Source: Maribacter sedimenticola (GTDB lineage Bacteria; Bacteroidota; Bacteroidia; Flavobacteriales; Flavobacteriaceae). From it: a DNA stretch of 64,000 bases. The notes beneath the pieces are model-generated. The model saw nothing but the letters and a program-made list of their open reading frames with translations. It had not been told where the DNA came from and searched no databases. The stretch spans positions 601,339 through 665,338 of the forward strand of contig NZ_FZNV01000002.1 of NCBI RefSeq assembly GCF_900188415.1. Direction: 5' to 3'. The position numbers and the translations under genes were made by a program. Positions 1 through 64,000 of the stretch are shown in pieces; position 1 is the first letter of the stretch; each line of letters begins with the position of its first letter.

Positions 1-64
1 GGTGGGGTTGTTGGCCTTGCCTATAATACTTCTGTTTGTCTTGGAAAAAATGGGCAAAATATAG
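1..64 (+). CDS. Possible 3' end of a membrane protein gene (partial)
   Basis: An open frame runs in from the left edge in phase 2 and stops at TAG 62-64. Its last 20 residues are mostly hydrophobic (VGLLALPIILLF) and end in a short basic tail, as in the last transmembrane helix of an inner-membrane protein. Too little remains to name a family, and another frame in the same stretch is also open to about position 87. This is a weak call. Confidence 0.35.
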   Translation, partial: VGLLALPIILLFVLEKMGKI

Positions 65-188
65 TTTTTTGGTCACGGAAGATTTAAAACCAGTTTTTTA
101 GCTAAAATTTTGTGCATTTCATCGGATTTATGTAATAAACGGCAACAATCAGCAAGGTTCGTCGTTATTGCAAAAACCCAAATTTGAA

Positions 189-1850
189 ATGAGATCAACT
201 TTATCTATTAGAAAAATATGGTTCCTGGCCATATCCGCAGTGTTTATGATTGCGAGTTGTAGTGATAAGACTACCATTTTCGAAAACCCCGAGGATAATT
301 TAATCAAAGAAACAGATCAGCAAAAACTGGACAACAGTGTAAATTTTGACCGTGCAGGTGTACTTGATATTTATGAAGATCCTGCAACAAGTGCCAAAAG
401 GTACGGTAATATGACCGGAAAAGCTGAACCGGCAGGAGATTATCCGCTTACCCTAATTGCCCAGATATCGCCACCAACGTTTGAAAACGGCGAGAATTTG
501 GCGGCTACCCACGTGGCATTGGACGGAGATTATGGTTATGTTTCCTATAATACGGTGGGTGAGGACTTTGTAGGTACTATAGATGTTATTGATATCAGTG
601 ATCCTTATAATCCTAGTTTGACCTCTAGGGTGTATTTTACCAATGCAGATTTAAATTCCATTGCATATGACGGTGGTTATGTATATGTAGCCGGTGGTGT
701 AGATGCGGAACAGTCCGTAACGGCCACATCAAATTCATTGGTTGCTAAAATTGCAGTAAATAACGGAAGGTTAAACACCTCGGATATAACATTTGGCTTT
801 CAGGAAGGTGATAATGCTACGGATGTACAGGTTGTGGGCAACACGGTATATGTTACCAGTGGGCAGGAAGGATTTGTCGTTGCCTATGACAAGAGTGACA
901 TGACAGCCTTAAATGAAGCCGCATTCACGGATTTAAGATCTATTGCGGTCAATGGAGCCGATATAGCCGTATTGGATGCCGCCCAGGGGGTAAGTGTCTT
1001 AGATCAAAGCTTGTCGGTTAAAAATACAATCGCTATAGATTCTGATTTTGGAATAGATGCTAAGCGCACATTGGATTTTTCTGGTGAGAATATCATTGTA
1101 TCCGAAGGAAATAAAGGAGCGGGTATCTATAATGCTACTACCGGTAGTTTTGTTGAGCATATGCCTATACTGACCAATCCGGAAAATGCAGAGCCGGGAG
1201 ATATCGTTACCAATGGTGTTGCCGTGAACGACGATGTTTTGTTAATGGCCAATGGCGCCGGTGGTTTAAGCCTTTCAGAGACCAGGGCGGATAATACTAC
1301 AGGTGTTGGTGTTATTGAGTTGACCGGTTCCATTAACTATGTTGCATCAAAAGGGGATTATGTATTTGCCGCATCCGGTAGGTCCGGATTTCAGATTATA
1401 AAATTGAACAGGCCTAGCGAAAGTCTTGTGGAGCGTTGCGAAGATTTGCCTTCGTATAACGGTACATCAAACTATAGTGTGTCAAATGGGGAACAGGAAG
1501 CATACTCAGGCTCCAAAAGATTCAATTCTATTGCTGTGGACGGTTCATTGTTGCTTTGTGGTACTTGGACAGTTAGCAATGGTATAGATATCGATGACAA
1601 CAGTGTTTTTGAAATGAACGGAGCCATTACGATTGGTAGACAATATAGAACTCGTGATGTAGTGGTTGGTGCAGGTTCTACGTTGCGTATTGAGGGAAAT
1701 ATAATTATTTACGGCGATTTAATTCTTGAGGATGGTGCTACCGTGGAGTTTTTGGGAGATTCATCTATAGCCGCTGTAGTAGGTAATGTTATAAAGAATG
1801 GAGATACGACGATATCAGGTACTTTTAATGACTACTTCAATAGATTTTAA
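189..1850 (+). CDS. LVIVD-repeat beta-propeller lipoprotein
   Basis: The protein starts with a lipoprotein signal peptide whose lipobox is IASC, with the lipidated Cys at residue 24. I chose ATG 189 over the upstream TTG 168 because it gives a normal short n-region. The next ~390 residues form repeated beta blades of the LVIVD type (for example DVIDISDPYNP), as in cell-surface beta-propellers of Bacteroidota. The last ~130 residues are a separate beta-rich domain with repeated G/D/N turns and two pairs of Cys. The expected location is the outer membrane or cell surface. Substrate or partner is unknown. It ends just before a strong hairpin terminator that it shares with the convergent TlpA-like gene. 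Confidence 0.8.
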   Translation: MRSTLSIRKIWFLAISAVFMIASCSDKTTIFENPEDNLIKETDQQKLDNSVNFDRAGVLDIYEDPATSAKRYGNMTGKAEPAGDYPLTLIAQISPPTFENGENLAATHVALDGDYGYVSYNTVGEDFVGTIDVIDISDPYNPSLTSRVYFTNADLNSIAYDGGYVYVAGGVDAEQSVTATSNSLVAKIAVNNGRLNTSDITFGFQEGDNATDVQVVGNTVYVTSGQEGFVVAYDKSDMTALNEAAFTDLRSIAVNGADIAVLDAAQGVSVLDQSLSVKNTIAIDSDFGIDAKRTLDFSGENIIVSEGNKGAGIYNATTGSFVEHMPILTNPENAEPGDIVTNGVAVNDDVLLMANGAGGLSLSETRADNTTGVGVIELTGSINYVASKGDYVFAASGRSGFQIIKLNRPSESLVERCEDLPSYNGTSNYSVSNGEQEAYSGSKRFNSIAVDGSLLLCGTWTVSNGIDIDDNSVFEMNGAITIGRQYRTRDVVVGAGSTLRIEGNIIIYGDLILEDGATVEFLGDSSIAAVVGNVIKNGDTTISGTFNDYFNRF

Positions 1851-1868
1851 ATGACCTTTTAAAAATAG

Positions 1869-1906
1869 AAAATCCCCTAGCACCAACTGTTGCTAGGGGA
1901 TTTTTC
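1869..1906. terminator. Bidirectional rho-independent terminator
   Basis: A 13-bp stem (AAATCCCCTAGCA pairing with TGCTAGGGGATTT) with an eight-base loop has A-rich and T-rich flanks. It lies between two convergent genes ending at 1850 and 1928, so it can stop transcription from both sides. Confidence 0.85.
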
Positions 1907-1927
1907 GTTTCATATTGGTTTAGAATC

Positions 1928-3046
1928 TTAATTTAGAAGCTCCGCCACCTTTTGTTCAAGGGCGGGTCCTCTTAAATTCTTTGCCACAATAACGCCATTT
2001 TCGTCTAGGAGAAATGCCGCTGGTATAGCTTTTACATTGTATAGTTGGGCAATTTGATCATCAAAATAAGCAATATTGGATATATGGTTCCAATCTAGGC
2101 CATCATCGGCAATTGCCTTCTTCCAAGCCTCTTCAGTTCTATCTAAGGAAACGCCTATTACGTTTAGGCCCTTGTCGTGGTATTTATTATATACGGCAAC
2201 AACGTTTGGATTTTCGTCCCTACAAGGTTTGCACCATGCTGCCCAAAAGTCTATTAATGTAACCTTGCCCATTACATCCTTTAAGGCAATGATTTCGCCA
2301 TCTGGGTTTGGACCAGAAAAATCCGGTGCTTTTGCGCCTATACTGGTGTTTTTACTGGCTTCTGCGGATTTTTTAAGCTTTTCTAAGTTTTGCTGAATTT
2401 TTTTGCCAGGTTGAGAATTTCTAATTTCTTCCGTAAACGTATTGAAAATAGTTTCCGCTTCCTCGAATTCAACCGCTTTGGTACTAATGGCCCTGTCCAA
2501 GACAAGTGCAGAAATCAAAGCCTTTGGATTGGCCTTTGCATAATTCAATTCAAAATCCTTGTACTCTTCCTGTAGTTCTGTCATTTCATCCTGCAGTGCC
2601 AACGCTGCTTCTCCTGTGGCAGATTTCATATCTTCCTGAATAGATCTTGCTTGCAAAGAGATTGCCCTGGATTGATCCATGTAATCGGCAAAACTTTCAT
2701 TTTGGAACGTGCCTTTTATTTCGGCAAAACCCATGCTATCTTTTTGGGCGTTAAATTCAATAGTTCCGTTCTCAAGGATTACGGCTGTGTAGCCCGGTAC
2801 CTGTTCAACAAATATGTAATGTAGTTCTGGCGTATTGGCAACTCCGGTAAACGTAAATTCGCCATTTGTAGTAGTTGCCGTATCTACTTCTACGGGTTGG
2901 TTGTTATCGCCAATTTTTTTAAGGAATACACTTGTACCATCTTTTAATTCCCCCCTTAAATTACCGTTTAATGTAAAACCCTCTGGGTTGGAGTTGCAAC
3001 TGAACAATAAGCCAATGGACAGTAGAATAACAATACTATTTTTCAT
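1928..3046 (-). CDS. TlpA-like thiol-disulfide oxidoreductase lipoprotein with DUF4369-like N-terminus
   Basis: A lipoprotein signal peptide (LLFSC, Cys 17) is followed by a beta-rich region of about 100 residues of the DUF4369 type, a helical linker (about residues 120-230), and a C-terminal thioredoxin fold with the redox motif WCKPC near residues 271-275. This domain order is common in Bacteroidota, where such proteins reduce or exchange disulfides in the periplasm, for example in cytochrome maturation or thiol stress. ATG 3046 was chosen over the upstream TTG 3055 because the signal peptide begins there. Its specific partner cannot be read from the context. Confidence 0.85.
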   Translation of the reverse strand: MKNSIVILLSIGLLFSCNSNPEGFTLNGNLRGELKDGTSVFLKKIGDNNQPVEVDTATTTNGEFTFTGVANTPELHYIFVEQVPGYTAVILENGTIEFNAQKDSMGFAEIKGTFQNESFADYMDQSRAISLQARSIQEDMKSATGEAALALQDEMTELQEEYKDFELNYAKANPKALISALVLDRAISTKAVEFEEAETIFNTFTEEIRNSQPGKKIQQNLEKLKKSAEASKNTSIGAKAPDFSGPNPDGEIIALKDVMGKVTLIDFWAAWCKPCRDENPNVVAVYNKYHDKGLNVIGVSLDRTEEAWKKAIADDGLDWNHISNIAYFDDQIAQLYNVKAIPAAFLLDENGVIVAKNLRGPALEQKVAELLN

Positions 3047-3094
3047 AAAATACACTTAGGTTAGGTTGCAAATGTACTTATATAAAGGATATAA

Positions 3095-3128
3095 AAAAAG
3101 ACCTTTGACGGTTGTGCCAAAGGTCTTT
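3095..3128 (-). terminator. Rho-independent terminator
   Basis: A stem of AAAGACCTTTG and CAAAGGTCTTT with a short loop lies 19 bases past the stop of the minus-strand gene ending at 3147 and is followed on that strand by a T-rich run. Confidence 0.75.
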
Positions 3129-3146
3129 GAATTAAGGTATCTTGTA

Positions 3147-3641
3147 TTAGAATTGATATCTAATACCAAGTCCAATATCAAAATCAAAATTATCTGAAAA
3201 TCCGTTATAACCGGAAACACCTAGTTCAGGTCTAAAGTCCAAGGAGAGAATCAACGGAATATCAAAATTATATTCAATACCAATGTCGCCAGCAGCAAAT
3301 ACGAACAATCCCCCATAATCATCATTTGGTAGTCCTGGAAAGTCAACACTTCCTAGGCCGCCACCAACACCATAATACCAATTAAAATCACCCTCAATGG
3401 TTCTTACCCATTGGTAAAGTCCAGCCAATTTAAAAGCGTTAAAGTTTCTACTGTCCCTCCATCCAAGGTCAACTTCCAACCTATTGTTAAGGCCTAATGA
3501 TTTCTGGTAGCTAATTTCGGCACCAAAGCCGTCACTGTCCCCCAAACGTAGTCCTAATGCATGATTGGCTATGTCCTGAGCCGATGAAAGCGAACAGGTG
3601 GCCATAAAAATAAGTACGGTAATTCCTTTTAAAATCTTCAT
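3147..3641 (-). CDS. Small outer-membrane beta-barrel-like protein
   Basis: A 164-residue protein with a cleavable signal peptide (cleavage near SSAQD, residue 22). The mature part consists of alternating hydrophobic and polar strands with many aromatic and glycine residues, and it ends in an aromatic residue (IRYQF), the usual C-terminal signature of outer-membrane beta-barrels. It resembles small opacity-type or DUF-named barrel proteins of flavobacteria. Function is not known. ATG 3641 gives a better signal peptide than the start three codons upstream. Confidence 0.65.
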   Translation of the reverse strand: MKILKGITVLIFMATCSLSSAQDIANHALGLRLGDSDGFGAEISYQKSLGLNNRLEVDLGWRDSRNFNAFKLAGLYQWVRTIEGDFNWYYGVGGGLGSVDFPGLPNDDYGGLFVFAAGDIGIEYNFDIPLILSLDFRPELGVSGYNGFSDNFDFDIGLGIRYQF

Positions 3642-3731
3642 ATAGTTCATGTTTTTTGTGATGAAAAATGAGCTTTTTTATAATGTGGCTCACACAATAA
3701 AACTTAATTTAGCACTCAAAATTGTGCTATC

Positions 3732-6650
3732 TTGAAAAATAATTTCCTGTCAAAGTTACAACAAGATTTAGAAGGTGAGGTCTTATATGACGACCTTACA
3801 AAAAGTTTATATGCAACGGATGCTTCGGTTTATAGAAAAATTCCTTTAGGAGCTGCCTTCCCTAAATCTGTAGAGGATATCAAGCGTATTATTGAATTTG
3901 CAAATCATGAAAGTATTGGAATAATACCCAGAACCGCCGGAACGTCCTTGGCTGGACAATGTGTTGGTGATGGTTTGGTGGTAGATGTTTCTAAATATTT
4001 CACAAAAATCATCAAAGTAGATGAGGCAAAAAAGCAGGTTACGGTACAACCAGGGGTAATACGGGATGAGCTCAACCAATATTTAAAACCGTACGGTTTA
4101 TTTTTTGGACCCAACACTTCAACCTCTAACAGGTGTATGATCGGTGGTATGGTAGGTAATAATTCCTCTGGTACTACATCTATACAATATGGGGTGACCA
4201 GAGATAAGGTTGTTTCATTGAAAACAATTTTGGCCGATGGTAGCGAGGCTGAATTTGGTAGGCTTTCTTCTATCGAATTTCAAGAAAAAATGAAAGGTAA
4301 TTCATTTGAAGCTTCACTTTATAAAAATATCTATAATGAACTAATTGACAAGGAAGTATCAAACGAAATAATTACACAATTTCCCAAACCTGAAATTCAC
4401 AGGAGAAATACCGGTTATGCAGTAGACGAACTTTTAAAATCCAACGTATTTGGTGGTCCTCTGGATTATTTCAATATGGCGGAACTGCTTTGTGGAAGTG
4501 AAGGTACCTTGGCATTTACAACTGAAATTACCGTTCAATTGGATGAATTGCCCCCGGCACTCTCTGCCATGGTCGTAACCCATTATACATCGTTAGAAGA
4601 TTGTTTAATGGATGTAGTACCGGTAATGGAGCACCCTTTGCAACTATGTGAAATGATGGATAAGGTTATTTTGGATTGTACAAAAAATAACCGTGCGCAA
4701 CTTGCAAATCGTTTTTTCGTAGAAGGTGATCCGGAAGCATTATTAATGTTGCAAGTTTCTGCCCATTCCGAAATAGAGCTAAATAAAGCGGTAGATGCTT
4801 TGATCAAGACCGTGGAAAAGTCCGGACTAAGCTATGCAAATCCTGTATTGGTCGGCAGTCAAATTAGTAAAGCCATTGAGCTACGTAAAGCCGGTTTGGG
4901 GCTTTTGGGTAATATTGTTGGAGATATGAAAGCGGTAGCCTGTATAGAGGATACGGCCGTTGCTCTGCCTGATCTAAAGGACTTTATAGCAGAATTTTCC
5001 GTAATCATGAAAGGGTATAAGCAAAACGCGGTGTACTATGCACATGCCGGTGCCGGTGAACTTCATTTGCGTCCGATTCTAAATCTTAAAAAGTCTACGG
5101 ATGTTGCTTTGTTCAGGAACATTACTACAGATGTTGCCAAGCTTACCAAGAAGTATAGGGGTTCGTTTAGTGGGGAGCATGGTGATGGTATCGTAAGGGC
5201 AGAATTCATTCCGCTCATGATTGGCAAAAAAAATTATGAACTGCTCAGGAGGGTAAAATCATATTTTGATCCCAAAGGTATACTGAACCCGGGAAAAATA
5301 GTAGATGCTTATCCTATGGACCAATCATTCCGTTATGAAGTGGACCGTGAGGAACCCAATATAGAAACACTTATGGATTTTTCCGATAGTGAGGGTATCC
5401 TTAAAGCTGCGGAGAAATGTAATGGTAGTGGGGACTGTAGAAAAACCCATCATATGAACGGGGGTATGTGTCCAAGTTACCATGCCACAAAAAATGAAAA
5501 AGATACCACTAGGGGCAGAGCAAATACATTAAGGGAATTTTTGACAAATCCGAAAAGTACGGCACAAAACAATTTTGACAGTCAAGAAATCAAGGAGGCT
5601 TTTGACTTGTGCTTAAGTTGTAAAGCTTGTGCCAGTGAATGTCCAAGTAATGTGGATGTTGCTACGTTGAAGGCGGAATTTTTATATCAATACCAAGAGG
5701 CCAACGGCTATCCTTTAAGAGGAAAATTGTTTGCATATAATACCAAATTAAACGGGTTGGCAAGTAAAGTATCCGGCTTGACAAATGCGGTATATGAATC
5801 CAAGTTTTTTGGAGGTTTATTGAAAAAATCCAGTGGTGTGGCCCCAGAAAGAAGTCTGCCAAAAGTTTATAGTTTTAATTTTGATAAGCATCTTCAAAAT
5901 ACTGCTAATCAATATCCTATAAATAGAAATAAAGTAGTCTTATATATAGATGAATTTACCAGGTATTTGGATATTGAAGTTGGGAAGGATGCAATTACGC
6001 TTTTGATTAAATTAGGATATGAAGTTCAACTATTTTATGCTGAAAGTGGCCGTACATTTTTATCTAAGGGCTTTTTGAAACAGGCAAAAAAACTTGCCCT
6101 CAAAAATATGGTAGAGCTGAAAAAATTTGCAGATCAATCAATTCCTATATTGGGTCTGGAGCCATCTGCAATACTATCTTTCAGGGATGAATATAAACGG
6201 TTGACCACCGATCGGATCGGTGCGCAACACATTGCCGATCATTCTTTCTTAATAGAAGAATTTTTGGCCAGTGAAATTGCTAACGGAAACTTGAGTGCAT
6301 CTTCTTTTACAACGGAGTCAAAAGATGTAAAGATTCATAATCACTGCCATCAAAAAGCATTGAGCAACCAAAAAGTAACTTTTGACATTCTTAATTTACC
6401 GGTCAATTATAAAGTAAGTATTATCCCTTCCGGTTGCTGTGGTATGGCAGGTTCATTCGGATACGAAAAAGAGCATTACGAGACCAGTATGAAAATAGGT
6501 GGCTTAAAATTGTTTCCTGCAGTTTCCAAATCGTCACCGGATACCATAATTGCAGCAAACGGAACCAGTTGCAGGCACCAAATTTTTGATGGTACCAAAA
6601 GAATAGCAAAGCATCCTGTCAGTATTTTGAACGACGCGTTGGTATCTTAA
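3732..6650 (+). CDS. FAD-linked oxidase with C-terminal Fe-S and CCG domains (D-2-hydroxyacid dehydrogenase, YdiJ-like)
   Basis: This 972-residue protein has an N-terminal PCMH FAD-binding domain (about residues 20-240), a GlcD-type C-terminal FAD domain (about 270-535), a ferredoxin-like 4Fe-4S region with CNGSGDC and CLSCKACASEC plus CP, and two cysteine-rich CCG-type segments (HNHCHQ and PSGCCGMAGS) near the end. The same fusion occurs in YdiJ-type D-2-hydroxyglutarate or D-lactate dehydrogenases, which oxidise a 2-hydroxyacid and pass electrons to the respiratory chain. Substrate cannot be decided from sequence. The start is a TTG, with no nearby in-frame ATG that keeps the FAD domain. 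It abuts the next convergent gene with no gap. Confidence 0.85.
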   Translation: MKNNFLSKLQQDLEGEVLYDDLTKSLYATDASVYRKIPLGAAFPKSVEDIKRIIEFANHESIGIIPRTAGTSLAGQCVGDGLVVDVSKYFTKIIKVDEAKKQVTVQPGVIRDELNQYLKPYGLFFGPNTSTSNRCMIGGMVGNNSSGTTSIQYGVTRDKVVSLKTILADGSEAEFGRLSSIEFQEKMKGNSFEASLYKNIYNELIDKEVSNEIITQFPKPEIHRRNTGYAVDELLKSNVFGGPLDYFNMAELLCGSEGTLAFTTEITVQLDELPPALSAMVVTHYTSLEDCLMDVVPVMEHPLQLCEMMDKVILDCTKNNRAQLANRFFVEGDPEALLMLQVSAHSEIELNKAVDALIKTVEKSGLSYANPVLVGSQISKAIELRKAGLGLLGNIVGDMKAVACIEDTAVALPDLKDFIAEFSVIMKGYKQNAVYYAHAGAGELHLRPILNLKKSTDVALFRNITTDVAKLTKKYRGSFSGEHGDGIVRAEFIPLMIGKKNYELLRRVKSYFDPKGILNPGKIVDAYPMDQSFRYEVDREEPNIETLMDFSDSEGILKAAEKCNGSGDCRKTHHMNGGMCPSYHATKNEKDTTRGRANTLREFLTNPKSTAQNNFDSQEIKEAFDLCLSCKACASECPSNVDVATLKAEFLYQYQEANGYPLRGKLFAYNTKLNGLASKVSGLTNAVYESKFFGGLLKKSSGVAPERSLPKVYSFNFDKHLQNTANQYPINRNKVVLYIDEFTRYLDIEVGKDAITLLIKLGYEVQLFYAESGRTFLSKGFLKQAKKLALKNMVELKKFADQSIPILGLEPSAILSFRDEYKRLTTDRIGAQHIADHSFLIEEFLASEIANGNLSASSFTTESKDVKIHNHCHQKALSNQKVTFDILNLPVNYKVSIIPSGCCGMAGSFGYEKEHYETSMKIGGLKLFPAVSKSSPDTIIAANGTSCRHQIFDGTKRIAKHPVSILNDALVS

Positions 6651-7499
6651 TTAAGGTTTATTGTTTTTTTTTTTTTTGTTGGCTTTATTAGTGATGGTGG
6701 CAATCAATTCGTTGATATCCATGGATTTTAATTCCTCGTCCATATAGAAAGAGGCTAGTTTATCATTGTCATAATGATATAATTTCCATCGTTTAAAGGA
6801 ATATTCCAAGGCGGTCTTGTGGGTAACCCAATCCCCGGAGTTTAAATATAGGCAACTGCCCTTTTTTGTTTCTATAACCTGTTTTTTAGGATGATGGCTG
6901 TGTCCGCAAATAACATAGTCAAAATGCTGGTCAATGGCTAGTTGGGCCACATTGTGTTCAAACTTTGCAATAAGGTTCGGGTCCCGTACTTTTTGGTATT
7001 CCGTACTTAAAAAGGGCTTGTTCCTTTTGCCCATTTTTTTGAAAATTCTAGATTTTAATTTGGAAAACCTTAAAAGGGTCGGAAAACCTATGCTTCCTAA
7101 ATGAAGCAACCAATGGGAGTATCTAAGGGAAATATCAAAAATATCGCCATGAAAGAAAAGCGTGTTTTTTCCATTAAGTTTTAAGATCAATTTATTGGAT
7201 ACTTTAATGGCTCCCATATGTATTGGGTCAAATTTTCTAAGAGGCTCATCATGATTACCGGTAATATAGTGTACTTCAGTACCTTTGGCCGCTAGGGAGA
7301 ATATTTTTTTAATGACCTTTAGATGTGCCGGTGGAAAATAGTTGTTTTCCATTTTTTTGGTATCTAGTATATCACCATTTAACACTAAAACCTTTGGGTC
7401 TATGCTAGAAAGGTAGGTTAATAGTTCTTCTGCGTGACATGTATATGAACCCAAATGAATATCGGATAGAACGACAATTTCTAGACGGCGTTTTTTCAA
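6651..7499 (-). CDS. LpxH-like metallophosphoesterase (UDP-2,3-diacylglucosamine pyrophosphatase family)
   Basis: The calcineurin-like metal-binding motifs are all present: SDIHLG near residue 12, NGDILD, GNHDE, FHGDIFD and CGHSHHP. The LpxH family hydrolyses UDP-2,3-diacylglucosamine to lipid X in lipid A synthesis at the inner membrane. Bacteroidota carry several paralogues of this fold, so the exact substrate is inferred. The C-terminus is a run of Lys and Asn encoded by a 14-base A tract (T on the plus strand, 6664-6677), a likely slippage site that would change only the last few residues. Its stop codon directly touches the stop of the convergent dehydrogenase gene. Confidence 0.75.
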   Translation of the reverse strand: MKKRRLEIVVLSDIHLGSYTCHAEELLTYLSSIDPKVLVLNGDILDTKKMENNYFPPAHLKVIKKIFSLAAKGTEVHYITGNHDEPLRKFDPIHMGAIKVSNKLILKLNGKNTLFFHGDIFDISLRYSHWLLHLGSIGFPTLLRFSKLKSRIFKKMGKRNKPFLSTEYQKVRDPNLIAKFEHNVAQLAIDQHFDYVICGHSHHPKKQVIETKKGSCLYLNSGDWVTHKTALEYSFKRWKLYHYDNDKLASFYMDEELKSMDINELIATITNKANKKKKNNKP

Positions 7500-7637
7500 A
7501 GGCGTAATTTTCGTACAAAATTAAACCTAATGGTATGGTTATCAGTTCATAGCAGCATCATTTTTACATGATGCTAAGGTTAAATAATTATTACTGGAAA
7601 AGATTACTATGTTTAGGTAATAAGCGATTGTAATATT

Positions 7638-7667
7638 TTTGTATCAAACATTTAACTTTTACCTTTG
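7638..7667 (+). promoter_or_regulatory. Predicted flavobacterial promoter for aroC
   Basis: TTG at 7639-7641 is followed 18 bases later by TACCTTTG at 7660-7667, a perfect match to the Bacteroidota -7 consensus TAnnTTTG with normal spacing. Transcription would begin near 7674, giving a leader of about 50 bases before aroC. Confidence 0.55.
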
Positions 7668-7726
7668 AAGCTTGGACTTTTATAGTCTATAGATTGTTTA
7701 TCCATTAATAATTGAAATAATTTATC

Positions 7727-8791
7727 ATGGCCGGAAATAGCTTTGGAAACCTATTTAAAGTTAGCACGTTTGGAGAATCTCATGGCAAGGCCATAGGTGG
7801 GGTTATAGATGGATGTCCGTCTGGAATTACATTGGACCTCGCAGCAATTCAAAAAGATTTGGATAGGCGTAAACCCGGTCAATCGGCTATCGTAACGCAG
7901 CGCAAGGAACCGGATGAAGTTGAATTTTTCTCCGGAATCTTTGAAGGGAAGACTACAGGTACTCCCATTGGTTTTGCAATTCACAATACCAATCAAAAAT
8001 CTAAGGATTATGGTCATATCAAAGACTCCTATAGGCCATCCCATGCGGATTATGTGTATGACCAAAAATACGGATTTAGGGATTACAGGGGTGGCGGTAG
8101 AAGTTCTGCAAGAGAAACGGCAAGTAGGGTAGTGGCCGGTGCTATCGCAAAGCAATTTTTAAAGGGTATTGAAATACAGGCTTTTGTATCCCAAGTGGGA
8201 AATTTAAAATTGAACAAGGATTATAGGGAACTGGACCTTTCCCAAACTGAAAATAACATAGTGAGATGTCCGGATCAAGAAATGGCCTCACAAATGGAAG
8301 ACTATATCAAAGCCATTAAAAAGGAAGGGGATACTATTGGAGGTGTTATTACCTGTGTTGCCAAGAATGTACCAATAGGTTTAGGAGAACCGGTATTTGA
8401 TAAATTACATGCCGAACTTGGTAAGGCAATGCTATCCATAAATGCCGTTAAAGGTTTTGAATATGGTAGTGGTTTTGATGGTGTAACCATGAAAGGCAGT
8501 GAACACAACGACCAGTTTAATACTGATGGTACTACAAAAACCAACTATAGTGGCGGTATACAAGGTGGCATAAGTAATGGCATGGATATTTATTTTAATG
8601 TCGCATTTAAACCTGTGGCAACGGTCATACAAGGGTATGAGACCATAGATAGGCAAGGGAATAAAGTACAGACCCAAGGAAAGGGTAGGCACGATCCCTG
8701 TGTGGTTCCAAGAGCCGTTCCCATAGTAGAGGCAATGACGGCCTTGGTGCTGGCAGACTTTACGTTGATCAACAGAGCCATTAAATTATAG
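7727..8791 (+). CDS. aroC: Chorismate synthase
   Basis: This protein converts 5-enolpyruvylshikimate-3-phosphate to chorismate, the last step of the shikimate pathway, with reduced FMN as cofactor. Family motifs are clear: [18 protein letters not shown] at the N-terminus, RPSHADY near residue 105, the [14 protein letters not shown] signature, and [17 protein letters not shown] near the end. The length of 354 residues is normal for the family. It stands alone, divergent from the LpxH-like gene, and is followed by a symporter gene after 60 bases. Cytoplasmic. Confidence 0.97.
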
Positions 8792-8851
8792 GTTCCTTTT
8801 TAGCACTTTTACAAGCAAAATACTATCTTACTTCCCAAAACCAAATTATAT

Positions 8852-10153
8852 ATGAGGAAGCTAGAGTTGCATTGGCAAATTCTATTGGGAATGTTGGCCG
8901 GAGTATTGTTTGCATTGGCCATGGTACAGTTGGAATGGGGACCACAATTTATTTCGGATTGGGTAAAACCATTCGGTAATATTTTTATCAATTCATTAAA
9001 ACTTATTGCAGTTCCTTTGATATTGGCATCATTGATCAAAGGAGTCTCTGATCTTAAGGATATTTCCAAGCTTTCACAAATGGGTGGAAGAACGATAGCT
9101 ATATATATATTCACCACAGTTATTGCCGTATCCATTGGTTTGGGGGTGGTAAATATTGTAAAACCTGGTGCTTCAATTAGTGAGGAGACCCGATCGGAAT
9201 TGGTGGAAAATTACAAAGGTGATGCGGATGCAATAAAGTCCAAGGCGGACAAGCAAAAGGAAGCTGGGCCTTTACAGGCGTTGGAAGATTTGGTACCAAG
9301 CAATATTTTTAAGGCGGCATCCGATAACGGAAATATGCTTCAAGTAATATTTTTTGCTATATTTTTTGGTATAGGTCTAATTTTAATACCTGAAGAACAA
9401 GCTTCACCGGTAAAGAAATTTTTTGATGGCTTCAATGAAGTGATATTAAAGTTGATTGACTTGATAATGCTTGCAGCTCCTTATGGAGTATTTGCTTTAT
9501 TAGCGGCACTGGTGGTAGAGTCCCCAAGTTTGGATTTGTTCAAGGCGTTGGCTTGGTACGCCCTATGTGTGGTATTAGGGCTAACTTTAATGTTAGGGGT
9601 GTACCTGTTAATGGTTTGGGTTTTTACGAAAACCTCGCCAAATACATTTATGAAAGGCATGTCCCCGGCGCAATTATTGGCTTTTTCTACAAGTTCAAGT
9701 GCAGCTACATTGCCTGTGACCATGGAACGGGTAGAGGAGCATTTAGGCGTAGATGAGGAGGTTACCAGTTTCGTTCTTCCAATTGGCGCTACCATTAATA
9801 TGGATGGCACAAGCCTTTATCAAGCCATAGCCGCTGTTTTTATAGCTCAGGCCTTTGGTATGGATTTAAGCCTATCCGCTCAGTTGGGTATAATCGTAAC
9901 GGCTACCTTGGCATCAATAGGTAGTGCTGCGGTACCAGGTGCGGGAATGGTAATGTTGGTCATCGTTCTTGCTCAGGCGGGAATACCAGAAGCAGGACTG
10001 GCATTAATATTTGCCGTTGACAGACCTTTGGATATGTGCCGTACCGTAATCAACGTTTCCGGTGATGCTACTGTTTCCATGATGGTTGCAAAATCCGTAG
10101 ATAAATTGCATTCGCCCAAAGTTAAAAACTGGGACGACAATTATAAAAAGTAG
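8852..10153 (+). CDS. Dicarboxylate/amino acid:cation symporter (DAACS family)
   Basis: A 433-residue inner-membrane protein with about eight transmembrane segments plus two re-entrant hairpins. It shows the serine-rich hairpin TSSSAATLPVTM and the substrate/sodium-binding sequence GATINMDGTSLYQ, both diagnostic of the GltP/GltS/DctA family, and the late VDRPLDMCRTVINVSGD motif. Family members import glutamate, aspartate or C4-dicarboxylates with Na+ or H+. A hydrophilic insert rich in Lys, Glu and Asp (about residues 115-145) lies between early helices. Substrate is not decidable here. Confidence 0.92.
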   Translation: MRKLELHWQILLGMLAGVLFALAMVQLEWGPQFISDWVKPFGNIFINSLKLIAVPLILASLIKGVSDLKDISKLSQMGGRTIAIYIFTTVIAVSIGLGVVNIVKPGASISEETRSELVENYKGDADAIKSKADKQKEAGPLQALEDLVPSNIFKAASDNGNMLQVIFFAIFFGIGLILIPEEQASPVKKFFDGFNEVILKLIDLIMLAAPYGVFALLAALVVESPSLDLFKALAWYALCVVLGLTLMLGVYLLMVWVFTKTSPNTFMKGMSPAQLLAFSTSSSAATLPVTMERVEEHLGVDEEVTSFVLPIGATINMDGTSLYQAIAAVFIAQAFGMDLSLSAQLGIIVTATLASIGSAAVPGAGMVMLVIVLAQAGIPEAGLALIFAVDRPLDMCRTVINVSGDATVSMMVAKSVDKLHSPKVKNWDDNYKK

Positions 10154-10174
10154 GGATTTGAAGGTACTTATGCT

Positions 10175-10972
10175 TTAGACGTCAAATTGGCGATAAGCGG
10201 CCATGGTAAACATATATAGGCCATAGCAAATTAAACCTATAGCTATGGTACCTAATAACCAATGTCCATAAACTTGTTCTTGGATAAAGGAAAAAGCTTG
10301 AGCTGTACCTTTGACCGTATTGGAAGAGTTTCCCTTTAAATTAAAGCCAGCGGTAAGAAAGAAATAAGCAATGATCAAGGTTACGATACCTCTAGAAATG
10401 AGTCCGGCATAACCTATACGTTTAACGGTCTTTCTTTTAATGACCGAATTGATATTTTGGAGATTTAATTTTTTAAGTACATCTCCATTTTGGATTTTTA
10501 GAAATTGAAAAATTCCCTTTAATGCCAGTCCCGCTCCAACGACGATAAATATCAATGCGCTCAACGTTCCGTTTTGTAAGCTTGTATTACCGCCTCCACC
10601 ACCCTTAGCTATCAAGGACGTAATGTTGAGTGCGTCCAAAATTGCAAAAACTCCAATTGAAGCATATACAAAACCGCTAACGAAAAAGCCCACACGTTTT
10701 CCTAGGCCTTTGATGTCCGTGCCATAATCTTCAGGGTCGTAAATGCTGACAATAAATCTCCATAGTGCAAAACAGAGAAGACCAAGTCCCAAAATTAAAA
10801 TAATCACGGTTCCAAAGGGTTGGTTCTCCAAATAGTCGATAACCTCTAATTTACCAGCCTTTTGACCTCCCATATTAAATGCGGAAAATAGCGCTAAAAC
10901 ACCGGTAATGCCATAAACGGTTCCTTTAGCAATATAGCCCAATACGGCAATCTTCCTTAATTTTTGGTTCAT
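10175..10972 (-). CDS. DUF1206 family membrane protein
   Basis: Six predicted transmembrane helices fall in three repeating pairs, each opened by a G-Y/F-x-x-x-G-x-V-Y-like motif (GYIAKGTVYGITG, GFFVSGFVYASIG, GYAGLISRGIVTL). This triple-repeat layout is the DUF1206 family, whose function is unknown. The 265-residue length is normal for the family. It is a single-gene unit convergent with the symporter. Confidence 0.8.
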   Translation of the reverse strand: MNQKLRKIAVLGYIAKGTVYGITGVLALFSAFNMGGQKAGKLEVIDYLENQPFGTVIILILGLGLLCFALWRFIVSIYDPEDYGTDIKGLGKRVGFFVSGFVYASIGVFAILDALNITSLIAKGGGGGNTSLQNGTLSALIFIVVGAGLALKGIFQFLKIQNGDVLKKLNLQNINSVIKRKTVKRIGYAGLISRGIVTLIIAYFFLTAGFNLKGNSSNTVKGTAQAFSFIQEQVYGHWLLGTIAIGLICYGLYMFTMAAYRQFDV

Positions 10973-11078
10973 AGGAGTAAATGTTTAAAGCTTCACTGGC
11001 TATTTTAGCCAATTTGATGCTTTGCAATTGTAGAATATTAAAAAGGCATAGAAAGTTGTAAACATCCTTAACCCGGTT

Positions 11079-12185
11079 TTATTTAGATTTTTTTTCCTCT
11101 AATGCGTCAGCACCCTCTGTGGCATCCTTAAAATTTAAATCGTCATCTACTACCCCTTTATAGGCTTTTATCCAAGCATTTTTAAAAATACCGGTAATGG
11201 TAGGGATGATCTTTGTCTTTGCGCTATTTAAATCACCTTCTATAGGTATTTTTGTTGCCAATGTATCTTGCCTATGATTCTTTAGCAAGAATTTAAAAAA
11301 GCCAACAAAGCCTTCCCACAATGTTTTCAAGAAACCATCATCTTTGCCGATCAATTTGGCATTCCGTAAAATAGGCTTAAACGAACCTTTTAAGTATCCA
11401 TCGGCAATGGCCATTTCTCCGAAAAGGTCAAAAGTGCCTTCGTCGAAATCTATGCCTGCATAAAAGTTAGTGAAATCATTTAAAGCCTTGGCATTTGCTT
11501 TTTCCAAACTAAAGGAGATGTCCATATCCGGAATTTCCTTGACCAAGTTCATGTCTCCTTTTAGAATAACATTTCCGTTACCTATGGAGACTGCTGTGGC
11601 GTATATAGTAGAAGGTAATGTCCTTGTTTTTTCTACCACATTCCTAAGGTTGGACGCAGAAAGGTTTACGTTGGAAAGGTTCAGGTCAATATTGGGGTCT
11701 GCCTGTAATTGTAGAAAGGCAAACTTACCTTGTTTTACGCTTAATTGATTGATGTCTATGGGAACTAAGTCCGTAAGTGCTTTGGACCAATCTTCGGTAT
11801 CGGTTTGGGCCGTATCTTGTTGTTGGTCTTCAAAAACATAGATCACGGTTGGTTCTGTCATGATAATTTCACTCACTATTTTTCCGTGAATCAATGCTTT
11901 CCATTCAATGGAAATGTCGGTTTTCTTAAAGTCTAGAAAAGGAACATCGGAATTTGCATTTACTTTATTTAAATACATTCCATTTATAGTATAAGCACCG
12001 CGGATTAATGCAAGGTCAATATCTTCAACATATCCATAATATCCGGGAATATCCGCTAAAACCTTATTGACATAATCTTTAACGATATAGGGTAGGGCAA
12101 TGCGAAAAATAAGTAACACTATAATAAGTGTTATAGGTAGTAAGTATCTTTTTTTCTTGTATCGCCGTCTTTTAATTTTGCTCAT
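11079..12185 (-). CDS. AsmA/DUF748-like membrane-anchored protein
   Basis: A basic N-terminus (SKIKRRRYKKKR) precedes one transmembrane helix at about residues 15-34, followed by a long beta-rich periplasmic region of the DUF748/AsmA-like type (for example KTDISIEWKALIHGKIV and TEPTVIYVFED). AsmA-like proteins act in envelope lipid transport or outer-membrane assembly. Here this is inference from family likeness. The C-terminus is Lys/Glu-rich. It is a single-gene unit. Confidence 0.7.
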   Translation of the reverse strand: MSKIKRRRYKKKRYLLPITLIIVLLIFRIALPYIVKDYVNKVLADIPGYYGYVEDIDLALIRGAYTINGMYLNKVNANSDVPFLDFKKTDISIEWKALIHGKIVSEIIMTEPTVIYVFEDQQQDTAQTDTEDWSKALTDLVPIDINQLSVKQGKFAFLQLQADPNIDLNLSNVNLSASNLRNVVEKTRTLPSTIYATAVSIGNGNVILKGDMNLVKEIPDMDISFSLEKANAKALNDFTNFYAGIDFDEGTFDLFGEMAIADGYLKGSFKPILRNAKLIGKDDGFLKTLWEGFVGFFKFLLKNHRQDTLATKIPIEGDLNSAKTKIIPTITGIFKNAWIKAYKGVVDDDLNFKDATEGADALEEKKSK

Positions 12186-12310
12186 TATGTTTCAATAATG
12201 GCGATAATATAAATTAAATCTTTGGTATATAGTTGATATAAAGGGGATAGGGGTAAAACTATTATTCTTTGGGTCAGTAAAATTTTAGATGCATCAATTT
12301 ATCAATAATG

Positions 12311-12715
12311 TTAAATGAACTTTTGCTTTATTTCATCCGTTGGAATCATACATTCTTCTCTTTTGCCATACCATTGGTACCTATTTCGTGCTATAAAATC
12401 GTATACGATGTTACGGAAAGACTCCGGTAACCATAGTAAAATGGACGAAATTGTTCTAATCCCTTTTAATTCTTCACCAATCTTTAAAGCAGCTGTAGAT
12501 TTTATATAATAAGCAACATTGGGTTCAATAAGAATAATAGAATCAACTTTTTCAGTATCTATATTTCGTTCTAGAGTCAATTTTTTTCCAGTTTCACTTT
12601 GCAAGGCGGCAAATTGAAATTGGTTTTCAGAATCTCTTTTAATGATAAACTGTACGGCTCCGTTACACAAATTGCAGACCCCGTCAAATAAAATAATTTT
12701 CTTTTTATTTTCCAC
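12311..12715 (-). CDS. DCC family thiol-disulfide oxidoreductase (DUF393)
   Basis: The protein starts with ILFDGVCNLCNGAVQF, the DxxCxxC signature of the DUF393/DCC family, near residues 9-24. At 134 residues it is full length. It has the later WLPESFRNIVYDFIARNRYQWYG segment typical of the family. Members are predicted thioredoxin-like oxidoreductases, but the partner is unknown. An internal copy of the palindrome ATCGTATACGAT lies at 12398-12409. Confidence 0.88.
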   Translation of the reverse strand: MENKKKIILFDGVCNLCNGAVQFIIKRDSENQFQFAALQSETGKKLTLERNIDTEKVDSIILIEPNVAYYIKSTAALKIGEELKGIRTISSILLWLPESFRNIVYDFIARNRYQWYGKREECMIPTDEIKQKFI

Positions 12716-13021
12716 GGATTAAAGATACAATGAGTACCAATTATATCATTACCATTTATAATCTATTTAAGAAAGATGTTCAATGGATATTTATTTATTC
12801 CTAAATCTTTAAAAGATTGGGGAGTGCTAGACATATAATTGAGATATCACTGGTATAAATAACAATTCCACTATATTCTAATAATAAATTTAGGCGCCAG
12901 CAGGAATTAATGTAATAAAAAGGGTCAATAAGTACTAGTTTTATGTGAATATGGTGTTCAACAATTTATAAAAATCGTATACGATTTAATTTAAAATACT
13001 AAAAATCAGTTTGTTAATTTG
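12716..13021. other. AT-rich intergenic region with a 16-bp palindrome
   Basis: No gene is visible in these 306 bases, which separate two minus-strand genes. The only clear structure is the perfect palindrome AAATCGTATACGATTT at 12972-12987, whose 12-bp core recurs three more times in the window. A promoter for the downstream DCC gene must lie here, but I could not place it. Confidence 0.6.
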
Positions 13022-15193
13022 TTATTTCTTTCGTTCTACTAATTCCAATTGGTCAACACTGACATTGGTCGTAAAAATACCATAGTTGACTATCGCTTTT
13101 CCTTTTTCCAAGGAATCTATTGACCCTACGGACTTGCCATCTAACATACGTACACGATCACCAATTTTGAAAACTGGTTTAGGTTTGTTTTTTTCTTTTG
13201 CTATGGCCTTTTTCTTGGCAACCTTTTTGTTTTCACGAATGACCTTGACCTCTTTTTGGACTTCTTGGGCTACTTTTGCTTTTTTTGCACGTTCTGCCTT
13301 GGCCTCATTTGCAGTTTTTTTCTTGCGCTTGCTATTCTCCGTTTCCACAATTCGTAATAGCTCAGATACCAACTGGCGCTTTTTATTGTCCAAAAAGTAT
13401 TTGTCCGCAGCAATGTTCACCTTGTTTCCCAATTGAATCATACGTTGATCATGGTCGTATAACTCTTGATAATTTTCCAATTTGCTCTTGATTTTGGCAT
13501 TCAGCTTTTCCAAGCGCTCACTTTCCTCTCTCGCCTTGTTTTCCTCTTCTTTGAGCCTAGAGCCTGTCTGTGCCATTTTACTGCGTTCTTTTTGCAATTT
13601 GGCAATAGTGGCATCAAACCTTACTTTACCACGCTCTATTTTCTTTTTGGCCTTGTTGATCAGGGAATAGGGGATACCGTTCTTTTGTGCTACCTCAAAG
13701 GTAAATGAACTACCTGCTTGCCCAAGGATAAGTTGAAAAGTGGGCTCAAGGGTCCTGCCATCAAAAAGCATATTGGCATTGGTAACATGGGGCAGTTCAT
13801 TGGCCAATGCTTTTAAATTGGCATAGTGGGTAGTGATTACGCCATAGGAACCCCGCTCATAAAACACTTCTAAAAATGCTTCTGCCAAGGCACCCCCCAG
13901 TTCCGGGTCGCTACCGGTACCAAACTCATCGATCAAGAACAAGGTATTGTCATCGCAGCGTTTTAGAAATTGGTTCATGTTCTTTAAGCGGTAACTGTAC
14001 GTACTTAGGTGATTTTCAATACTTTGGTTGTCACCAATATCCGTCAATATTTTTTTGAAAAAGCAAACTTCGCTACGTTCGTGTACAGGAATCAACATAC
14101 CGCTTTGAAGCATAACCTGTAATAGGCCAATGGTTTTCAACGTAATACTTTTTCCACCAGCATTGGGGCCGGAGATGACGATGATCCTATTTTCCTGGTG
14201 CAACTCTATAGTCTGGGGATATGTTTTTTCGTTCTTTCGCTTATTGCTTAAAAATAAAAGCGGATGATAGGCATCCCTTAAATAGAGTCTGTTGTTAGTA
14301 TTGATAGTAGGCATTAGGGCGTTGATATCTTCCGCGTGCTTCGCTTTTGCGGCAATGACGTCCACTTGTGACAAATAATCCTGATAATCGCTTAAAAGCG
14401 CTCTAAATGGCCTGATCTGATTGGTTAATTGTTTTAGTATCCGTTGTACTTCTTCTTTTTCTTCGTATTCCAGATTATTGAGTTCCCGGCTATATTTTAA
14501 AACCGCTTCCGGTTCAATGTAAACGATACTGCCGGTTTTGGAAGTGCCCATTACCGCACCCTTAATTTTTTTACGGTACATGGCCTTTACGGCAAGGACC
14601 CTTCTGTTTTCCACCACACTCTCCCTTATTTCATCCAGGTAATCGGATGATTGGTAAGTTGAAAGTGCCGCGCCAAAGCTTTGGCTAATCTTACCCCTAA
14701 CTTGGTTGATTTGCCTTCTGATAATCTGAAGGTTGTCCGATGCATTGTCTTTTACCTCACCAAAACGGTCAATTACGTTGTTGATCAACACCGGTATTTC
14801 GGTTGTTGGTTCCAGTTTTAATGCAAATTCATGGAACAATGGATAATATTCCTTGAATTTTTTAAAGAATTTTTGATGTTGGGCAACCGTGGTGCAAATA
14901 CTCGAGATACGTTTGAATCCCTGTAGTTCTAAAATGGTATTTTCAATTTTTAACAACCTTAAATCTGCATTGATACTATCAAATCCATGATTTGGAATAC
15001 GGTTTTCACTAACCAGGGAAGAAAGGTATTCGGCCGTTTTGCCTAATTCGATCCTAATAACTTCCTCGGTTAAGAAAGGTGCGATTTTCAACGCTGCCTC
15101 CTTGCCCAATTCAGTATGGCAACGCGCTGAGATCTGCTGTAAAATGGAAGGGAATTCTAAATCCTGTAATGTTTTGGAATGTATATTGGCCAC
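13022..15193 (-). CDS. mutS2: MutS2-like DNA-binding ATPase lacking the Smr domain
   Basis: The N-terminal lever/clamp region (about residues 1-300) leads into a MutS ATPase with Walker A GPNAGGKS, a Walker B of the FLIDEFGTGSDPELG type, and the H-loop TTHYANLKALA. A long charged coiled coil (about 510-660) follows, then a KOW-like module (FKIGDRVRMLDGKSVGSI). Bacillus-type MutS2 is about 785 residues and ends with an Smr nuclease/ribosome-binding domain. This protein stops at 723 right after the KOW-like part, so Smr is absent. MutS2 suppresses homologous recombination or rescues collided ribosomes. The Smr-less form probably keeps only the ATPase/clamp part of that role. Confidence 0.9.
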   Translation of the reverse strand: MANIHSKTLQDLEFPSILQQISARCHTELGKEAALKIAPFLTEEVIRIELGKTAEYLSSLVSENRIPNHGFDSINADLRLLKIENTILELQGFKRISSICTTVAQHQKFFKKFKEYYPLFHEFALKLEPTTEIPVLINNVIDRFGEVKDNASDNLQIIRRQINQVRGKISQSFGAALSTYQSSDYLDEIRESVVENRRVLAVKAMYRKKIKGAVMGTSKTGSIVYIEPEAVLKYSRELNNLEYEEKEEVQRILKQLTNQIRPFRALLSDYQDYLSQVDVIAAKAKHAEDINALMPTINTNNRLYLRDAYHPLLFLSNKRKNEKTYPQTIELHQENRIIVISGPNAGGKSITLKTIGLLQVMLQSGMLIPVHERSEVCFFKKILTDIGDNQSIENHLSTYSYRLKNMNQFLKRCDDNTLFLIDEFGTGSDPELGGALAEAFLEVFYERGSYGVITTHYANLKALANELPHVTNANMLFDGRTLEPTFQLILGQAGSSFTFEVAQKNGIPYSLINKAKKKIERGKVRFDATIAKLQKERSKMAQTGSRLKEEENKAREESERLEKLNAKIKSKLENYQELYDHDQRMIQLGNKVNIAADKYFLDNKKRQLVSELLRIVETENSKRKKKTANEAKAERAKKAKVAQEVQKEVKVIRENKKVAKKKAIAKEKNKPKPVFKIGDRVRMLDGKSVGSIDSLEKGKAIVNYGIFTTNVSVDQLELVERKK

Positions 15194-15338
15194 GAGCTAA
15201 TTTAATATGTGGTAAAGGTACGGATTGAGAGCGATATCTGAAATTTACGAAGCAAGCGTTGTTTGGTCCTGGTAACAGTTTTTTTAAGTAGTGTAGTTCC
15301 TTTTAACAAATGAGGTCATGTTACTTGGGTTTCATATG

Positions 15339-15367
15339 TTGAATACATTGACAATTAGATAAATTTG
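15339..15367 (+). promoter_or_regulatory. Predicted flavobacterial promoter for ung
   Basis: TTG at 15339-15341 and TAAATTTG at 15360-15367 are separated by 18 bases, matching the TTG-N17-23-TAnnTTTG consensus. This places the transcript start about 20 bases before the ung start codon. Confidence 0.55.
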
Positions 15368-15392
15368 TAACCTGGTAAACATACTTTACATC

Positions 15393-16061
15393 ATGATTAT
15401 AAAAAATATACATCCCAGTTGGACACAGGAACTAAAGGAAGAATTTGAAAAAGAATATTTTCGGCAACTAATAACCTTTGTGGAACAGGAATATCGGCAG
15501 TATACCTGTTACCCGGCCATGGAACACATCTTTGCCGCCTTTGAAAAATGTAGTTTTGCCGATGTTAAGGTAGTCATTATAGGACAAGACCCCTATCATG
15601 GGCCCAATCAGGCTAACGGATACTGTTTTTCAGTAAATGATGGAGTAAAACATCCACCTTCATTGATAAATATTTTTAAGGAAGTCGAAACAGATATAGG
15701 TAACCCGTACCCCTTAAGTGGAAATTTGGAGCGATGGGCCACACAAGGGGTTTTGTTACTAAATGCAACATTGACCGTTAGGGAACATGATCCGGGCAGT
15801 CATCAAGGAAAAGGTTGGGAAGTTTTTACCGATGCGGTCATTAAAAAACTATCTAGCCAGAAAAAAGATGTCGTTTTTATGTTATGGGGCGGTTTTGCCA
15901 AGAAAAAGAAAAAATTAATTAATATGAACGCCCATCATATTCTTGAATCCGGACATCCATCGCCCTTAAGCGCAAATAGGGGATATTGGTTTGGAAATCA
16001 GCATTTTTCCCATTGTAATAAAATATTGAAAGGTATGGGCAATAAATCTATTATGTGGTAA
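15393..16061 (+). CDS. ung: Uracil-DNA glycosylase (family 1)
   Basis: This enzyme removes uracil from DNA in base-excision repair. The catalytic motif GQDPYHGPNQANG (Asp and His of the water-activating loop) is near residue 64, and the DNA-intercalation loop GHPSPLSANRG is near residue 187. The length of 222 residues is standard. Its own promoter lies directly upstream, and it is followed by the receiver protein gene after 79 bases. Cytoplasmic. Confidence 0.96.
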   Translation: MIIKNIHPSWTQELKEEFEKEYFRQLITFVEQEYRQYTCYPAMEHIFAAFEKCSFADVKVVIIGQDPYHGPNQANGYCFSVNDGVKHPPSLINIFKEVETDIGNPYPLSGNLERWATQGVLLLNATLTVREHDPGSHQGKGWEVFTDAVIKKLSSQKKDVVFMLWGGFAKKKKKLINMNAHHILESGHPSPLSANRGYWFGNQHFSHCNKILKGMGNKSIMW

Positions 16062-16140
16062 GTTATTTATTAATAATTTTTTTTATAACTTTAAGAAGAC
16101 ACTATTTTACATGTATAACATTAACTAACAACAACTCGCT

Positions 16141-16569
16141 ATGAAAAATTTAGACAGATTAAACAGCATTTTATTGGTGGATGATGATGAGGCAAGCAAC
16201 TTTCTTCATTCCATATTCATCAATAAGCTTGATTTGGATGTTAATTTAAATTCTGCCCTAAACGGCCAGGAAGCATTGGATTTCATTTTAGGTAAAGGTC
16301 AGGAAGAACTGGAATTACCTTGTATGGTCATGCTAGATCTTAGAATGCCTGTTATGGACGGATGGCAATTTATGGAGGCCTATGAAGAAATGGTCCCAAA
16401 AAAATTAAAAGACCAGATTACCATCGTTCTTGTTACCATAAGTGATAACCAAGAGGATAAGGATCGCGCCATAACCAATCCACATATAGCGGATTTCTCA
16501 CAGAAACCTTTATCTGACGATACGTTTAAACAGCTTATTCAAAAGCATTTTAGCTTAGCTGCAATTTAA
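16141..16569 (+). CDS. Single-domain response regulator (CheY/Rcp1-like)
   Basis: A 142-residue receiver domain with no output domain. The acidic pocket (LVDDDEASN), phosphoacceptor Asp in MVMLDLRMPVMDGW, the conserved Thr in LVTISDN, and the Lys in SQKPLSDD are all present. Longer loops before the last helix resemble Rcp1-type receivers that work with hybrid or phytochrome-like histidine kinases. No kinase is adjacent, so the partner must be elsewhere. The stop TAA is one base from the stop of the convergent substrate-binding-like gene. Confidence 0.9.
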   Translation: MKNLDRLNSILLVDDDEASNFLHSIFINKLDLDVNLNSALNGQEALDFILGKGQEELELPCMVMLDLRMPVMDGWQFMEAYEEMVPKKLKDQITIVLVTISDNQEDKDRAITNPHIADFSQKPLSDDTFKQLIQKHFSLAAI

Positions 16570-16570
16570 A

Positions 16571-17416
16571 TTACGTCAAAATATGATCGGCAGGAATTAT
16601 TTGGTCGATCAAATTTAATTCATTTAGGGTATCCTGTACTTTTAACAAGGTATGTTCAGGTAGTTGCTTTTGACTCCATTGGGTTAATTGCAGCCATTCC
16701 TGTATGTCCTCTAATTTTTGTTTATACCTATGGGCCAATGTACGGTCAATACTGGGTATTTGTTTAAATTCTACGGTATAAGTGTTGATAATTTCCCTTA
16801 TATGGGCAATGAGGTTTCCGTTTTCCGCGATAAAAGATGTCGTTCCTGCAAGTACAAAACAGGGCCATGGCGTGGGGCAATCTCCTAAGTGCCTGAAAAT
16901 ACCACCATCTACCAATGGCTTTGTCGTAAAACGTTCCCAAATAAAATAATCTGCATGTCCCGTAGAAAGGCTCTGGACCGCACCATCAAGGTTGTTTACC
17001 AGGTTAAATTTCAGGTTTTCTAAATCCCACCCCATTTGTTTTGCATGTACATAGGCCATTAAATGACTTCCGCTACCAAACCTGCTTATGGCCGCAGTAG
17101 TGTTTTCAAGGTCCTTTAAATCCTTGAAACTACTATTGGTATCCACATGAATGCCCCACAGCAAGGGAGAGGCAATATATTCTTGTATGATTTTGGCCTT
17201 GTTTCCTTCAGTAATACTTTTTACAATTCCTTCCGTTAGGATTATGGCTAGGTCAGCCTCGTTATCCTTTAATAAATTGCACATTCTACCGGTACCCTCT
17301 GGCACATCTGTCCACACTAAATCAATACCTCTTTCCCTAAAAGCTCCTTCGTCTATGGCCAGATGCCAAGGAAGGTTGAAATGTTCCGGTACACCTATAA
17401 TTTTAACGGTTTTCAT
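16571..17416 (-). CDS. Periplasmic-binding-protein-fold protein without signal peptide (NMT1/THI5-like)
   Basis: The protein begins KTVKIIGVPEHFNLPWHLA and follows the type II periplasmic binding fold of NMT1/SsuA-like proteins (DLVWTDVPEGTGRM, DLAIILTEGIV, AISRFGSGSHLMAY). It has no signal peptide or lipobox, so it is probably cytoplasmic, and no ABC permease genes are nearby. It overlaps the end of ppk1's start region by up to 14 bases, so it is translated as the last gene of the Ppk1 operon. It may bind or transform a small metabolite. The ligand is not known. Confidence 0.7.
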   Translation of the reverse strand: MKTVKIIGVPEHFNLPWHLAIDEGAFRERGIDLVWTDVPEGTGRMCNLLKDNEADLAIILTEGIVKSITEGNKAKIIQEYIASPLLWGIHVDTNSSFKDLKDLENTTAAISRFGSGSHLMAYVHAKQMGWDLENLKFNLVNNLDGAVQSLSTGHADYFIWERFTTKPLVDGGIFRHLGDCPTPWPCFVLAGTTSFIAENGNLIAHIREIINTYTVEFKQIPSIDRTLAHRYKQKLEDIQEWLQLTQWSQKQLPEHTLLKVQDTLNELNLIDQIIPADHILT

Positions 17417-19445
17417 TTAATTTATATTTAAGATAGTCATAAATGGCATACTGTGACCTTACAGGTTCCTGGTGGTCTTGGACGGTCACTTTTTTATTGG
17501 AATTTTCAATATCCAATATTCGAGCCTTTTGGTTATCGTTAAGCTGTAAAGTTAGAATATGTTTTAATTCACTAAAAATATCTGGGTCAAGAATAGGGGT
17601 AAGCACCTCAATTCTGCGGTCCAAATTTCTGGTCATCCAATCTGCGGAGCCCACATACATGAGTTCATTACCACCGTTTTCAAAGAGATAGATCCTGCCG
17701 TGTTCCAAATAGCGATCTATGATACTTGTAATAAGAATAGAATCTTTCATTGGGGCATCAGGATCGCCACTAGCCTTTAGATAGCAACAAAAGCCTCTGA
17801 CAATCAGCCTAACCTTAACTCCGGCATTGACCGCCCTATATAGGGCATTAATCATATCGGCATCCTCCAAACTGTTCATTTTGGCTGTAATGGCGGCATG
17901 TTTTCCACTTTTTGCGGCATCAATCTCGTTTTGTATAAGGTTTAAAAAGGTAATGCGTGTGGTAAAAGGTGAAACCAGAAGACGTTTTAACTTGGGAATG
18001 ATTAATTTTCGCTCCAACACCTCAAAAACCTGTTTTAGGTCCTTTGTTATTTTTTTATGGGCCGTAAAGAGTCCGTGGTCACAATAGATTGTTGCAGTCT
18101 TTGCATTAAAATTCCCAGTACCTATATAGGCATACCGTCTTAATTTATCATCTTCTTTTCTAAATACCATAGCAATTTTAGAATGCACTTTTACCTGTGG
18201 AATACTAAATATTACCTTGGCTCCTTTTTCTTGGAATATTCTGCCCCATTTAATATTATTTGCCTCATCAAAACGTGCTTGGGCCTCTACGAACAATGTA
18301 ACCTCTTTTCCATTGTCCAAGGCTTTTAACAATGCATTTGCCAAAGCCGATTTTTCTGCAATTCTATAAATAGTCATTTTAATGGCAGTTACCTGTGAAT
18401 CGTTTGCCGCGCTTTCCAAAAAATTTTCAATAACATTGAAATCCTGATAAGGAAAATGTACCAATTGGTCTTTTCTGGCTATTGTTTCGAAAACATTGTT
18501 GGATGTTGATAGAACTGGATGTGGTAAGGCAGGCTTTGGCTCATATTGTAAATATTCGGTACCCTTTGGCCTCGGAAAGCTAAAAAAATCGGAAAGGTTG
18601 TGGTATGTTCCTCCTGGGGATAAGTCGGCCTCACCTAAATTCAAATGGGTTTTTAGTACATTCAATAATTCATTGGGCATAGTACTATCGTACAATAAGC
18701 GCGTAGCTTGCCCCGTTTCCCTTTTATTCAGGGAATTGTATATTTTCTCTACCAGTGCGGCATCCGTATAATCATCTTCTAAATATAACTCCGCATCCCG
18801 AGACAATTTTATGGAATAGCACTGTGTAATTTCCTGATTGGGAAATAGCTTATCCATATTAAGTCGAACAACATCATCTAAATAACAATATTGGTGATGG
18901 TCGCCCGGTAATTTTATAAAACGATCTGCTTCATCGGTAGGAATTTGCACTAGGCTATACTCGTTGTTCTTATGATGAACGGCCAAATATAATGCACCAT
19001 CTATAAGCGATACATTGTTTGTTGTACTATGTATCTTACAATAAGGCTGTATAGAAGTATGGAATAGGTTGGTTAAAAATACTTTTTGTTCATCATTGAA
19101 TTCACTTGGGTTTCTTAAGAATATATGGTGCTTTTCCAACTCGTTCAAGGTAGTCGCTATCACCTTACCAAAAGTAATTTGTTGTTGTTCTATAGTTTCT
19201 AATATATGTTTTAAGGTACTATTTGCCTTGAGCATTAGTTTCTTTCGCAACTTCTTGTCCAACTGCCGTATTTGGCGAAGACCGGAAACCCTAACCTTAA
19301 AATACTCATCTAAATTCGAAGAAAAAATTGCAAGAAATTTAAGTCTTTCCAATAGGGGAGTTGACTTATTGGCTGCTTCAAGTAATACACGTTCATTAAA
19401 ATAAAGCCAATTAATATCCCTATGCTTCAAATTTTTATTTTTCAT
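17403..19445 (-). CDS. ppk1: Polyphosphate kinase 1
   Basis: This enzyme reversibly transfers the terminal phosphate of ATP to inorganic polyphosphate. Order of domains: N-terminal helical domain with RDINWLYFNERVL and SSNLDEYFKVRVSG, the head domain, then two PLD-like catalytic domains. The autophosphorylated His is in KVHSKIAMV and the second active-site His in YLEHGRIYLFENG. The 680-residue length fits. ATG 19445 is preferred over GTG 19451. Its 3' end overlaps the next gene by 14 bases. Upstream in the same direction are a nucleoside phosphorylase and a DUF1835 protein, suggesting a shared role in phosphate or nucleotide stress. Confidence 0.95.
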   Translation of the reverse strand: MKNKNLKHRDINWLYFNERVLLEAANKSTPLLERLKFLAIFSSNLDEYFKVRVSGLRQIRQLDKKLRKKLMLKANSTLKHILETIEQQQITFGKVIATTLNELEKHHIFLRNPSEFNDEQKVFLTNLFHTSIQPYCKIHSTTNNVSLIDGALYLAVHHKNNEYSLVQIPTDEADRFIKLPGDHHQYCYLDDVVRLNMDKLFPNQEITQCYSIKLSRDAELYLEDDYTDAALVEKIYNSLNKRETGQATRLLYDSTMPNELLNVLKTHLNLGEADLSPGGTYHNLSDFFSFPRPKGTEYLQYEPKPALPHPVLSTSNNVFETIARKDQLVHFPYQDFNVIENFLESAANDSQVTAIKMTIYRIAEKSALANALLKALDNGKEVTLFVEAQARFDEANNIKWGRIFQEKGAKVIFSIPQVKVHSKIAMVFRKEDDKLRRYAYIGTGNFNAKTATIYCDHGLFTAHKKITKDLKQVFEVLERKLIIPKLKRLLVSPFTTRITFLNLIQNEIDAAKSGKHAAITAKMNSLEDADMINALYRAVNAGVKVRLIVRGFCCYLKASGDPDAPMKDSILITSIIDRYLEHGRIYLFENGGNELMYVGSADWMTRNLDRRIEVLTPILDPDIFSELKHILTLQLNDNQKARILDIENSNKKVTVQDHQEPVRSQYAIYDYLKYKLNENR

Positions 19446-19491
19446 AAGCACAAAAATAAGAAGACCACGGCAGGATACTTTTAAAAATGCG

Positions 19492-20358
19492 TTAACTAAG
19501 ACGCCCTAAACAAAATTTTATTAACTCATCTACGGATTCCGATGGAGTTTTGGAGAATTCCCCTGTTGCTCTATTTGCCAGAATACAGTTTAAGGAAACG
19601 GCATGATGGCCTAATAAATGGGCAAGGGCATATATACCGGACGTTTCCATTTCCAAATTTGTAAGTTGCAGGTTTTGGTAAGAAAATGAGGAGAGTTTCT
19701 GCATTAATTCCATTTGGCTGGGCTTAAGACGTAATTGGCGGTGTTGAGGGCCATAAAAGCCTGTATTTGTTGCGGTAAAGCCTAATCGTATACGATTATC
19801 AATAAATAATTTTGCTAGATTATCTGCATATTTTATTATATATGGTCGTGCTTTATTGGCATTCCAATCACAGTATGTTATAAAAGCATCCTCAATATCC
19901 GTAAAACCCATATTTTCATGCTCATAAAAATGTAAAAGCCCATCAAAACCAATGGCGTATTCGCTGATTAAAAAAGAGTCAACGGGAATATTGGGTTGAA
20001 TGGCACCACTTGTACCGATTCTAATAATATTAAGTGGGGTATGTTTAGACTTAAGGGTGCGGGTGGAAAAATCAATATTGACCAAGGCATCCAGTTCATT
20101 AAGCACAATATCAATATTGTCCGTACCTATACCCGTAGATATAACGGAAATTCGTTTACCGTTCTTTATACCGGTATGCGTAACAAATTCTCGTTTTCCT
20201 TTTTTTAGTTCTATACGATCAAAATAATTGGAGACTTGATGTACACGATCGGGATCACCTACCGTTATGATGGTGGTCGCTATATCTTCTGGAAGTAGAT
20301 TTAAATGGTATATACTGCCGTCATCATTGATGATCAGCTCAGCAGGCCTTAATTGCAT
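19492..20358 (-). CDS. Nucleoside phosphorylase (uridine phosphorylase-like)
   Basis: The sequence has the phosphorylase signature TVGDPDRVHQVSNYFD near residue 32 and STGIGTDNIDIVLNEL near residue 75, followed by RIGTSGAIQPNIP and the late NLEMETSGIYALAHLLGH that contacts ribose. These place it in the PNP/UDP superfamily, which cleaves nucleosides with phosphate to base and ribose-1-phosphate. The 288-residue length is somewhat longer than classical Udp. It starts one base after the DUF1835 gene stop and ends 46 bases before ppk1. One palindrome copy (TAATCGTATACGATTA, 19783-19798) lies inside the gene. Confidence 0.88.
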   Translation of the reverse strand: MQLRPAELIINDDGSIYHLNLLPEDIATTIITVGDPDRVHQVSNYFDRIELKKGKREFVTHTGIKNGKRISVISTGIGTDNIDIVLNELDALVNIDFSTRTLKSKHTPLNIIRIGTSGAIQPNIPVDSFLISEYAIGFDGLLHFYEHENMGFTDIEDAFITYCDWNANKARPYIIKYADNLAKLFIDNRIRLGFTATNTGFYGPQHRQLRLKPSQMELMQKLSSFSYQNLQLTNLEMETSGIYALAHLLGHHAVSLNCILANRATGEFSKTPSESVDELIKFCLGRLS

Positions 20359-20359
20359 G

Positions 20360-21292
20360 CTATAATTTTAGAATTCTATTGGCATTGGTATTATAAAGGA
20401 AATTGTACTTCAATGCCCCGCCTAAGTAAACATCATTATCCTGTATACAGGAATAGTAACTTGTTTTGCCCTCTAAAATTTCCTTTCCCTTTTTAGATAA
20501 CCTAACCGGATTTAAACTGCTGATCAAGGGTTTTAACCTTGTAATTGCACGGTCATATTGGGTATCGGCAAAACCAAGGTTACCTTGATTATTGAGGAGA
20601 ACGTTCATGAATTCTTTTTTTGATTTTGGCTTTTCGTCCATGGCCAATCTCAAAATGGTGTTTTCCATATCGTTTAGTCCATTTACGATACTGGGAAATC
20701 TTTTTAGATGTGTTTTAATGGCATCTCCTAAATAGTCAAATTGGTAATCATTAAAATCGGTCAGATTCTCCAATCGTATAGGATTGTTGCTACAATATAG
20801 TTGCCAGACGTAATCCGCAAATTCGGTATCGTCCTGCGTTAATATTTTTTTATTTCTGTATAGACCAAGTAGCTGATCATCGGTAAGTTCCGTAAGACTG
20901 TACATGTTATCCGTTTCATCTTCCTTACCACAGCATACCAAAGATATTTCAGCATATTTACGATGGGTAAGCAACCAACTGATAACGGCCAACATATTTA
21001 CTTGGCAGAAAAGATCGTATTCAAACCATAATACTATTTGGTCCTGTTGTTTATGGCTACATAGTGAGCGGTATTCTTTTAAGGTTTTTTCGATGAACCA
21101 TGATTTTGAAACCTTGTAATTTTTATGAAGGAATTCAAACCTGGTTTTCCAGAAAGTTTCGGTGCCTACAGTGGGTAATGTCTTTCCTTCACATAGCATT
21201 TCGCGCCATGTGATTACATCTCCCTTTAAATTCAATTTTTGGAGTCGTTGCGTAAAAATATCGCCATTGGTAATATGTAAAACAGAACTCAT
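20360..21292 (-). CDS. DUF1835 domain-containing protein
   Basis: The N-terminus (LHITNGDIFTQRLQKLNLKG followed by a WREMLCEG segment) is the DUF1835 signature, and the rest is mainly helical with a winged-helix-like end (RLTPLISSLNP-type region). The family function is unknown. The length of 310 residues is normal. It is the first gene of the operon with the nucleoside phosphorylase (one-base gap) and ppk1. Confidence 0.8.
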   Translation of the reverse strand: MSSVLHITNGDIFTQRLQKLNLKGDVITWREMLCEGKTLPTVGTETFWKTRFEFLHKNYKVSKSWFIEKTLKEYRSLCSHKQQDQIVLWFEYDLFCQVNMLAVISWLLTHRKYAEISLVCCGKEDETDNMYSLTELTDDQLLGLYRNKKILTQDDTEFADYVWQLYCSNNPIRLENLTDFNDYQFDYLGDAIKTHLKRFPSIVNGLNDMENTILRLAMDEKPKSKKEFMNVLLNNQGNLGFADTQYDRAITRLKPLISSLNPVRLSKKGKEILEGKTSYYSCIQDNDVYLGGALKYNFLYNTNANRILKL

Positions 21293-21400
21293 GCCAGATT
21301 ATGATTTAGTTTGGTGAACATTAAAAATAAGACTTATAACAATGCTAAAAAATAATTTAACAGAAAACAAATTAATTGCAAGTCTATTAAACTATAAAAA

Positions 21401-21730
21401 TTATCCTCCTACGCGTTTTACCTTAAAGCCTTTCTCCTTTAAAATGTACATGATCTTTGCCCGGTAATCTCCCTGGATAATGATTTTGTCATCCTTAAAA
21501 CTACCGCCTACACTCAACGTTTTTTTGATATCCTTGGCCAATTTTTTAAAATCTTCCGTTGCACCGGTATATCCTTCCAAAATGGTAATTGGCTTGCCTT
21601 TACGCTTTTCGTATTTACAAATTATGGGCTCATCCTGCAACCAAATACGGTCCTGAGGTTCTTTTTCAACAGGAATATCTTGGGGTTCATGATCGGGAAA
21701 AAGATTTTTAAGCTGGTCTTGTAAGTCCAT
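21401..21730 (-). CDS. SUI1/YciH-like translation factor
   Basis: A 109-residue protein whose last ~75 residues match the SUI1 (eIF1) fold: KGKPITILEGYTG, LAKDIKKTLSVGGSFKDD and IIQGDYRAKIMYILKEKG. Bacterial YciH homologues bind the ribosome and affect initiation fidelity under stress. The N-terminal ~30 residues are acidic and probably flexible. It starts two bases after the upstream oxygenase gene's stop, so the two are very likely cotranscribed. Confidence 0.88.
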   Translation of the reverse strand: MDLQDQLKNLFPDHEPQDIPVEKEPQDRIWLQDEPIICKYEKRKGKPITILEGYTGATEDFKKLAKDIKKTLSVGGSFKDDKIIIQGDYRAKIMYILKEKGFKVKRVGG

Positions 21731-21732
21731 TG

Positions 21733-22683
21733 TTACTTCTTTATCAATCCTAATTCAATCAAACGCTCATGTAAAAATTCGCCCGCAGTAATGTCGGAAT
21801 AAAGTTTTGGATGGTCTTCATCAACACAATTATCTAAACAGTTCAATGACATTTCACTAACCGGATGCATAAAGAATGGTACGGAATATCTAGAAGTGCC
21901 CCAAAGTTCCTTAGGTGGGTTTACCACTTGGTGTATGGTAGAAAGCAACCGATTATTGGTCAATCTAGAAAGCATATCACCTACATTGATCATTAATTCG
22001 TCCGGCTTTGCAATGGCATCTACCCATTCGCCCTCATGGTTCTTTACTTGTAGACCTTTACCATGTGCCCCCATTAAAAGGGTAATTAAATTGATATCAC
22101 CATGTGCCGCCGCTCTTACCGCATTTTTAGGTTCCGTGGTAATAGGAGGATAATGAATGGGGCGTAATATGGAATTTCCGTTTTTAATGAAATTATCAAA
22201 ATAATATTCATCCAAATCTAAGTGTAGCGCCAGGGCACGCAAAACATATTTTGCGGTTTTCTCAAGCATTTTATAGGTCTCTTTTCCAACTTCATTGAAT
22301 TTGGGAAGCTCTTTGACCAATACATTGTCCGGATATTCCTTTTCCAGTTTAGGGTCGTTCTCCACATACTGTCCAAAATGCCAAAACTCCTTTAAGTCTC
22401 CTTCCTTTCTACCTTTTGCATGTTCCTTTCCAAAGGATGTGTAACCTCGTTGGCCACCAATACCATCTATTTCGTATGAATCCTTAACATCTTGGGGCAG
22501 ATTAAAGAATTTTTTAATTTCGTCATACAAGGAATCAACCAGTTCGTCCGATAGAAAATGACCGCTCAGCGCAACAAAGCCTATTTCTTCAAATGCCTTA
22601 CCGATCTCATTTATAAATTTTTGTTTTCTTTTTGGGTCCTCCGAAAGAAAATCAGATAAATCAACACTAGGTACCAAGCTCAT
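21733..22683 (-). CDS. 2-oxoglutarate/Fe(II)-dependent oxygenase (isopenicillin N synthase-like)
   Basis: An N-terminal DIOX_N region (residues ~5-120) with GFVALSGHFL and a C-terminal double-stranded beta-helix carry the iron ligands: HGDINLITLL (His-x-Asp) and STIHQVVNPP (second His). The RYSVPFFMHP segment carries the Arg-x-Ser pair that binds 2-oxoglutarate. Substrate cannot be predicted. In bacteria this family includes hydroxylases of amino acids and small metabolites. The neighbouring SUI1 gene suggests cotranscription but not function. Confidence 0.88.
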   Translation of the reverse strand: MSLVPSVDLSDFLSEDPKRKQKFINEIGKAFEEIGFVALSGHFLSDELVDSLYDEIKKFFNLPQDVKDSYEIDGIGGQRGYTSFGKEHAKGRKEGDLKEFWHFGQYVENDPKLEKEYPDNVLVKELPKFNEVGKETYKMLEKTAKYVLRALALHLDLDEYYFDNFIKNGNSILRPIHYPPITTEPKNAVRAAAHGDINLITLLMGAHGKGLQVKNHEGEWVDAIAKPDELMINVGDMLSRLTNNRLLSTIHQVVNPPKELWGTSRYSVPFFMHPVSEMSLNCLDNCVDEDHPKLYSDITAGEFLHERLIELGLIKK

Positions 22684-22804
22684 AATTTTATGATATTTAT
22701 GTAAAATTAATAATAATTGCCGATTTACAAGCTCTGTTATAAATGTTAGTTGCTGTAGGCATTTTTGTTACATTTATATTTTATAATACTTACAATACCA
22801 GTTG

Positions 22805-24781
22805 ATGGACTATAAACAATTTAAGGTTGATAAGGATATTCAGATAAAACTCTTTAAATCAATGCTATTGCCCAGAATGATTGAAGAGAAAATGTTGATT
22901 TTACTACGTCAGGGTAAAATATCAAAATGGTTCAGTGGTATAGGCCAGGAAGCTATTTCTGTAGGTGTGGCCAGTGCACTCAATGATGATGAGTACATTT
23001 TGCCCATGCATAGAAATCTTGGCATTTTTACGACAAGGAATATTCCTTTGCACCGCTTGTTTGCACAATGGCAGGGTAAAGCCAGTGGTTTTACACAAGG
23101 ACGGGACAGAAGTTTTCATTTTGGAACCCAAGCGTATAGGATTATAGGGATGATATCACATTTGGGTCCGCAATTAGGTGTGGCAGACGGTATTGCCCTT
23201 GCCCATAAACTGCGTAATGAAAAAATGGTAACTGCGGTTTTTACTGGAGAAGGGGCCACGAGCGAAGGTGATTTTCACGAAGCGTTGAATGTGGCTTCCG
23301 TGTGGGATTTACCGGTTTTGTTCTGTATTGAAAATAATGGATACGGACTTTCCACGCCTACCAATGAACAGTTTAAATGTGAGCATTTGGCCGATAAGGG
23401 TATTGGCTATGGTATGGAGTCCCATATAATAGATGGCAATAATATCCTTGAGGTGTATACTAGGGTAAGGACTTTGGCCCAAGATATGCGTAATCGTCCT
23501 AGACCGGTATTATTGGAATTTAAAACCTTTCGTATGCGGGGGCATGAGGAAGCCAGTGGAACCAAATATGTTCCACAAGAATTAATGGATACCTGGGCCG
23601 CTAAAGACCCGCTTGATAATTTTAAGCAATTTTTACTGAAGCAGGATATAGTCAACAAGGAGTCTATTGAAGAATTTCAAAAGGATATACAGGACAAAAT
23701 AGACTCACATTTGCAAATGGCGTTTAATGAAGATGCAATTGTACCTAATGAAAGTAAAGAATTAAGTGAGGTATACAAAACATTTGATTTTAAATTAATT
23801 GAACCCTCAATACATACAAAAAGTATCCGTTTAGTAGACGCCATATCTCAAGGGTTAAAGCAGTCAATGCAAAGGTATGACAATTTGGTTATCATGGGTC
23901 AGGATGTGGCGGACTATGGAGGTGTATTTAAGATAACGGAAGGCTTTATCAACGATTTTGGAAAGGAACGTGTGCGTAACACGCCCATATGTGAATCGGC
24001 TATAGTTTCCGCTGCAATGGGCTTGTCCATAAACGGTATGAAAGCGGTCATGGAAATGCAATTTGCAGATTTTGCAAGTACGGGTTTTAATCCCATTGTC
24101 AACTATTTGGCCAAAAGTTATTACAGATGGGGGGAACATGCGGATGTAGTAATCCGTATGCCATGTGGTGGCGGGGTAGCCGCCGGTCCGTTCCATTCAC
24201 AGACCAACGAGGCCTGGTTTACAAAGACCCCGGGACTTAAAGTAGTGTATCCGGCTTTTCCCTATGATGCAAAGGGTTTATTGGCCACGGCCATTGAAGA
24301 CCCAAATCCGGTGTTGTTCTTTGAGCATAAAGGGTTGTACAGAAGTAGCTATCAAGAAGTACCCGTAGATTACTATACGCTACCATTTGGCAAGGCAAGT
24401 TTGATTAGGGAAGGTGCATCTATTACTATAGTTACTTATGGGGCAGGGGTTCATTGGGCTTTGGAAACGTTGGATACATTAGGGATAGATTCAGCAGATG
24501 TGCTTGATTTGCGTACCCTGCAACCGTTAGATATAGATGCCGTATATAGTTCAGTACGGAAAACGGGTAAGCTGATCATTCTTCAGGAAGATAGTTTGTT
24601 TGGTGGTATTGCTAGTGATATTTCCGCCTTGGTCATGGAACATTGCTTTGAATATTTGGATGGCCCCATAAAAAGGGTAGGTAGTTTGGAAACTCCTATT
24701 CCTTTTAACTCCGCTTTGGAAGCACAGTATTTGCCAAAAGACAGATTTGCCGTTATACTTCAAGAATTAATAGCTTACTAG
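22805..24781 (+). CDS. Fused alpha/beta E1 component of branched-chain 2-oxoacid dehydrogenase
   Basis: The N-terminal half (residues ~1-320) is the E1 alpha domain with the thiamine-diphosphate motif GEGATSEGDFHEALN-x-IENNGYG. The C-terminal half (~340-658) is the E1 beta domain (MGQDVADYGGVFKITEGF, MPCGGGVAAGPFHSQ). This fused form is typical of Bacteroidota 2-oxoisovalerate dehydrogenase, which decarboxylates branched 2-oxoacids and yields branched acyl-CoA starters for iso-fatty acids. E2 and E3 genes are not in the window. ATG 22805 was chosen over TTG 22802. Confidence 0.92.
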   Translation: MDYKQFKVDKDIQIKLFKSMLLPRMIEEKMLILLRQGKISKWFSGIGQEAISVGVASALNDDEYILPMHRNLGIFTTRNIPLHRLFAQWQGKASGFTQGRDRSFHFGTQAYRIIGMISHLGPQLGVADGIALAHKLRNEKMVTAVFTGEGATSEGDFHEALNVASVWDLPVLFCIENNGYGLSTPTNEQFKCEHLADKGIGYGMESHIIDGNNILEVYTRVRTLAQDMRNRPRPVLLEFKTFRMRGHEEASGTKYVPQELMDTWAAKDPLDNFKQFLLKQDIVNKESIEEFQKDIQDKIDSHLQMAFNEDAIVPNESKELSEVYKTFDFKLIEPSIHTKSIRLVDAISQGLKQSMQRYDNLVIMGQDVADYGGVFKITEGFINDFGKERVRNTPICESAIVSAAMGLSINGMKAVMEMQFADFASTGFNPIVNYLAKSYYRWGEHADVVIRMPCGGGVAAGPFHSQTNEAWFTKTPGLKVVYPAFPYDAKGLLATAIEDPNPVLFFEHKGLYRSSYQEVPVDYYTLPFGKASLIREGASITIVTYGAGVHWALETLDTLGIDSADVLDLRTLQPLDIDAVYSSVRKTGKLIILQEDSLFGGIASDISALVMEHCFEYLDGPIKRVGSLETPIPFNSALEAQYLPKDRFAVILQELIAY

Positions 24782-24933
24782 GATACACGTTAACATCTTT
24801 TTTTTTAGAGCCAAAAGATATGCGGGTAATCAGTCATCTTTGCAATGTCTTGAGGTAATTTATAAAGATTGCCCATCCAAAAAGTAAGACATAACGTATA
24901 TACGTTTTAACCTTAACCTAAATACATTTATTT

Positions 24934-25413
24934 ATGAAGAAATTAGTTTGGCTAGTCAGTATCGTTCTTTTAGTGTCGTCTTGTTCCATCTCAAAGGATG
25001 CACGAGCTAAAAGAAACTTGTTGAGCGGTACCTGGACTTTGGATAATGTTGCTTTTGAAGGAAACACCGGTAATGTAAAAGCTGTACTGTTCAATGATGT
25101 AGAGGATATCTGCTTAGAAGGTAGCGAGTGGTTCTTTCGTGATAATAATAGTACCGGAAGATATACTATTAGTCCGTCAACACTGTGTAATGGCGGTGAC
25201 CGCTATATTAGATGGTCTGTGGTAGAAAGAGAGGAAAATTATAGCAGTCAGCTACAATTTAAATTCATCAACGAAAAAAATCAGGATATATCGGGCGGTG
25301 CAGGATATCGATTGACTATTGATACCCTTACCGATTATGCAATGGTATTAAAATCCAACGTTATGGTAGACGGTTCACCTGTGAACGTGGTCTATGAATT
25401 CAGTAAAAAATAA
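24934..25413 (+). CDS. Lipocalin-like lipoprotein
   Basis: Signal peptide with lipobox VSSCS (Cys near residue 17), then a short linker and a roughly 130-residue beta-barrel-like domain opening with LSGTWTLDNVAFEG, the GxW motif of lipocalin-like domains. Two conserved Cys (CLEG, LCNGG) may form a disulfide. It precedes the OmpA-type gene by 29 bases in the same direction, so they likely form one unit anchored in or near the outer membrane. Ligand unknown. Confidence 0.75.
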   Translation: MKKLVWLVSIVLLVSSCSISKDARAKRNLLSGTWTLDNVAFEGNTGNVKAVLFNDVEDICLEGSEWFFRDNNSTGRYTISPSTLCNGGDRYIRWSVVEREENYSSQLQFKFINEKNQDISGGAGYRLTIDTLTDYAMVLKSNVMVDGSPVNVVYEFSKK

Positions 25414-25442
25414 TAACCTACTTAATAATTAAAATTAAACAT

Positions 25443-26135
25443 ATGAAAACAATGATATTACGTAAGACCAGCTATATTCTTGCACTGGCAATGGTAATGA
25501 GCTGTAGTACGGTAAAAAATGCAAATAAAACGCAAAAAGGTGCAGTTATAGGGGCCACTGGTGGTGCCGTAATTGGTGGAGTGTTGGGCAATAACGTGGG
25601 TAGTGGTAACAATACGGCCCTTGGTGCAATATTGGGTGCTGCCATTGGTGGTGCCGCAGGTGGATATATTGGTAATAGAATGGATCGTCAGGCAGAACGT
25701 ATTGAGGAGGAAATACCCGGTGCGGAAGTAAAAAGAGTTGGTGAAGGTATCAATGTAACCTTTAATGAAGATGCAGGGGTATATTTTGATACCAATAAAT
25801 CTAACGTACAAGGAACATCGGCCGCAACTTTGGATAAATTGGCGAACATTTTCAAGGAATATCCAAAATCCAATATTTTGGTCGAGGGACATACCGATAG
25901 TGCCGGGGCGGACGAATATAATATGAATCTGTCCAAGCAAAGGGCACAATCCGTTACCAAATACCTAGTTGCAAAAGGTATAGATGCAAGTAGGTTCGAT
26001 ACCAAATGGTATGGAGAGAACCAGCCTGTAGGCGATAATACTACGTCTGAGGGTAAGGCAAAGAACAGACGTGTGGAATTGGCCATTGTTGCAAGTGAGG
26101 AATTAAAACAAGAGGCGAAGTCCCAAACAAACTAA
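25443..26135 (+). CDS. OmpA-family lipoprotein with glycine-zipper region
   Basis: A lipobox (MVMSC) is followed by a glycine-zipper segment with repeated GAxxGG units (about residues 35-80), which packs in membranes, and a C-terminal OmpA domain (about 105-220). The peptidoglycan-binding residues are in VEGHTDSAGADEYNMNLSKQRA and the NRRVEL end. It probably links the outer membrane to the cell wall. It follows the lipocalin-like gene and ends just before a strong terminator. Confidence 0.9.
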   Translation: MKTMILRKTSYILALAMVMSCSTVKNANKTQKGAVIGATGGAVIGGVLGNNVGSGNNTALGAILGAAIGGAAGGYIGNRMDRQAERIEEEIPGAEVKRVGEGINVTFNEDAGVYFDTNKSNVQGTSAATLDKLANIFKEYPKSNILVEGHTDSAGADEYNMNLSKQRAQSVTKYLVAKGIDASRFDTKWYGENQPVGDNTTSEGKAKNRRVELAIVASEELKQEAKSQTN

Positions 26136-26166
26136 GAGGCATATTTTTATGCTTTTGAATTAGAAA

Positions 26167-26196
26167 TAAAAACCCTGCTAATAGCAGGGTTTTTTG
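26167..26196 (+). terminator. Rho-independent terminator after ompA-like gene
   Basis: An AAACCCTGCT/AGCAGGGTTT stem with a three-base loop is followed by a run of T. It closes the lipocalin/OmpA unit and insulates it from the polyketide operon that begins 22 bases further. Confidence 0.88.
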
Positions 26197-26217
26197 TTTT
26201 GACGTAACTTTCCATAA

Positions 26218-27339
26218 GTGAAAGAACACGAAATTGTTATCATAGGTGGTGGATTGGCCGGTTTGACCGTTGCGATACATTTGGCGCAAGAAGGTATGGA
26301 CGTAGCAGTTATGGAAGCCAATATATATCCGCACCACAAGGTGTGCGGGGAATATGTGTCCAAGGAAATAGCACCTTATCTGGGCAGGTTGGGTATTGAT
26401 CTCCATAACGCAGGTGCGGTAGATATAAAAAGACTTCAGCTTTCAACCGTAAAAGGTGATTTATTGCAGACCAATTTGGACCTAGGGGGATACGGAATCA
26501 GTAGATATACCTTGGATAATTTATTGTATAAGAGGGCCAAAGCTTTAGGTGTTCATTTCTATTTTGAAAAAGTAGTTCAATGTAATTTTAGGGAAAATGC
26601 CTTTATTATAACCACGAATACCAGAGCGTATACGTCCAAATTGGCTATAGGTGCCTATGGTAAACGTTCTTTATTGGACAAAAGCCTTAAACGGAATTTT
26701 AGTTTAATGAAGCACGGTTGGTTGGCGGTAAAAGGTCATTATACCTGGAATGATTTTCCATCGGATGTTGTGGGTCTTCATAATTTTGAAGGAGGGTACG
26801 GCGGACTATCAACAACGGAGCTAGGTCACATTAACTTTTGCTATTTGGTACATTATAACAGTTTTAAGCGCTATAAGGATGTACAGGAGTTCAATAACCA
26901 TGTGGTGGCGCAAAATAAGTATTTAAAGCAATTTTTGGAAGAGGCAACTCCAATTTTTGAACAACCAATGACCATTGCCCAAATTTCATTTTCCAAAAAG
27001 GAGGTAGTTGTAGATCATCTATTAATGTGTGGCGATACGGCTGGACTAATTCATCCGTTGTGCGGTAATGGTATGGCCATGGCGGTTCATAGTGCAAAAA
27101 TTGTGGCCGAGTTAATTGTGGCCTATAAAAATGATTCGGCATACGATCGCACACAATTGGAACAAGAATATATAAAAGCTTGGTCCGCAAATTTTGGAAA
27201 GCGTATATGGATGGGTAGAAAATTACAGTCTATATTAATGCACGATAAGTGGGTTTCGTTAGGAATTCGCACTATAGGAAAGTCTCCCCGTGTCTTAAAT
27301 TATATTATTTCTAAAACACATGGTAAACTAGTGCATTGA
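26218..27339 (+). CDS. FAD-dependent oxidoreductase (geranylgeranyl reductase/hydroxylase-like)
   Basis: The N-terminus carries the Rossmann FAD motif VIIGGGLAGLTVAIHLA (GxGxxG). The sequence PHHKVCGEYVS follows, as in the geranylgeranyl reductase family, and the GD motif is CGDTAGLIHPLCGNGMAMA. The 373-residue length fits a group A flavoprotein monooxygenase or reductase. As first gene of the type III PKS operon it may hydroxylate the polyketide ring, as the flavoprotein SrsC does in Streptomyces alkylresorcinol pathways. That role is inference. The start is GTG 26218, 22 bases after the terminator. Its TGA overlaps the next gene's ATG (TGATG). Confidence 0.85.
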   Translation: MKEHEIVIIGGGLAGLTVAIHLAQEGMDVAVMEANIYPHHKVCGEYVSKEIAPYLGRLGIDLHNAGAVDIKRLQLSTVKGDLLQTNLDLGGYGISRYTLDNLLYKRAKALGVHFYFEKVVQCNFRENAFIITTNTRAYTSKLAIGAYGKRSLLDKSLKRNFSLMKHGWLAVKGHYTWNDFPSDVVGLHNFEGGYGGLSTTELGHINFCYLVHYNSFKRYKDVQEFNNHVVAQNKYLKQFLEEATPIFEQPMTIAQISFSKKEVVVDHLLMCGDTAGLIHPLCGNGMAMAVHSAKIVAELIVAYKNDSAYDRTQLEQEYIKAWSANFGKRIWMGRKLQSILMHDKWVSLGIRTIGKSPRVLNYIISKTHGKLVH

Positions 27340-28046
27340 TGAAGGATTTTTCTAAAAGAAGTACGGAGATTGAAATTATGGATCACTATAAAGGGTCCAT
27401 AGAGTCACTACAAGCCATTTTAAATGATATCAATAGGGTAAATCGATTATTAGGAGGATACGCTATAACCTTAAATGCTGTATTTCAGTTAATTGAAGAA
27501 AAAAGAAAAGAATCGTATACGATTTTGGATATGGGCTGTGCAGAAGGTACGATGCTAAGAAAACTCGCTTTGGCCGCTAGAAAGCGAAAGATTAAGGTTC
27601 AATTGATAGGGGTGGACCTTAATGCACAAAGTTTGGAATTGGCTCGGCGAAATTCGGTTGAATTTCCGGAAATTAGGTATATGCAACGTGATATTTTATC
27701 CGCGGAATTTTTACCAGCGCAATTTGATATTGTAATGACCACCTTGACCCTTCATCATTTTAACGATGTGGAAATTGTTAGATTTTTAAAAAGGTTTGTT
27801 TCATTGGCTTCCATAGGTGTAGTCATTAATGATTTACAAAGAAATCCACTTGCATACTATTTGTTCAAGGTGTTCGGGCTATTTTTTATTAAGACGGAAA
27901 TTGCCCAAAAGGATGGACTTTTATCTATTCTGAGGGCTTTTAAAAGGAGGGAACTAATGGGGTATGCGCATCAAGTTGATGGGGCGGATCATTATATTAA
28001 ATGGAAATGGGCCTTCAGGTATCTGTGGATTTTAAAAAAGAAGTAG
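27339..28046 (+). CDS. Class I SAM-dependent methyltransferase
   Basis: The SAM-binding motif I ILDMGCAEGTMLRKL lies near residue 62, followed by an acidic second motif (LIGVDLNAQSLELAR) and a motif IV TTLTLHHFND, which together mark a class I O- or C-methyltransferase. The 235-residue length is typical. ATG 27339 overlaps the flavoprotein's stop (TGATG), so translation is coupled. In this operon it would methylate the polyketide product, as SrsB-like or BpsB-like enzymes do. It contains one copy of ATCGTATACGAT at 27512-27523. Confidence 0.87.
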   Translation: MKDFSKRSTEIEIMDHYKGSIESLQAILNDINRVNRLLGGYAITLNAVFQLIEEKRKESYTILDMGCAEGTMLRKLALAARKRKIKVQLIGVDLNAQSLELARRNSVEFPEIRYMQRDILSAEFLPAQFDIVMTTLTLHHFNDVEIVRFLKRFVSLASIGVVINDLQRNPLAYYLFKVFGLFFIKTEIAQKDGLLSILRAFKRRELMGYAHQVDGADHYIKWKWAFRYLWILKKK

Positions 28047-28061
28047 TAGATTAGGGTAAGA

Positions 28062-29123
28062 ATGGCTATGAATTATACAAGAATTGTTAGTGTCACCAAA
28101 GAATTGCCCAAATATTATAGGGAGACAAAAGAAATACTACCCTTAGTGGAGTTCTGGTTAAGCGGTCAGGAAGAACGTTTTACCAGAAAGGTAATTAAGA
28201 TATTTGAGGGTGCGGCCGTGGATAAACGTTATTCCATAATGCCGCCCGAAGAGGTTTTTTCAGCAACCACTTTTGAGGATAAAAATAGGATTTACGTACG
28301 GGAGGTTAAACGTATGGGCGAAAATGTGCTCAGAAATGCCCTGCATAAAAGCAAATGGCAGGCAGATTCCTTGGATTATATCATTACGGTAAGTTGTACG
28401 GGTATCATGATTCCGTCTTTGGATGCTTATCTCATTAATGCGTTGGGTTTAAGAAAGGATGTCGTAAGGCTTCCGGTAACTGAAATGGGTTGTGCCGCTG
28501 GAGTGTCCGGGCTTATATATGCTCATAATTTCCTTAAATCCAATCCGGGAAAACGTATTGCATTGATATCCGTTGAAAGTCCTACCGCTACTTTTCAACT
28601 GAATGATTTTTCCATGGCCAATATGGTTAGTGCGGCCATATTTGGTGATGGTGCGGCATGTGTTCTGTTATCATCGGAGGAACATGCAGTAGGGCCCAAG
28701 ATCGTAGGAGAGGAAATGTACCATTTTAAGGATGCCACCCATATGATGGGTTTTGATTTGACCAATCACGGATTAAAAATGATACTTGATCCTGCAGTAC
28801 CCGAAACCATTGCCAATCATTTTGAAGATATTGTGCATCCCTTTTTAAAAAAATATAAAACCTCTATAAACGATGTGGACCATTTGATCTTTCATCCTGG
28901 GGGCAAGAAAATCGTACAGACGGTAGAATCGCTTTTTGGAGCCTTGGGTAAGAATATAGATGATACCCGTGAAGTTTTGCGATTATATGGCAATATGAGC
29001 AGTGCCACCGTATTGTATGTATTAGAGCGTTTTTTGGAAAAGCCGATACCGGTTGGGGAGCAGGGACTAATTTTAAGTTTTGGTCCTGGGTTTTCAGCAC
29101 AGCGTGTATTAATAGAATGGTAA
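28062..29123 (+). CDS. Type III polyketide synthase (chalcone/stilbene synthase family)
   Basis: A thiolase-fold enzyme of 353 residues with a complete Cys-His-Asn triad: Cys144 in EMGCAAGVSG, His278 in IFHPGGKK and Asn311 in YGNMSSAT. It extends an acyl starter with malonyl-CoA and cyclises the chain to a resorcinol, phloroglucinol or pyrone. GFGPGFS-type closing loop GPGFSAQ is present. An acyl carrier protein and FAS-like genes downstream suggest a fatty-acyl starter delivered on a carrier. Fifteen bases separate it from the methyltransferase. It is the core enzyme of this biosynthetic operon. Confidence 0.93.
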   Translation: MAMNYTRIVSVTKELPKYYRETKEILPLVEFWLSGQEERFTRKVIKIFEGAAVDKRYSIMPPEEVFSATTFEDKNRIYVREVKRMGENVLRNALHKSKWQADSLDYIITVSCTGIMIPSLDAYLINALGLRKDVVRLPVTEMGCAAGVSGLIYAHNFLKSNPGKRIALISVESPTATFQLNDFSMANMVSAAIFGDGAACVLLSSEEHAVGPKIVGEEMYHFKDATHMMGFDLTNHGLKMILDPAVPETIANHFEDIVHPFLKKYKTSINDVDHLIFHPGGKKIVQTVESLFGALGKNIDDTREVLRLYGNMSSATVLYVLERFLEKPIPVGEQGLILSFGPGFSAQRVLIEW

Positions 29124-29129
29124 TGTATT

Positions 29130-29927
29130 ATGGGTACAACAAACAACAATAATACGTTTTGGGCCTTAATTTTAGGCGGCAGTAGTGGCCTGGGGCTTGC
29201 CACGGCCAAAAAATTGGCCGCTCATGGTTATCATGTAATTATTGTACATAGGGACAGGCGTTCGGAGTTGGAGGATATTGAAGCATCGTTTAATATGATC
29301 AGGGCTTACGGCAATAAGTTGATTACCATGAATATAGATGCCTTTAATGCGGATAAACGCACTGCGGCCGTTATAGAAATTCAGAATCTGCTTCCTCAAG
29401 GACATTGCATCAAGGTATTGGTGCATAGTGTGGCCAAAGGTACGTTGAAACCAATGTATTCGGACCAAGGGTCAACCTTGGTAAATGCGGATTTTAAGAT
29501 TACGTTAGAGGCAATGGCGCTTAGCCTTTATGATTGGACCAAAGCATTATTTGCCGCAGATGTATTCGCTGCGGATACCCGTATCATTTCATTTACAAGC
29601 GAGGGCAATACTAGGGCATTGCCCAATTATGGCGCAGTTTCCGTGGCAAAAGTCGCTTTGGAAGCGTTAACGAGAAATATCGCCTTGGAATTTGCACCAA
29701 TGGGAATTAAGGCCAATTGCATACAAGCGGGAGTTACCCTCACCAAATCCTTAAAAATGATACCAGGCTATGCATCCATAAAAGAACATGCCTTGGCCCG
29801 CAATCCTAATAAACGGTTGACAACACCGGAAGATGTGGCCAATGCAGTATACATGTTGACGCTTGATGAAGCAAAATGGATAACCGGCACGGTCATAAAG
29901 GTCGATGGAGGGGAAAGTTTACAGTAA
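29130..29927 (+). CDS. SDR with enoyl-ACP reductase signature (FabL-like)
   Basis: A Rossmann-fold SDR of 265 residues with the cofactor loop GGSSGLG near residue 16. Instead of the classical Tyr-x3-Lys it has Tyr167-x6-Lys174 (NYGAVSVAKVALEAL), the spacing of enoyl-ACP reductases. The surrounding sequence resembles the FabL (Bacillus-type, NADPH-dependent) enzyme. It would reduce the double bond made by the adjacent dehydratase. A simple SDR or ketoreductase role cannot be excluded from sequence alone. It starts six bases after the PKS stop. Confidence 0.75.
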   Translation: MGTTNNNNTFWALILGGSSGLGLATAKKLAAHGYHVIIVHRDRRSELEDIEASFNMIRAYGNKLITMNIDAFNADKRTAAVIEIQNLLPQGHCIKVLVHSVAKGTLKPMYSDQGSTLVNADFKITLEAMALSLYDWTKALFAADVFAADTRIISFTSEGNTRALPNYGAVSVAKVALEALTRNIALEFAPMGIKANCIQAGVTLTKSLKMIPGYASIKEHALARNPNKRLTTPEDVANAVYMLTLDEAKWITGTVIKVDGGESLQ

Positions 29928-29943
29928 TGAATATAGCAAAAAG

Positions 29944-30396
29944 ATGAGTGAACGATCATGGCAATGGGTACTGGAGGCCTTACCATATACTGAACCTTTT
30001 TTGTTTGTGGATGAACTCACGAATATACACGCCACGGGAGCGGAAGGTCGGTATCGTTTTCCACCGGATGCCTATTTTTATAAAGGACATTTTAAGGACC
30101 GTCCAGTTACGCCAGGGGTATTGTTGACGGAGTGCTGTGCGCAAATAGGTCTAGTGTCTTTGGGAATTTTTCTATTGAAGAATGAAAAGAATTTACAGCA
30201 CCTGACCATTGGCATGAGCAGCACCGCAATGGAGTTTCTTAAGCCGGTTTTTCCGGGAGAGATTGTACGGGTAGTATCCGTACTGGAATATTTTAGGTTT
30301 CAGAAATTAAAATGTAGCGTAAAAATGTTTAATGAGGAGAATAATTTGGTTTGCAAGGGTACCATAGCGGGCATGATAGGTTTCAATAATGGGTAG
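29944..30396 (+). CDS. FabZ-like 3-hydroxyacyl-ACP dehydratase (hotdog fold)
   Basis: The sequence PYTEPFLFVDE leads into the catalytic His of FYKGHFKDRPVTPGVLL, and the partnering Glu is in LLTECCAQ, as in FabZ. It should remove water from 3-hydroxyacyl-ACP. ATG 29944 (150 residues) is preferred; an in-frame ATG at 29905 inside the preceding gene would add 13 residues that do not look like family sequence. The stop overlaps the ketosynthase start by eight bases, showing tight coupling. Confidence 0.85.
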   Translation: MSERSWQWVLEALPYTEPFLFVDELTNIHATGAEGRYRFPPDAYFYKGHFKDRPVTPGVLLTECCAQIGLVSLGIFLLKNEKNLQHLTIGMSSTAMEFLKPVFPGEIVRVVSVLEYFRFQKLKCSVKMFNEENNLVCKGTIAGMIGFNNG

Positions 30397-31669
30397 GCGC
30401 GTAGTTATAACAGGTATGGGCGTTTGTGCCCCAAACGGTATAGGGTTAACCAATTTTACCCAATCCCTTATTCAGGGCACTAGTGGAATTACGCACCGGC
30501 CACAATTGGAAAAATTAGGTTTTGGTTGTCAAGTAGCCGGTGAGCCACCGGTAAACCAGGCCATGTTGGCCAACTATTTTACTCCATTGGAACTCCGGGG
30601 CTTAAACGCAACCGGAATTATATATGGGGTCATAGCGGGTATGGATGCGTGGGCCGATGCCGGTTTGAGTAAAAATACCACGACAATTCCAAATTGGGAC
30701 CAAGGCATCATTTTTGGTACCGGTATTTTAGGGGTCGACAAGTTTAGGGAGGCCATTCATTTAATTGATGAGGGAAACGTTCGTCGGTTGGGAAGCACAT
30801 CGGTCATACAGACCATGGCAAGCGGTATAAGTGCCTATTTAGGTGGATTGTTAGGGTGTGGAAATCAAGTGACGACGAATTCTGCGGCGTGTACCACAGG
30901 TACCGAAGGGGTCATCATGGCGTATGACCGCATTAGCCAAGGTAAGGCAGAACAAATTTTAACGGGTAGTTGTAGTGATAGCGGACCCTACGTTTGGGGC
31001 GGTTTTGATGCAATGCGCATACTGCCTAGGACCTATAACGATAACCCTACCCAGGCCAGTAGGCCTATGAGTGCCACTGCTGGCGGATTCATACCCGGTA
31101 GTGGTGCAGGGGCATTGGTAATGGAATCCTTGGAAAGTGCCCGGAAAAGGGGTGCAAGAATATATGCAGAAGTTTTGGGTGGAGAGCTCAATAGTGGCGG
31201 ACAACTGGGCGGTGGGTCCATGACCGCACCAAATAGTATGGCGGTGCAGCGTTGTATCCGCAAGGCTATCAGCAATGCGGGTATTAGTGCTGCGGATATC
31301 GAAGTTGTTAACGGACATTTGACGGCGACATCTAAAGATGCGTTGGAAATTGAAAATTGGAGCAAGGCTTTGGGGCGTTCAGGCAAGGACTTTCCGTATA
31401 TTAATTCTTTTAAGGGAACGGTTGGGCATTGTTTGGCCGCCGCCGGAAGCATAGAATGTGTGGCAAGTATATTGCAGTTTCAAGAAAATACTATTTTTAA
31501 GAACATTAACTGTAATGATCTGCATCCGGACATTGAATCTATCATCAGTGTTCAATGTGTTCCTCGGGAACCAATTTCTTATAATGCTTCAATTATTGCA
31601 AAGGCAAGTTTTGGCTTTGGAGATGTTAATGCTTGTGTCATTTTCAAATCCTACAAATCGGATATATAA
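30389..31669 (+). CDS. Beta-ketoacyl-ACP synthase (FabF/KAS II-like)
   Basis: A complete ketosynthase of 426 residues with the catalytic triad Cys168 (NSAACTTGTEG), His310 (VNGHLTATSKDALE) and His347 (KGTVGHCLAAAGS). Compared with housekeeping FabF, the Gly after His310 is Leu and the late FGFGGTN loop reads FGFGDVN, so it is a specialised member. No chain-length factor partner is present. It would extend the acyl chain on the operon's carrier protein, feeding the type III PKS. It overlaps the dehydratase gene by eight bases. Confidence 0.9.
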   Translation: MGRRVVITGMGVCAPNGIGLTNFTQSLIQGTSGITHRPQLEKLGFGCQVAGEPPVNQAMLANYFTPLELRGLNATGIIYGVIAGMDAWADAGLSKNTTTIPNWDQGIIFGTGILGVDKFREAIHLIDEGNVRRLGSTSVIQTMASGISAYLGGLLGCGNQVTTNSAACTTGTEGVIMAYDRISQGKAEQILTGSCSDSGPYVWGGFDAMRILPRTYNDNPTQASRPMSATAGGFIPGSGAGALVMESLESARKRGARIYAEVLGGELNSGGQLGGGSMTAPNSMAVQRCIRKAISNAGISAADIEVVNGHLTATSKDALEIENWSKALGRSGKDFPYINSFKGTVGHCLAAAGSIECVASILQFQENTIFKNINCNDLHPDIESIISVQCVPREPISYNASIIAKASFGFGDVNACVIFKSYKSDI

Positions 31670-31695
31670 ACCAATCGGTATTAAAATTAGTGTAT

Positions 31696-31950
31696 ATGGA
31701 AAGGGAAGAGAAATATCAAACTTTAAAAAATATCGTAAAAGTATATTTACCTGAAGATGTGGATGTTACAGATATTAAGCAAAATAGCCACTTTATGGAA
31801 AACCTGAACATTAATTCGGCCAATTTAGTGGATATTGTATTGGATGTGGAAGATGCTTTTGATATCAGGTTAGAGAATGAGGATATGGATCAGATGCAAA
31901 CGGTAAATGATGCATTGGCCATTATAGATGCAAAACTATCGCAAAAATAA
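31696..31950 (+). CDS. Acyl carrier protein
   Basis: An 84-residue acidic four-helix protein. The phosphopantetheine-accepting Ser is at residue 41, but the usual Asp-Ser-Leu reads Asn-Ser-Ala (INSANLVDIVLDVEDAF). Helix II and III acids (EDAFDI, LENEDM) are kept. ATG 31696 is preferred over an upstream in-frame start inside the ketosynthase gene. It is the last gene of the operon and the likely carrier for the acyl chain used by the KAS, dehydratase, SDR and type III PKS. Confidence 0.88.
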   Translation: MEREEKYQTLKNIVKVYLPEDVDVTDIKQNSHFMENLNINSANLVDIVLDVEDAFDIRLENEDMDQMQTVNDALAIIDAKLSQK

Positions 31951-32001
31951 GTTGTAATCAATACCTGCACTAATACATTATAACCTTAATCAGATTACTG
32001 A

Positions 32002-32967
32002 CTATGGTGTTGTCTTCTCCTTGATCAGTACCGAGGCTAAGATACCAGATACCAATGAAATTGAAATAACCGCTAAGGATACCCATTCCGGTAATTCAAT
32101 GTAATGCGAAAAGAGCATTTTAAGTCCAACAAATGCTAAGATCACCACCAGGCTATAGTTAATGTACCTAAACTTTTCAAGCATTCTTGAAATTAGAAAA
32201 TACATAGACCTTAGGCCTAATATTGCTAAAATATTAGAGGTAAATACAATAAATGGGTCAGCGGTAATGGCCAAAATAGCAGGTATACTGTCCAGTGCAA
32301 AAAGAATGTCGGTCAGTTCAATAACGATTAGGGCTACAAATAGTGGCGTAGCAGCTTTAACGCCCATTCTTCTAATGAAAAAATCATGTCCGTGCATCTG
32401 GGTGGTCACGGGATAAATCTTTTTGATCTGTTTAAATACAAAGGAATTTTTTGGATCAAAATTATCATCCTCGCCCTTGAGCATATTAAATGCAGTGTAT
32501 AAAAGAAAAATACCGAAAATATAGATAATCCATTCAAATTTGGTGATGAGGGCAACCCCAAAGAAAATCATCAGTGCCCTAAATACTATGGCTCCCAAAA
32601 TTCCCCAAAATAGTACACGGTGTTGGTACAAAGGCGGAATCTTGAAAGAACCGAAAATTACAGCGATGACAAAAACATTGTCCACGCTCAGGGACAACTC
32701 TATCAAATACCCCGTAATATATTTTAATACGGCATTGTTAGGTGTAAGTCCGGTTGGATTTTCAATTAGTCCTGTATTGAACAACCAATAGATCACGCCG
32801 CTAAAACTTAAGGCAACGGTTACCCATATAGCGGTCCATATCCCGGCCTCCTTAGATTTTATGACATGGTCGTTCTTATGGAACACTCCAAGGTCTAAGG
32901 CTAGAAAAACAAGTACAAAGGCAATAAAAACGATCCAGACTATCATATTCAAATTTAAAAGTGGCAA
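32002..32967 (-). CDS. TerC family membrane protein
   Basis: About seven to nine transmembrane helices with the acidic signature ELSLSVDNVFVIAVIF and a second conserved ELTDILFALDSIPAIL, both diagnostic of the TerC/Alx family. Members act in metal (often manganese) export or homeostasis and in protein secretion-linked metallation. The 321-residue length fits. It is a single-gene unit convergent with the ACP operon (51-base gap). Confidence 0.92.
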   Translation of the reverse strand: MPLLNLNMIVWIVFIAFVLVFLALDLGVFHKNDHVIKSKEAGIWTAIWVTVALSFSGVIYWLFNTGLIENPTGLTPNNAVLKYITGYLIELSLSVDNVFVIAVIFGSFKIPPLYQHRVLFWGILGAIVFRALMIFFGVALITKFEWIIYIFGIFLLYTAFNMLKGEDDNFDPKNSFVFKQIKKIYPVTTQMHGHDFFIRRMGVKAATPLFVALIVIELTDILFALDSIPAILAITADPFIVFTSNILAILGLRSMYFLISRMLEKFRYINYSLVVILAFVGLKMLFSHYIELPEWVSLAVISISLVSGILASVLIKEKTTP

Positions 32968-33120
32968 AGGTACTATAAATAGTCCTTTTGAAAATTATTT
33001 TAGCAATTTCTTCACAGCTTGAGAATCAACTCAATACATTAAAAATTAATGGGATAAGATCAATCAAAATTTTCATTTAAACGTACTTTTAAAATAAATT
33101 TTTAACTGTAAAAGATAAAT

Positions 33121-33729
33121 ATGGTACAGCAAGAACACATTGAAAAGGAAAAAGTTGCGGATACGGATCATGAACTATTAAATCTATTGAAACAGCGGTA
33201 TAGCCCAAGGATTTTCAGTGATCAAGAACTACGTGAAGAAGAGATGCAGACTTTGTTTGAAGCTGCTAGGTGGTCTGCCAGTTCCAATAATTGGCAACCA
33301 TGGCGATTTATATATGCGCATAAAGGATCGGATACCTATGATAAAATAGCGGAATGTTTGGGAGAGTTCAATCAGTCATGGGCAACCAATGCTCCGGTAC
33401 TTATGCTATCCGCCTATAAGAAAACCAATCCGGAGGGTAAGGAGAATTTTCATGCCCTGCACGATTTGGGAATGTGTTTGGGTACCATGGCCATACAAGC
33501 GGAGCATATGGGCATAGCACTGCACCATATGGCAGGTCTGGATTGGAAAAAAGCCCATAACATATTTAAAGTGCCAGAGGAGTATCATATTACTACAGGA
33601 ATTGCCGTTGGTTATTACGGTGGCACGTTAAGCGATTTGCCGGAGAAATTGCAAGAGGCAGAAGTAGCCAAGCGTAAACGAAAGCCCCAGGAGGAATTTG
33701 CTTTTAAAAATGAATGGAGAACCATATAA
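33121..33729 (+). CDS. Nitroreductase family protein
   Basis: A 202-residue FMN-dependent fold with RYSPRIFSDQEL near the N-terminus, EAARWSASSNNWQPWRFI (FMN phosphate and ring contacts) and AVGYYG near the end. Such enzymes reduce nitroaromatics, quinones or other electrophiles with NAD(P)H, usually as dimers in the cytoplasm. Natural substrate unknown. It is a single gene with a long AT-rich leader. Confidence 0.9.
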   Translation: MVQQEHIEKEKVADTDHELLNLLKQRYSPRIFSDQELREEEMQTLFEAARWSASSNNWQPWRFIYAHKGSDTYDKIAECLGEFNQSWATNAPVLMLSAYKKTNPEGKENFHALHDLGMCLGTMAIQAEHMGIALHHMAGLDWKKAHNIFKVPEEYHITTGIAVGYYGGTLSDLPEKLQEAEVAKRKRKPQEEFAFKNEWRTI

Positions 33730-33917
33730 AGTTATGGTTACATTCGCCCTTAAAAAAATTAAATTGGCTTACAACTTAAGTTTAAAAATTACCGGCAATA
33801 TCGTGGATAAGAAGTATGGACGAAATGTAAACTTTTTTCGATAAACAGATAAGTTTATAGTAGAATATTGGGGTTTGTATTTTATGTATTAATTTTCTCT
33901 TAGAACACGTTATTGAC

Positions 33918-34271
33918 ATGAAAAATATAACCCTATTTGGGGTTGTGGTTGTAGGATTTTTTGTAGGAATTCATACAACGCAGGCCCAAGACACCGTAAT
34001 GGTGGAATCTTACGTAAAAAAACGTACCCTATTGAACCAATTTGAGTCGGATTTTGTGCTTCCGGCCTCTAAGAGAATTGCATTAAAACAGAGTAGAATT
34101 GCGTATCAATACCACACTAAGGAAATATTGGACACCCTTGATATTTCGGACAGAAAACGAAAGCGTTTGATCGAGGAATTAAAACGCAATCCGTTTTCTG
34201 AACGAATACAAGAAGTAATAACCAATGAACAGGAGGCTAAGGAAGCAACATCTTCCGTAGCTCCGGAATAA
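33918..34271 (+). CDS. Small secreted protein, paralogue of the gene at 35242
   Basis: A signal peptide (cleavage after TTQAQ, near residue 24) precedes about 90 mature residues. The stretch LDTLDISDRKRKRLIEEL followed by SERIQEVI matches the gene at 35242-35565, which reads LDTLDISEKKRLRLIKAL and SEKVQKTI in the same order. Both are probably periplasmic and helical. I do not recognise a named family. Confidence 0.7.
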   Translation: MKNITLFGVVVVGFFVGIHTTQAQDTVMVESYVKKRTLLNQFESDFVLPASKRIALKQSRIAYQYHTKEILDTLDISDRKRKRLIEELKRNPFSERIQEVITNEQEAKEATSSVAPE

Positions 34272-34277
34272 TAGTGT

Positions 34278-34580
34278 TTAATGCGATTGCATCTTGGCCT
34301 TACGTTTTTCCAATTGTCGTTGTAAATCTTCTACGGACGAGGCAATGGAGGCCTCAAAACTAGCGGTGGAGGATTGTGCAAACAAACGTGGCCCTGGGGC
34401 ACTCAAGCGGATGTTGCATACCATACCGGTGTCTGGGGAAGAGGTGTTTTCTTTCTTAAAAAAAACATCGGATCGTACTATAAAATCGAATTTGTCCATT
34501 AATTTTTCTAATTTCTGGGCAGCCATAATCTCTAAACGATTGCTGGCTTTGACATCGTCATATTCAAAATTGATATTCAT
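34278..34580 (-). CDS. Ribosome hibernation-promoting factor/RaiA-like protein (short form)
   Basis: The 100-residue protein begins MNINFEYDDVKASNRLE, the start of the RaiA/HPF beta-alpha fold, and continues with KLEKLMDKFDFIVRSDVFF and an ending rich in Lys and Arg. Short HPF proteins bind the 30S decoding region and help form 100S dimers or protect idle ribosomes in stationary phase. ATG 34580 was chosen; the upstream extension has no family match. It lies between the two paralogous small secreted protein genes on the opposite strand. Confidence 0.85.
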   Translation of the reverse strand: MNINFEYDDVKASNRLEIMAAQKLEKLMDKFDFIVRSDVFFKKENTSSPDTGMVCNIRLSAPGPRLFAQSSTASFEASIASSVEDLQRQLEKRKAKMQSH

Positions 34581-34810
34581 AGGTTGAAAGTTTAGTTTAA
34601 GGTACTCATTTCCGTTAATCCATACAACTAAAAAAAACTTAAAAACAATTTTCATTTAGGTTATGAATTTCTAACCCTTTTGTTTTTAAATCGTTATCTT
34701 AAAGGTGGGAAAATTAAATTTAAGTTAAAGCATGTAAAAGTCCATTTATCTTCGAGCAACTTTCTTAATTTGAACTAAAATTCCCACAAACCATTTAAAT
34801 CCTTTGTGCT

Positions 34811-35125
34811 ATGGAAAATGTTCAGGACAAATCTAAATGTTTAGGAAAATTAGAACGTTGTTATATCATCCTTCAGCATATAAGAACTAAGATAGATTCA
34901 TACCTATATGAACCTTCTACCTGTGCACTTTTCGAGACTAAGGAATATCTAAAACAAAAAATAGATAAATTGATCGCTGCCAACGAGTCCTTATTGAATT
35001 ACTTACGTGGAACCAATGAGTTATTGCCCGATCAATTTCAGGATGTAAATTACCATATTCAGGAGACCTTTGAACTTGAGGATGATTTTACGGACTACAC
35101 CTTAAAATCCAGTAAGAACTCTTAG
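34811..35125 (+). CDS. Hypothetical helical protein
   Basis: 104 residues, soluble, rich in Leu, Lys and Glu, with two Cys in the first 40 residues. It appears largely helical and ends with an acidic stretch (ELEDDFTDYTL). Family not recognised. It sits between the HPF gene (opposite strand) and the second small secreted protein gene. Codon use and length look normal, so it is probably a real gene. Confidence 0.55.
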   Translation: MENVQDKSKCLGKLERCYIILQHIRTKIDSYLYEPSTCALFETKEYLKQKIDKLIAANESLLNYLRGTNELLPDQFQDVNYHIQETFELEDDFTDYTLKSSKNS

Positions 35126-35184
35126 TACGTTATCATTTACATTAAAGTTGAGTGGAAATCTTTGGATAAGTAAATAAACCATAC

Positions 35185-35217
35185 TTGTCCTTATTTTGAA
35201 ATTTGTTAGTACTTTAG
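35185..35217 (+). promoter_or_regulatory. Possible promoter for the 35242 gene
   Basis: TTG at 35185-35187 and TACTTTAG at 35210-35217 are 22 bases apart, close to the TTG-N17-23-TAnnTTTG consensus with one mismatch. The first coding base follows 25 bases later. Confidence 0.35.
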
Positions 35218-35241
35218 GGGAAGAACCTAAATGATCAAACA

Positions 35242-35565
35242 ATGAAAACGTTATATCGTTTTGCATTTTGCTGCTTATTATTCAGTGTAGCAACAATACA
35301 TGCGCAAACGGACAGCCTACAGAAAAAGTCATCCTTGTCCGTTGAGGAAGACGGACCAATTATGTACCAGTTTGAACCAAATTACGCAGCGGTACAATTA
35401 AAACGTAGAACGGCATTACTACAAAAGATCAGGGCGCTGGATACTTTGGATATTTCCGAAAAAAAGAGGCTTAGATTAATCAAGGCACTCTACAAGGACC
35501 TGAATTCCGAAAAGGTGCAAAAAACGATCTTAGCCGATACCCAGTTCGAGGAGGAAGAATTTTAG
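35242..35565 (+). CDS. Small secreted protein, paralogue of the gene at 33918
   Basis: A signal peptide (cleavage near IHAQ, residue 22) precedes an acidic mature protein of about 85 residues. It shares the core LDTLDIS-[DE]-x-KR-x-RLI and the later SE-x-QxxI with the protein at 33918-34271. The pair is probably an old duplication. It is followed by a DUF4251 lipoprotein gene about 80 bases later. Function unknown. Confidence 0.7.
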   Translation: MKTLYRFAFCCLLFSVATIHAQTDSLQKKSSLSVEEDGPIMYQFEPNYAAVQLKRRTALLQKIRALDTLDISEKKRLRLIKALYKDLNSEKVQKTILADTQFEEEEF

Positions 35566-35642
35566 TATCATTTTATGTGAAGGAATCCTCAACTGGCATA
35601 ATTTTAGTGGGTTATAATGCATTATCGATACTATTGAAAGCT

Positions 35643-36194
35643 ATGGGAAGGAAAATTTTGTATTTGTTATTTTCAGCGCTTTTGTGGAATTGTTCTACAA
35701 CCAAGGCACCCACAGAGGCAGAGATCAGTTCGTTGCAGGAGGTTATGCAGCATCAATCCTTTGAATTCATTGCGGAATGGGCAAACCCTATGGCTACACG
35801 TAGTCTAAATAGTATTTCCAATGCAGGTCTTTTGCCTCCTGGAAGTAATGTTACCCGTATCAATCTAATGGGCAATCCTAATTATTTAAGGGTGATGGGC
35901 GATTCTGTATCCGGTAATTTGCCCTATTATGGAGAGCGACAGTTCAATGCAGGCTATGGATCCGCTACCGGTATTGAATTTGATGGTCGAGCAAAATCGT
36001 ATTCAGGGGTGTATGATGCGGACAAAAACGCATTTAAAATCCAGTTCAAGGCCAAAAACAATACCGAACAGTATACCGTTAATATGTTTGTCTACCCAAA
36101 TAGAACCGCACAAGTATCGGTCACTTCATCAGACCGTTTATCCATACGTTATGAAGGTGCTATAAAGGAAATTGATAAAGATAATAATCAATAA
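35643..36194 (+). CDS. DUF4251 lipoprotein
   Basis: The signal peptide is MGRKILYLLFSALLWNC with lipidated Cys 17. ATG 35643 was chosen over an in-frame GTG at 35577, which would add 22 residues. The mature part matches DUF4251: SFEFIAEWANP, then beta strands with NLPYYGERQFNAGYGSATGI and YEGAIKEI at the end. The family is confined mainly to Bacteroidota and has no known function. It probably sits in the outer membrane or periplasm. Confidence 0.85.
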   Translation: MGRKILYLLFSALLWNCSTTKAPTEAEISSLQEVMQHQSFEFIAEWANPMATRSLNSISNAGLLPPGSNVTRINLMGNPNYLRVMGDSVSGNLPYYGERQFNAGYGSATGIEFDGRAKSYSGVYDADKNAFKIQFKAKNNTEQYTVNMFVYPNRTAQVSVTSSDRLSIRYEGAIKEIDKDNNQ

Positions 36195-36222
36195 TTTAAG
36201 CAGTTCTATATAAAGTTATTAT

Positions 36223-37734
36223 TTAATAATTATCCGTATTCGTTACAAAAGCTATTTTCTTGCTATCCGGAGACCAACTTGGAACATTGATAGTACCTTG
36301 TCCGCCATAAATATGGGCCAAAACTTTGGGTGTTCCTCCCTTAGCGGGCATAATTCTTAACATGCAATGTTTATAGAACGGATGTTGGCTAGGGTCAATA
36401 TCTTTTGGAAAGGAAATGAAGACGATCCAATTTTGATCGGGACTAATATGGGGAAACCAATTGTTATAGTCATCAAAGGTCAGTTGGGTCTGTTTTTTTC
36501 CATTAGCCTTCATACGGTACAATTGCATGGTTCCGGAACGTACGGAGTTAAAATAAATATATTTGCCTTTAGCATCAAACTCAGGTCCATCATCCAAGGT
36601 AGCAAAATCCGTCAGTTGTTCTTCCTTTCCTGATTTTACATTGATTGAAAATATGTTATAAGCGCCGTTGCGTTCGCCCGTGAACAACATTTCCTTATTA
36701 TTGGGAGACCACCCGTGAAAATAGGAGGCACCGACCCCTGGTTTGGTCACCATTTTAGGTAGTGAATCCCCCTGGGTAGGCAAATAGTAAAGTGCGGATT
36801 TACCCCCGTCGTCTTGGTTATGGTTGCTTATGCCCAAGAGTTTTCCGTCAAAGGTAAGTACGTGGTCATTATTGTTATGTACTGCAAATCCGGTATTTAA
36901 CGGAGTTATGGTAGAAGTTTCCAACTCAAAATTATAAAGATGTCCTTTGGAATTATAAATCAATTTTTTGCCATCAACCGTCCAATTGGGAGCTTGGATA
37001 GAATGGGCGGAATGGTGGAGTATTTTTCTATGACCGCTCTCCACATCCATTAGTTCCAAATTACTGCCAATATAATCCCTATACGGGGTGTAATCTTCTG
37101 CTACGGGCTTTATAATTCTTACGTTACTAAAGGTAGCGCTCTCCAATACCTTAGGGTTGTGGGAACAGACATAGATACCTACATAAACTTCATTGTCCAA
37201 CTCCATATCGGTGAGGGTCTCACTTACGAATTCCTCCCCAAATTTGGCCGTAGACATCATGTAGGTAGTTCCCCGGCGTTCCAATTGTATTATGGTGGGC
37301 GATTGTTGGTCGGACTTTAGTTCTTCGGTATTTCCTCCAACCGTTTTACGGTACTGTAAAGAGGTGAGTCCGTCCCCATGTGTGCTGGCGTTTACATGTC
37401 TGGAGTTGGTATCCAGGTTGTCCTTGATGATCCAACCGGCCTTACGGTGGGGGTCTTTTCCTTCACCGTTAAAATGTACGGTGGCCCTCACTATAAAATC
37501 ACCTTGTATGGTGGTCCATAGGTATTGAAATTCATCAGCGCCAAACCACATATTCGTACCGGAACCTGTTAAGGTATAGGTCTGGTCCTTTGCATTGTAA
37601 TTGGCGGTGCCTTTGATCTTTGGGTTGCCTACGGCGGTATTTCCATCAAAAATTCCAATAGTATGTTGGGCTATGGTGGTATTAAAGCATAGAAAAAGGC
37701 ATACCCATATGCCTAAGGAGCAGTGTAGTTTCAT
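36223..37734 (-). CDS. Secreted TolB/PD40 beta-propeller with N-terminal DUF1349-like domain
   Basis: A signal peptide (cleavage near TIAQH, residue ~23) leads to a concanavalin-like domain (about residues 25-205) with GDFIVRATVHFNGEGKDPHRKAG and YRKTVGGNTEELKSD, as in DUF1349-type domains. This is followed by a six-bladed TolB-like propeller with PD40 repeats (APNWTVDGKKLIYNSKG, SPNNKEMLFTGERNGAYNI, SPDQNWIVFISFP, SWSPDSKKIAFVTN). Such proteins are exported and bind polymers or partner proteins. It is a single minus-strand gene convergent with DUF4251. Confidence 0.8.
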   Translation of the reverse strand: MKLHCSLGIWVCLFLCFNTTIAQHTIGIFDGNTAVGNPKIKGTANYNAKDQTYTLTGSGTNMWFGADEFQYLWTTIQGDFIVRATVHFNGEGKDPHRKAGWIIKDNLDTNSRHVNASTHGDGLTSLQYRKTVGGNTEELKSDQQSPTIIQLERRGTTYMMSTAKFGEEFVSETLTDMELDNEVYVGIYVCSHNPKVLESATFSNVRIIKPVAEDYTPYRDYIGSNLELMDVESGHRKILHHSAHSIQAPNWTVDGKKLIYNSKGHLYNFELETSTITPLNTGFAVHNNNDHVLTFDGKLLGISNHNQDDGGKSALYYLPTQGDSLPKMVTKPGVGASYFHGWSPNNKEMLFTGERNGAYNIFSINVKSGKEEQLTDFATLDDGPEFDAKGKYIYFNSVRSGTMQLYRMKANGKKQTQLTFDDYNNWFPHISPDQNWIVFISFPKDIDPSQHPFYKHCMLRIMPAKGGTPKVLAHIYGGQGTINVPSWSPDSKKIAFVTNTDNY

Positions 37735-37960
37735 AATGAACGTAATTTTGTTGGTTGTTAAGTTGACCTTTAAATATACGGTTTTAATTGCTTCAAAAAT
37801 GGGGAATGGTGCTAAAGAAACGGTAGAGCTATGTACAACTACGTTCGTGAAATTGGGTCTAACTGGTGCGTAAATCGCTTAATACATGCTTATTTACGTT
37901 AAACTAAACCTAAAAGCCCAAGGTTTTGCGCTATAATTCTTTTTTGGCCTATGAGAACGA

Positions 37961-37968
37961 TACCTTTG
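37961..37968 (+). promoter_or_regulatory. Perfect TAnnTTTG -7 element before slyD-like gene
   Basis: TACCTTTG matches the flavobacterial -7 consensus fully and lies 36 bases before the start codon. A TTG at 37944-37946 is only 14 bases upstream, shorter than the usual spacing, so the -33 element is uncertain. Confidence 0.4.
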
Positions 37969-38003
37969 TTTCTTATAAAAGATAATTAGTAGAATAAAAC
38001 AGT

Positions 38004-38432
38004 ATGAGTAAAGTAAAAGCAGACGACAGAGTAGTACTTCATTACACAGGAAAATTGAGTGATGGCCAAGTCTTTGATAGTTCCGTAAACAGGGAGCCTT
38101 TGGAAGTGAAATTAGGAGAAGGTAGCTTAATCCCCGGTTTTGAAAAAGGATTGTTGGATATGGCGCCCAATGAAAAAAAGACCATCGTAATTGCCAAGGA
38201 AGAAGCCTATGGCGAAAAACGCAAGGAACTTTTTCAGACCGTAAACAAATCGGATTTACCCGAAGATTTAAAGGTAGAAGTAAATATGGCACTAATGGCC
38301 ACCAATGCGGACGGTAGTGAAAAGCAACTGCGTGTTGCGGAAGTAAATGATGACAATATTGTGGTAGATGCCAATCATCCATTGGCCGGTGAGGACCTTA
38401 CGTTTGAGCTAGAGCTTGTAGCCATAAAATAA
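38004..38432 (+). CDS. FKBP-type peptidyl-prolyl isomerase (SlyD-like)
   Basis: The 142-residue protein contains an FKBP catalytic part (VVLHYTGKLSDGQVFDSS and IPGFEKGLLDMAPNEKKTIVI) split by an inserted-in-flap domain, the SlyD arrangement. The final NHPLAGEDLTFELELVAI is typical. Unlike E. coli SlyD, it lacks the His/Cys-rich metal-binding tail. It acts as cytoplasmic prolyl isomerase and chaperone. A strong terminator follows. Confidence 0.93.
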   Translation: MSKVKADDRVVLHYTGKLSDGQVFDSSVNREPLEVKLGEGSLIPGFEKGLLDMAPNEKKTIVIAKEEAYGEKRKELFQTVNKSDLPEDLKVEVNMALMATNADGSEKQLRVAEVNDDNIVVDANHPLAGEDLTFELELVAIK

Positions 38433-38449
38433 ATAGTATTCAATTATAG

Positions 38450-38484
38450 CAAAACCGTTCTGAATAGGAACGGTTTTTTTTTGT
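38450..38484 (+). terminator. Rho-independent terminator after slyD-like gene
   Basis: A 10-bp stem AAAACCGTTC/GAACGGTTTT with a 7-base loop is followed by nine T residues, 18 bases after the stop codon. Confidence 0.88.
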
Positions 38485-38584
38485 TTTCAATCGTGATTTA
38501 AAGTAAGTTCGTACAGTCCTTTTACGCGCATCGTAATGGTGCTTAAGTAAGAAGACAGTATTGAATAACCCATTTAGAACTTCC

Positions 38585-39487
38585 ATGAAATTGACAACTA
38601 TTTTCTCAATTAAAAACGCCCTTAGGTCAAGTATTAAAATATTGGTGCTACCATTGGTCATCGTAGTATGCATTGCCTGTGGGGAAACGTCTACCAATGA
38701 AGCGGAAGAGGACTGGGTAGCTATTTTTGATGGCAGCAACTATGGGGACTGGACCCCAAAATTTACCGGTGCCGCCCTTGGGGAAAACTATAGGGACCGT
38801 TTTGTGTATGATGATGGACTGTTGAGTGTCAGGTATGCTAAGACCGATACGTTCAAGGGCAATTTTGGACATTTATTTTACAAGGAAAAATTTTCGCATT
38901 ATAAACTAAGGGCCACTTACAGATTTGTTGGCGATCAAATGACCAATGGTCCTGCATGGGCCTTTCGTAATAACGGACTGATGTTGCATTGTCAAGAACC
39001 GGGCACTCTAGGCCTGGACCAGGATTTTCCCATTTCGTTGGAACTGCAATTATTAGGGGGCGATGGTAACCAACCGCGCACTACGGCCAATCTATGTACC
39101 CCGGGCACCAATGTGGTTTTGAACGATAGCCTATTTACGACCCATTGCGTAAACTCCGTTTCCAATACCTATCATGGGGACCAATGGGTAACCGTGGAAG
39201 CCTTGGTTTTGGGCGATTCATTGATACAGCATAAGATGGAGGATAAAGTGGTCATGGCATATAGCTCGCCCACAATTGGCGGAGGAAATATTGCCGGCTA
39301 CTTGGATTCCGCCTATAAGGAAGGAGAGGCGTTAAAGGAAGGTTACATAGCCATTCAGGCAGAATCCCATCCCATAGATTTTAAACGGATAGAGGTATTG
39401 AACCTCTGTGGATGTATGGATGAAAAGGCCAGAAATTATAAATCCTATTACATAAAACCCGATAATTCTACATGTATCTACGAATAA
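38585..39487 (+). CDS. DUF1080/3-keto-disaccharide hydrolase-like lipoprotein
   Basis: Lipoprotein signal with lipobox VVCIAC after a long n-region. The mature part is a concanavalin-like DUF1080 domain: DWVAIFDGSNYGDWTPK at the start, FGHLFYKEKFSHYKLRATYR, NNGLMLHCQEP and SLELQLLGG. Such proteins hydrolyse or bind modified sugars. The C-terminal ~25 residues (CGCMDEKARNYKSYY and a closing CIYE) form a short Cys-containing repeat seen at the ends of many Bacteroidota surface proteins. ATG 38585 is preferred over TTG 38561. It overlaps the TlpA-like gene by 16 bases. Confidence 0.8.
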   Translation: MKLTTIFSIKNALRSSIKILVLPLVIVVCIACGETSTNEAEEDWVAIFDGSNYGDWTPKFTGAALGENYRDRFVYDDGLLSVRYAKTDTFKGNFGHLFYKEKFSHYKLRATYRFVGDQMTNGPAWAFRNNGLMLHCQEPGTLGLDQDFPISLELQLLGGDGNQPRTTANLCTPGTNVVLNDSLFTTHCVNSVSNTYHGDQWVTVEALVLGDSLIQHKMEDKVVMAYSSPTIGGGNIAGYLDSAYKEGEALKEGYIAIQAESHPIDFKRIEVLNLCGCMDEKARNYKSYYIKPDNSTCIYE

Positions 39488-40011
39488 ATTATTTTTCTAC
39501 TACCATAAAGTATCTAACATACAGTTTGCTTTGTCTGGTATTCTTGAACTGTAAGGACAACAAAGACGCGAAAACTACAACTCCCGTAAAAGCCCAACCC
39601 TTGGTGCAAGAAAAGGCCGTAACATCACTTTATGAGGATTTAGAGGGCAATGCGGTATCGTTGAAGGACTATAAGGGAAAACGCATCCTAATGAACTATT
39701 GGGCCACCTGGTGCAGGCCCTGTATAGAGGAAATGCCCGATTTGCTGGAACTGCAGTCCATCCTGGAAAAGGAAAACTACGTCTTTCTACTGGCATCGGA
39801 CCAATCCGTGGAAAAGATAAAAAAGTTCAGGTTGGACAGGGGCTTTGATTTTAAGTTTATAAAATACAATGGTTCATATCCAGAGAAGGACATTAGCGCC
39901 TTGCCCGTAACCTTAATTTATAATGAAGTAGGGGAGCAGGTAGCCCGTTTTGACGGCGGTATGTCATGGAACACCCAGGAAATGGTAGAACGGTTAACCA
40001 ATATAAACTGA
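39472..40011 (+). CDS. TlpA-like thioredoxin lipoprotein
   Basis: A lipobox (CLVFLNC) precedes a thioredoxin domain with NYWATWCRPCIEEMPDL at about residues 75-91 (CRPC active site) and cis-Pro ALPVTLIYNEVG. It should act as a periplasmic disulfide reductase. Its start lies within the end of the DUF1080 gene (16-base overlap), and its stop TGA overlaps the next ATG (TGATG), so three genes are translated as one coupled unit. Confidence 0.87.
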   Translation: MYLRINYFSTTIKYLTYSLLCLVFLNCKDNKDAKTTTPVKAQPLVQEKAVTSLYEDLEGNAVSLKDYKGKRILMNYWATWCRPCIEEMPDLLELQSILEKENYVFLLASDQSVEKIKKFRLDRGFDFKFIKYNGSYPEKDISALPVTLIYNEVGEQVARFDGGMSWNTQEMVERLTNIN

Positions 40012-41252
40012 TGCAAAAGGTAGTATATAGGTTGTCCTTGGTATTTTTCCTGCTATGCGTAGGATGCAAACAACAGCAGGAGCGGCCCCAAAAAAAGGAG
40101 GTGGCGCAGTTAGATCTTCAGGAAATGAAATCGCCCGCCAAGGCAATGAGCTCGCTTCCGCATATCGTATCCAATAAGGACCTGACCCTGCTTTCTTGGG
40201 TAGAGGCGGTCAACGATTCGGTCTTTACCGTTAAGTATGCCCAATTGCAGGATGGGGAATGGCAAGAGGCACAGACGATCATAACGGGTAGCGATTGGTT
40301 TGTCAATTGGGCGGATTATCCAATGATCGCGGAAAACAACGGCCATTTATGGTCCCATGTGTTAAGGAAATCCAGCAAGGGTACCTATTCCTATGATATT
40401 CAGATGAACGTAAAACCCCGTAATGCACAGGAATGGACAACTGGATTAGCGTTACATACCGATGCAACCCCTACGGAACACGGTTTTGTGAGCGTTACAC
40501 CATACAAGGATGCCTTTTTCGTGAATTGGTTAGACGGTAGAAATACCATGGAAAATGAAGTAGGGGAGCGGGGGGCAATGACCTTGCGCGCCGGTGTGGT
40601 TTCCGTAGCGGGAAAATTGGTCCAGGAAGAGGAATTGGATGCAAGTACGTGCGACTGCTGCCAGACCACTTCCGCCATTACCGATAACGGGCCCGTGGTG
40701 CTGTACCGTGACCGTACCGAAGATGAAGTGCGGGATATCAGCATTGTAAGACAGGTACAGGGGCAGTGGACGGCACCAAAAACCATCCATGCCGATAATT
40801 GGGTCATAAAAGGTTGTCCCGTCAACGGACCAAAAGTGTCCGCAATGGGAAATAATTTGGTCACTGCGTGGTTTACGGCCGCACAGGAAACGCCCAGGGT
40901 ACAGGTGATATTTTCCGATGATGGCGGAGAGCATTTTTCCAACCCCGTTTTAATTGCCGATGAACATGTTATGGGCCGGGTAGATGTCCTTTGGGAGGAC
41001 GAGGAAACGGCCGTAGTAAGTTGGATGGAATCCGAAGCGGGAAAAGCCTCTTTCAAAGTGATGCAAGTAAATAGAAACGGAACATTATCCACACCACGGA
41101 CGATAGCCGTAATGGATGGTTCACGCAAATCTGGATTCCCACAAATGGAAATAGAAGAGGGAACCCTATATTTTGCTTGGACCGATTATACAGATGATAC
41201 CTCTAAGGTAAGAACGGCAAAAATGCTGGTAACGGCTTTGGCAACGGAATAA
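40011..41252 (+). CDS. BNR/sialidase-like lipoprotein with CxCC motif
   Basis: Lipobox LLCVGC (Cys near residue 17). The mature part is a beta-propeller with Asp-box-like repeats (for example IFSDDGGEHFSNP), as in exo-sialidase-like proteins, but the usual catalytic Arg triad is not evident. A conspicuous Cys cluster STCDCCQTT lies around residue 220 and could bind copper, zinc or a haem-handling partner, or be a target of the TlpA-like protein just upstream. ATG 40011 (TGATG overlap) was chosen. Enzymatic function is uncertain. Confidence 0.65.
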   Translation: MQKVVYRLSLVFFLLCVGCKQQQERPQKKEVAQLDLQEMKSPAKAMSSLPHIVSNKDLTLLSWVEAVNDSVFTVKYAQLQDGEWQEAQTIITGSDWFVNWADYPMIAENNGHLWSHVLRKSSKGTYSYDIQMNVKPRNAQEWTTGLALHTDATPTEHGFVSVTPYKDAFFVNWLDGRNTMENEVGERGAMTLRAGVVSVAGKLVQEEELDASTCDCCQTTSAITDNGPVVLYRDRTEDEVRDISIVRQVQGQWTAPKTIHADNWVIKGCPVNGPKVSAMGNNLVTAWFTAAQETPRVQVIFSDDGGEHFSNPVLIADEHVMGRVDVLWEDEETAVVSWMESEAGKASFKVMQVNRNGTLSTPRTIAVMDGSRKSGFPQMEIEEGTLYFAWTDYTDDTSKVRTAKMLVTALATE

Positions 41253-41331
41253 GGCATACTTAGTGGCGAAAAGGAACAAGTGTAAAGCAGGAAAATACGA
41301 AATTTGCCAGCGTTAAAAAATAATAGAAGAA

Positions 41332-41808
41332 ATGACGGAACAGGATGAATATTTTATGAAGAGAGCCATAGCCCTCGCTGCGGAAGGAATGCAATCCAAT
41401 GCAGGCGGACCCTTTGGCGCAGTGGTGGTGAAAGATGGTGAGATCATTGCCGAGGGATACAATCAAGTAACCTCTACCAATGACCCCACCGCACATGCAG
41501 AAGTAGTGGCCATACGCAAGGCCTGTAAGACCTTGAACAATTTTGAATTAACGGATTGCACCATTTATACCTCGTGCGAACCCTGCCCAATGTGCTTGGG
41601 TGCCATCTATTGGACCAGGCCTAAAATGGTATTTTTTGGATGTAACCGAGAGGACGCCGCGGCCATAGATTTTGATGACCAGTTTATTTATGATGAAATT
41701 GAAAAGGATATAGACGGGCGTCAGATAAAGTTTGTACAATTGGCCCGTAAAGAAGCCTTGACCGTCTTTAGGGACTGGGATGCCAAACAGGACAAAACTG
41801 CCTATTAG
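41332..41808 (+). CDS. Guanine deaminase (GuaD-like nucleoside deaminase)
   Basis: The zinc-binding cytidine-deaminase fold is clear: HAEVVAIRKA (zinc His and catalytic Glu) and TSCEPCPMCLGA (two zinc Cys). The C-terminus KEALTVFRDWDAKQDKTAY matches Bacillus GuaD rather than tRNA adenosine deaminase TadA. It deaminates guanine to xanthine in purine salvage. Length 158 residues is normal. Cytoplasmic. It stands alone between the lipoprotein operon and the cold-shock gene. Confidence 0.88.
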   Translation: MTEQDEYFMKRAIALAAEGMQSNAGGPFGAVVVKDGEIIAEGYNQVTSTNDPTAHAEVVAIRKACKTLNNFELTDCTIYTSCEPCPMCLGAIYWTRPKMVFFGCNREDAAAIDFDDQFIYDEIEKDIDGRQIKFVQLARKEALTVFRDWDAKQDKTAY

Positions 41809-41934
41809 GCAAATATTTTCCGGCAAACAGCGATAAATACGGAGGCTATAAGAGATAAGCCGCGTAGCCAAAACATATTTATGGCACTATAATTGAATGT
41901 AGTACATTTATTTGTAATATTTAATTAGAGTACC

Positions 41935-42129
41935 ATGAGTAAAGGAACAGTAAAATTCTTCAACGAGACCAAAGGTTTTGGGTTTATTACGGAAGAAGGT
42001 TCAACGAACGATCATTTCGTTCACATTTCAGGATTAGTAGATGAGATACGCGAAGGCGATGAAGTCGAGTTTGAGCTAATTCAAGGAAAAAAAGGATTAA
42101 ACGCGGTAAACGTAACAGTTATAGATTAA
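41935..42129 (+). CDS. Cold-shock protein (CspA family)
   Basis: A 64-residue OB-fold with both RNA-binding motifs: KGFGFITEE (RNP1) and DHFVHIS (RNP2), and the opening GTVKFFNETKGFGF. It binds single-stranded nucleic acid and melts RNA structure, often after cold shock. A terminator follows directly. It is the last clear core gene before the accessory island begins. Confidence 0.96.
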   Translation: MSKGTVKFFNETKGFGFITEEGSTNDHFVHISGLVDEIREGDEVEFELIQGKKGLNAVNVTVID

Positions 42130-42149
42130 GACGCTTAAACTTTTAAATG

Positions 42150-42183
42150 TAATGCCCGTCAGCAATGATGGGCATTTTTTTGT
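42150..42183 (+). terminator. Rho-independent terminator after cold-shock gene
   Basis: AATGCCC pairs with GGGCATT in an imperfect longer stem (GTCA/TGAT inner part) with a short loop and seven T residues after it, 21 bases past the stop. Confidence 0.85.
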
Positions 42184-42401
42184 TTTAGTTTGATGAATAT
42201 ATGGCTCAATAAGATTTTTCTGTTGGGATGAAATTTTATTTATATAGTGGGCAGTTAAAAAGTCTATTTTACATACACGAGCATTTGGAATTAACCTGCG
42301 GATGATTTTAAATGTTGGCGAGATGATGTGTAGGATTTGGTATGTCGGATTTTTATATAATTTTTAAGGTTCTATTGTAGAAGTAATAGTGGCATTCTAA
42401 G
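42184..42401. other. Left edge of the accessory island
   Basis: No gene is seen here. AGTCTATTTTACATAC at about 42261-42276 resembles the terminal motif of the 42402 repeat and the right end of the copy at 59925-60410 (AGTCTATTTGACATAC), so the island boundary may lie here rather than at 42402. Confidence 0.4.
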
Positions 42402-42900
42402 AATTCTATTTTACATAATATAAATTATAGAACAAAATTAACACATTGTAGCTTATAGGGGAAATCCCGTTTGTTAGCTATAATGATATTATGTAAAATA
42501 TCCCTCAAGCGTTGAGAATTGGTTAAAACCTACAACAGGGTCAGGAAACTTTTTTAAGCGGTGTCTGCGACGCATATTTTCATTTGTTCCATAATTAATC
42601 GTTATGTAAAATTGCCGCTGCCAAACGCTCGATTGCTTTTTAAAATCAAATTGCTCAGGCAATTTATTTTAAACACAATTTGCCATCGCTTGCCAACGCC
42701 AAAAAAAGCAAAACTTTTAGATTTTTTTGAAATTTACGATTTATGAGAAACTATACGTCAATAAATTTTTCAAAGCATTCTTGGCAGCTTGCCGCAACAG
42801 CTAAAAATTACTCTGCGAGATAATTTCTTAGCCCTTGCTAACCTATCGTCTTGATTTAAGCTTTTCTTTAAGTGCTTTTGACATTATGTAAAATAGAATT
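42402..42900. repeat. Repeat copy A: ~500-bp element with terminal inverted repeats
   Basis: The ends are AATTCTATTTTACATAAT (42402-42419) and its inverted match ATTATGTAAAATAGAATT (42883-42900). Inside are landmarks shared with copies B and C: TATGTAAAATATCCCTC, ACAGGGTC, CGTTATGTAAAATTGCCGCT, CGCTCGATTGCTTTTTAA, GCCAACGCC with a Lys-like A run, CCGCAACAGCTAAAA, TTAGCCCTTGCTAACC and CTTTTCTTTA. No transposase is encoded. The right end reaches into the 3' part of the next gene. Confidence 0.8.
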
Positions 42901-43719
42901 AGAGTCTATTTTTTTATTCAAAGATGGAAAATATACATAATGATAATCATTTGGTAATTTGCCAGATAACCCTATACTTACAAAGAAGTATTCTATTCTT
43001 TCAGGACATAAATCCCATCTCTCATCAAAATCAAAGGCAAACTGCTCATTGTAAAAATGCCTTTTAATTTTTATACCTATCGCAAATTCCAATAATAAAG
43101 TCTCATAGTGTGCAAAGAAAAAATGAAATAGATGCTTCGTTAATTTCATATCAATCATACCATGTTTTGAATAATTAGATATCCTTAAGACAAAATATAC
43201 CAGTTTAGCAAGTGAATGATTGGCAAGGTATCCATCAAAATCATTATTCCCAGGCAACTCCCAATTTTCTACTTTTCTTGTTTCATCAAGCAAACTGATA
43301 TGAGGGAACCAACCACTAAACCTATCAACATCTCTTTTTTCTTTTTGCGCAAGTCTTATCTGATTACCTAGGTCATATCTAACTTTTAAGAATTCTGTTG
43401 AATTAAGTTCTTCTAAAAGCTTGAAAGCTATGTTTCTTTTATTATTCCTTTGAGTTATAAAAAGTGTAATTAAAAAAGCGGATGTAGCAAATATCCACAA
43501 TGGTAATAATTGAAAAATCTTATCTTGAAAAGTAGAGTAATTCGGATTAGTTTCACTCGTGCCCGCACTAAAAGATGCTATGATAAATAGAAGAATCAGT
43601 GCTAAACCAAAAATACCAAACCCAATTTTTCCATAAGTCCACCAACCCGTTTTCTTGAATTTTTTCCCGCTAATTCTTTGTTGTCCATTAGTTAAAATTA
43701 ACTTCAAGTCTTTTTCCAT
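42868..43719 (-). CDS. Hypothetical protein with two transmembrane helices
   Basis: Two helices (about residues 30-50 and 70-90) are followed by a soluble region of ~190 residues with no motif I recognise. The C-terminal residues NSILHNV are encoded by the terminal inverted repeat of repeat copy A, and the stop lies inside the repeat, so the original 3' end has probably been replaced. ATG 43719 was chosen over TTG 43728. It is 290 bases downstream of the KAP NTPase gene in the same direction. Confidence 0.6.
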   Translation of the reverse strand: MEKDLKLILTNGQQRISGKKFKKTGWWTYGKIGFGIFGLALILLFIIASFSAGTSETNPNYSTFQDKIFQLLPLWIFATSAFLITLFITQRNNKRNIAFKLLEELNSTEFLKVRYDLGNQIRLAQKEKRDVDRFSGWFPHISLLDETRKVENWELPGNNDFDGYLANHSLAKLVYFVLRISNYSKHGMIDMKLTKHLFHFFFAHYETLLLEFAIGIKIKRHFYNEQFAFDFDERWDLCPERIEYFFVSIGLSGKLPNDYHYVYFPSLNKKIDSNSILHNVKST

Positions 43720-43784
43720 ATGTTTCAAGAGTCTATCTATTGTATTGCTTTTAGGTGCTGATTACTAATTTTGCCTTTAACTAA

Positions 43785-44012
43785 TTTATCTTTTTTTCTT
43801 GATAAAAAAAGAAACAAAAAAATCAAGGCTTACAGATAATTTTAGAAACAATGTACAGGTCGGTCGCTAAATTTTAGGATCCATTGTAACTCTTAAGACC
43901 GCTTTAAGGTGAAAGAACCAATATAAACAGTCAACAAATATTGTAACCAGCCCCCTAAAATTATTAACGCTCCTCTCCCCTATTGTTTTACCAAAATTCT
44001 CTTAGGCCCTTT
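43785..44012. repeat. Second repeat family, copy a
   Basis: This gene-free stretch shares four blocks in the same order with 52480-52935: TTATCTTTTTTTCTTGATA, TTTTAGGATCCATTGTA followed by CTCTTAA, a C-rich CCCCTA region, and TGTTTTACCAAAATTCTCTT followed by AGGCC. It starts with an imperfect hairpin (CTTGAT at 43798-43803 and ATCAAG at 43821-43826). It lies at the 3' side of the KAP NTPase gene, as copy b lies at the 3' side of module 2. Confidence 0.7.
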
Positions 44013-44018
44013 AAAAAT

Positions 44019-46625
44019 TCATCGTTCAAGTGATTTTAATTTGTCAACTGCTGGTGGAAATTTAAAATCAAATTCTACTTTGCTGAATTCATTTTCTTTA
44101 CACAATACAAAAAATTTCAAAAATTCTTCTTTAAATATGCTAGGTTTAGATAAATCCTCTTCACTTAAACCATTTAACCAATCTTCAAAAGCTTGGAAAC
44201 TCCCGAAAATATTGTTTTTTATACCATGAGAAACTCCAATTAAATTATCCCCTCCATTTTTTCCTCGGAACGGCATGGCTTCTATGAAAGTAACTAGAAA
44301 ACTATCTAAATCCTTTTTCATAAAATTAATTAACAAATCTTGGGCACCATCAAAATAACTATAACTTGTTACCCTTTGATGTTGCTCATTTAATTTCGTG
44401 GTATTTGTTTTGCAATTGTGAAATAATGCCCAAACCCTACTAGACAATTCGTCGGAGTTATCTAAATAGTCTCTTAAGTAATTAGTTAATGTATTTTTAA
44501 TCTCTTCTTCAGACAAAATAAAATTATCCTCTTTAAAATTATCATCTATCACATGATTTAAAAAATCAGATTCAAATAAGAATGGTGTTTGAGAATTCCC
44601 TAAAACGTCTAGAATGAAACGCTTAAATTCTTGATTTTGCCCAGCATAAAACTTATTGGATATAATATTATCTTTATTAGAAATAAAGTTTTGTAATGTT
44701 GTGTTATCGTAACCTAATACATGTTGTCCATAGTAAGAGCTAACAACTTCCAAATTTGCAATATAAAAGATGGTTTTTACAATTTTTTCATAGTTTTCCC
44801 TAGAATCAATGTCAGCAATATTTAATTCGTAAAAACGATATTTAACTAAATCAAGTACTTTCTTTTCCTTCCATTCTTTAATTTTACCTTTTATTGCTTC
44901 AAAATCAGAAATTAATGTTTGTTTGAAATCAACTTCAGATAAATCTTCAATATTCAAATTATCTTTAAAGTATTTATGATAATTCCGTTCGAAAGCTAAT
45001 GACAAATGACTTTTTTGTTGGTATGTATCTATTTCAAATAGTCTATTCATTATTTTTCCAACCTTTAAAACTATTTCCTCCTTATAATTGAGTTGCTCAA
45101 GCATAAATTTACCGAGGATTGATTCTTTGTATTCCCTAGTTCTAATTCCGAAAGTTGAATTATTATCATTCTCATATCTATTCTTTAAATAATAGATGGT
45201 CCCACCACCACCATAGGATTGACCTCTATTATTTAAAAATTTATCCTTATGTAAAAACAATAAGATGTAAATATCATAGAACTTAAATTTTAATAGTTTA
45301 AGTAAAAAATAATCTTCAAAAACCACTTCGTTTTTTATAGATACGTAATCATTAACAAAAGAATTTAAAAACCTTTTAGCGTCTCTTAAATGATTTAATG
45401 GAATATCATTTCCTTCTGTTCTAAATATTACAGAATTGGTTCCAAAATATGATTCAATTTCTTCCGTCTTGTCATCGACTTTTGATATTAATGTAGCCTT
45501 AATAAATTCTTTTATTTGAGATTGGGTAACAGGAATTAGATGCTCTTCTTTTAAGAATATCTTCTCTGAAAACTTTTCAGGTTTAGGTATGTTTAAATTT
45601 TCCAATGATTTATTCAAATAATCTTTATCAAATGCCACTACATAGACAAAACAATCGAAACTAGCGGTATTTCTAATTAGTCTTAGAATTTCGAAAATTT
45701 CATTCGACTGAAGTCGATCAAAATCATCAATGAAAATTATCACCCTTTTATTAAGGTTTTTAAGAAGAGAGTTTAAGGCCTTAAAATCAGCAGATATATT
45801 TTTTTTCAATGCGAACGTCAAAATCTCTTTTAGGCTATCTGTAAAATTAGTTTTACTGACATTCAATATAGAATGAGAGTATTTCTTTATTTCTCTGTAA
45901 ACATCTTCGCTGTAAGGTCTTAGTGCTTCCTGAATTGTATCAAAGAAATCTTTAATAATTGGTTCTACCCCTAAGTTGAGCCATGGATTAAAATCAATTA
46001 AAATAAAATCTTTTTCGGTGTTCTTATTGTTGATTTCTTTTTTAAGTAAGTTCAAAAATGAAGTTTTGCCACTCCCCCATTCGCCAGTAATCCCAAATCC
46101 AATTGCCTCACTAGTCTTAGATTGAAAAATCTCGTTTGCAATTCGCTTAGCCTTATAATTTCGGTCGAGAGCATCTTCTTTTTCAAGTTTTATTGGAGAG
46201 TCGTCAAAAAGGTTATCATGATTTCCCTTTTTTTTAAACCTTTTATGAAAAACAGAAAAAATAGTAGTAAAGGGGGCTATGAGTAGATAAAATGATAATA
46301 CATCAAAATATTTTAAATGTTCACAAAAAGAAAAACCATAAAAATTATAGTCGAGATAAAACCTTGTGAATAGATAAAACCCAATCGATGTTATGCTAAA
46401 GATCCATTGATGCAGAGATATATAACTTTTATTTTTAAAATTGAGATATACTTTTCGAACTATCAAAAACAATAGAATTGCAAATATTAAATCTATGGCC
46501 AGATTCGATTCTATCTTACTGAGAACGGGATTTACGACGACTTTATCAACTAGGTTCTTAATCGGGTTAAAAAACAGAATTAACAAGCCCGCAAAAATAA
46601 AAGTTACTCTATAGTTTTTTTTCAT
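44019..46625 (-). CDS. Membrane-anchored KAP-family P-loop NTPase
   Basis: 868 residues. Four predicted transmembrane helices occupy residues ~5-130. The KAP NTPase follows with Walker A GEWGSGKTS (181-189), the KAP-typical DFNPWLN (211-217) and Walker B RVIIFIDDFDRL (294-305), then a long helical C-terminal half with no recognised domain. KAP NTPases are often mobile-element-borne and some act in phage exclusion, as PifA does. It is 37 bases downstream of the small membrane protein gene and appears to be the last gene of the graspetide unit. A transport, immunity or defence role is inference. Confidence 0.85.
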   Translation of the reverse strand: MKKNYRVTFIFAGLLILFFNPIKNLVDKVVVNPVLSKIESNLAIDLIFAILLFLIVRKVYLNFKNKSYISLHQWIFSITSIGFYLFTRFYLDYNFYGFSFCEHLKYFDVLSFYLLIAPFTTIFSVFHKRFKKKGNHDNLFDDSPIKLEKEDALDRNYKAKRIANEIFQSKTSEAIGFGITGEWGSGKTSFLNLLKKEINNKNTEKDFILIDFNPWLNLGVEPIIKDFFDTIQEALRPYSEDVYREIKKYSHSILNVSKTNFTDSLKEILTFALKKNISADFKALNSLLKNLNKRVIIFIDDFDRLQSNEIFEILRLIRNTASFDCFVYVVAFDKDYLNKSLENLNIPKPEKFSEKIFLKEEHLIPVTQSQIKEFIKATLISKVDDKTEEIESYFGTNSVIFRTEGNDIPLNHLRDAKRFLNSFVNDYVSIKNEVVFEDYFLLKLLKFKFYDIYILLFLHKDKFLNNRGQSYGGGGTIYYLKNRYENDNNSTFGIRTREYKESILGKFMLEQLNYKEEIVLKVGKIMNRLFEIDTYQQKSHLSLAFERNYHKYFKDNLNIEDLSEVDFKQTLISDFEAIKGKIKEWKEKKVLDLVKYRFYELNIADIDSRENYEKIVKTIFYIANLEVVSSYYGQHVLGYDNTTLQNFISNKDNIISNKFYAGQNQEFKRFILDVLGNSQTPFLFESDFLNHVIDDNFKEDNFILSEEEIKNTLTNYLRDYLDNSDELSSRVWALFHNCKTNTTKLNEQHQRVTSYSYFDGAQDLLINFMKKDLDSFLVTFIEAMPFRGKNGGDNLIGVSHGIKNNIFGSFQAFEDWLNGLSEEDLSKPSIFKEEFLKFFVLCKENEFSKVEFDFKFPPAVDKLKSLER

Positions 46626-46662
46626 ATCACCATCTATTGATTAGCCATTAGAACTCATTAAA

Positions 46663-47193
46663 TCAAATGATGAAGGACACAATTAAAAGTTCTATTGTTA
46701 ATGCAACCAAAAAATAAATTCCAAAAGCAAAAAGTTTATTTGATTTTAAAAGAATCGTTCCTTTGGTATTATTTAGCCCTCTATTTCTATCAATACTAAA
46801 GATTAAATCGTCTATGTATTCTTTTTTAAATTCGGATACTTTTTTATGACCACATCTTACAGTCTCTTCTGAACAATCTGCATATTTGAACTTCTGGATA
46901 TTAAAGATTTTACTAGCGTAAAAAATTGAGGTACAAAGAAGTAAAATGGTAACTAAAAATGTCAATGCCAGTACAACCTTTAGTTCCAAGAATATGCATT
47001 TTAAGGAATCATAAAACAGCGGAAGAATAAATGTAACTATCGATATTATTAATCCTGATTGAGCAATTAATTGGGTTATCTTACTTTCCAATTTATTCAT
47101 TCTGCTATCTTCATTATCAAATAACCTCAGTAGATATGAGATGTATTCATCATTAAGTTGTTTCTCTATTTGTCCTTTCTTCTTTTCTCCCAT
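46663..47193 (-). CDS. Small three-helix membrane protein of the graspetide operon
   Basis: 176 residues with a soluble N-terminal helical part (about 1-45), two close transmembrane helices (~47-65 and 72-95), a cytoplasmic segment with two Cys (CSEE, RCGHKK), and a third helix at the C-terminus (~155-176). The layout resembles small effector or anchor membrane proteins of the SLATT/PycTM type but no diagnostic motif is seen. It starts 14 bases after the ATP-grasp ligase stop and precedes the KAP NTPase by 37 bases. It might take part in export or immunity. Confidence 0.7.
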   Translation of the reverse strand: MGEKKKGQIEKQLNDEYISYLLRLFDNEDSRMNKLESKITQLIAQSGLIISIVTFILPLFYDSLKCIFLELKVVLALTFLVTILLLCTSIFYASKIFNIQKFKYADCSEETVRCGHKKVSEFKKEYIDDLIFSIDRNRGLNNTKGTILLKSNKLFAFGIYFLVALTIELLIVSFII

Positions 47194-47207
47194 AAATTAT
47201 AGCAGTA

Positions 47208-48122
47208 TCAAGTGAGATATTGGATAATTGCATCAGAAATTTTTAAGCCTGTGTCGCTTTCAATCCATACCCATTGCCCGTTAGGGTTTATTTCTAAGAA
47301 AACATATCCGTCTTTTGTTTTTATTAAATCTATTGCACCAAACCCTAAACCCAATTCACTTACAAGTCTAAGAGCTAATTCTTGAATATCAATTGGTAAG
47401 TTGTAGGGTTCAAACTTTAATCTTTTTCTTCTCCAATCTAATTTAGAGTCCGAATCACTTTGTGAATCTACTTTTGCTGCAAAAATTTCCTTGCCAACTA
47501 CGGTAACTCGAAGTTCATATTCTTTTTCGATTTCATTTTGAAAAATCATTGGAAAAGAAACAAAACTTTCGTTCTCCACATGATTTGTTTTCAAACTGTT
47601 CGTGAAAACTATTTTTTCTTCTCCGTCAGCTAAAAATCGACTTCTATATAGCGGCTTAATTATTATTTTTTTTCCATTCTCTTTGCTAAATTGTTGGATC
47701 TCTACAGAATCTGAGGAAATTATGGTATTTGGAATGGGAAAACCAAGTTTTCGAGCAACTGATAATTGAAAAATTTTATTTTCAGCCTTGTAGATATTGT
47801 TTGGATTACTTAGCCATTTATTTGTACTCAAAGTATTCCAAAGGTTGCTGAAAAAACTTTGGTAGTCTTTATTGTAAAAATCATTCTCTTCAAATGAAGA
47901 AAAAGAAATTGTTGGTACTTTGACCCTCCTAAACCAAACTGAATCAAAATGTGAAATTCCGTCTATAGCAATCTTAGTATCATTTTTTGTAGTGAATGAA
48001 ATTTTATGCTTAAGTCCAATACAGTCAGTATTGAATCTCAAGTATTCGATATTTCTTTGATTTAAAATATTGACAAGGAAATCAGCCGTATAATCCTCTC
48101 TATGAGTTACAATTAAAATCAC
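47208..48122 (-). CDS. ATP-grasp graspetide (omega-ester peptide) ligase
   Basis: 304 residues, a MvdC/MvdD-like ATP-grasp ligase. The N-terminal domain contains FRRVKVP, the central domain IIIKPLYRSRFLADG (ATP-binding Lys) and EYELRVTVVG. The catalytic end carries FGAIDLIKTKDGYVFLEINP plus NGQWVWIE, the characteristic metal-binding signature of this family. These enzymes form ester or amide links between Thr/Ser/Lys and Asp/Glu side chains of a precursor peptide. It starts with GTG 48122, overlapping the precursor's TAG by one base. No second ligase (as in microviridin) is present. Confidence 0.92.
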   Translation of the reverse strand: MILIVTHREDYTADFLVNILNQRNIEYLRFNTDCIGLKHKISFTTKNDTKIAIDGISHFDSVWFRRVKVPTISFSSFEENDFYNKDYQSFFSNLWNTLSTNKWLSNPNNIYKAENKIFQLSVARKLGFPIPNTIISSDSVEIQQFSKENGKKIIIKPLYRSRFLADGEEKIVFTNSLKTNHVENESFVSFPMIFQNEIEKEYELRVTVVGKEIFAAKVDSQSDSDSKLDWRRKRLKFEPYNLPIDIQELALRLVSELGLGFGAIDLIKTKDGYVFLEINPNGQWVWIESDTGLKISDAIIQYLT

Positions 48123-48457
48123 TAATCTGTATCGGTGCTTTCCATTTCAACTCTAGTAGTAGTGGCAGTAATCAGAAAATTTGATAATGAAAAAACATCA
48201 TTGTCATCATCAGTTTCTTCTGAATTACCAATTGAATCTGTTCGAGTAACAACTGCCATACCCATATCCGAATCCGAATCACTTGATTCCCCTGAAACCT
48301 TAGTAAAAGTTTGAGTAACTGTATTCTCAATAGTATCTATAGCAGGTAGATTGTTGGAAACAAACACGTTTAGGTTCTTAATATCACAATATCTTGTTTC
48401 AGGAAATTCAAATTCCTCAGTTATTGTCTCGCCGTATTCAAATAGTAAGTACTTCAT
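48122..48457 (-). CDS. Multicore graspetide precursor peptide
   Basis: 111 residues. The leader (~1-45) is acidic and holds FEYGETITEEFEFPETRY. Three similar core repeats follow: V47-D64, V70-D87 and I96-D111. They share T-x-T-x-[TS]-x4-E-x2-D-x-D: T48/T50/T52 with E57/D60/D62, T71/T73/S75 with E80/D83/D85, T97/T99/T101 with E106/D109/D111. Three hydroxyl donors and three acid acceptors per repeat fit three side-chain ester rings each. The gene's stop overlaps the ligase start, as expected for precursor and enzyme. Ring connectivity and export are not shown by sequence. Confidence 0.85.
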   Translation of the reverse strand: MKYLLFEYGETITEEFEFPETRYCDIKNLNVFVSNNLPAIDTIENTVTQTFTKVSGESSDSDSDMGMAVVTRTDSIGNSEETDDDNDVFSLSNFLITATTTRVEMESTDTD

Positions 48458-48683
48458 ATTTTTTTGTTCAAATTGAAAATTCCAAATGGATTTTCATTGA
48501 AAATAAATTGTGTTAATTCAACTATTGGTATTCTTAAATATATTGAATATTAACAAGTATTCAATTACGAAAATCTATTAGGTAGTGTAAAATTTTAGTA
48601 ATATAGACTTCCACATAAATCTCCAGCCTTGCTACGTCGAGTTCTGTAATAAGTTCTTAATTAATTTTTTGCATTCAAAAGTC
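48458..48683. other. Promoter region of the graspetide operon with degenerate boundary element
   Basis: No gene is found. On the minus strand it holds a promoter-like sequence (48535-48564) and, further upstream, a worn copy of the boundary element (48610-48655) reading CCACATAAATCTCC, GCTACGTCGAG and GTAATAAGT, which parallels CCACACACATTGCC, CTACCGTCGGTCAG and GTAATAAGT at 51716. Confidence 0.55.
48535..48564 (-). promoter_or_regulatory. Predicted promoter of the graspetide operon
   Basis: On the minus strand TTG (48564-48562) is followed by a 19-base spacer and TATATTTA (48542-48535), one mismatch from TAnnTTTG. The same arrangement, with nearly the same -33 flank (TAATTGrATACTTGTTAAT), stands before the gene starting at 51502. 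Confidence 0.5.
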
Positions 48684-48899
48684 TTAACATGTAGGTTTCC
48701 ATTTTATGAAATCTGGTGGACAAAAACCCTTCATTCTAAAAGATGATTTAGTTATTCTATTTATCTCTTGTTCTTTAAATTCTCTGATAGGTGCAGACTC
48801 CACATCAATTGTGATTATTAAATTCTTCAATGTATCGACCTCCAATTTTTGCTTAATAAAGGTTACCTGTTCTTGTGTCAATTTAAATTCTTCAGCCAT
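48684..48899 (-). CDS. Small hypothetical protein, third gene of the surface-protein unit
   Basis: 71 residues, soluble, starting MAEEFKLTQEQVTFIKQKLE and ending with Cys. No signal peptide, no family recognised. It begins nine bases after the lipoprotein gene's stop, so it belongs to that operon. A second Cys lies in KGFCPPDF. It could be a small adaptor or regulator. Confidence 0.55.
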   Translation of the reverse strand: MAEEFKLTQEQVTFIKQKLEVDTLKNLIITIDVESAPIREFKEQEINRITKSSFRMKGFCPPDFIKWKPTC

Positions 48900-48908
48900 A
48901 ATATTTGA

Positions 48909-49625
48909 TTATTCATTAATAATTTTGATTTTTAAAGTATCTGCAAAAAACTGTTGAGGGTTATGTAAATTTGGTAGTTCCCCGTATACCTTGACCGTAT
49001 CTATTCTTGTTTCTGTCGATATTTGTAATGTGGCAATAGTTTCTGCTGAGTCAATAAAAACATCTCTCGGGAAAATACTAACTGGGTCCTGTGTTTTAAA
49101 ACGAAATTTAGTATTGTAGCTCGGGAACCCGTTATCGTTTGAAAAAAGAGCTCTAATTTTTGTAGTATTTCCAGGTGATAGTTTGAGTTGAACAGAATCG
49201 GCTAAAATCTGTATGAATGAAGGATATTGCGGTATGGCGTCAAAATTATACGTCCCAAGATGACTGGATTTTTCTGTTACCGCAATACTAAATGCTCCTG
49301 GTACTCTTCCTGCCTTCAATAAAACGGTATCTGTATAAGAATCTGTGATTTTGTTATACTTTATTTGTATAGTTGACGAGTTAGTGCCATTATTCCATTC
49401 GCCCCAAGTGCTTTCAAGTGAAATTTCTTTTGAACCACCATACCTAACTCCTGGGACTTCGACTTCAAAAGAATAAAATGAGAAACCATTTGCAATTATA
49501 CTGTCTTTAGATTGTAAATTCCTTAGGCTAAACTGTCTATTAACAGTCAGATCTTCTTCCGAATCATAGCACCCATTCACAATCAAAGTTATAATCGTTA
49601 TTAGAATTATTGTGTTATATCTCAT
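48909..49625 (-). CDS. Hypothetical beta-rich lipoprotein
   Basis: 238 residues with lipobox LIVNGC (Cys near residue 19). The mature part is beta-rich and Ser/Thr-rich, consistent with an Ig-like surface domain, for example SLESTWGEWNNGTNSSTIQ and KLSPGNTTKIRALFSNDNG. No named family. It starts two bases after the upstream 644-residue protein's stop, so the two are cotranscribed and probably act together at the cell surface. Confidence 0.65.
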   Translation of the reverse strand: MRYNTIILITIITLIVNGCYDSEEDLTVNRQFSLRNLQSKDSIIANGFSFYSFEVEVPGVRYGGSKEISLESTWGEWNNGTNSSTIQIKYNKITDSYTDTVLLKAGRVPGAFSIAVTEKSSHLGTYNFDAIPQYPSFIQILADSVQLKLSPGNTTKIRALFSNDNGFPSYNTKFRFKTQDPVSIFPRDVFIDSAETIATLQISTETRIDTVKVYGELPNLHNPQQFFADTLKIKIINE

Positions 49626-49627
49626 TA

Positions 49628-51502
49628 TTACGGATTTAATGATTTAATCGATCCATAAAGACCTTCAAATAAAGATTGTAGTTTTAAGTTGATGCTAATT
49701 GAAACCGCTTTCGCTGTTTTTATCTTAAAGGTTCCTTCACCTGAGGAATTACTATCTATTCCTCTGAAAAAAATTCCCCCATAACTAATCCTTATTGTGT
49801 GATTAATGTTAACTCCAATACCTCCATAAAGTGAGAAAGAGTTACCTACCAGATGTTTACGACGCCCCTCTTCAATTAAACTACCCGTAAAAAAAGGCAC
49901 GCCTACTTGGAAAGTAAGATACTTTTTCCACCCTGGGATTTCATTAAATGGAACATCTTCATTTCTTCCGCGAATACCAAAATGAAATCCCGCAAATGGT
50001 GCAACACCTTGGAATCCTTCATCTGAGCGATAATATAACAAACCAAAATCAGGCTTAATTATCCTACTATTCCTAGTAAGGAAATTATATGAATTGGTCG
50101 TTTTCTCCAAAGTTGTGAAATTTTGTCCTATAGGTAACAACTCTTTTTTTAATTTATCATCTATCTTACTATTCTTTTGTAGCTTTTCATTAATACATAT
50201 CTTATTTTCTTCCAAAATGTCAATGAAATCATCGAAATAATTTTCATATTTTGAAACTATCGAATCTGATTGTTCAAGAAGGTATAAAGATTGCTTGGCC
50301 TTGTTTGCAAGATTTAAGTGATATAATATGTTTGTTTTTTGTTCAGTAAGATTGGTTTTAGGTTCAAAACTCATGTTTAACCTGTTCTTTTCGTTCAACT
50401 CTATTCTCGTTTCTCCAGTTACAAGGTCATTTCCATATTTCTTTGAAACAACAAGAATTCCGTTTAACTCTCGAAAATCTAGACTAGAGCCATTTGGTAA
50501 GATGAACAAAGAATCATTAGTTAGATGATGTTGAATTAAACTAGTTGGATATGGATAAGAACCGGGGAAACTAATCCTTTGTGGAAAAGGAGACAAGCTT
50601 GGTTTTTCATTGTATTCTTTAAGTAAAGTTTTTATTTTAGGGATTCGATTTTTAAGTAATATTGGAGAAATAATCTCTGAAAGCTCTTTCCATTGATTTT
50701 CCGAAGTAAAATTTTTGGGAATAAGCGAAGCATAGTGTTTTCCAAAATCCCCGTAACTATCATGCTCTTCTACAAGCTTAGCTAGGACTTTAACTTTATT
50801 CAAATAATCCATAGCAACAATCAGATATCTCTTATTTGGCTTTAGGTGTTCAACACGAACAACCAAGGTATCCTTTATCCTATTTACCTCATCGAGGGGT
50901 ATAATAGAAAGTTTCTTTTTGAATTGTTTTATAAGTTTCTGTCGGTTGAGTAAATGATAATTGATTAAGCTGTCTGATTTTACATACTTATTTATTTTAT
51001 ATTCAATTGTATAAATTTGTTTAGACAATCTGCCCAGTTCTTTCTGTGCATTTTCATCATTTGACGCTCTTGATTCAATTTCTTTTTTCCTTATTTCAAG
51101 TTGTTTTAATTGTTGTTTCCAAGAAGATTCAAGGCTTTCATTTTCCTTTAAATAATTTTCCGCCTCTGCTGAGTCAATTGAAATTTTTTTTTCTATGTCT
51201 TCTATTCTGTAGTCGGTAGTCCATCTATATTGCTTCAAAGATGTGTTTTTATCAACTACAACCTTCCCATTTTTATCTAATCGATATAGGTAAACGGCTC
51301 GATATGGTTTGTTCTTTGGGCTAACAAGTTTCAAGTTAAAATCTAGGTCAAAAGGAAAAACCTGTGTCTTTGCAGTGTCAAGAGTAAAACTTGCCTTTAG
51401 TTCTTGGGCAAATGAATTGAAATTTGTCAAAACGCCTAAAACAAATAGGCATAAATAAAATTTATTCTGATGAAATATCGAATTTTCGGACTTTAACTCC
51501 AT
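49628..51502 (-). CDS. Hypothetical secreted protein with coiled coil and beta-barrel-like C-terminus
   Basis: The signal peptide is MELKSEN-type, cleaving near FNSFAQ; ATG 51502 was chosen because an upstream ATG at 51559 would put 19 residues before it. The middle region (about 110-190) is a Lys/Glu-rich coiled coil, and the last ~150 residues consist of alternating strands (FGLLYYRSDEGFQGVAPFAG, SFSLYGGIGVNINHTIR) like an outer-membrane barrel. Family not recognised. First gene of a three-gene unit with its own promoter-like sequence at 51643-51672. Confidence 0.65.
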   Translation of the reverse strand: MELKSENSIFHQNKFYLCLFVLGVLTNFNSFAQELKASFTLDTAKTQVFPFDLDFNLKLVSPKNKPYRAVYLYRLDKNGKVVVDKNTSLKQYRWTTDYRIEDIEKKISIDSAEAENYLKENESLESSWKQQLKQLEIRKKEIESRASNDENAQKELGRLSKQIYTIEYKINKYVKSDSLINYHLLNRQKLIKQFKKKLSIIPLDEVNRIKDTLVVRVEHLKPNKRYLIVAMDYLNKVKVLAKLVEEHDSYGDFGKHYASLIPKNFTSENQWKELSEIISPILLKNRIPKIKTLLKEYNEKPSLSPFPQRISFPGSYPYPTSLIQHHLTNDSLFILPNGSSLDFRELNGILVVSKKYGNDLVTGETRIELNEKNRLNMSFEPKTNLTEQKTNILYHLNLANKAKQSLYLLEQSDSIVSKYENYFDDFIDILEENKICINEKLQKNSKIDDKLKKELLPIGQNFTTLEKTTNSYNFLTRNSRIIKPDFGLLYYRSDEGFQGVAPFAGFHFGIRGRNEDVPFNEIPGWKKYLTFQVGVPFFTGSLIEEGRRKHLVGNSFSLYGGIGVNINHTIRISYGGIFFRGIDSNSSGEGTFKIKTAKAVSISINLKLQSLFEGLYGSIKSLNP

Positions 51503-51642
51503 TTGTATTAACACTTTAGAATATTCTATATTTAGATTCAGCAAATCTTTAATTTTCATCAACTAATTACAATACCCATCAAAGGGTATTTTAACTTAGG
51601 GGGAAGAAATAAATTGTAGGAAGTAATATATTTTGAGGATTT

Positions 51643-51672
51643 TAAATATATAAAAAATTAACAAGTATCCAA
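51643..51672 (-). promoter_or_regulatory. Predicted promoter, duplicated with the one at 48535
   Basis: TTG (51672-51670) is followed by a 19-base spacer and TATATTTA (51650-51643) on the minus strand. The flanking sequence TAATTGGATACTTGTTAAT is nearly identical to the graspetide operon promoter, suggesting a shared ancestral boundary sequence. Confidence 0.5.
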
Positions 51673-51715
51673 TTACGGTTTTCTGTAAATAATTAATATT
51701 TGTAGTAAAATACCA

Positions 51716-51870
51716 TTACACACACACATTGCCCTCCCTCCTACCGTCGGTCAGTAATAAGTGTTTCATTACCTTTTCAGAGAAACTTTTTAGAAGAAAA
51801 ATTTAAAGAAAGTGAAGTACCAATTACTTTGCTTTACCCAAGCAAAGTTACATAACGCGGAACATTATGA
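51716..51870. repeat. Boundary element copy (CCTCCC type)
   Basis: The element begins CACACACATTGCCCTCCCTC, continues CTACCGTCGGTCAG and AATAAGTGT, then a T/A-rich part, a CAAAG-rich stretch and ends TTACATAACGCGGAACATTA. The copy at 59633-59789 shares the whole length, those at 63871 and 48610 only the first part. Reverse-complemented, it lies upstream of the cargo genes on the minus strand. Confidence 0.75.
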
Positions 51871-51974
51871 TACATTTTGTAATATTGGTTTAGCCCAAAG
51901 GCTGAAGCAATATTCAAGAAAGATGATGCGGCTGCCAACATACCGTAAAGGTTTAATGAAAAACGTAAGTCATA

Positions 51975-52453
51975 ATTCTATTATGTAAAATATCCCTCAC
52001 ATTTGTAGCTTTTAAGCGAATTACCAACAGGGTCGTCAACCTGTTTAATTTACGCTACAAGAAAATTTTGCACACAAAAGAAAATGTAATCCAAACTTAG
52101 AAATTCCGCAACCCTCACGACAAACCTTTCGTCTGTACTCATAATTTGCCGTTATGTAAAATAGCCGCTACCAAGCGCTCGATTGCTTTTTAAATTCTAA
52201 AATGCTTAATCGCATTTTAAATTTAAACACAATTTCCCGCCACTTGCCAACGCCATTTAAAAGCTTGCCTTTTAGGTTTGTTTAAAATTCGTGTATTCGA
52301 GGAAATCTCTGCAAGATTTTTTTCTACTACATTCTCGTCAGTTAGCCGCAACAGCTAAAATTTTCTCTGCGAGCAAAATTCTTAGCCCTTGCTAACCTCC
52401 CGTCTTGTTTTATCTTTTCTTTAGGTACTTCTAACATTATGTCAAATAGAATT
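51975..52453. repeat. Repeat copy B
   Basis: It begins AATTCTATTATGTAAAATAT and ends ATTATGTCAAATAGAATT. Internal landmarks match copies A and C: ATCCCTCACATTTGTAGCTT, ACCAACAGGGTC, GCCGTTATGTAAAATAGCCG, GCGCTCGATTGCTTTTTAAA, CTTGCCAACGCC, GCCGCAACAGCTAAAATTTT and TTAGCCCTTGCTAACCTCCC. Unlike copy A, the two ends are in direct rather than inverted orientation. Confidence 0.8.
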
Positions 52454-52479
52454 CAACATGCTAACCAGCAAGGTTTTTA

Positions 52480-52935
52480 TTTATCTTTTTTTCTTGATAC
52501 GGCAAAGTGTACTTTGAGCGAGAGGATGCGCTGGCGAAATCGACGCAGGAGATTCATGAATACCTTTGAAAACAATTACCAAGGAATGAACTAAACAAAA
52601 AAATGCCTGCGCTTCAACCCGCCGCCAAAAGTAATCAGCCACTGGCTAATTTCTTTTGTCACGTAGATAATTTTGGAACAGGGCTAAGCGTAAAGAAAAT
52701 GTACCCAAAGTACATTTTTAGCGTAAGAGCCAGCTGGAGCGGTGGCACTCAGTCGCTATATTTTAGGATCCATTGTAGCTCTTAATAAACCCCTACCCTA
52801 TTTGTTTGGTCATTTTAATAGAGTATTTAGATAAAAGGCCCACGCGCCGGCTGGCTCCTTCGCTAAAAAGGTCTACTAGACCTTTTCTTAACGCTCGGCC
52901 CTGTTTTACCAAAATTCTCTTAGGCCGTTTTCATT
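52480..52935. repeat. Second repeat family, copy b
   Basis: It repeats the blocks of 43785-44012 in the same order, with an extra ~240 bases inserted after TTTCTTGATA. It ends TGTTTTACCAAAATTCTCTT and AGGCC, just before the module 2 genes end at 52942. Confidence 0.7.
52715..52869. repeat. Inverted repeat with internal spacer
   Basis: Arms TTTTTAGCGTAAGAGCCAGC (52715-52734, continuing to 52744) and the near-complement ending GGAGCCAGCCGGC when read on the minus strand (52841-52869) flank about 96 bases. A perfect small palindrome AAAGGTCTACTAGACCTTT lies directly after the right arm at 52867-52885. It resembles a short non-autonomous element inside the repeat region. Confidence 0.6.
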
Positions 52936-52941
52936 TTAATA

Positions 52942-53901
52942 CTAAAACTCCCTTAATACAACATCTTTAATTTTAGCAATAGCTTCACTAACTGGCGTTT
53001 CAGATTTTCTAAGGTTTATTGCCATATGGTTGACTCCGACATTTTCATATGCTTTTAAATATTCGGTAAGATGGTTGACGCCTACTGTACCACCAAAACG
53101 CTGTGGTATAAAAGTCGCGTTGTCGTCTTTAGACAGGTTTAAATGTATAGCTGAAATATAGGGTTTTGCTGCTTGGTCTTCGTCATACAAAGCATTACAC
53201 CAGTATTTTCTGTTTTCTAAAGTTTCGGCAACCGGTCTTGGGTAATTAAACCAAGCTTGTGCGTTTTTTGCTATCCAATTAATGCTTTGTCCGGAATGAC
53301 CTGCTATTACAAGCGGAATGTCATTTTTCGGTTTAGGATAAACTTCTATACCGTTAGTTAAAAAATCATACTTAGATTTTAAATCGCTATTAGTTTTCCA
53401 AGCTTCTTTAATGATATCAAGATTGTTTCTAAAGATTTCCGGTCTTTTATTATAATCGATATTGTACATTGGGAACTCCACAGGTCTGTCGCCCAAACCT
53501 AAACCTAACAAGAGTCTACCATCACTTAAATTTTCTATGGTGGCAGCAGCTTTTGCTAATTTTATAGGCTGCTGTAGTGGTAATACAATTGCAGCAGTAC
53601 CTAACAAAATGTTTTTGGTAGCGGCAGATAAATAGCCCAAATATGGAAGCGTATCGAACAATTGTGCACCATCGCCAAAATTAGGGTCATATACAGGAAC
53701 ATCTCGTATCCATAAAGCAGCAAATCCTGCTTCGTCAATTTGTTGTGCCAATGCTAAATGATTGGAAATATCGGGTACTCCAAAAGGTCTGTTGTCTTCC
53801 AAGCGTTTGCGATTTCCTTCTGATGACCAATCATTATCTAAAGGAAATTCTATGCCAAGTGTCATTTTACCTGGCTTGTATAGTCTATCAAATGGATTCA
53901 T
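52942..53901 (-). CDS. Luciferase-like monooxygenase family oxidoreductase (LLM class)
   Basis: A 319-residue flavin/F420-type TIM barrel. LGIEFPLDNDWS, AGFAALWIRDVPVYDPNFGDG, YLSAATKNILLGTAAIVLPLQ (split over strands) and DGRLLLGLGLGDRPVEF match the LLM family. Such enzymes oxidise small organic molecules with reduced FMN. It is the last gene of the module 2 unit, 55 bases after the aldo/keto reductase. Substrate not known. Confidence 0.88.
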   Translation of the reverse strand: MNPFDRLYKPGKMTLGIEFPLDNDWSSEGNRKRLEDNRPFGVPDISNHLALAQQIDEAGFAALWIRDVPVYDPNFGDGAQLFDTLPYLGYLSAATKNILLGTAAIVLPLQQPIKLAKAAATIENLSDGRLLLGLGLGDRPVEFPMYNIDYNKRPEIFRNNLDIIKEAWKTNSDLKSKYDFLTNGIEVYPKPKNDIPLVIAGHSGQSINWIAKNAQAWFNYPRPVAETLENRKYWCNALYDEDQAAKPYISAIHLNLSKDDNATFIPQRFGGTVGVNHLTEYLKAYENVGVNHMAINLRKSETPVSEAIAKIKDVVLREF

Positions 53902-53955
53902 AGTGTGTGTTTAAATTCATCAGGTATCCGTTAAGACACCTGATGAACAATGTGA

Positions 53956-54897
53956 TTAAGCATTCCAGATACTATCTGCAGTGTAGGGTCCGTTTTCAAC
54001 TTCCCAAAATTTACCATCTATAAAACGGTGTCCTTTATCTAAAGCCTTCAGCAAAGCCATATCTTCTTCTGTAAGCGTATGGTTTAACGTCTCTAAATTC
54101 TGAAGTAATCTCACTTCATTTGTAGATTTAGGAATTACCGCAATGCCTCGTTGTATTGTATATGCCAATGCGACTTGTGCAGGCGACATATTTCTTGCGT
54201 TGACAATGTTTTTTATGGTGTCATTGTCTAACAAACGCAGAGTGCTATTGTCATCTACAAGCGAACCTAAAGGTGCGTAAGCGGTGAGCAGAATATCGTT
54301 TTTTACGCAGAATGATTGTAATGCTTCTTGCTGTAAAAACGGATGCATTTCTACTTGATTCATCTCTGGTTGATGCACTGCAGTCGCTAATACTTCTTTA
54401 AGCTGATTTTCATTGAAATTACTCACGCCAATATGCTTTGCAAGTCCTTGTTCTAAAGTAGCTTCCATCCCTTTCCAAGTATTGGTTAATGGTACTTCTG
54501 ATAATGGAATAAAATCAGATGCTTTTTCTGGCATTTCCGTTCTTTTTTTAAGAGCGACAGGCCAGTGGATAAGATACAGGTCTAGATACTCTAGTTGTAA
54601 ATCTTCTAAAGTCTGGTGCAACGCAGGAATCACATTCTCTTCACCGTGGGAAGCATTCCATAATTTGGAAGTCACCCATAAATCTTCACGCGTAACTAAG
54701 CCTTGTTTAATTGCTTCAGCAATGGCATTACCTACTTCTTTTTCGTTTCCGTAAGCCGCAGCACAATCAATATGTCTGTATCCAATTTTAATAGCAGAAA
54801 GTACAGCATTGTACACTTCATTTGGTTCAGATCTAAATGTTCCTAAACCTAGAATTGGCATTTCGTCGTTGTTTCTAAATTTTAATGTAGTCATCAT
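53956..54897 (-). CDS. Aldo/keto reductase
   Basis: A 313-residue TIM barrel with the full catalytic set: LGLGTFRS, Asp and Tyr in HIDCAAAYGNEKEVG, Lys in WVTSKLWNASHGEEN, His in YLIHWPVALK, and the NADPH loop VIPKSTNEVRLLQN. It reduces aldehydes or ketones with NADPH. Two ATG codons start the gene in tandem (54897 and 54894). Seven bases separate it from the MFS gene upstream. Confidence 0.93.
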   Translation of the reverse strand: MMTTLKFRNNDEMPILGLGTFRSEPNEVYNAVLSAIKIGYRHIDCAAAYGNEKEVGNAIAEAIKQGLVTREDLWVTSKLWNASHGEENVIPALHQTLEDLQLEYLDLYLIHWPVALKKRTEMPEKASDFIPLSEVPLTNTWKGMEATLEQGLAKHIGVSNFNENQLKEVLATAVHQPEMNQVEMHPFLQQEALQSFCVKNDILLTAYAPLGSLVDDNSTLRLLDNDTIKNIVNARNMSPAQVALAYTIQRGIAVIPKSTNEVRLLQNLETLNHTLTEEDMALLKALDKGHRFIDGKFWEVENGPYTADSIWNA

Positions 54898-54904
54898 TAT
54901 ATAT

Positions 54905-56113
54905 TTATATTTTTTCTTTTTTGAATAAAACTAGGGTCAACAAGAATCCTACGATTACTAGTATACCCCCTACCCAAGGCGTCGCTTCAATACCTAAGCT
55001 CGATTCTACAACCATTCCGCCTACATAAGCGCCAATAGCAATACCTACATTAAATGCGGCAATGTTCAAGGCAGATGCTACATCTTCGGTTCCTGGTAAG
55101 TATTTTTCAGCCATTTTTACGACATATAATTGTAATGCCGGTACGTTTGAAAACGCTAGGATTCCCATAAAAAATAGGGTTACGATGGCAAAAATCTGAC
55201 TAGAAGCGGTGAAGTATAATACAAACAACACTATAGCTTGTAAAGCAAACATTACCAATAAGGCTTTTCCTGGTTTGTTGTTAGAGACTTTACCACCTAT
55301 GATATTTCCAATTGCGATGGCAATACCGTAAATTAAAAGGAATATACTGGTCATATCTGAAGAAAAACCAGTAACCTCTTCTAATAACGGTGTTAGATAA
55401 GTAAAAGTGACAAACGTACCACCATAACCAAATGCGGTAATGGCTAATACCAATAAAATAGACGGATTCTTAATCACTTTTAATTGGTCTATAAGACGTA
55501 ATGGCGCTGATTGTTTGATGTTTTTAGGCACCAAAGCTAAACTAGCTATTGCACCTACTAATCCTAAAAGGGCTACACCAATAAAAGTTGCTCTCCATCC
55601 AAAATTCTGACCGATATATGTTCCTAAAGGCACACCGGTTACAATAGCTACAGTAAGACCTGCAAACATTATAGAAATGGCAGTTGCCCTTTTATCTTTT
55701 GGCACTAAACTAGCTGCAATGGTAGACCCGATAGAGAAAAATACACCATGCGCAAAACCTGTTACCACTCTTGATAATAGCAACAACTCAAAACTTGGTG
55801 AGATAGCTGCCAATCCGTTACCAACAATGAAAAGCAACATAATTCCCATTAATAATTGTTTTCTAGGAATTTTACCTGTTAATGCAGTTAATATGGGAGC
55901 ACCAATGGCAACACCAATAGCGTACAGACTAACTAATAATCCTGCTGATGTTAATGATGTGCCCAGGTCGTTTGCAACGGTAGATAATAAACCTACAATT
56001 ACAAATTCCGTTGTTCCTATGGCAAATGCACTTATGGTCAATGCCCATAATGCGGCTGGTAGACTCTTCTTTTTGGCTACCGTAGTATCTCTATGTATTG
56101 TTGATGTTTCCAT
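54905..56113 (-). CDS. MFS transporter (DHA1/AraJ-like)
   Basis: A 402-residue protein with twelve hydrophobic helices and MFS motif A-like loops (GAPILTALTGKIPRKQLLMG; IGNIIGGKVSNNKPGKA). Its opening TISAFAIGTTEFVIVGLLS is typical of the AraJ/YdhP-type drug or sugar-efflux subfamily. It would export a product or toxic intermediate of the module 2 enzymes. It lies 25 bases after the cyclase gene. Confidence 0.92.
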   Translation of the reverse strand: METSTIHRDTTVAKKKSLPAALWALTISAFAIGTTEFVIVGLLSTVANDLGTSLTSAGLLVSLYAIGVAIGAPILTALTGKIPRKQLLMGIMLLFIVGNGLAAISPSFELLLLSRVVTGFAHGVFFSIGSTIAASLVPKDKRATAISIMFAGLTVAIVTGVPLGTYIGQNFGWRATFIGVALLGLVGAIASLALVPKNIKQSAPLRLIDQLKVIKNPSILLVLAITAFGYGGTFVTFTYLTPLLEEVTGFSSDMTSIFLLIYGIAIAIGNIIGGKVSNNKPGKALLVMFALQAIVLFVLYFTASSQIFAIVTLFFMGILAFSNVPALQLYVVKMAEKYLPGTEDVASALNIAAFNVGIAIGAYVGGMVVESSLGIEATPWVGGILVIVGFLLTLVLFKKEKI

Positions 56114-56138
56114 AATTTCTAATTGTTTTTTGTAACTG

Positions 56139-57077
56139 TTATTTAATGGCGACAGGGTTTATTTGTACTTGCGTAGAGCCTTCATATAAAGGATGACCCA
56201 ATACAAAAAGGAATTCCCAAACTTTATCTTCTACCAATTCATCTACAAGAATGTTTTCCAATACTTGTACACCGTACTCGGTTGCCATCATTTGATTTAC
56301 AGGGAAAGAAAGTGCGCTGTTTTCGTGTGGTAAAGCCTCAAAAGACCAGTTGTCTGCGCCTGCTGCTACAATTCCTTTTTTACCTAAGTAATGTGCAGCT
56401 TCCGTACCAATACCAGGTCCGCCAGCTAGGTAACGTTTGTCATCTTTACCCATTAATTTGGTCCATCCTGTATAAAACAGAACCACATCTCCTTTACGGA
56501 TTTCAATGCCTTGTTTTTTGGCTACTTTTTCAATGTCTTCAACTGTAAAAACAGTACCTTCTTTTACAATATCTTGATTGTAGTATGAGCGCATATCTAG
56601 CACAACACCTCTAGTAACAATTGGAGGTAATTTTTCTAGCCCTAATTTTTTTACACCAGAAACGGTTAAAAAATCTTCAACTTTATGTCCGTTATAATGC
56701 ACATTGTCTCTACCGTAATGTGCCAATCCGTTTATTTGAGATCCAACACCTGTCCAACCAATCAATTGATCATCTACGTAGGTGAATTTATTAGAACCTG
56801 CAGCGGCAGTTTCTGGTTGTAAAGTTTCAATATGAAAGTATCTGTGACGGAAAGCTGCGGTTTCTGCATTTACCACCATTCCTAAGCGGTATACTTTTCC
56901 TTTTTTAACCAATTTTACGGCATCTAAAACCGTTTCTTCATTTAAAAGATTAAGTGCACCAATTTCATCGTCTGCTCCATAAGGTGACGTTGGTACTTGT
57001 TGTGCGTTTGTACTTAAAGCAGTAAAAAGTGTAGCTGCTAACGCCATTGTTTTTAAAGTATTTACTATTGTTTTCAT
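56139..57077 (-). CDS. Secreted cyclase-family protein (kynurenine formamidase-like)
   Basis: Signal peptide (cleavage after STNAQ near residue 25). The mature part has the cyclase fold: GADDEIGALNLLNEETV, GLAHYGRDNVHYNGHKVEDF (His/Asp metal ligands, less regular than the usual HxGTHxDxPxH), GVVLDM and DVVLFYTGW. Members hydrolyse amide or lactam bonds or bind metals. Secretion is unusual for kynurenine formamidase, so its substrate is probably different. First gene of the 57077-52942 unit, behind a Crp-type operator. Confidence 0.83.
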   Translation of the reverse strand: MKTIVNTLKTMALAATLFTALSTNAQQVPTSPYGADDEIGALNLLNEETVLDAVKLVKKGKVYRLGMVVNAETAAFRHRYFHIETLQPETAAAGSNKFTYVDDQLIGWTGVGSQINGLAHYGRDNVHYNGHKVEDFLTVSGVKKLGLEKLPPIVTRGVVLDMRSYYNQDIVKEGTVFTVEDIEKVAKKQGIEIRKGDVVLFYTGWTKLMGKDDKRYLAGGPGIGTEAAHYLGKKGIVAAGADNWSFEALPHENSALSFPVNQMMATEYGVQVLENILVDELVEDKVWEFLFVLGHPLYEGSTQVQINPVAIK

Positions 57078-57104
57078 TTTATTATATTTTTAATTTCTGA
57101 TACA

Positions 57105-57195
57105 AATTTCCGATTAAAGCCAAGTGTGTGCGAGGATGTACATCACCATTTTAAAGTGATGTATGTCACATTTAATACTGCTCATACATCACCTT
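57105..57195 (-). promoter_or_regulatory. Crp/Fnr-type operator before the cyclase gene
   Basis: AGTGATGTATGTCACA at 57155-57170 is a GTGA-N6-TCAC palindrome, the classical Crp/Fnr site. Overlapping it, TACATCAC (57139-57146) and GTGATGTA (57156-57163) form a second inverted repeat with a 9-base spacer. A matching block stands before the cupin gene, with the same neighbouring sequence CCAAG-TGTGTGCGAGGA. Confidence 0.6.
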
Positions 57196-57209
57196 ATTAT
57201 TAATTTTAT

Positions 57210-58307
57210 TTAATCTTGAAGCTTCATTTTTAACACCAAGTATGGAGGTTTACTAGCATCTTTCCCTTCATTTAACAAAGGCAGATTATGAAGCTGATTT
57301 GCTACGATATACAAGTAGTTTCCGTGTATGGCAACACCATCGGGCCAAGACAGGTCTTTTTTAGATTGCGCAATGGTTTTCATTCCAGAAGGCGTGCTTT
57401 CTACAATGGCTGAATTTTCAACATCGGTGACATATACTTTACCGTTTGCACCCACTTTAAATCCGTCAGATTTTGGTTTGTTGGCATAAAACTCGATGTA
57501 CTTATTAAGGTCGCTATCTTGTTTACTTTCATCCGCTAAAACAGCAGATGGAATACGGTAAATTTTGGTATTCCCCATTGCACCATAGTAGATATACTTG
57601 TTTTCGTCATCTATAGAAATTGGATTTAAAGGATATCTTGGCTGTATGGTAGTACCATCTTTTCTTTTATGAGAGACCAATCTTCCGTGAATTTTCACTG
57701 GTTCATCTGCCGACAAAAACGAAGCATTCCCTTCCAGAACTCGTCTTATATAACCCGTTTCTAAGTTTATTACTACAAAAGCTGGTGCAATTGGCGGATT
57801 TAAAGCATCGGTCATATCTGCAATTACCGCAGTGTTGTTTTTCACATCAATCACAAAATCCTGTAAAAAAGGTTTTGTTGATAATACCGTATTCGGGATA
57901 GGAAAAACTTTTGTTACATTACCGGTAACCAAATCAAAACCAACCAATTTTGGAACCTGATTTTGTTTCACATTACCCATATCCAAAACCCAAAGAATTC
58001 CGTTAGCATCTGCTTGAATTCCGATGGTTGAATTGATACCTTTTATACTTCCGTTTTCTGGTTTTACAATCCATTCTTTATCACCAAACGGAATGGCTTC
58101 TCCATTTGGCAAAATTTCTTTCACCATATATTTTGAAGCACTTAAGGCACTCATTGTTACAAATATTCTTCCGTCGTTAGAGACGGTTATATTTCCTGGT
58201 CTTGATTCTGGAAATGTTGCTATCGTTTCTAATTGTGCTTGTGCTGATAGTGTAAAATTCATTACAAGTGCGAACAAGACTGTTTTTATAGTTGTTACTG
58301 TTTTCAT
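57210..58307 (-). CDS. Secreted royal jelly/yellow-like beta-propeller protein
   Basis: Signal peptide (cleavage near SAQAQ, residue 25). The remaining ~340 residues fit the major royal jelly/yellow family, a six-bladed propeller: PESRPGNITVSNDGRIFVTM, GILWVLDMGNVKQNQVPKL, FVIDVKNNTAVIADM and GVAIHGNYLYIVANQLHNLP. Bacterial homologues may act as lactonases or bind phenolic compounds. It is the second gene after the cupin (33-base gap) and ends before the second operator region. Confidence 0.83.
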   Translation of the reverse strand: MKTVTTIKTVLFALVMNFTLSAQAQLETIATFPESRPGNITVSNDGRIFVTMSALSASKYMVKEILPNGEAIPFGDKEWIVKPENGSIKGINSTIGIQADANGILWVLDMGNVKQNQVPKLVGFDLVTGNVTKVFPIPNTVLSTKPFLQDFVIDVKNNTAVIADMTDALNPPIAPAFVVINLETGYIRRVLEGNASFLSADEPVKIHGRLVSHKRKDGTTIQPRYPLNPISIDDENKYIYYGAMGNTKIYRIPSAVLADESKQDSDLNKYIEFYANKPKSDGFKVGANGKVYVTDVENSAIVESTPSGMKTIAQSKKDLSWPDGVAIHGNYLYIVANQLHNLPLLNEGKDASKPPYLVLKMKLQD

Positions 58308-58340
58308 CGTTATTGTTTTTAAAAAGTGAATATGATTTGA

Positions 58341-58823
58341 TTAGTTGCCTAAAAATTTCTTTTGTGTTGATGGATCTACCCAGATAACATCGCTTGGGTC
58401 TCTGGCTAAGGCATCAAAAACGAGCACGTCTAACGGACCTTCTATAATTTTTCCGTTTCCGTGCGCTGTACCTTTACCCCAAAAAAGTAAGTCGCCTTTT
58501 CCTGCAACAACAGGCCCTTTATCAGCAACATAAAATTCTGCTTTGCCATTTAAAATGTAGAGGTAGGCATCAGATTTTGCGTGGTAGTGCATAGGCACTT
58601 CGTCATACAGCCTGAAAATTCTAACGCCTGCGTGTTCACGGTCTATTAATCTGATGTCTTTGATGATACCATTATGACTTTTAGGTAGTAGCGTTATATA
58701 TTCATCAATATTGATAATACCGTAGGAGTTACCCATTAACGGTCTCTTATCTTCTTGCGCATAGGTGTTAAAGCCTATGGCAATTACTGTAAATAATAGA
58801 AAAAGTGTTCTTGTAGTTTTCAT
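58341..58823 (-). CDS. Secreted cupin-domain protein
   Basis: 160 residues with a signal peptide (cleavage after TYAQE near residue 23). The cupin barrel has the metal motif VPMHYHAKSDAYLYILNGKAEF and the second motif GTAHGNGKIIEG. Secreted small cupins may be dioxygenases or isomerases acting on small phenolics or sugars. It is the first gene of its transcription unit and is preceded by Crp-type operators. Confidence 0.85.
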   Translation of the reverse strand: MKTTRTLFLLFTVIAIGFNTYAQEDKRPLMGNSYGIINIDEYITLLPKSHNGIIKDIRLIDREHAGVRIFRLYDEVPMHYHAKSDAYLYILNGKAEFYVADKGPVVAGKGDLLFWGKGTAHGNGKIIEGPLDVLVFDALARDPSDVIWVDPSTQKKFLGN

Positions 58824-58850
58824 AGTACATTGTATTTAATTGTTCGATAC

Positions 58851-58943
58851 AAAATTCTATGAAAACCAAGATGTGTGCGAGGACATACATCACGGATTTT
58901 TTGTGATGTATATCAATCTTGAAAAGTGATTTAGGTCACTTTT
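58851..58943 (-). promoter_or_regulatory. Double Crp/Fnr-type operator before the cupin gene
   Basis: Two GTGA-N6-TCA sites lie here: the perfect palindrome AAAAGTGA-N6-TCACTTTT (58922-58943), which overlaps the stop codon of the regulator gene, and TGTGA-N6-TCAA (58902-58916). The second is again embedded in ATACATCAC-N9-GTGATGTAT (58885-58911). Closer to the gene, CTTGGTTTTCATAGAA-TTTTGTATC on the minus strand is similar to the cyclase promoter. Confidence 0.6.
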
Positions 58944-59514
58944 AGCTGTTAAAACGACTTAAAGTCTCTCTGGATACGCCTAAATAAGAAGCGATTAATT
59001 TTTTAGGAACGCGTTGAATCAATTTTGGAAGTTTGTTTAATAGGTACTCATACCTGCTTTCCACGGTCATAGTAAGCAATGAAAGGATTCTTTGTTGCAG
59101 ATTGATATAACCGTGGTTGGATTTAATTCTGAAAAAATTGGCAACCGCAGGTACTTCAAAGCAAATCTTTTCCCTGTTCTCTAGGGATAAACAGAAAAAC
59201 TCGGAATCTTCAAGGCAGTCCACAAAAATGGTTCCCGGTTCTTGATGTTGAAAAGCACAATGGTCGCTCACCCAATAGTCTTCCATAGCAAATTGAAGAA
59301 TGTGTTCTTTGCCTTTTTCGTCTATGGAATATGCTTTTACCAAACCTTTGATAATCCAATATTCAAAGTCTACAGGCTGCCCAACTTGTATTAAAAATTG
59401 GTGTTTTTTAAGACTTTTAAATTCAAAGTGTGATTGTACAAAGTTCCACTCTTCATCAGTTAAAGAAACGATTTCCTCAAAATGTTGTCTTAGTAACTGT
59501 AACTTGTCTTCCAT
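58942..59514 (-). CDS. Crp/Fnr-family transcription regulator
   Basis: 190 residues: a cNMP-binding-type beta-roll (about 15-125, EYWIIKGLVKAYSIDEKGKEH) and a C-terminal winged helix with KLIASYLGVSRETLSRF, the recognition helix of this family. No Fe-S Cys set is seen, so it is not FNR itself. It stands upstream of the cupin and cyclase units in the same direction. The GTGA-N6-TCAC sites before both units make it the probable regulator of the module. Effector unknown. Confidence 0.88.
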   Translation of the reverse strand: MEDKLQLLRQHFEEIVSLTDEEWNFVQSHFEFKSLKKHQFLIQVGQPVDFEYWIIKGLVKAYSIDEKGKEHILQFAMEDYWVSDHCAFQHQEPGTIFVDCLEDSEFFCLSLENREKICFEVPAVANFFRIKSNHGYINLQQRILSLLTMTVESRYEYLLNKLPKLIQRVPKKLIASYLGVSRETLSRFNS

Positions 59515-59632
59515 AAAACAAAAATACTTTTCTTTATTTGAAATGTTATTTATTGTTGCATTTTATATTAGATAGACAACCAGTTAAAGAGCATAAATTT
59601 ACTTTACACAGTCATTAAAATTACATTTTCAT

Positions 59633-59789
59633 TCCACACACATTGCCCTCCCTCCTATCGTCGGTCAGTTAATAAGTGTTGCATTACCTTTTGAGAAGAA
59701 AATTTTTAGAAAGAAAAAAATAAAGAAAGCTTTAGAAAATAACTTTCGCTTTTAACCAAAGCTCAAGTTACATAACGCGGAACATTATA
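59633..59789. repeat. Boundary element copy (CCTCCC type)
   Basis: CCACACACATTGCCCTCCCT, then CCTATCGTCGGTCAGT and AATAAGTGT, then an A-rich stretch, and the end TTACATAACGCGGAACATTA. It is the closest match to 51716-51870, with the same order of landmarks over its full length. Confidence 0.75.
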
Positions 59790-59924
59790 GACCAGATTGG
59801 TGTATGTCGTAAAACGGCGCATGCTTGCATTTGATATAATATCAGATATGACGCCTTTAGGTTCATATCGTCAGATATTATGTCAAAACCGTTTTACTTG
59901 AATGTTGAAATTATAAGTAGCTAT

Positions 59925-60410
59925 AATTCTATTATGTAAAATATCCCTCACGTTTATAGCTTTTAAGAGAATTACCAACAGGGTCATCAACTTTTTTAAT
60001 TCACGTAACTTCAATATTTCTACACAGAAAAAACTTTTTAGAGAATTTCAAATTCTTAGAAACCCCCAACGAGAAACCTTTGGGCTGTATCTATAATTAG
60101 TCGTTATGTAAAATTGCCGCTCGGCCAACTGCAAATTGCTTTCATAAAATCAAAATGCTCAGGCATTTTATTTTATACGCAATTCCCAGCAGCTTGGCCA
60201 GCGCCAAAAAAAGCAAAACCTTTTAGCTATTTTCAAATAAACGATTTACGAGGAATCGTCCGTCAATAAATTTTTCAGAAACTTCCCGTCAACCTGTCGC
60301 AAAAGTTTAAAATTTAGCAGAGCATAAATTTCTAAACACTTGCTACCCTCTTCGTTCCAAGCAAACTTTTCCTTCCAAACAAACTTTTCCTTGAAGTCTA
60401 TTTGACATAC
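59925..60410. repeat. Repeat copy C
   Basis: It begins AATTCTATTATGTAAAATAT, like copy B, and contains ACCAACAGGGTC, TCGTTATGTAAAATTGCCGC, CAGCGCCAAAAAAAGCAAAA and TACGAGGAATCGTC. The last ~100 bases are more diverged than in A and B, and it ends AGTCTATTTGACATAC, like the sequence near 42261. Confidence 0.75.
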
Positions 60411-60426
60411 TGTGGAGATGTGCTAG

Positions 60427-60817
60427 TTATTTGAAATTCTCTATTTGATTGTGGATAATATACTCACCTAACTTCTCCATACCCTTCGTAATGAGCTTTA
60501 TTTCCCAATTTGACAGATATGTATGTATACCGACGTTAATCTCAAAAAAGACGAAATTATCAGGTTTTACAAGGGTTTTAAGGAATTAAGAATACCAAAG
60601 GCTCTTTATCAGGAATAAAACCTATTAATGCTACCCAAAGGTTTTCTCTGTGTTCACCTAACTTTTCTTTTGGCACTCTGTAGCTTTGTTGTGCAATCAA
60701 ATCCATTGGTTGCAGAAATACCTCAGTTTGTCGACCGTTTGGGCTTTTACAATAAAATCAACTCCTTCCCTGCCATTTTCCTTTGCGATGATTTCAAGTC
60801 CTGTATATTTTGGCCAT
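60427..60817 (-). pseudogene. Decayed gene downstream of the 44-residue gene
   Basis: On the minus strand ATG 60817 overlaps the preceding stop (TAATG), but the frame breaks after three codons. Three open pieces then follow in different frames: YTGLEIIAKENGREGVDF and on, then QPMDLIAQQSYRVPKEKLGE to FIPDKEPLVFLIP, and KPDNFVFFEINVGIHTYL to a TAA at 60427. Together they would give about 125 residues. Three frameshifts in a row suggest real decay rather than a reading error. Family not recognised with confidence. Confidence 0.55.
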
Positions 60818-60951
60818 TATTTTCTTCTTTTCTTCGTCGGCCCAACTTTTAGGGTTTCAATCACTGTGGTTGCAGGTCTTCTTTTTGCCTCTTCAATAGT
60901 CACAAATTGACCTGTTTTTGCACTTCTACCTCTTTTGCTAGTTCTAGCCAT
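60817..60951 (-). CDS. Small basic 44-residue protein
   Basis: This short gene reads MARTSKRGRSAKTG then QFVTIEEAKRRPATTV and ends in a Lys/Arg cluster. The pattern S-A-K-T-G-x-F-V-x(4)-A-x(3)-P-x-T-T-V is shared by a widespread family of tiny proteins on mobile elements, often mislabelled as transporters. Function unknown; an antitoxin-like role is possible. Its stop overlaps the start of the decayed gene (TAATG). It is divergent from the LexA-like regulator gene, with a 109-base shared promoter region. Confidence 0.7.
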   Translation of the reverse strand: MARTSKRGRSAKTGQFVTIEEAKRRPATTVIETLKVGPTKKRRK

Positions 60952-60984
60952 GATATTATATTTAAGTTTAGAATGAATTATCGA

Positions 60985-61002
60985 ACGAATATAAAAATTC
61001 GT
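60985..61002. promoter_or_regulatory. Possible operator between divergent genes
   Basis: ACGAAT and ATTCGT form an inverted repeat six bases apart, centred between the 44-residue gene and the LexA-like regulator gene. It is a plausible binding site for that regulator. Confidence 0.35.
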
Positions 61003-61060
61003 AGAATAAAAAATAGAATATGTTTATAAGTTCTCATAAATGTTAATTACTTTAGCTACG

Positions 61061-61660
61061 ATGAAGAAGTTACACCCTAATCAAGAAAAGTTAATCCATA
61101 TTTTACGAGAAAGTATAGATGACCCATTAACCATGTTTGAGCTAATGGAAGAGTTGGATGTTGCATCAACAAGTGTTGTTCACCATCATGTTAAACAATT
61201 GGAGAAAAAAGGATTTTTAAAAAGAAATCCATCTAATCCAAGGGATTATCAAATTTTAGAAGACCCCGAGAAACCCATAACATATATTAATCAATATGGC
61301 CTTGCCGAATGTGGTCCAAATGGCACTATTTTGGACGGTAGTCCTATTGACAGGATACCCATTGCTTCTAGAATTTTAAAATTTCCAACTGAAAAGGCCT
61401 TTATTGTTGTTGCTAAAGGAGATTCCATGGAACCCCGAATTTCTTCCGGAGATTTTATTATTGGAGAGAAAACAACCCTTGCAAACGATGGAGATATTGT
61501 AGTCTGTGTAAATGAGGAAAAGGCTTTAATTAAACAACTATATAGAAAAGACACTGTCAACATCTTGCATTCATTTAATACCGCTTATCCTCCATTCATA
61601 TCTGCTGAGGATTTTAAGATTGAAGGAATAGTAAGAAGTATTCTAAAGAATAACATTTAA
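61061..61660 (+). CDS. LexA-like regulator with winged helix and S24 peptidase domain
   Basis: Starting from ATG 61061 (199 residues; an ATG at 61040 is also possible), the N-terminus is a winged-helix domain (QEKLIHILRESIDDPLTM, VVHHHVKQLEKKGFLKRNP). The C-terminus is an S24 peptidase with catalytic Ser in AKGDSMEPRISSGDF and Lys in EKALIKQLYRK. The LexA self-cleavage bond, usually Ala-Gly, appears as AECGP (about residue 85), with Cys-Gly. It precedes a restriction-modification pair and may control it after DNA damage. Confidence 0.85.
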   Translation: MKKLHPNQEKLIHILRESIDDPLTMFELMEELDVASTSVVHHHVKQLEKKGFLKRNPSNPRDYQILEDPEKPITYINQYGLAECGPNGTILDGSPIDRIPIASRILKFPTEKAFIVVAKGDSMEPRISSGDFIIGEKTTLANDGDIVVCVNEEKALIKQLYRKDTVNILHSFNTAYPPFISAEDFKIEGIVRSILKNNI

Positions 61661-61802
61661 AGACTATTAACCGATTCCTAAACCAATGATTTGTAATGAT
61701 TCCCAATTGTATTTGGGATAACTTTGTTGATAATAAAGTTCCTTTCAAGTTATATCATTTCAAATTCTTTTTAATATTGTAACCAAGTACTTGAACCTAT
61801 AA

Positions 61803-63002
61803 ATGAAGAATTACTCATCCTTAAAAGTCGATTTGAAGTTTGGTTTTGACAAGAATTTCACAAACGAACATGCATATATAACTCATTACATGCAAAGTAA
61901 TCAAGCCTCATGCGCCTATGAGAACAAAGCATTGGGTTTCATAGAAAACAGGGTTGAAGAGCCTAACTTCCAAACAATTATTCCAATAAAGTGGGATGTT
62001 CCATTTCCTCCTCCTAAAGACGAGAAGTTTACTTTCATCGACCTATTCGCCGGAATTGGCGGCTTTAGATTAGCATTACAAAGTCAAATAGGTAAATGTG
62101 TCTTTTCATCCGAGATTGATAATTCCGCTAAAAGAACTTACGAATCAAATTTTGGAGAAGTACCTTTTGGAGATATAAGGGAGTTTACAGGAGAACAAAT
62201 TAGTGATTCGGAGTTAGATTTGTTGATTCCTGACCATACAATTTTAACAGGTGGATTTCCATGTCAACCTTTTAGTTTAGCTGGCGTTTCTTCTAGAAAT
62301 TCATTAGGTAAATCACATGGTTTTGAAGATAAGGTTAAAGGAAATCTATTCTTTGATATAATGCGAATCGTGTCAGTTAAAAAGCCAGAAGTTATATTCT
62401 TGGAAAATGTCAAGAACTTCAAGCGTCATGATGGTGGAAACACATATGATACTGTAAAGTCAGTAATAGAAAACCTGGGATATTCTTTTTTTAGTAAAGT
62501 CATAAATTCTAAATCCGTTGTACCTCAAAAACGTGAAAGATTTTATATGGTATGCTTTAAAGATTCCTCTATAGACTTTGAGTTCCCAAATTTTGAAGGG
62601 GAACCACTAAAATTAAAATCAATACTTGAAGATAATCCATCTAAAGAATACACTATTTCAGATAAACTTTGGGCAGGGCATCAAAGGCGTACAAAGCGCA
62701 ATTTAGAAAGAGGTACAGGTTTTACAGCTTTCACAGCGAATCTCGAAAAGCCTTCAAATACTATAGTTGCTAGATATGGAAAAGATGGTAAGGAATGTTT
62801 AGTTCCGCAAGAGGGATTAAACCCAAGAAAACTTACCCCAAGAGAATGTGCAAGATTACAAGGTTTCCCTGAAAGTTATATTCTTCCTTCAAGTAATGCT
62901 GCTTCTTATAGACAATTTGGCAACTCTGTTGCTGTGCCCGTAGTCGAAAGTATAGCAAAGAAGATTGTTGAAACTTTAGAGAAAAATAAAATATTACGGT
63001 AG
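61803..63002 (+). CDS. DNA (cytosine-5) methyltransferase of a type II R-M system
   Basis: 399 residues. An N-terminal extension of ~75 residues precedes the catalytic domain: motif I FIDLFAGIGGFRLAL, the Cys nucleophile in GGFPCQPFSLAG (motif IV), motif VI FLENVKNF, motif VIII PQKRERFYMV, and motifs IX/X RKLTPRECARLQGFP and RQFGNSVAVPVV. It methylates cytosine in a recognition site set by the variable region between VIII and IX. It starts 142 bases after the regulator gene. Confidence 0.96.
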   Translation: MKNYSSLKVDLKFGFDKNFTNEHAYITHYMQSNQASCAYENKALGFIENRVEEPNFQTIIPIKWDVPFPPPKDEKFTFIDLFAGIGGFRLALQSQIGKCVFSSEIDNSAKRTYESNFGEVPFGDIREFTGEQISDSELDLLIPDHTILTGGFPCQPFSLAGVSSRNSLGKSHGFEDKVKGNLFFDIMRIVSVKKPEVIFLENVKNFKRHDGGNTYDTVKSVIENLGYSFFSKVINSKSVVPQKRERFYMVCFKDSSIDFEFPNFEGEPLKLKSILEDNPSKEYTISDKLWAGHQRRTKRNLERGTGFTAFTANLEKPSNTIVARYGKDGKECLVPQEGLNPRKLTPRECARLQGFPESYILPSSNAASYRQFGNSVAVPVVESIAKKIVETLEKNKILR

Positions 63003-63003
63003 T

Positions 63004-63867
63004 TTGGATTTTAAAGATTTCCATAAAGATTTTTTTAGCTCTCGTAACGGAGCCTATTCGCGGGTTACGGAAAGAGAAAATTATGATTCCCAAATAACGC
63101 TTACAGATAGCGAGGCTGGAATGGTAGTGGAATATTTTGGCAATGAAAATATTCAAGTCGGAAATGTCGGAAGCAATCCAGATTTGGCTAGTAAGGAATT
63201 CCTGTTGTATCCAAATTTCGATTCCATCTCGTTAAATCTAGTCTATCCAAAACCTGATAAACCTGAACTCAGGCTTTATCTATCCTCACGGAGCGGATTC
63301 AAACCAAAGGGCGGGGATATTTGGTTTATTTACATAAACTTGGATAATCGAATTGTTATAGGTTCAATTGATGAACCTGCATGGAGAACATTAGGACAGA
63401 TTGATTTCGAAGATTTGGAATATCAAGAAATAATCGAAAATACTATTCCCGAAGCATCTGCAATTGATATAGACCCAAAAGGTAAGATAATCACGCAAAC
63501 TTTAAGTGGTAGAACAAGATTTTACAGAGACCCTAGATTGGCGATAATGCGTTTTGATATAACAAGTTATACTTGTGAAATTGACAAATCCCACGAAACA
63601 TTTATTGCTCAAAGAACGAGAAAGCCTTACGTAGAAGCTCATCATTTTATTCCGATAAAGTTTCAAACTTCTTTCGATTATCCCTTAGATAATTTGGATA
63701 ATATAGTTTCGCTATGTCCGAATTGCCACAGAGGAATTCATCATGCGGTAACAGACCATAAGTTAGAACTAATTGAAACTATTTATTCAATTCGCCCAAG
63801 ATTGATAAAAAGCTATTCCTTAGATGACATAGCGCAATATTACAACAGTTTAAAGATTGATGACTAA
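63004..63867 (+). CDS. HNH restriction endonuclease
   Basis: 287 residues starting with TTG 63004, one base after the methyltransferase stop. The C-terminal HNH/beta-beta-alpha metal motif spans about residues 195-255: a zinc Cys in YTCEID, HHFIP (general-base His), LDNLDNIVSLCPNCHRGIHH with the second Cys pair. The N-terminal ~180 residues are specific. The pairing with the adjacent C5 methyltransferase makes it the cognate type II endonuclease. Recognition sequence unknown. Confidence 0.88.
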   Translation: MDFKDFHKDFFSSRNGAYSRVTERENYDSQITLTDSEAGMVVEYFGNENIQVGNVGSNPDLASKEFLLYPNFDSISLNLVYPKPDKPELRLYLSSRSGFKPKGGDIWFIYINLDNRIVIGSIDEPAWRTLGQIDFEDLEYQEIIENTIPEASAIDIDPKGKIITQTLSGRTRFYRDPRLAIMRFDITSYTCEIDKSHETFIAQRTRKPYVEAHHFIPIKFQTSFDYPLDNLDNIVSLCPNCHRGIHHAVTDHKLELIETIYSIRPRLIKSYSLDDIAQYYNSLKIDD

Positions 63868-63870
63868 ACC

Positions 63871-63924
63871 CATTCCACACACATTACACTCCCCTCCTAC
63901 CGTCGGCTCGCATAATAAGTGTTT
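63871..63924. repeat. Boundary element copy (partial, at right end)
   Basis: CATTCCACACACATTACACT, then CCCCTCCTACCGTCGG and AATAAGTGT follow right after the endonuclease stop, showing that the island continues beyond this window. The sequence AAAGGTATTCATGAATCTC at 63951-63969 is the reverse complement of a piece of the 52.5-kb repeat (52550-52568). Confidence 0.7.
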
Positions 63925-64000
63925 ATTCATTCCTTGTTTATTATTTTTTAAAGGTATTCATGAATCTCAAAGCGAAATTGCTTTTCGATTTCTTTACCTT

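Follow-up and report, generated by a model that had tools for sequence, protein, structure and literature searches.

A probable thuringinin-type multi-core graspetide cassette with candidate three-ester cores on a transferred island of Maribacter sedimenticola

Among described graspetides, the closest counterparts of the system reported here are those of the thuringinin type (precursors of cluster 13 and membrane proteins of cluster 18, Makarova et al. 2022, PMC8939145). The accessible part of that survey also describes a large precursor cluster in which each member has several cores with a related arrangement of Thr, Glu and Asp (groups 3, 5 and 6 of Lee et al.), and its section 7 describes an uncharacterised membrane protein specific to thuringinin loci, for which a role in transport is suggested. 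Thuringinin has two esters per repeat, and another product, OEP6-1, is a stem-loop with three nested crosslinks (both in the accessible part of PMC12291112). The microviridins carry the core motif TxKxPSD and the leader motif PFFARFL (excerpts of PMC7823629 and PMC8939145), and another leader motif, Phhx(1,2)h, is found near the N-terminus of about half of the precursors covered by PMC8939145. As far as the accessible text of that survey goes, all characterised graspetides are protease inhibitors, and a role in conflict systems is not named.

The window, a 64,000-nucleotide stretch of the M. sedimenticola genome (contig NZ_FZNV01000002.1, positions 601,339 to 665,338), carries an operon on the minus strand that is transcribed in the order precursor, ligase, membrane protein and KAP NTPase. 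The 111-aa precursor peptide (48122..48457), recognised from the list of open reading frames, its motif and its conservation in relatives, precedes a 304-aa MvdC/MvdD-like ATP-grasp peptide ligase with a GTG start, a predicted macrocyclase (47208..48122). The third cassette gene encodes a small membrane protein of 176 aa (46663..47193) and is followed by the gene of a PifA-like KAP-family P-loop NTPase of 868 aa (44019..46625). The earlier note had reported a one-base overlap of the peptide and ligase genes, and the coordinates agree, because the TAG stop of the precursor and the GTG start of the ligase have base 48122 in common. Gaps of 14 bp and 37 bp separate the membrane-protein gene from the ligase and KAP genes, respectively. 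The range considered in the earlier note, from 46663, included the membrane-protein gene (46663-47193), which went unmentioned there; this protein, the KAP NTPase and the island discussed below are additions to its description.

In the precursor, leader-like residues 1-47 are followed by three cores, T48-D62, T71-D85 and T97-D111, with the pattern TxTx[TS]x4ExxDxD. Three repeats had been noticed earlier, and the expression T.T.[TS].{4}E..D.D matches the precursor exactly three times, at residues 48, 71 and 97; when residues 43-111 were shuffled 200,000 times, 223 shuffles contained at least one match and none contained two. In core 2, Ser takes the third hydroxyl position, and the first Glu is followed by another. 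Neither Pfam nor NCBIfam has a match to the precursor at E ≤ 0.1, and its only candidate relative in the PDB, a designed helical protein (E 0.0025), was rejected as a chance match. For the motif strings, none of the matches listed from one open-licence literature library concerned peptides of this kind.

Relatives of the window precursor preserve the motif. We counted 46 cores in 18 precursors from 17 loci, leaving aside L074, which shares its contig with L034, and L072, which repeats the island of the window; locus numbers are given where loci need to be told apart. The first hydroxyl position is Thr in all 46 cores, and the second and third are each Thr in 45 and Ser in one; Glu and the first Asp are invariant, and the last acid is Asp in 44. 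The expression behind this count, which accepted T/S and D/E/N at the key positions, leans towards the motif, and it missed core 2 of L035 (TEIIT...). The places in between vary more, if not freely, x2 being Glu in 25/46 and the residue after the first Asp being Ser in 29/46. The third Thr and the Glu are separated by four residues in 39 cores, by three in six and by five in one, namely core 2 of the window, which also permits a four-residue reading. This conservation across 17 loci disfavours a chance origin of the motif and, on the question of whether homologous precursors retain it, speaks for the earlier proposal.

The number of counted cores varies from one (L034, L045 and both precursors of L076) through two (L035) to four (L041), with three in the rest, so that a single core looks like the unit. 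At least two cores were counted in the window and in 13 of the 17 other precursors, with one ligase per locus. In L076, tandem single-core precursors (1488-1718 and 1897-2133) replace one multi-core precursor. The window leader begins with MKYLLFEYGE and that of many relatives with MKPhIFxF; at the place corresponding to the Phhx(1,2)h motif, most relatives have Pro (e.g. MKPFIFQF), which the window (MKYLLFEY) and L033 (MRYLLFEY) lack. A GG doublet before the first core was found in none of the 18 precursors (the sole GG sits inside core 2 of L035), nor was a peptidase or ABC transporter among the nine window proteins scanned with Pfam, which leaves leader removal and export unexplained.

The ligase contains LEINPNGQWVWIE and exceeds the cut-offs of PF08443 (46.4 bits) and PF21068 (31.9 bits). 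Membership in the two microviridin equivalogs was rejected, as the scores against TIGR04185 (MvdC; 222.8 bits, cut-off 425) and TIGR04184 (MvdD; 203.5 bits, cut-off 475) are far below the curated thresholds. The profile of the ligase clade matches the solved ligases 5ig8, 7m4s, 5ig9 and 7mgv, and the clade members share the DWR and ExNPxG motifs with solved microviridin-type ligases. The locus thus combines an MvdC/MvdD-related ATP-grasp ligase with an adjacent precursor containing conserved Thr/Ser and Asp/Glu residues, the arrangement by which graspetides are recognised; judged by these profile and motif matches, the window ligase belongs to the graspetide superfamily, reaching none of its curated equivalogs. 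Microviridin and chryseoviridin systems (MvdC/MvdD, CdnC) have homologous ligases and include multi-core precursors. By contrast, the window has neither the PFFARFL leader nor the TxKxPSD core and encodes one ligase rather than two.

A tree computed from 51 ligases places the 15 orthologues with an intact frame in one clade (support 97/95) that takes in Flavobacteriaceae, Sphingobacteriaceae and Acidobacteriota; the interrupted ligase genes of L045 and L073 were left out of the alignment (A3) and the tree. In these two loci (L045 6001-6913; L073 7584-8498), the ligase frame is broken and the precursor and membrane-protein ORFs remain. All 17 clade loci compared, from Bacteroidota and Acidobacteriota, have the precursor, ligase and membrane-protein genes in this order. 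A pattern scan of 84,980 species genomes yielded 15 loci, 11 of them in the clade of the window; L042-L044 and L046, from the same scan, lie outside the clade count of 17. Ligase orthologues scoring over 400 bits were found in 6/397 genomes of the window's family (next best, 221 bits) and in 2/345 genomes sampled from its class, and precursor-profile matches in 2/395 genomes sampled from its phylum, the window's own genome being counted in each sample. Given so few matching genomes, the system is rare and scattered. Searches of plasmids and phages with the ligase (tblastn) gave best identities of 36% and 40%, respectively, among full-length matches, and the L037 precursor had no plasmid match. 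Strep_pep (PF14404) had no match in the window's own genome, a result that is uninformative, the control being equally silent.

Overall, the window operon is best read as a genuine cassette for a multi-core graspetide, most likely one of the thuringinin type. With that type (PMC8939145, as far as accessible) it shares the repeated Thr/Glu/Asp cores, the single ATP-grasp ligase and an uncharacterised membrane protein encoded in the locus, with no known peptide transporter seen; the likeness to clusters 13/18 is drawn from published descriptions. Given this resemblance in layout, the kind of system is already known, and the earlier view that the motif is unlike those of characterised groups appears doubtful, since the multi-core cluster and membrane protein described in the accessible part of PMC8939145 present the same layout. 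The difference lies in the cores, which in the clade of the window have three hydroxyl residues and E-x2-D-x-D, against the two esters per repeat given for thuringinin in the part of PMC12291112 available. We put the probability of the fuller reading, a thuringinin-type multi-core cassette with nested three-ester cores and up to nine esters, at roughly two in three.

According to this reading, the ribosome would make the 111-aa precursor, and the single MvdC-like ligase would bind its N-terminal region, which presumably serves as the leader. Using ATP, the ligase would activate Glu and Asp side chains and esterify them with Thr/Ser hydroxyls, core after core. The conserved order TxTxT...E..D.D makes a nested ladder (T5-E10, T3-D13 and T1-D15) the simplest pairing; it would produce a hairpin-like core with three esters, three such cores per precursor and at most nine esters. 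The topology proposed for one window core, with its putative pairing, is that of OEP6-1 as described in the accessible part of PMC12291112. The evidence from core conservation favours three esters per core without proving them, their number and pairing being those that the motif suggests. The membrane protein would then handle the product at the membrane, as a possible exporter, immunity protein or effector.

A membrane protein is encoded 3' of the ligase in 17/17 loci, although in L045 and L076 it has just 130-150 aa. The window protein has a long N-terminal helix and three hydrophobic regions, and hydropathy profiles of 16 aligned members peak in three regions, some as two overlapping windows. 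The AlphaFold2 model consists of long helices (pLDDT 83.9) and matches no PDB fold at E ≤ 0.001. Identification as a SLATT protein was considered and dropped, as there is no SLATT model among the 14 Pfam families that match 13 members at E ≤ 0.05. Loci outside the clade encode a membrane protein in the corresponding position. The two membrane-protein alignments are joined by hhalign (E 2.7e-12), the only comparison that does so; with hmmsearch at E ≤ 10, the profile of the target membrane proteins recovered three of the seven proteins in the wider set (L104, L043 and L042). By description, the window protein probably belongs to the same family as that of thuringinin loci.

The product might be a secreted graspetide of the classical kind, which the membrane protein would export and which would inhibit proteases or act as an antimicrobial outside the cell; the KAP NTPase and the caspase-like proteases described below would then be bystanders. 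The transport role proposed in section 7 of PMC8939145 and the activity of characterised graspetides as protease inhibitors, as given in the accessible text of the same survey, point in this direction. Yet the 13 members searched belong to no convincing transporter family, MFS_1 (E 0.005) and AI-2E_transport (E 0.04) each matching a single member, and the lack of a PDB counterpart and the proximity of caspase and KAP genes, which exceeds what random placement predicts, also weigh against this reading. We regard a secreted product as quite plausible, at somewhat below even odds.

The operon is part of a transferred island (42590..51874). By blastn, this 9.3-kb segment aligns with a region of G682 (locus L072), a genome of another genus in the same family, at 99.5% identity over 9,287 columns. 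Besides the operon, the island carries minus-strand cargo: a 286-aa protein whose link to the peptide is putative (42868..43728) and a 644-aa protein that matches no family (49628..51562), L072 being the only compared locus with a homologue of either; a 238-aa lipoprotein-like protein (48909..49625) with a weak T9SS_plug match (20.5 bits, cut-off 100); and, between the latter gene and the precursor, a 71-aa ORF lacking family matches (48684..48899). Three related repeats (42590-42844, 51972-52398 and 59923-60349) mark, exactly or nearly, the limits of the graspetide island and of the block next to it, and look like cassette or recombination boundaries. With at most one mismatch allowed, the window contains 13 copies of the string TTATGTAAAATA, where 2.2 would be expected, and most of them lie in or near these repeats. 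Outside the clade, plasmids (L050 and L104), a Leptospira phage record (L048) and other viral contigs (L111-L113) carry the cassette. On the phage record, the three-gene cassette spans 4679-6580, and the annotation of the precursor, a 106-aa ORF, covers no more than a short 3' part (4886-4999).

The neighbourhood of the operon contains recurrent partners. The window KAP NTPase scores 130.5 bits against PF07693 (cut-off 20) and 155.7 bits against the PADLOC PifA model, and KAP genes adjoin the operon in the window (and the near-identical L072), L073 and L075, in two gene orders. A caspase-like protease gene adjoins it in L035, L036 and L047, and all three proteases keep the catalytic His and Cys. 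The 18 host genomes, reached via the clade loci and including G682, which repeats the island of the window, contain five caspase-like genes, of which these three adjoin the operon; among 16 genomes with 20 control loci of other ATP-grasp ligases, 0/7 caspase genes lie within 6 kb of a control locus. Similarly, four of the ten KAP matches over 100 bits in the host genomes (21 matches in all) adjoin the operon, three of them independently, against 0/6 over 100 bits and 0/10 in all within 6 kb of control loci. Under random placement, about 0.01 caspase and 0.03 KAP genes would be expected to be adjacent. In the tree, the branch of one control ligase, L103, is very long, and this enzyme is possibly no graspetide ligase. 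Hidden Markov models trained on the target loci gave 0/20 for the control loci, a weak result in view of that training, and the gene-family counts are the better control.

Several further genes accompany these partners. A homologous protein of 168/169 aa is encoded between the KAP NTPase and the precursor in L073 (6695-7204) and L075 (8270-8776), that of L073 having no Pfam match at E ≤ 0.001. Two of the caspase loci, L035 (6357-7568) and L047 (7732-8919), encode adjacent homologous proteins of 403/395 aa with a stretch resembling the R-x-H motif of HEPN RNases, a likeness lacking Pfam support. In L036, TIR/ThsB-like genes flank the operon on both sides.

These associations suggest that the cassette could instead be a module of a cell-autonomous conflict system, in which the acidic peptide, once modified, would remain inside the cell to inhibit or trigger the caspase-like protease, the KAP NTPase or the membrane protein. 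The enrichment of caspase and KAP genes over the control loci, the TIR/ThsB-like flanks of L036 and the presence of the cassette outside the clade on a phage record and plasmids are in keeping with such a function, and peptide-processing modules have been proposed for other NTP-dependent conflict systems (section 24 of PMC7159879). The latter likewise combine a small processed peptide with adjacent NTPase/TIR-type genes, but use a metallopeptidase and radical-SAM enzymes, and the word 'ATP-grasp' is absent from the main text of PMC7159879. However, neither partner is present in the examined flanks of 11 of the 17 loci (six have one or the other), and the three caspase loci fall, with L037, into one subclade, so that they may represent one event, although its support (91/85) is not firm. 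In addition, defence genes are known to cluster with unrelated genes, and the characterised graspetides are protease inhibitors according to the accessible text of PMC8939145. A link between graspetides and caspases was not found in one open-licence library and may be published elsewhere. On balance, we consider a conflict-system function somewhat unlikely.

For the chemistry of the core, the alternative to three links is two esters as in thuringinin, with the third Thr (Ser in core 2) playing a structural part and the window peptide carrying six links rather than nine. The precedent of thuringinin (PMC12291112, accessible part) favours it, as do relatives outside the clade. In the latter, which have the same gene order, 22 cores of mixed form were found in nine precursors (L043 gave none): 19/22 conform to TxTx3-4ExD[DE], and 3/22, two in L049 and one in L050, are of the three-Thr target type. 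Most of these cores have two aligned Thr, with Thr at position 5 in 8/22 and lacking in 14/22. Hence, the three-Thr core is the rule in the clade of the window but not unique to it, and the idea that the third Thr was gained in this clade was dropped. A ligase family that accepts both core types may form either two or three links per core, and the mixed cores slightly lower our confidence in three esters and slightly raise the standing of two. Against two esters, all 46 counted cores keep the three hydroxyl positions and at least 44 keep the acids, donors equal acceptors in number, and a nested stem-loop with three links is known in OEP6-1 (PMC12291112, as far as accessible). A two-ester core is unlikely in our judgement. 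That an acidic repeat protein stands unmodified beside an unrelated ATP-grasp enzyme is highly improbable: while no product has been seen, precursor and ligase are neighbours in 17/17 loci, their genes overlapping by one base in both the window and L035, and the spacing of the motif is kept across phyla.

The preferred reading, a thuringinin-type cassette with three-ester cores, is in its chemistry alone a modest extension of published graspetides; the recurrent caspase and KAP neighbourhood is the less expected result and the part worth following. One could speculate that tri-ester multi-core graspetides regulate or trigger death-type effectors within the producing cell, the Asp-rich ring peptide being an inhibitor or substrate of the adjacent caspase-like protease in Sphingobacteriaceae and a partner of the PifA-like KAP NTPase and the membrane protein in the lineage of the window, with spread on islands and, in the wider kin, on plasmids and phages; we hold this full scenario to be doubtful. 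If each core does carry three nested esters, one ligase would write up to nine links per peptide, which would offer a template for constrained peptides. Should the caspase link prove functional, L035 and L036 would provide ready protease/peptide pairs for testing, and, if the caspase and KAP links both are, a part in bacterial immunity would be added for peptides so far regarded as secreted natural products.
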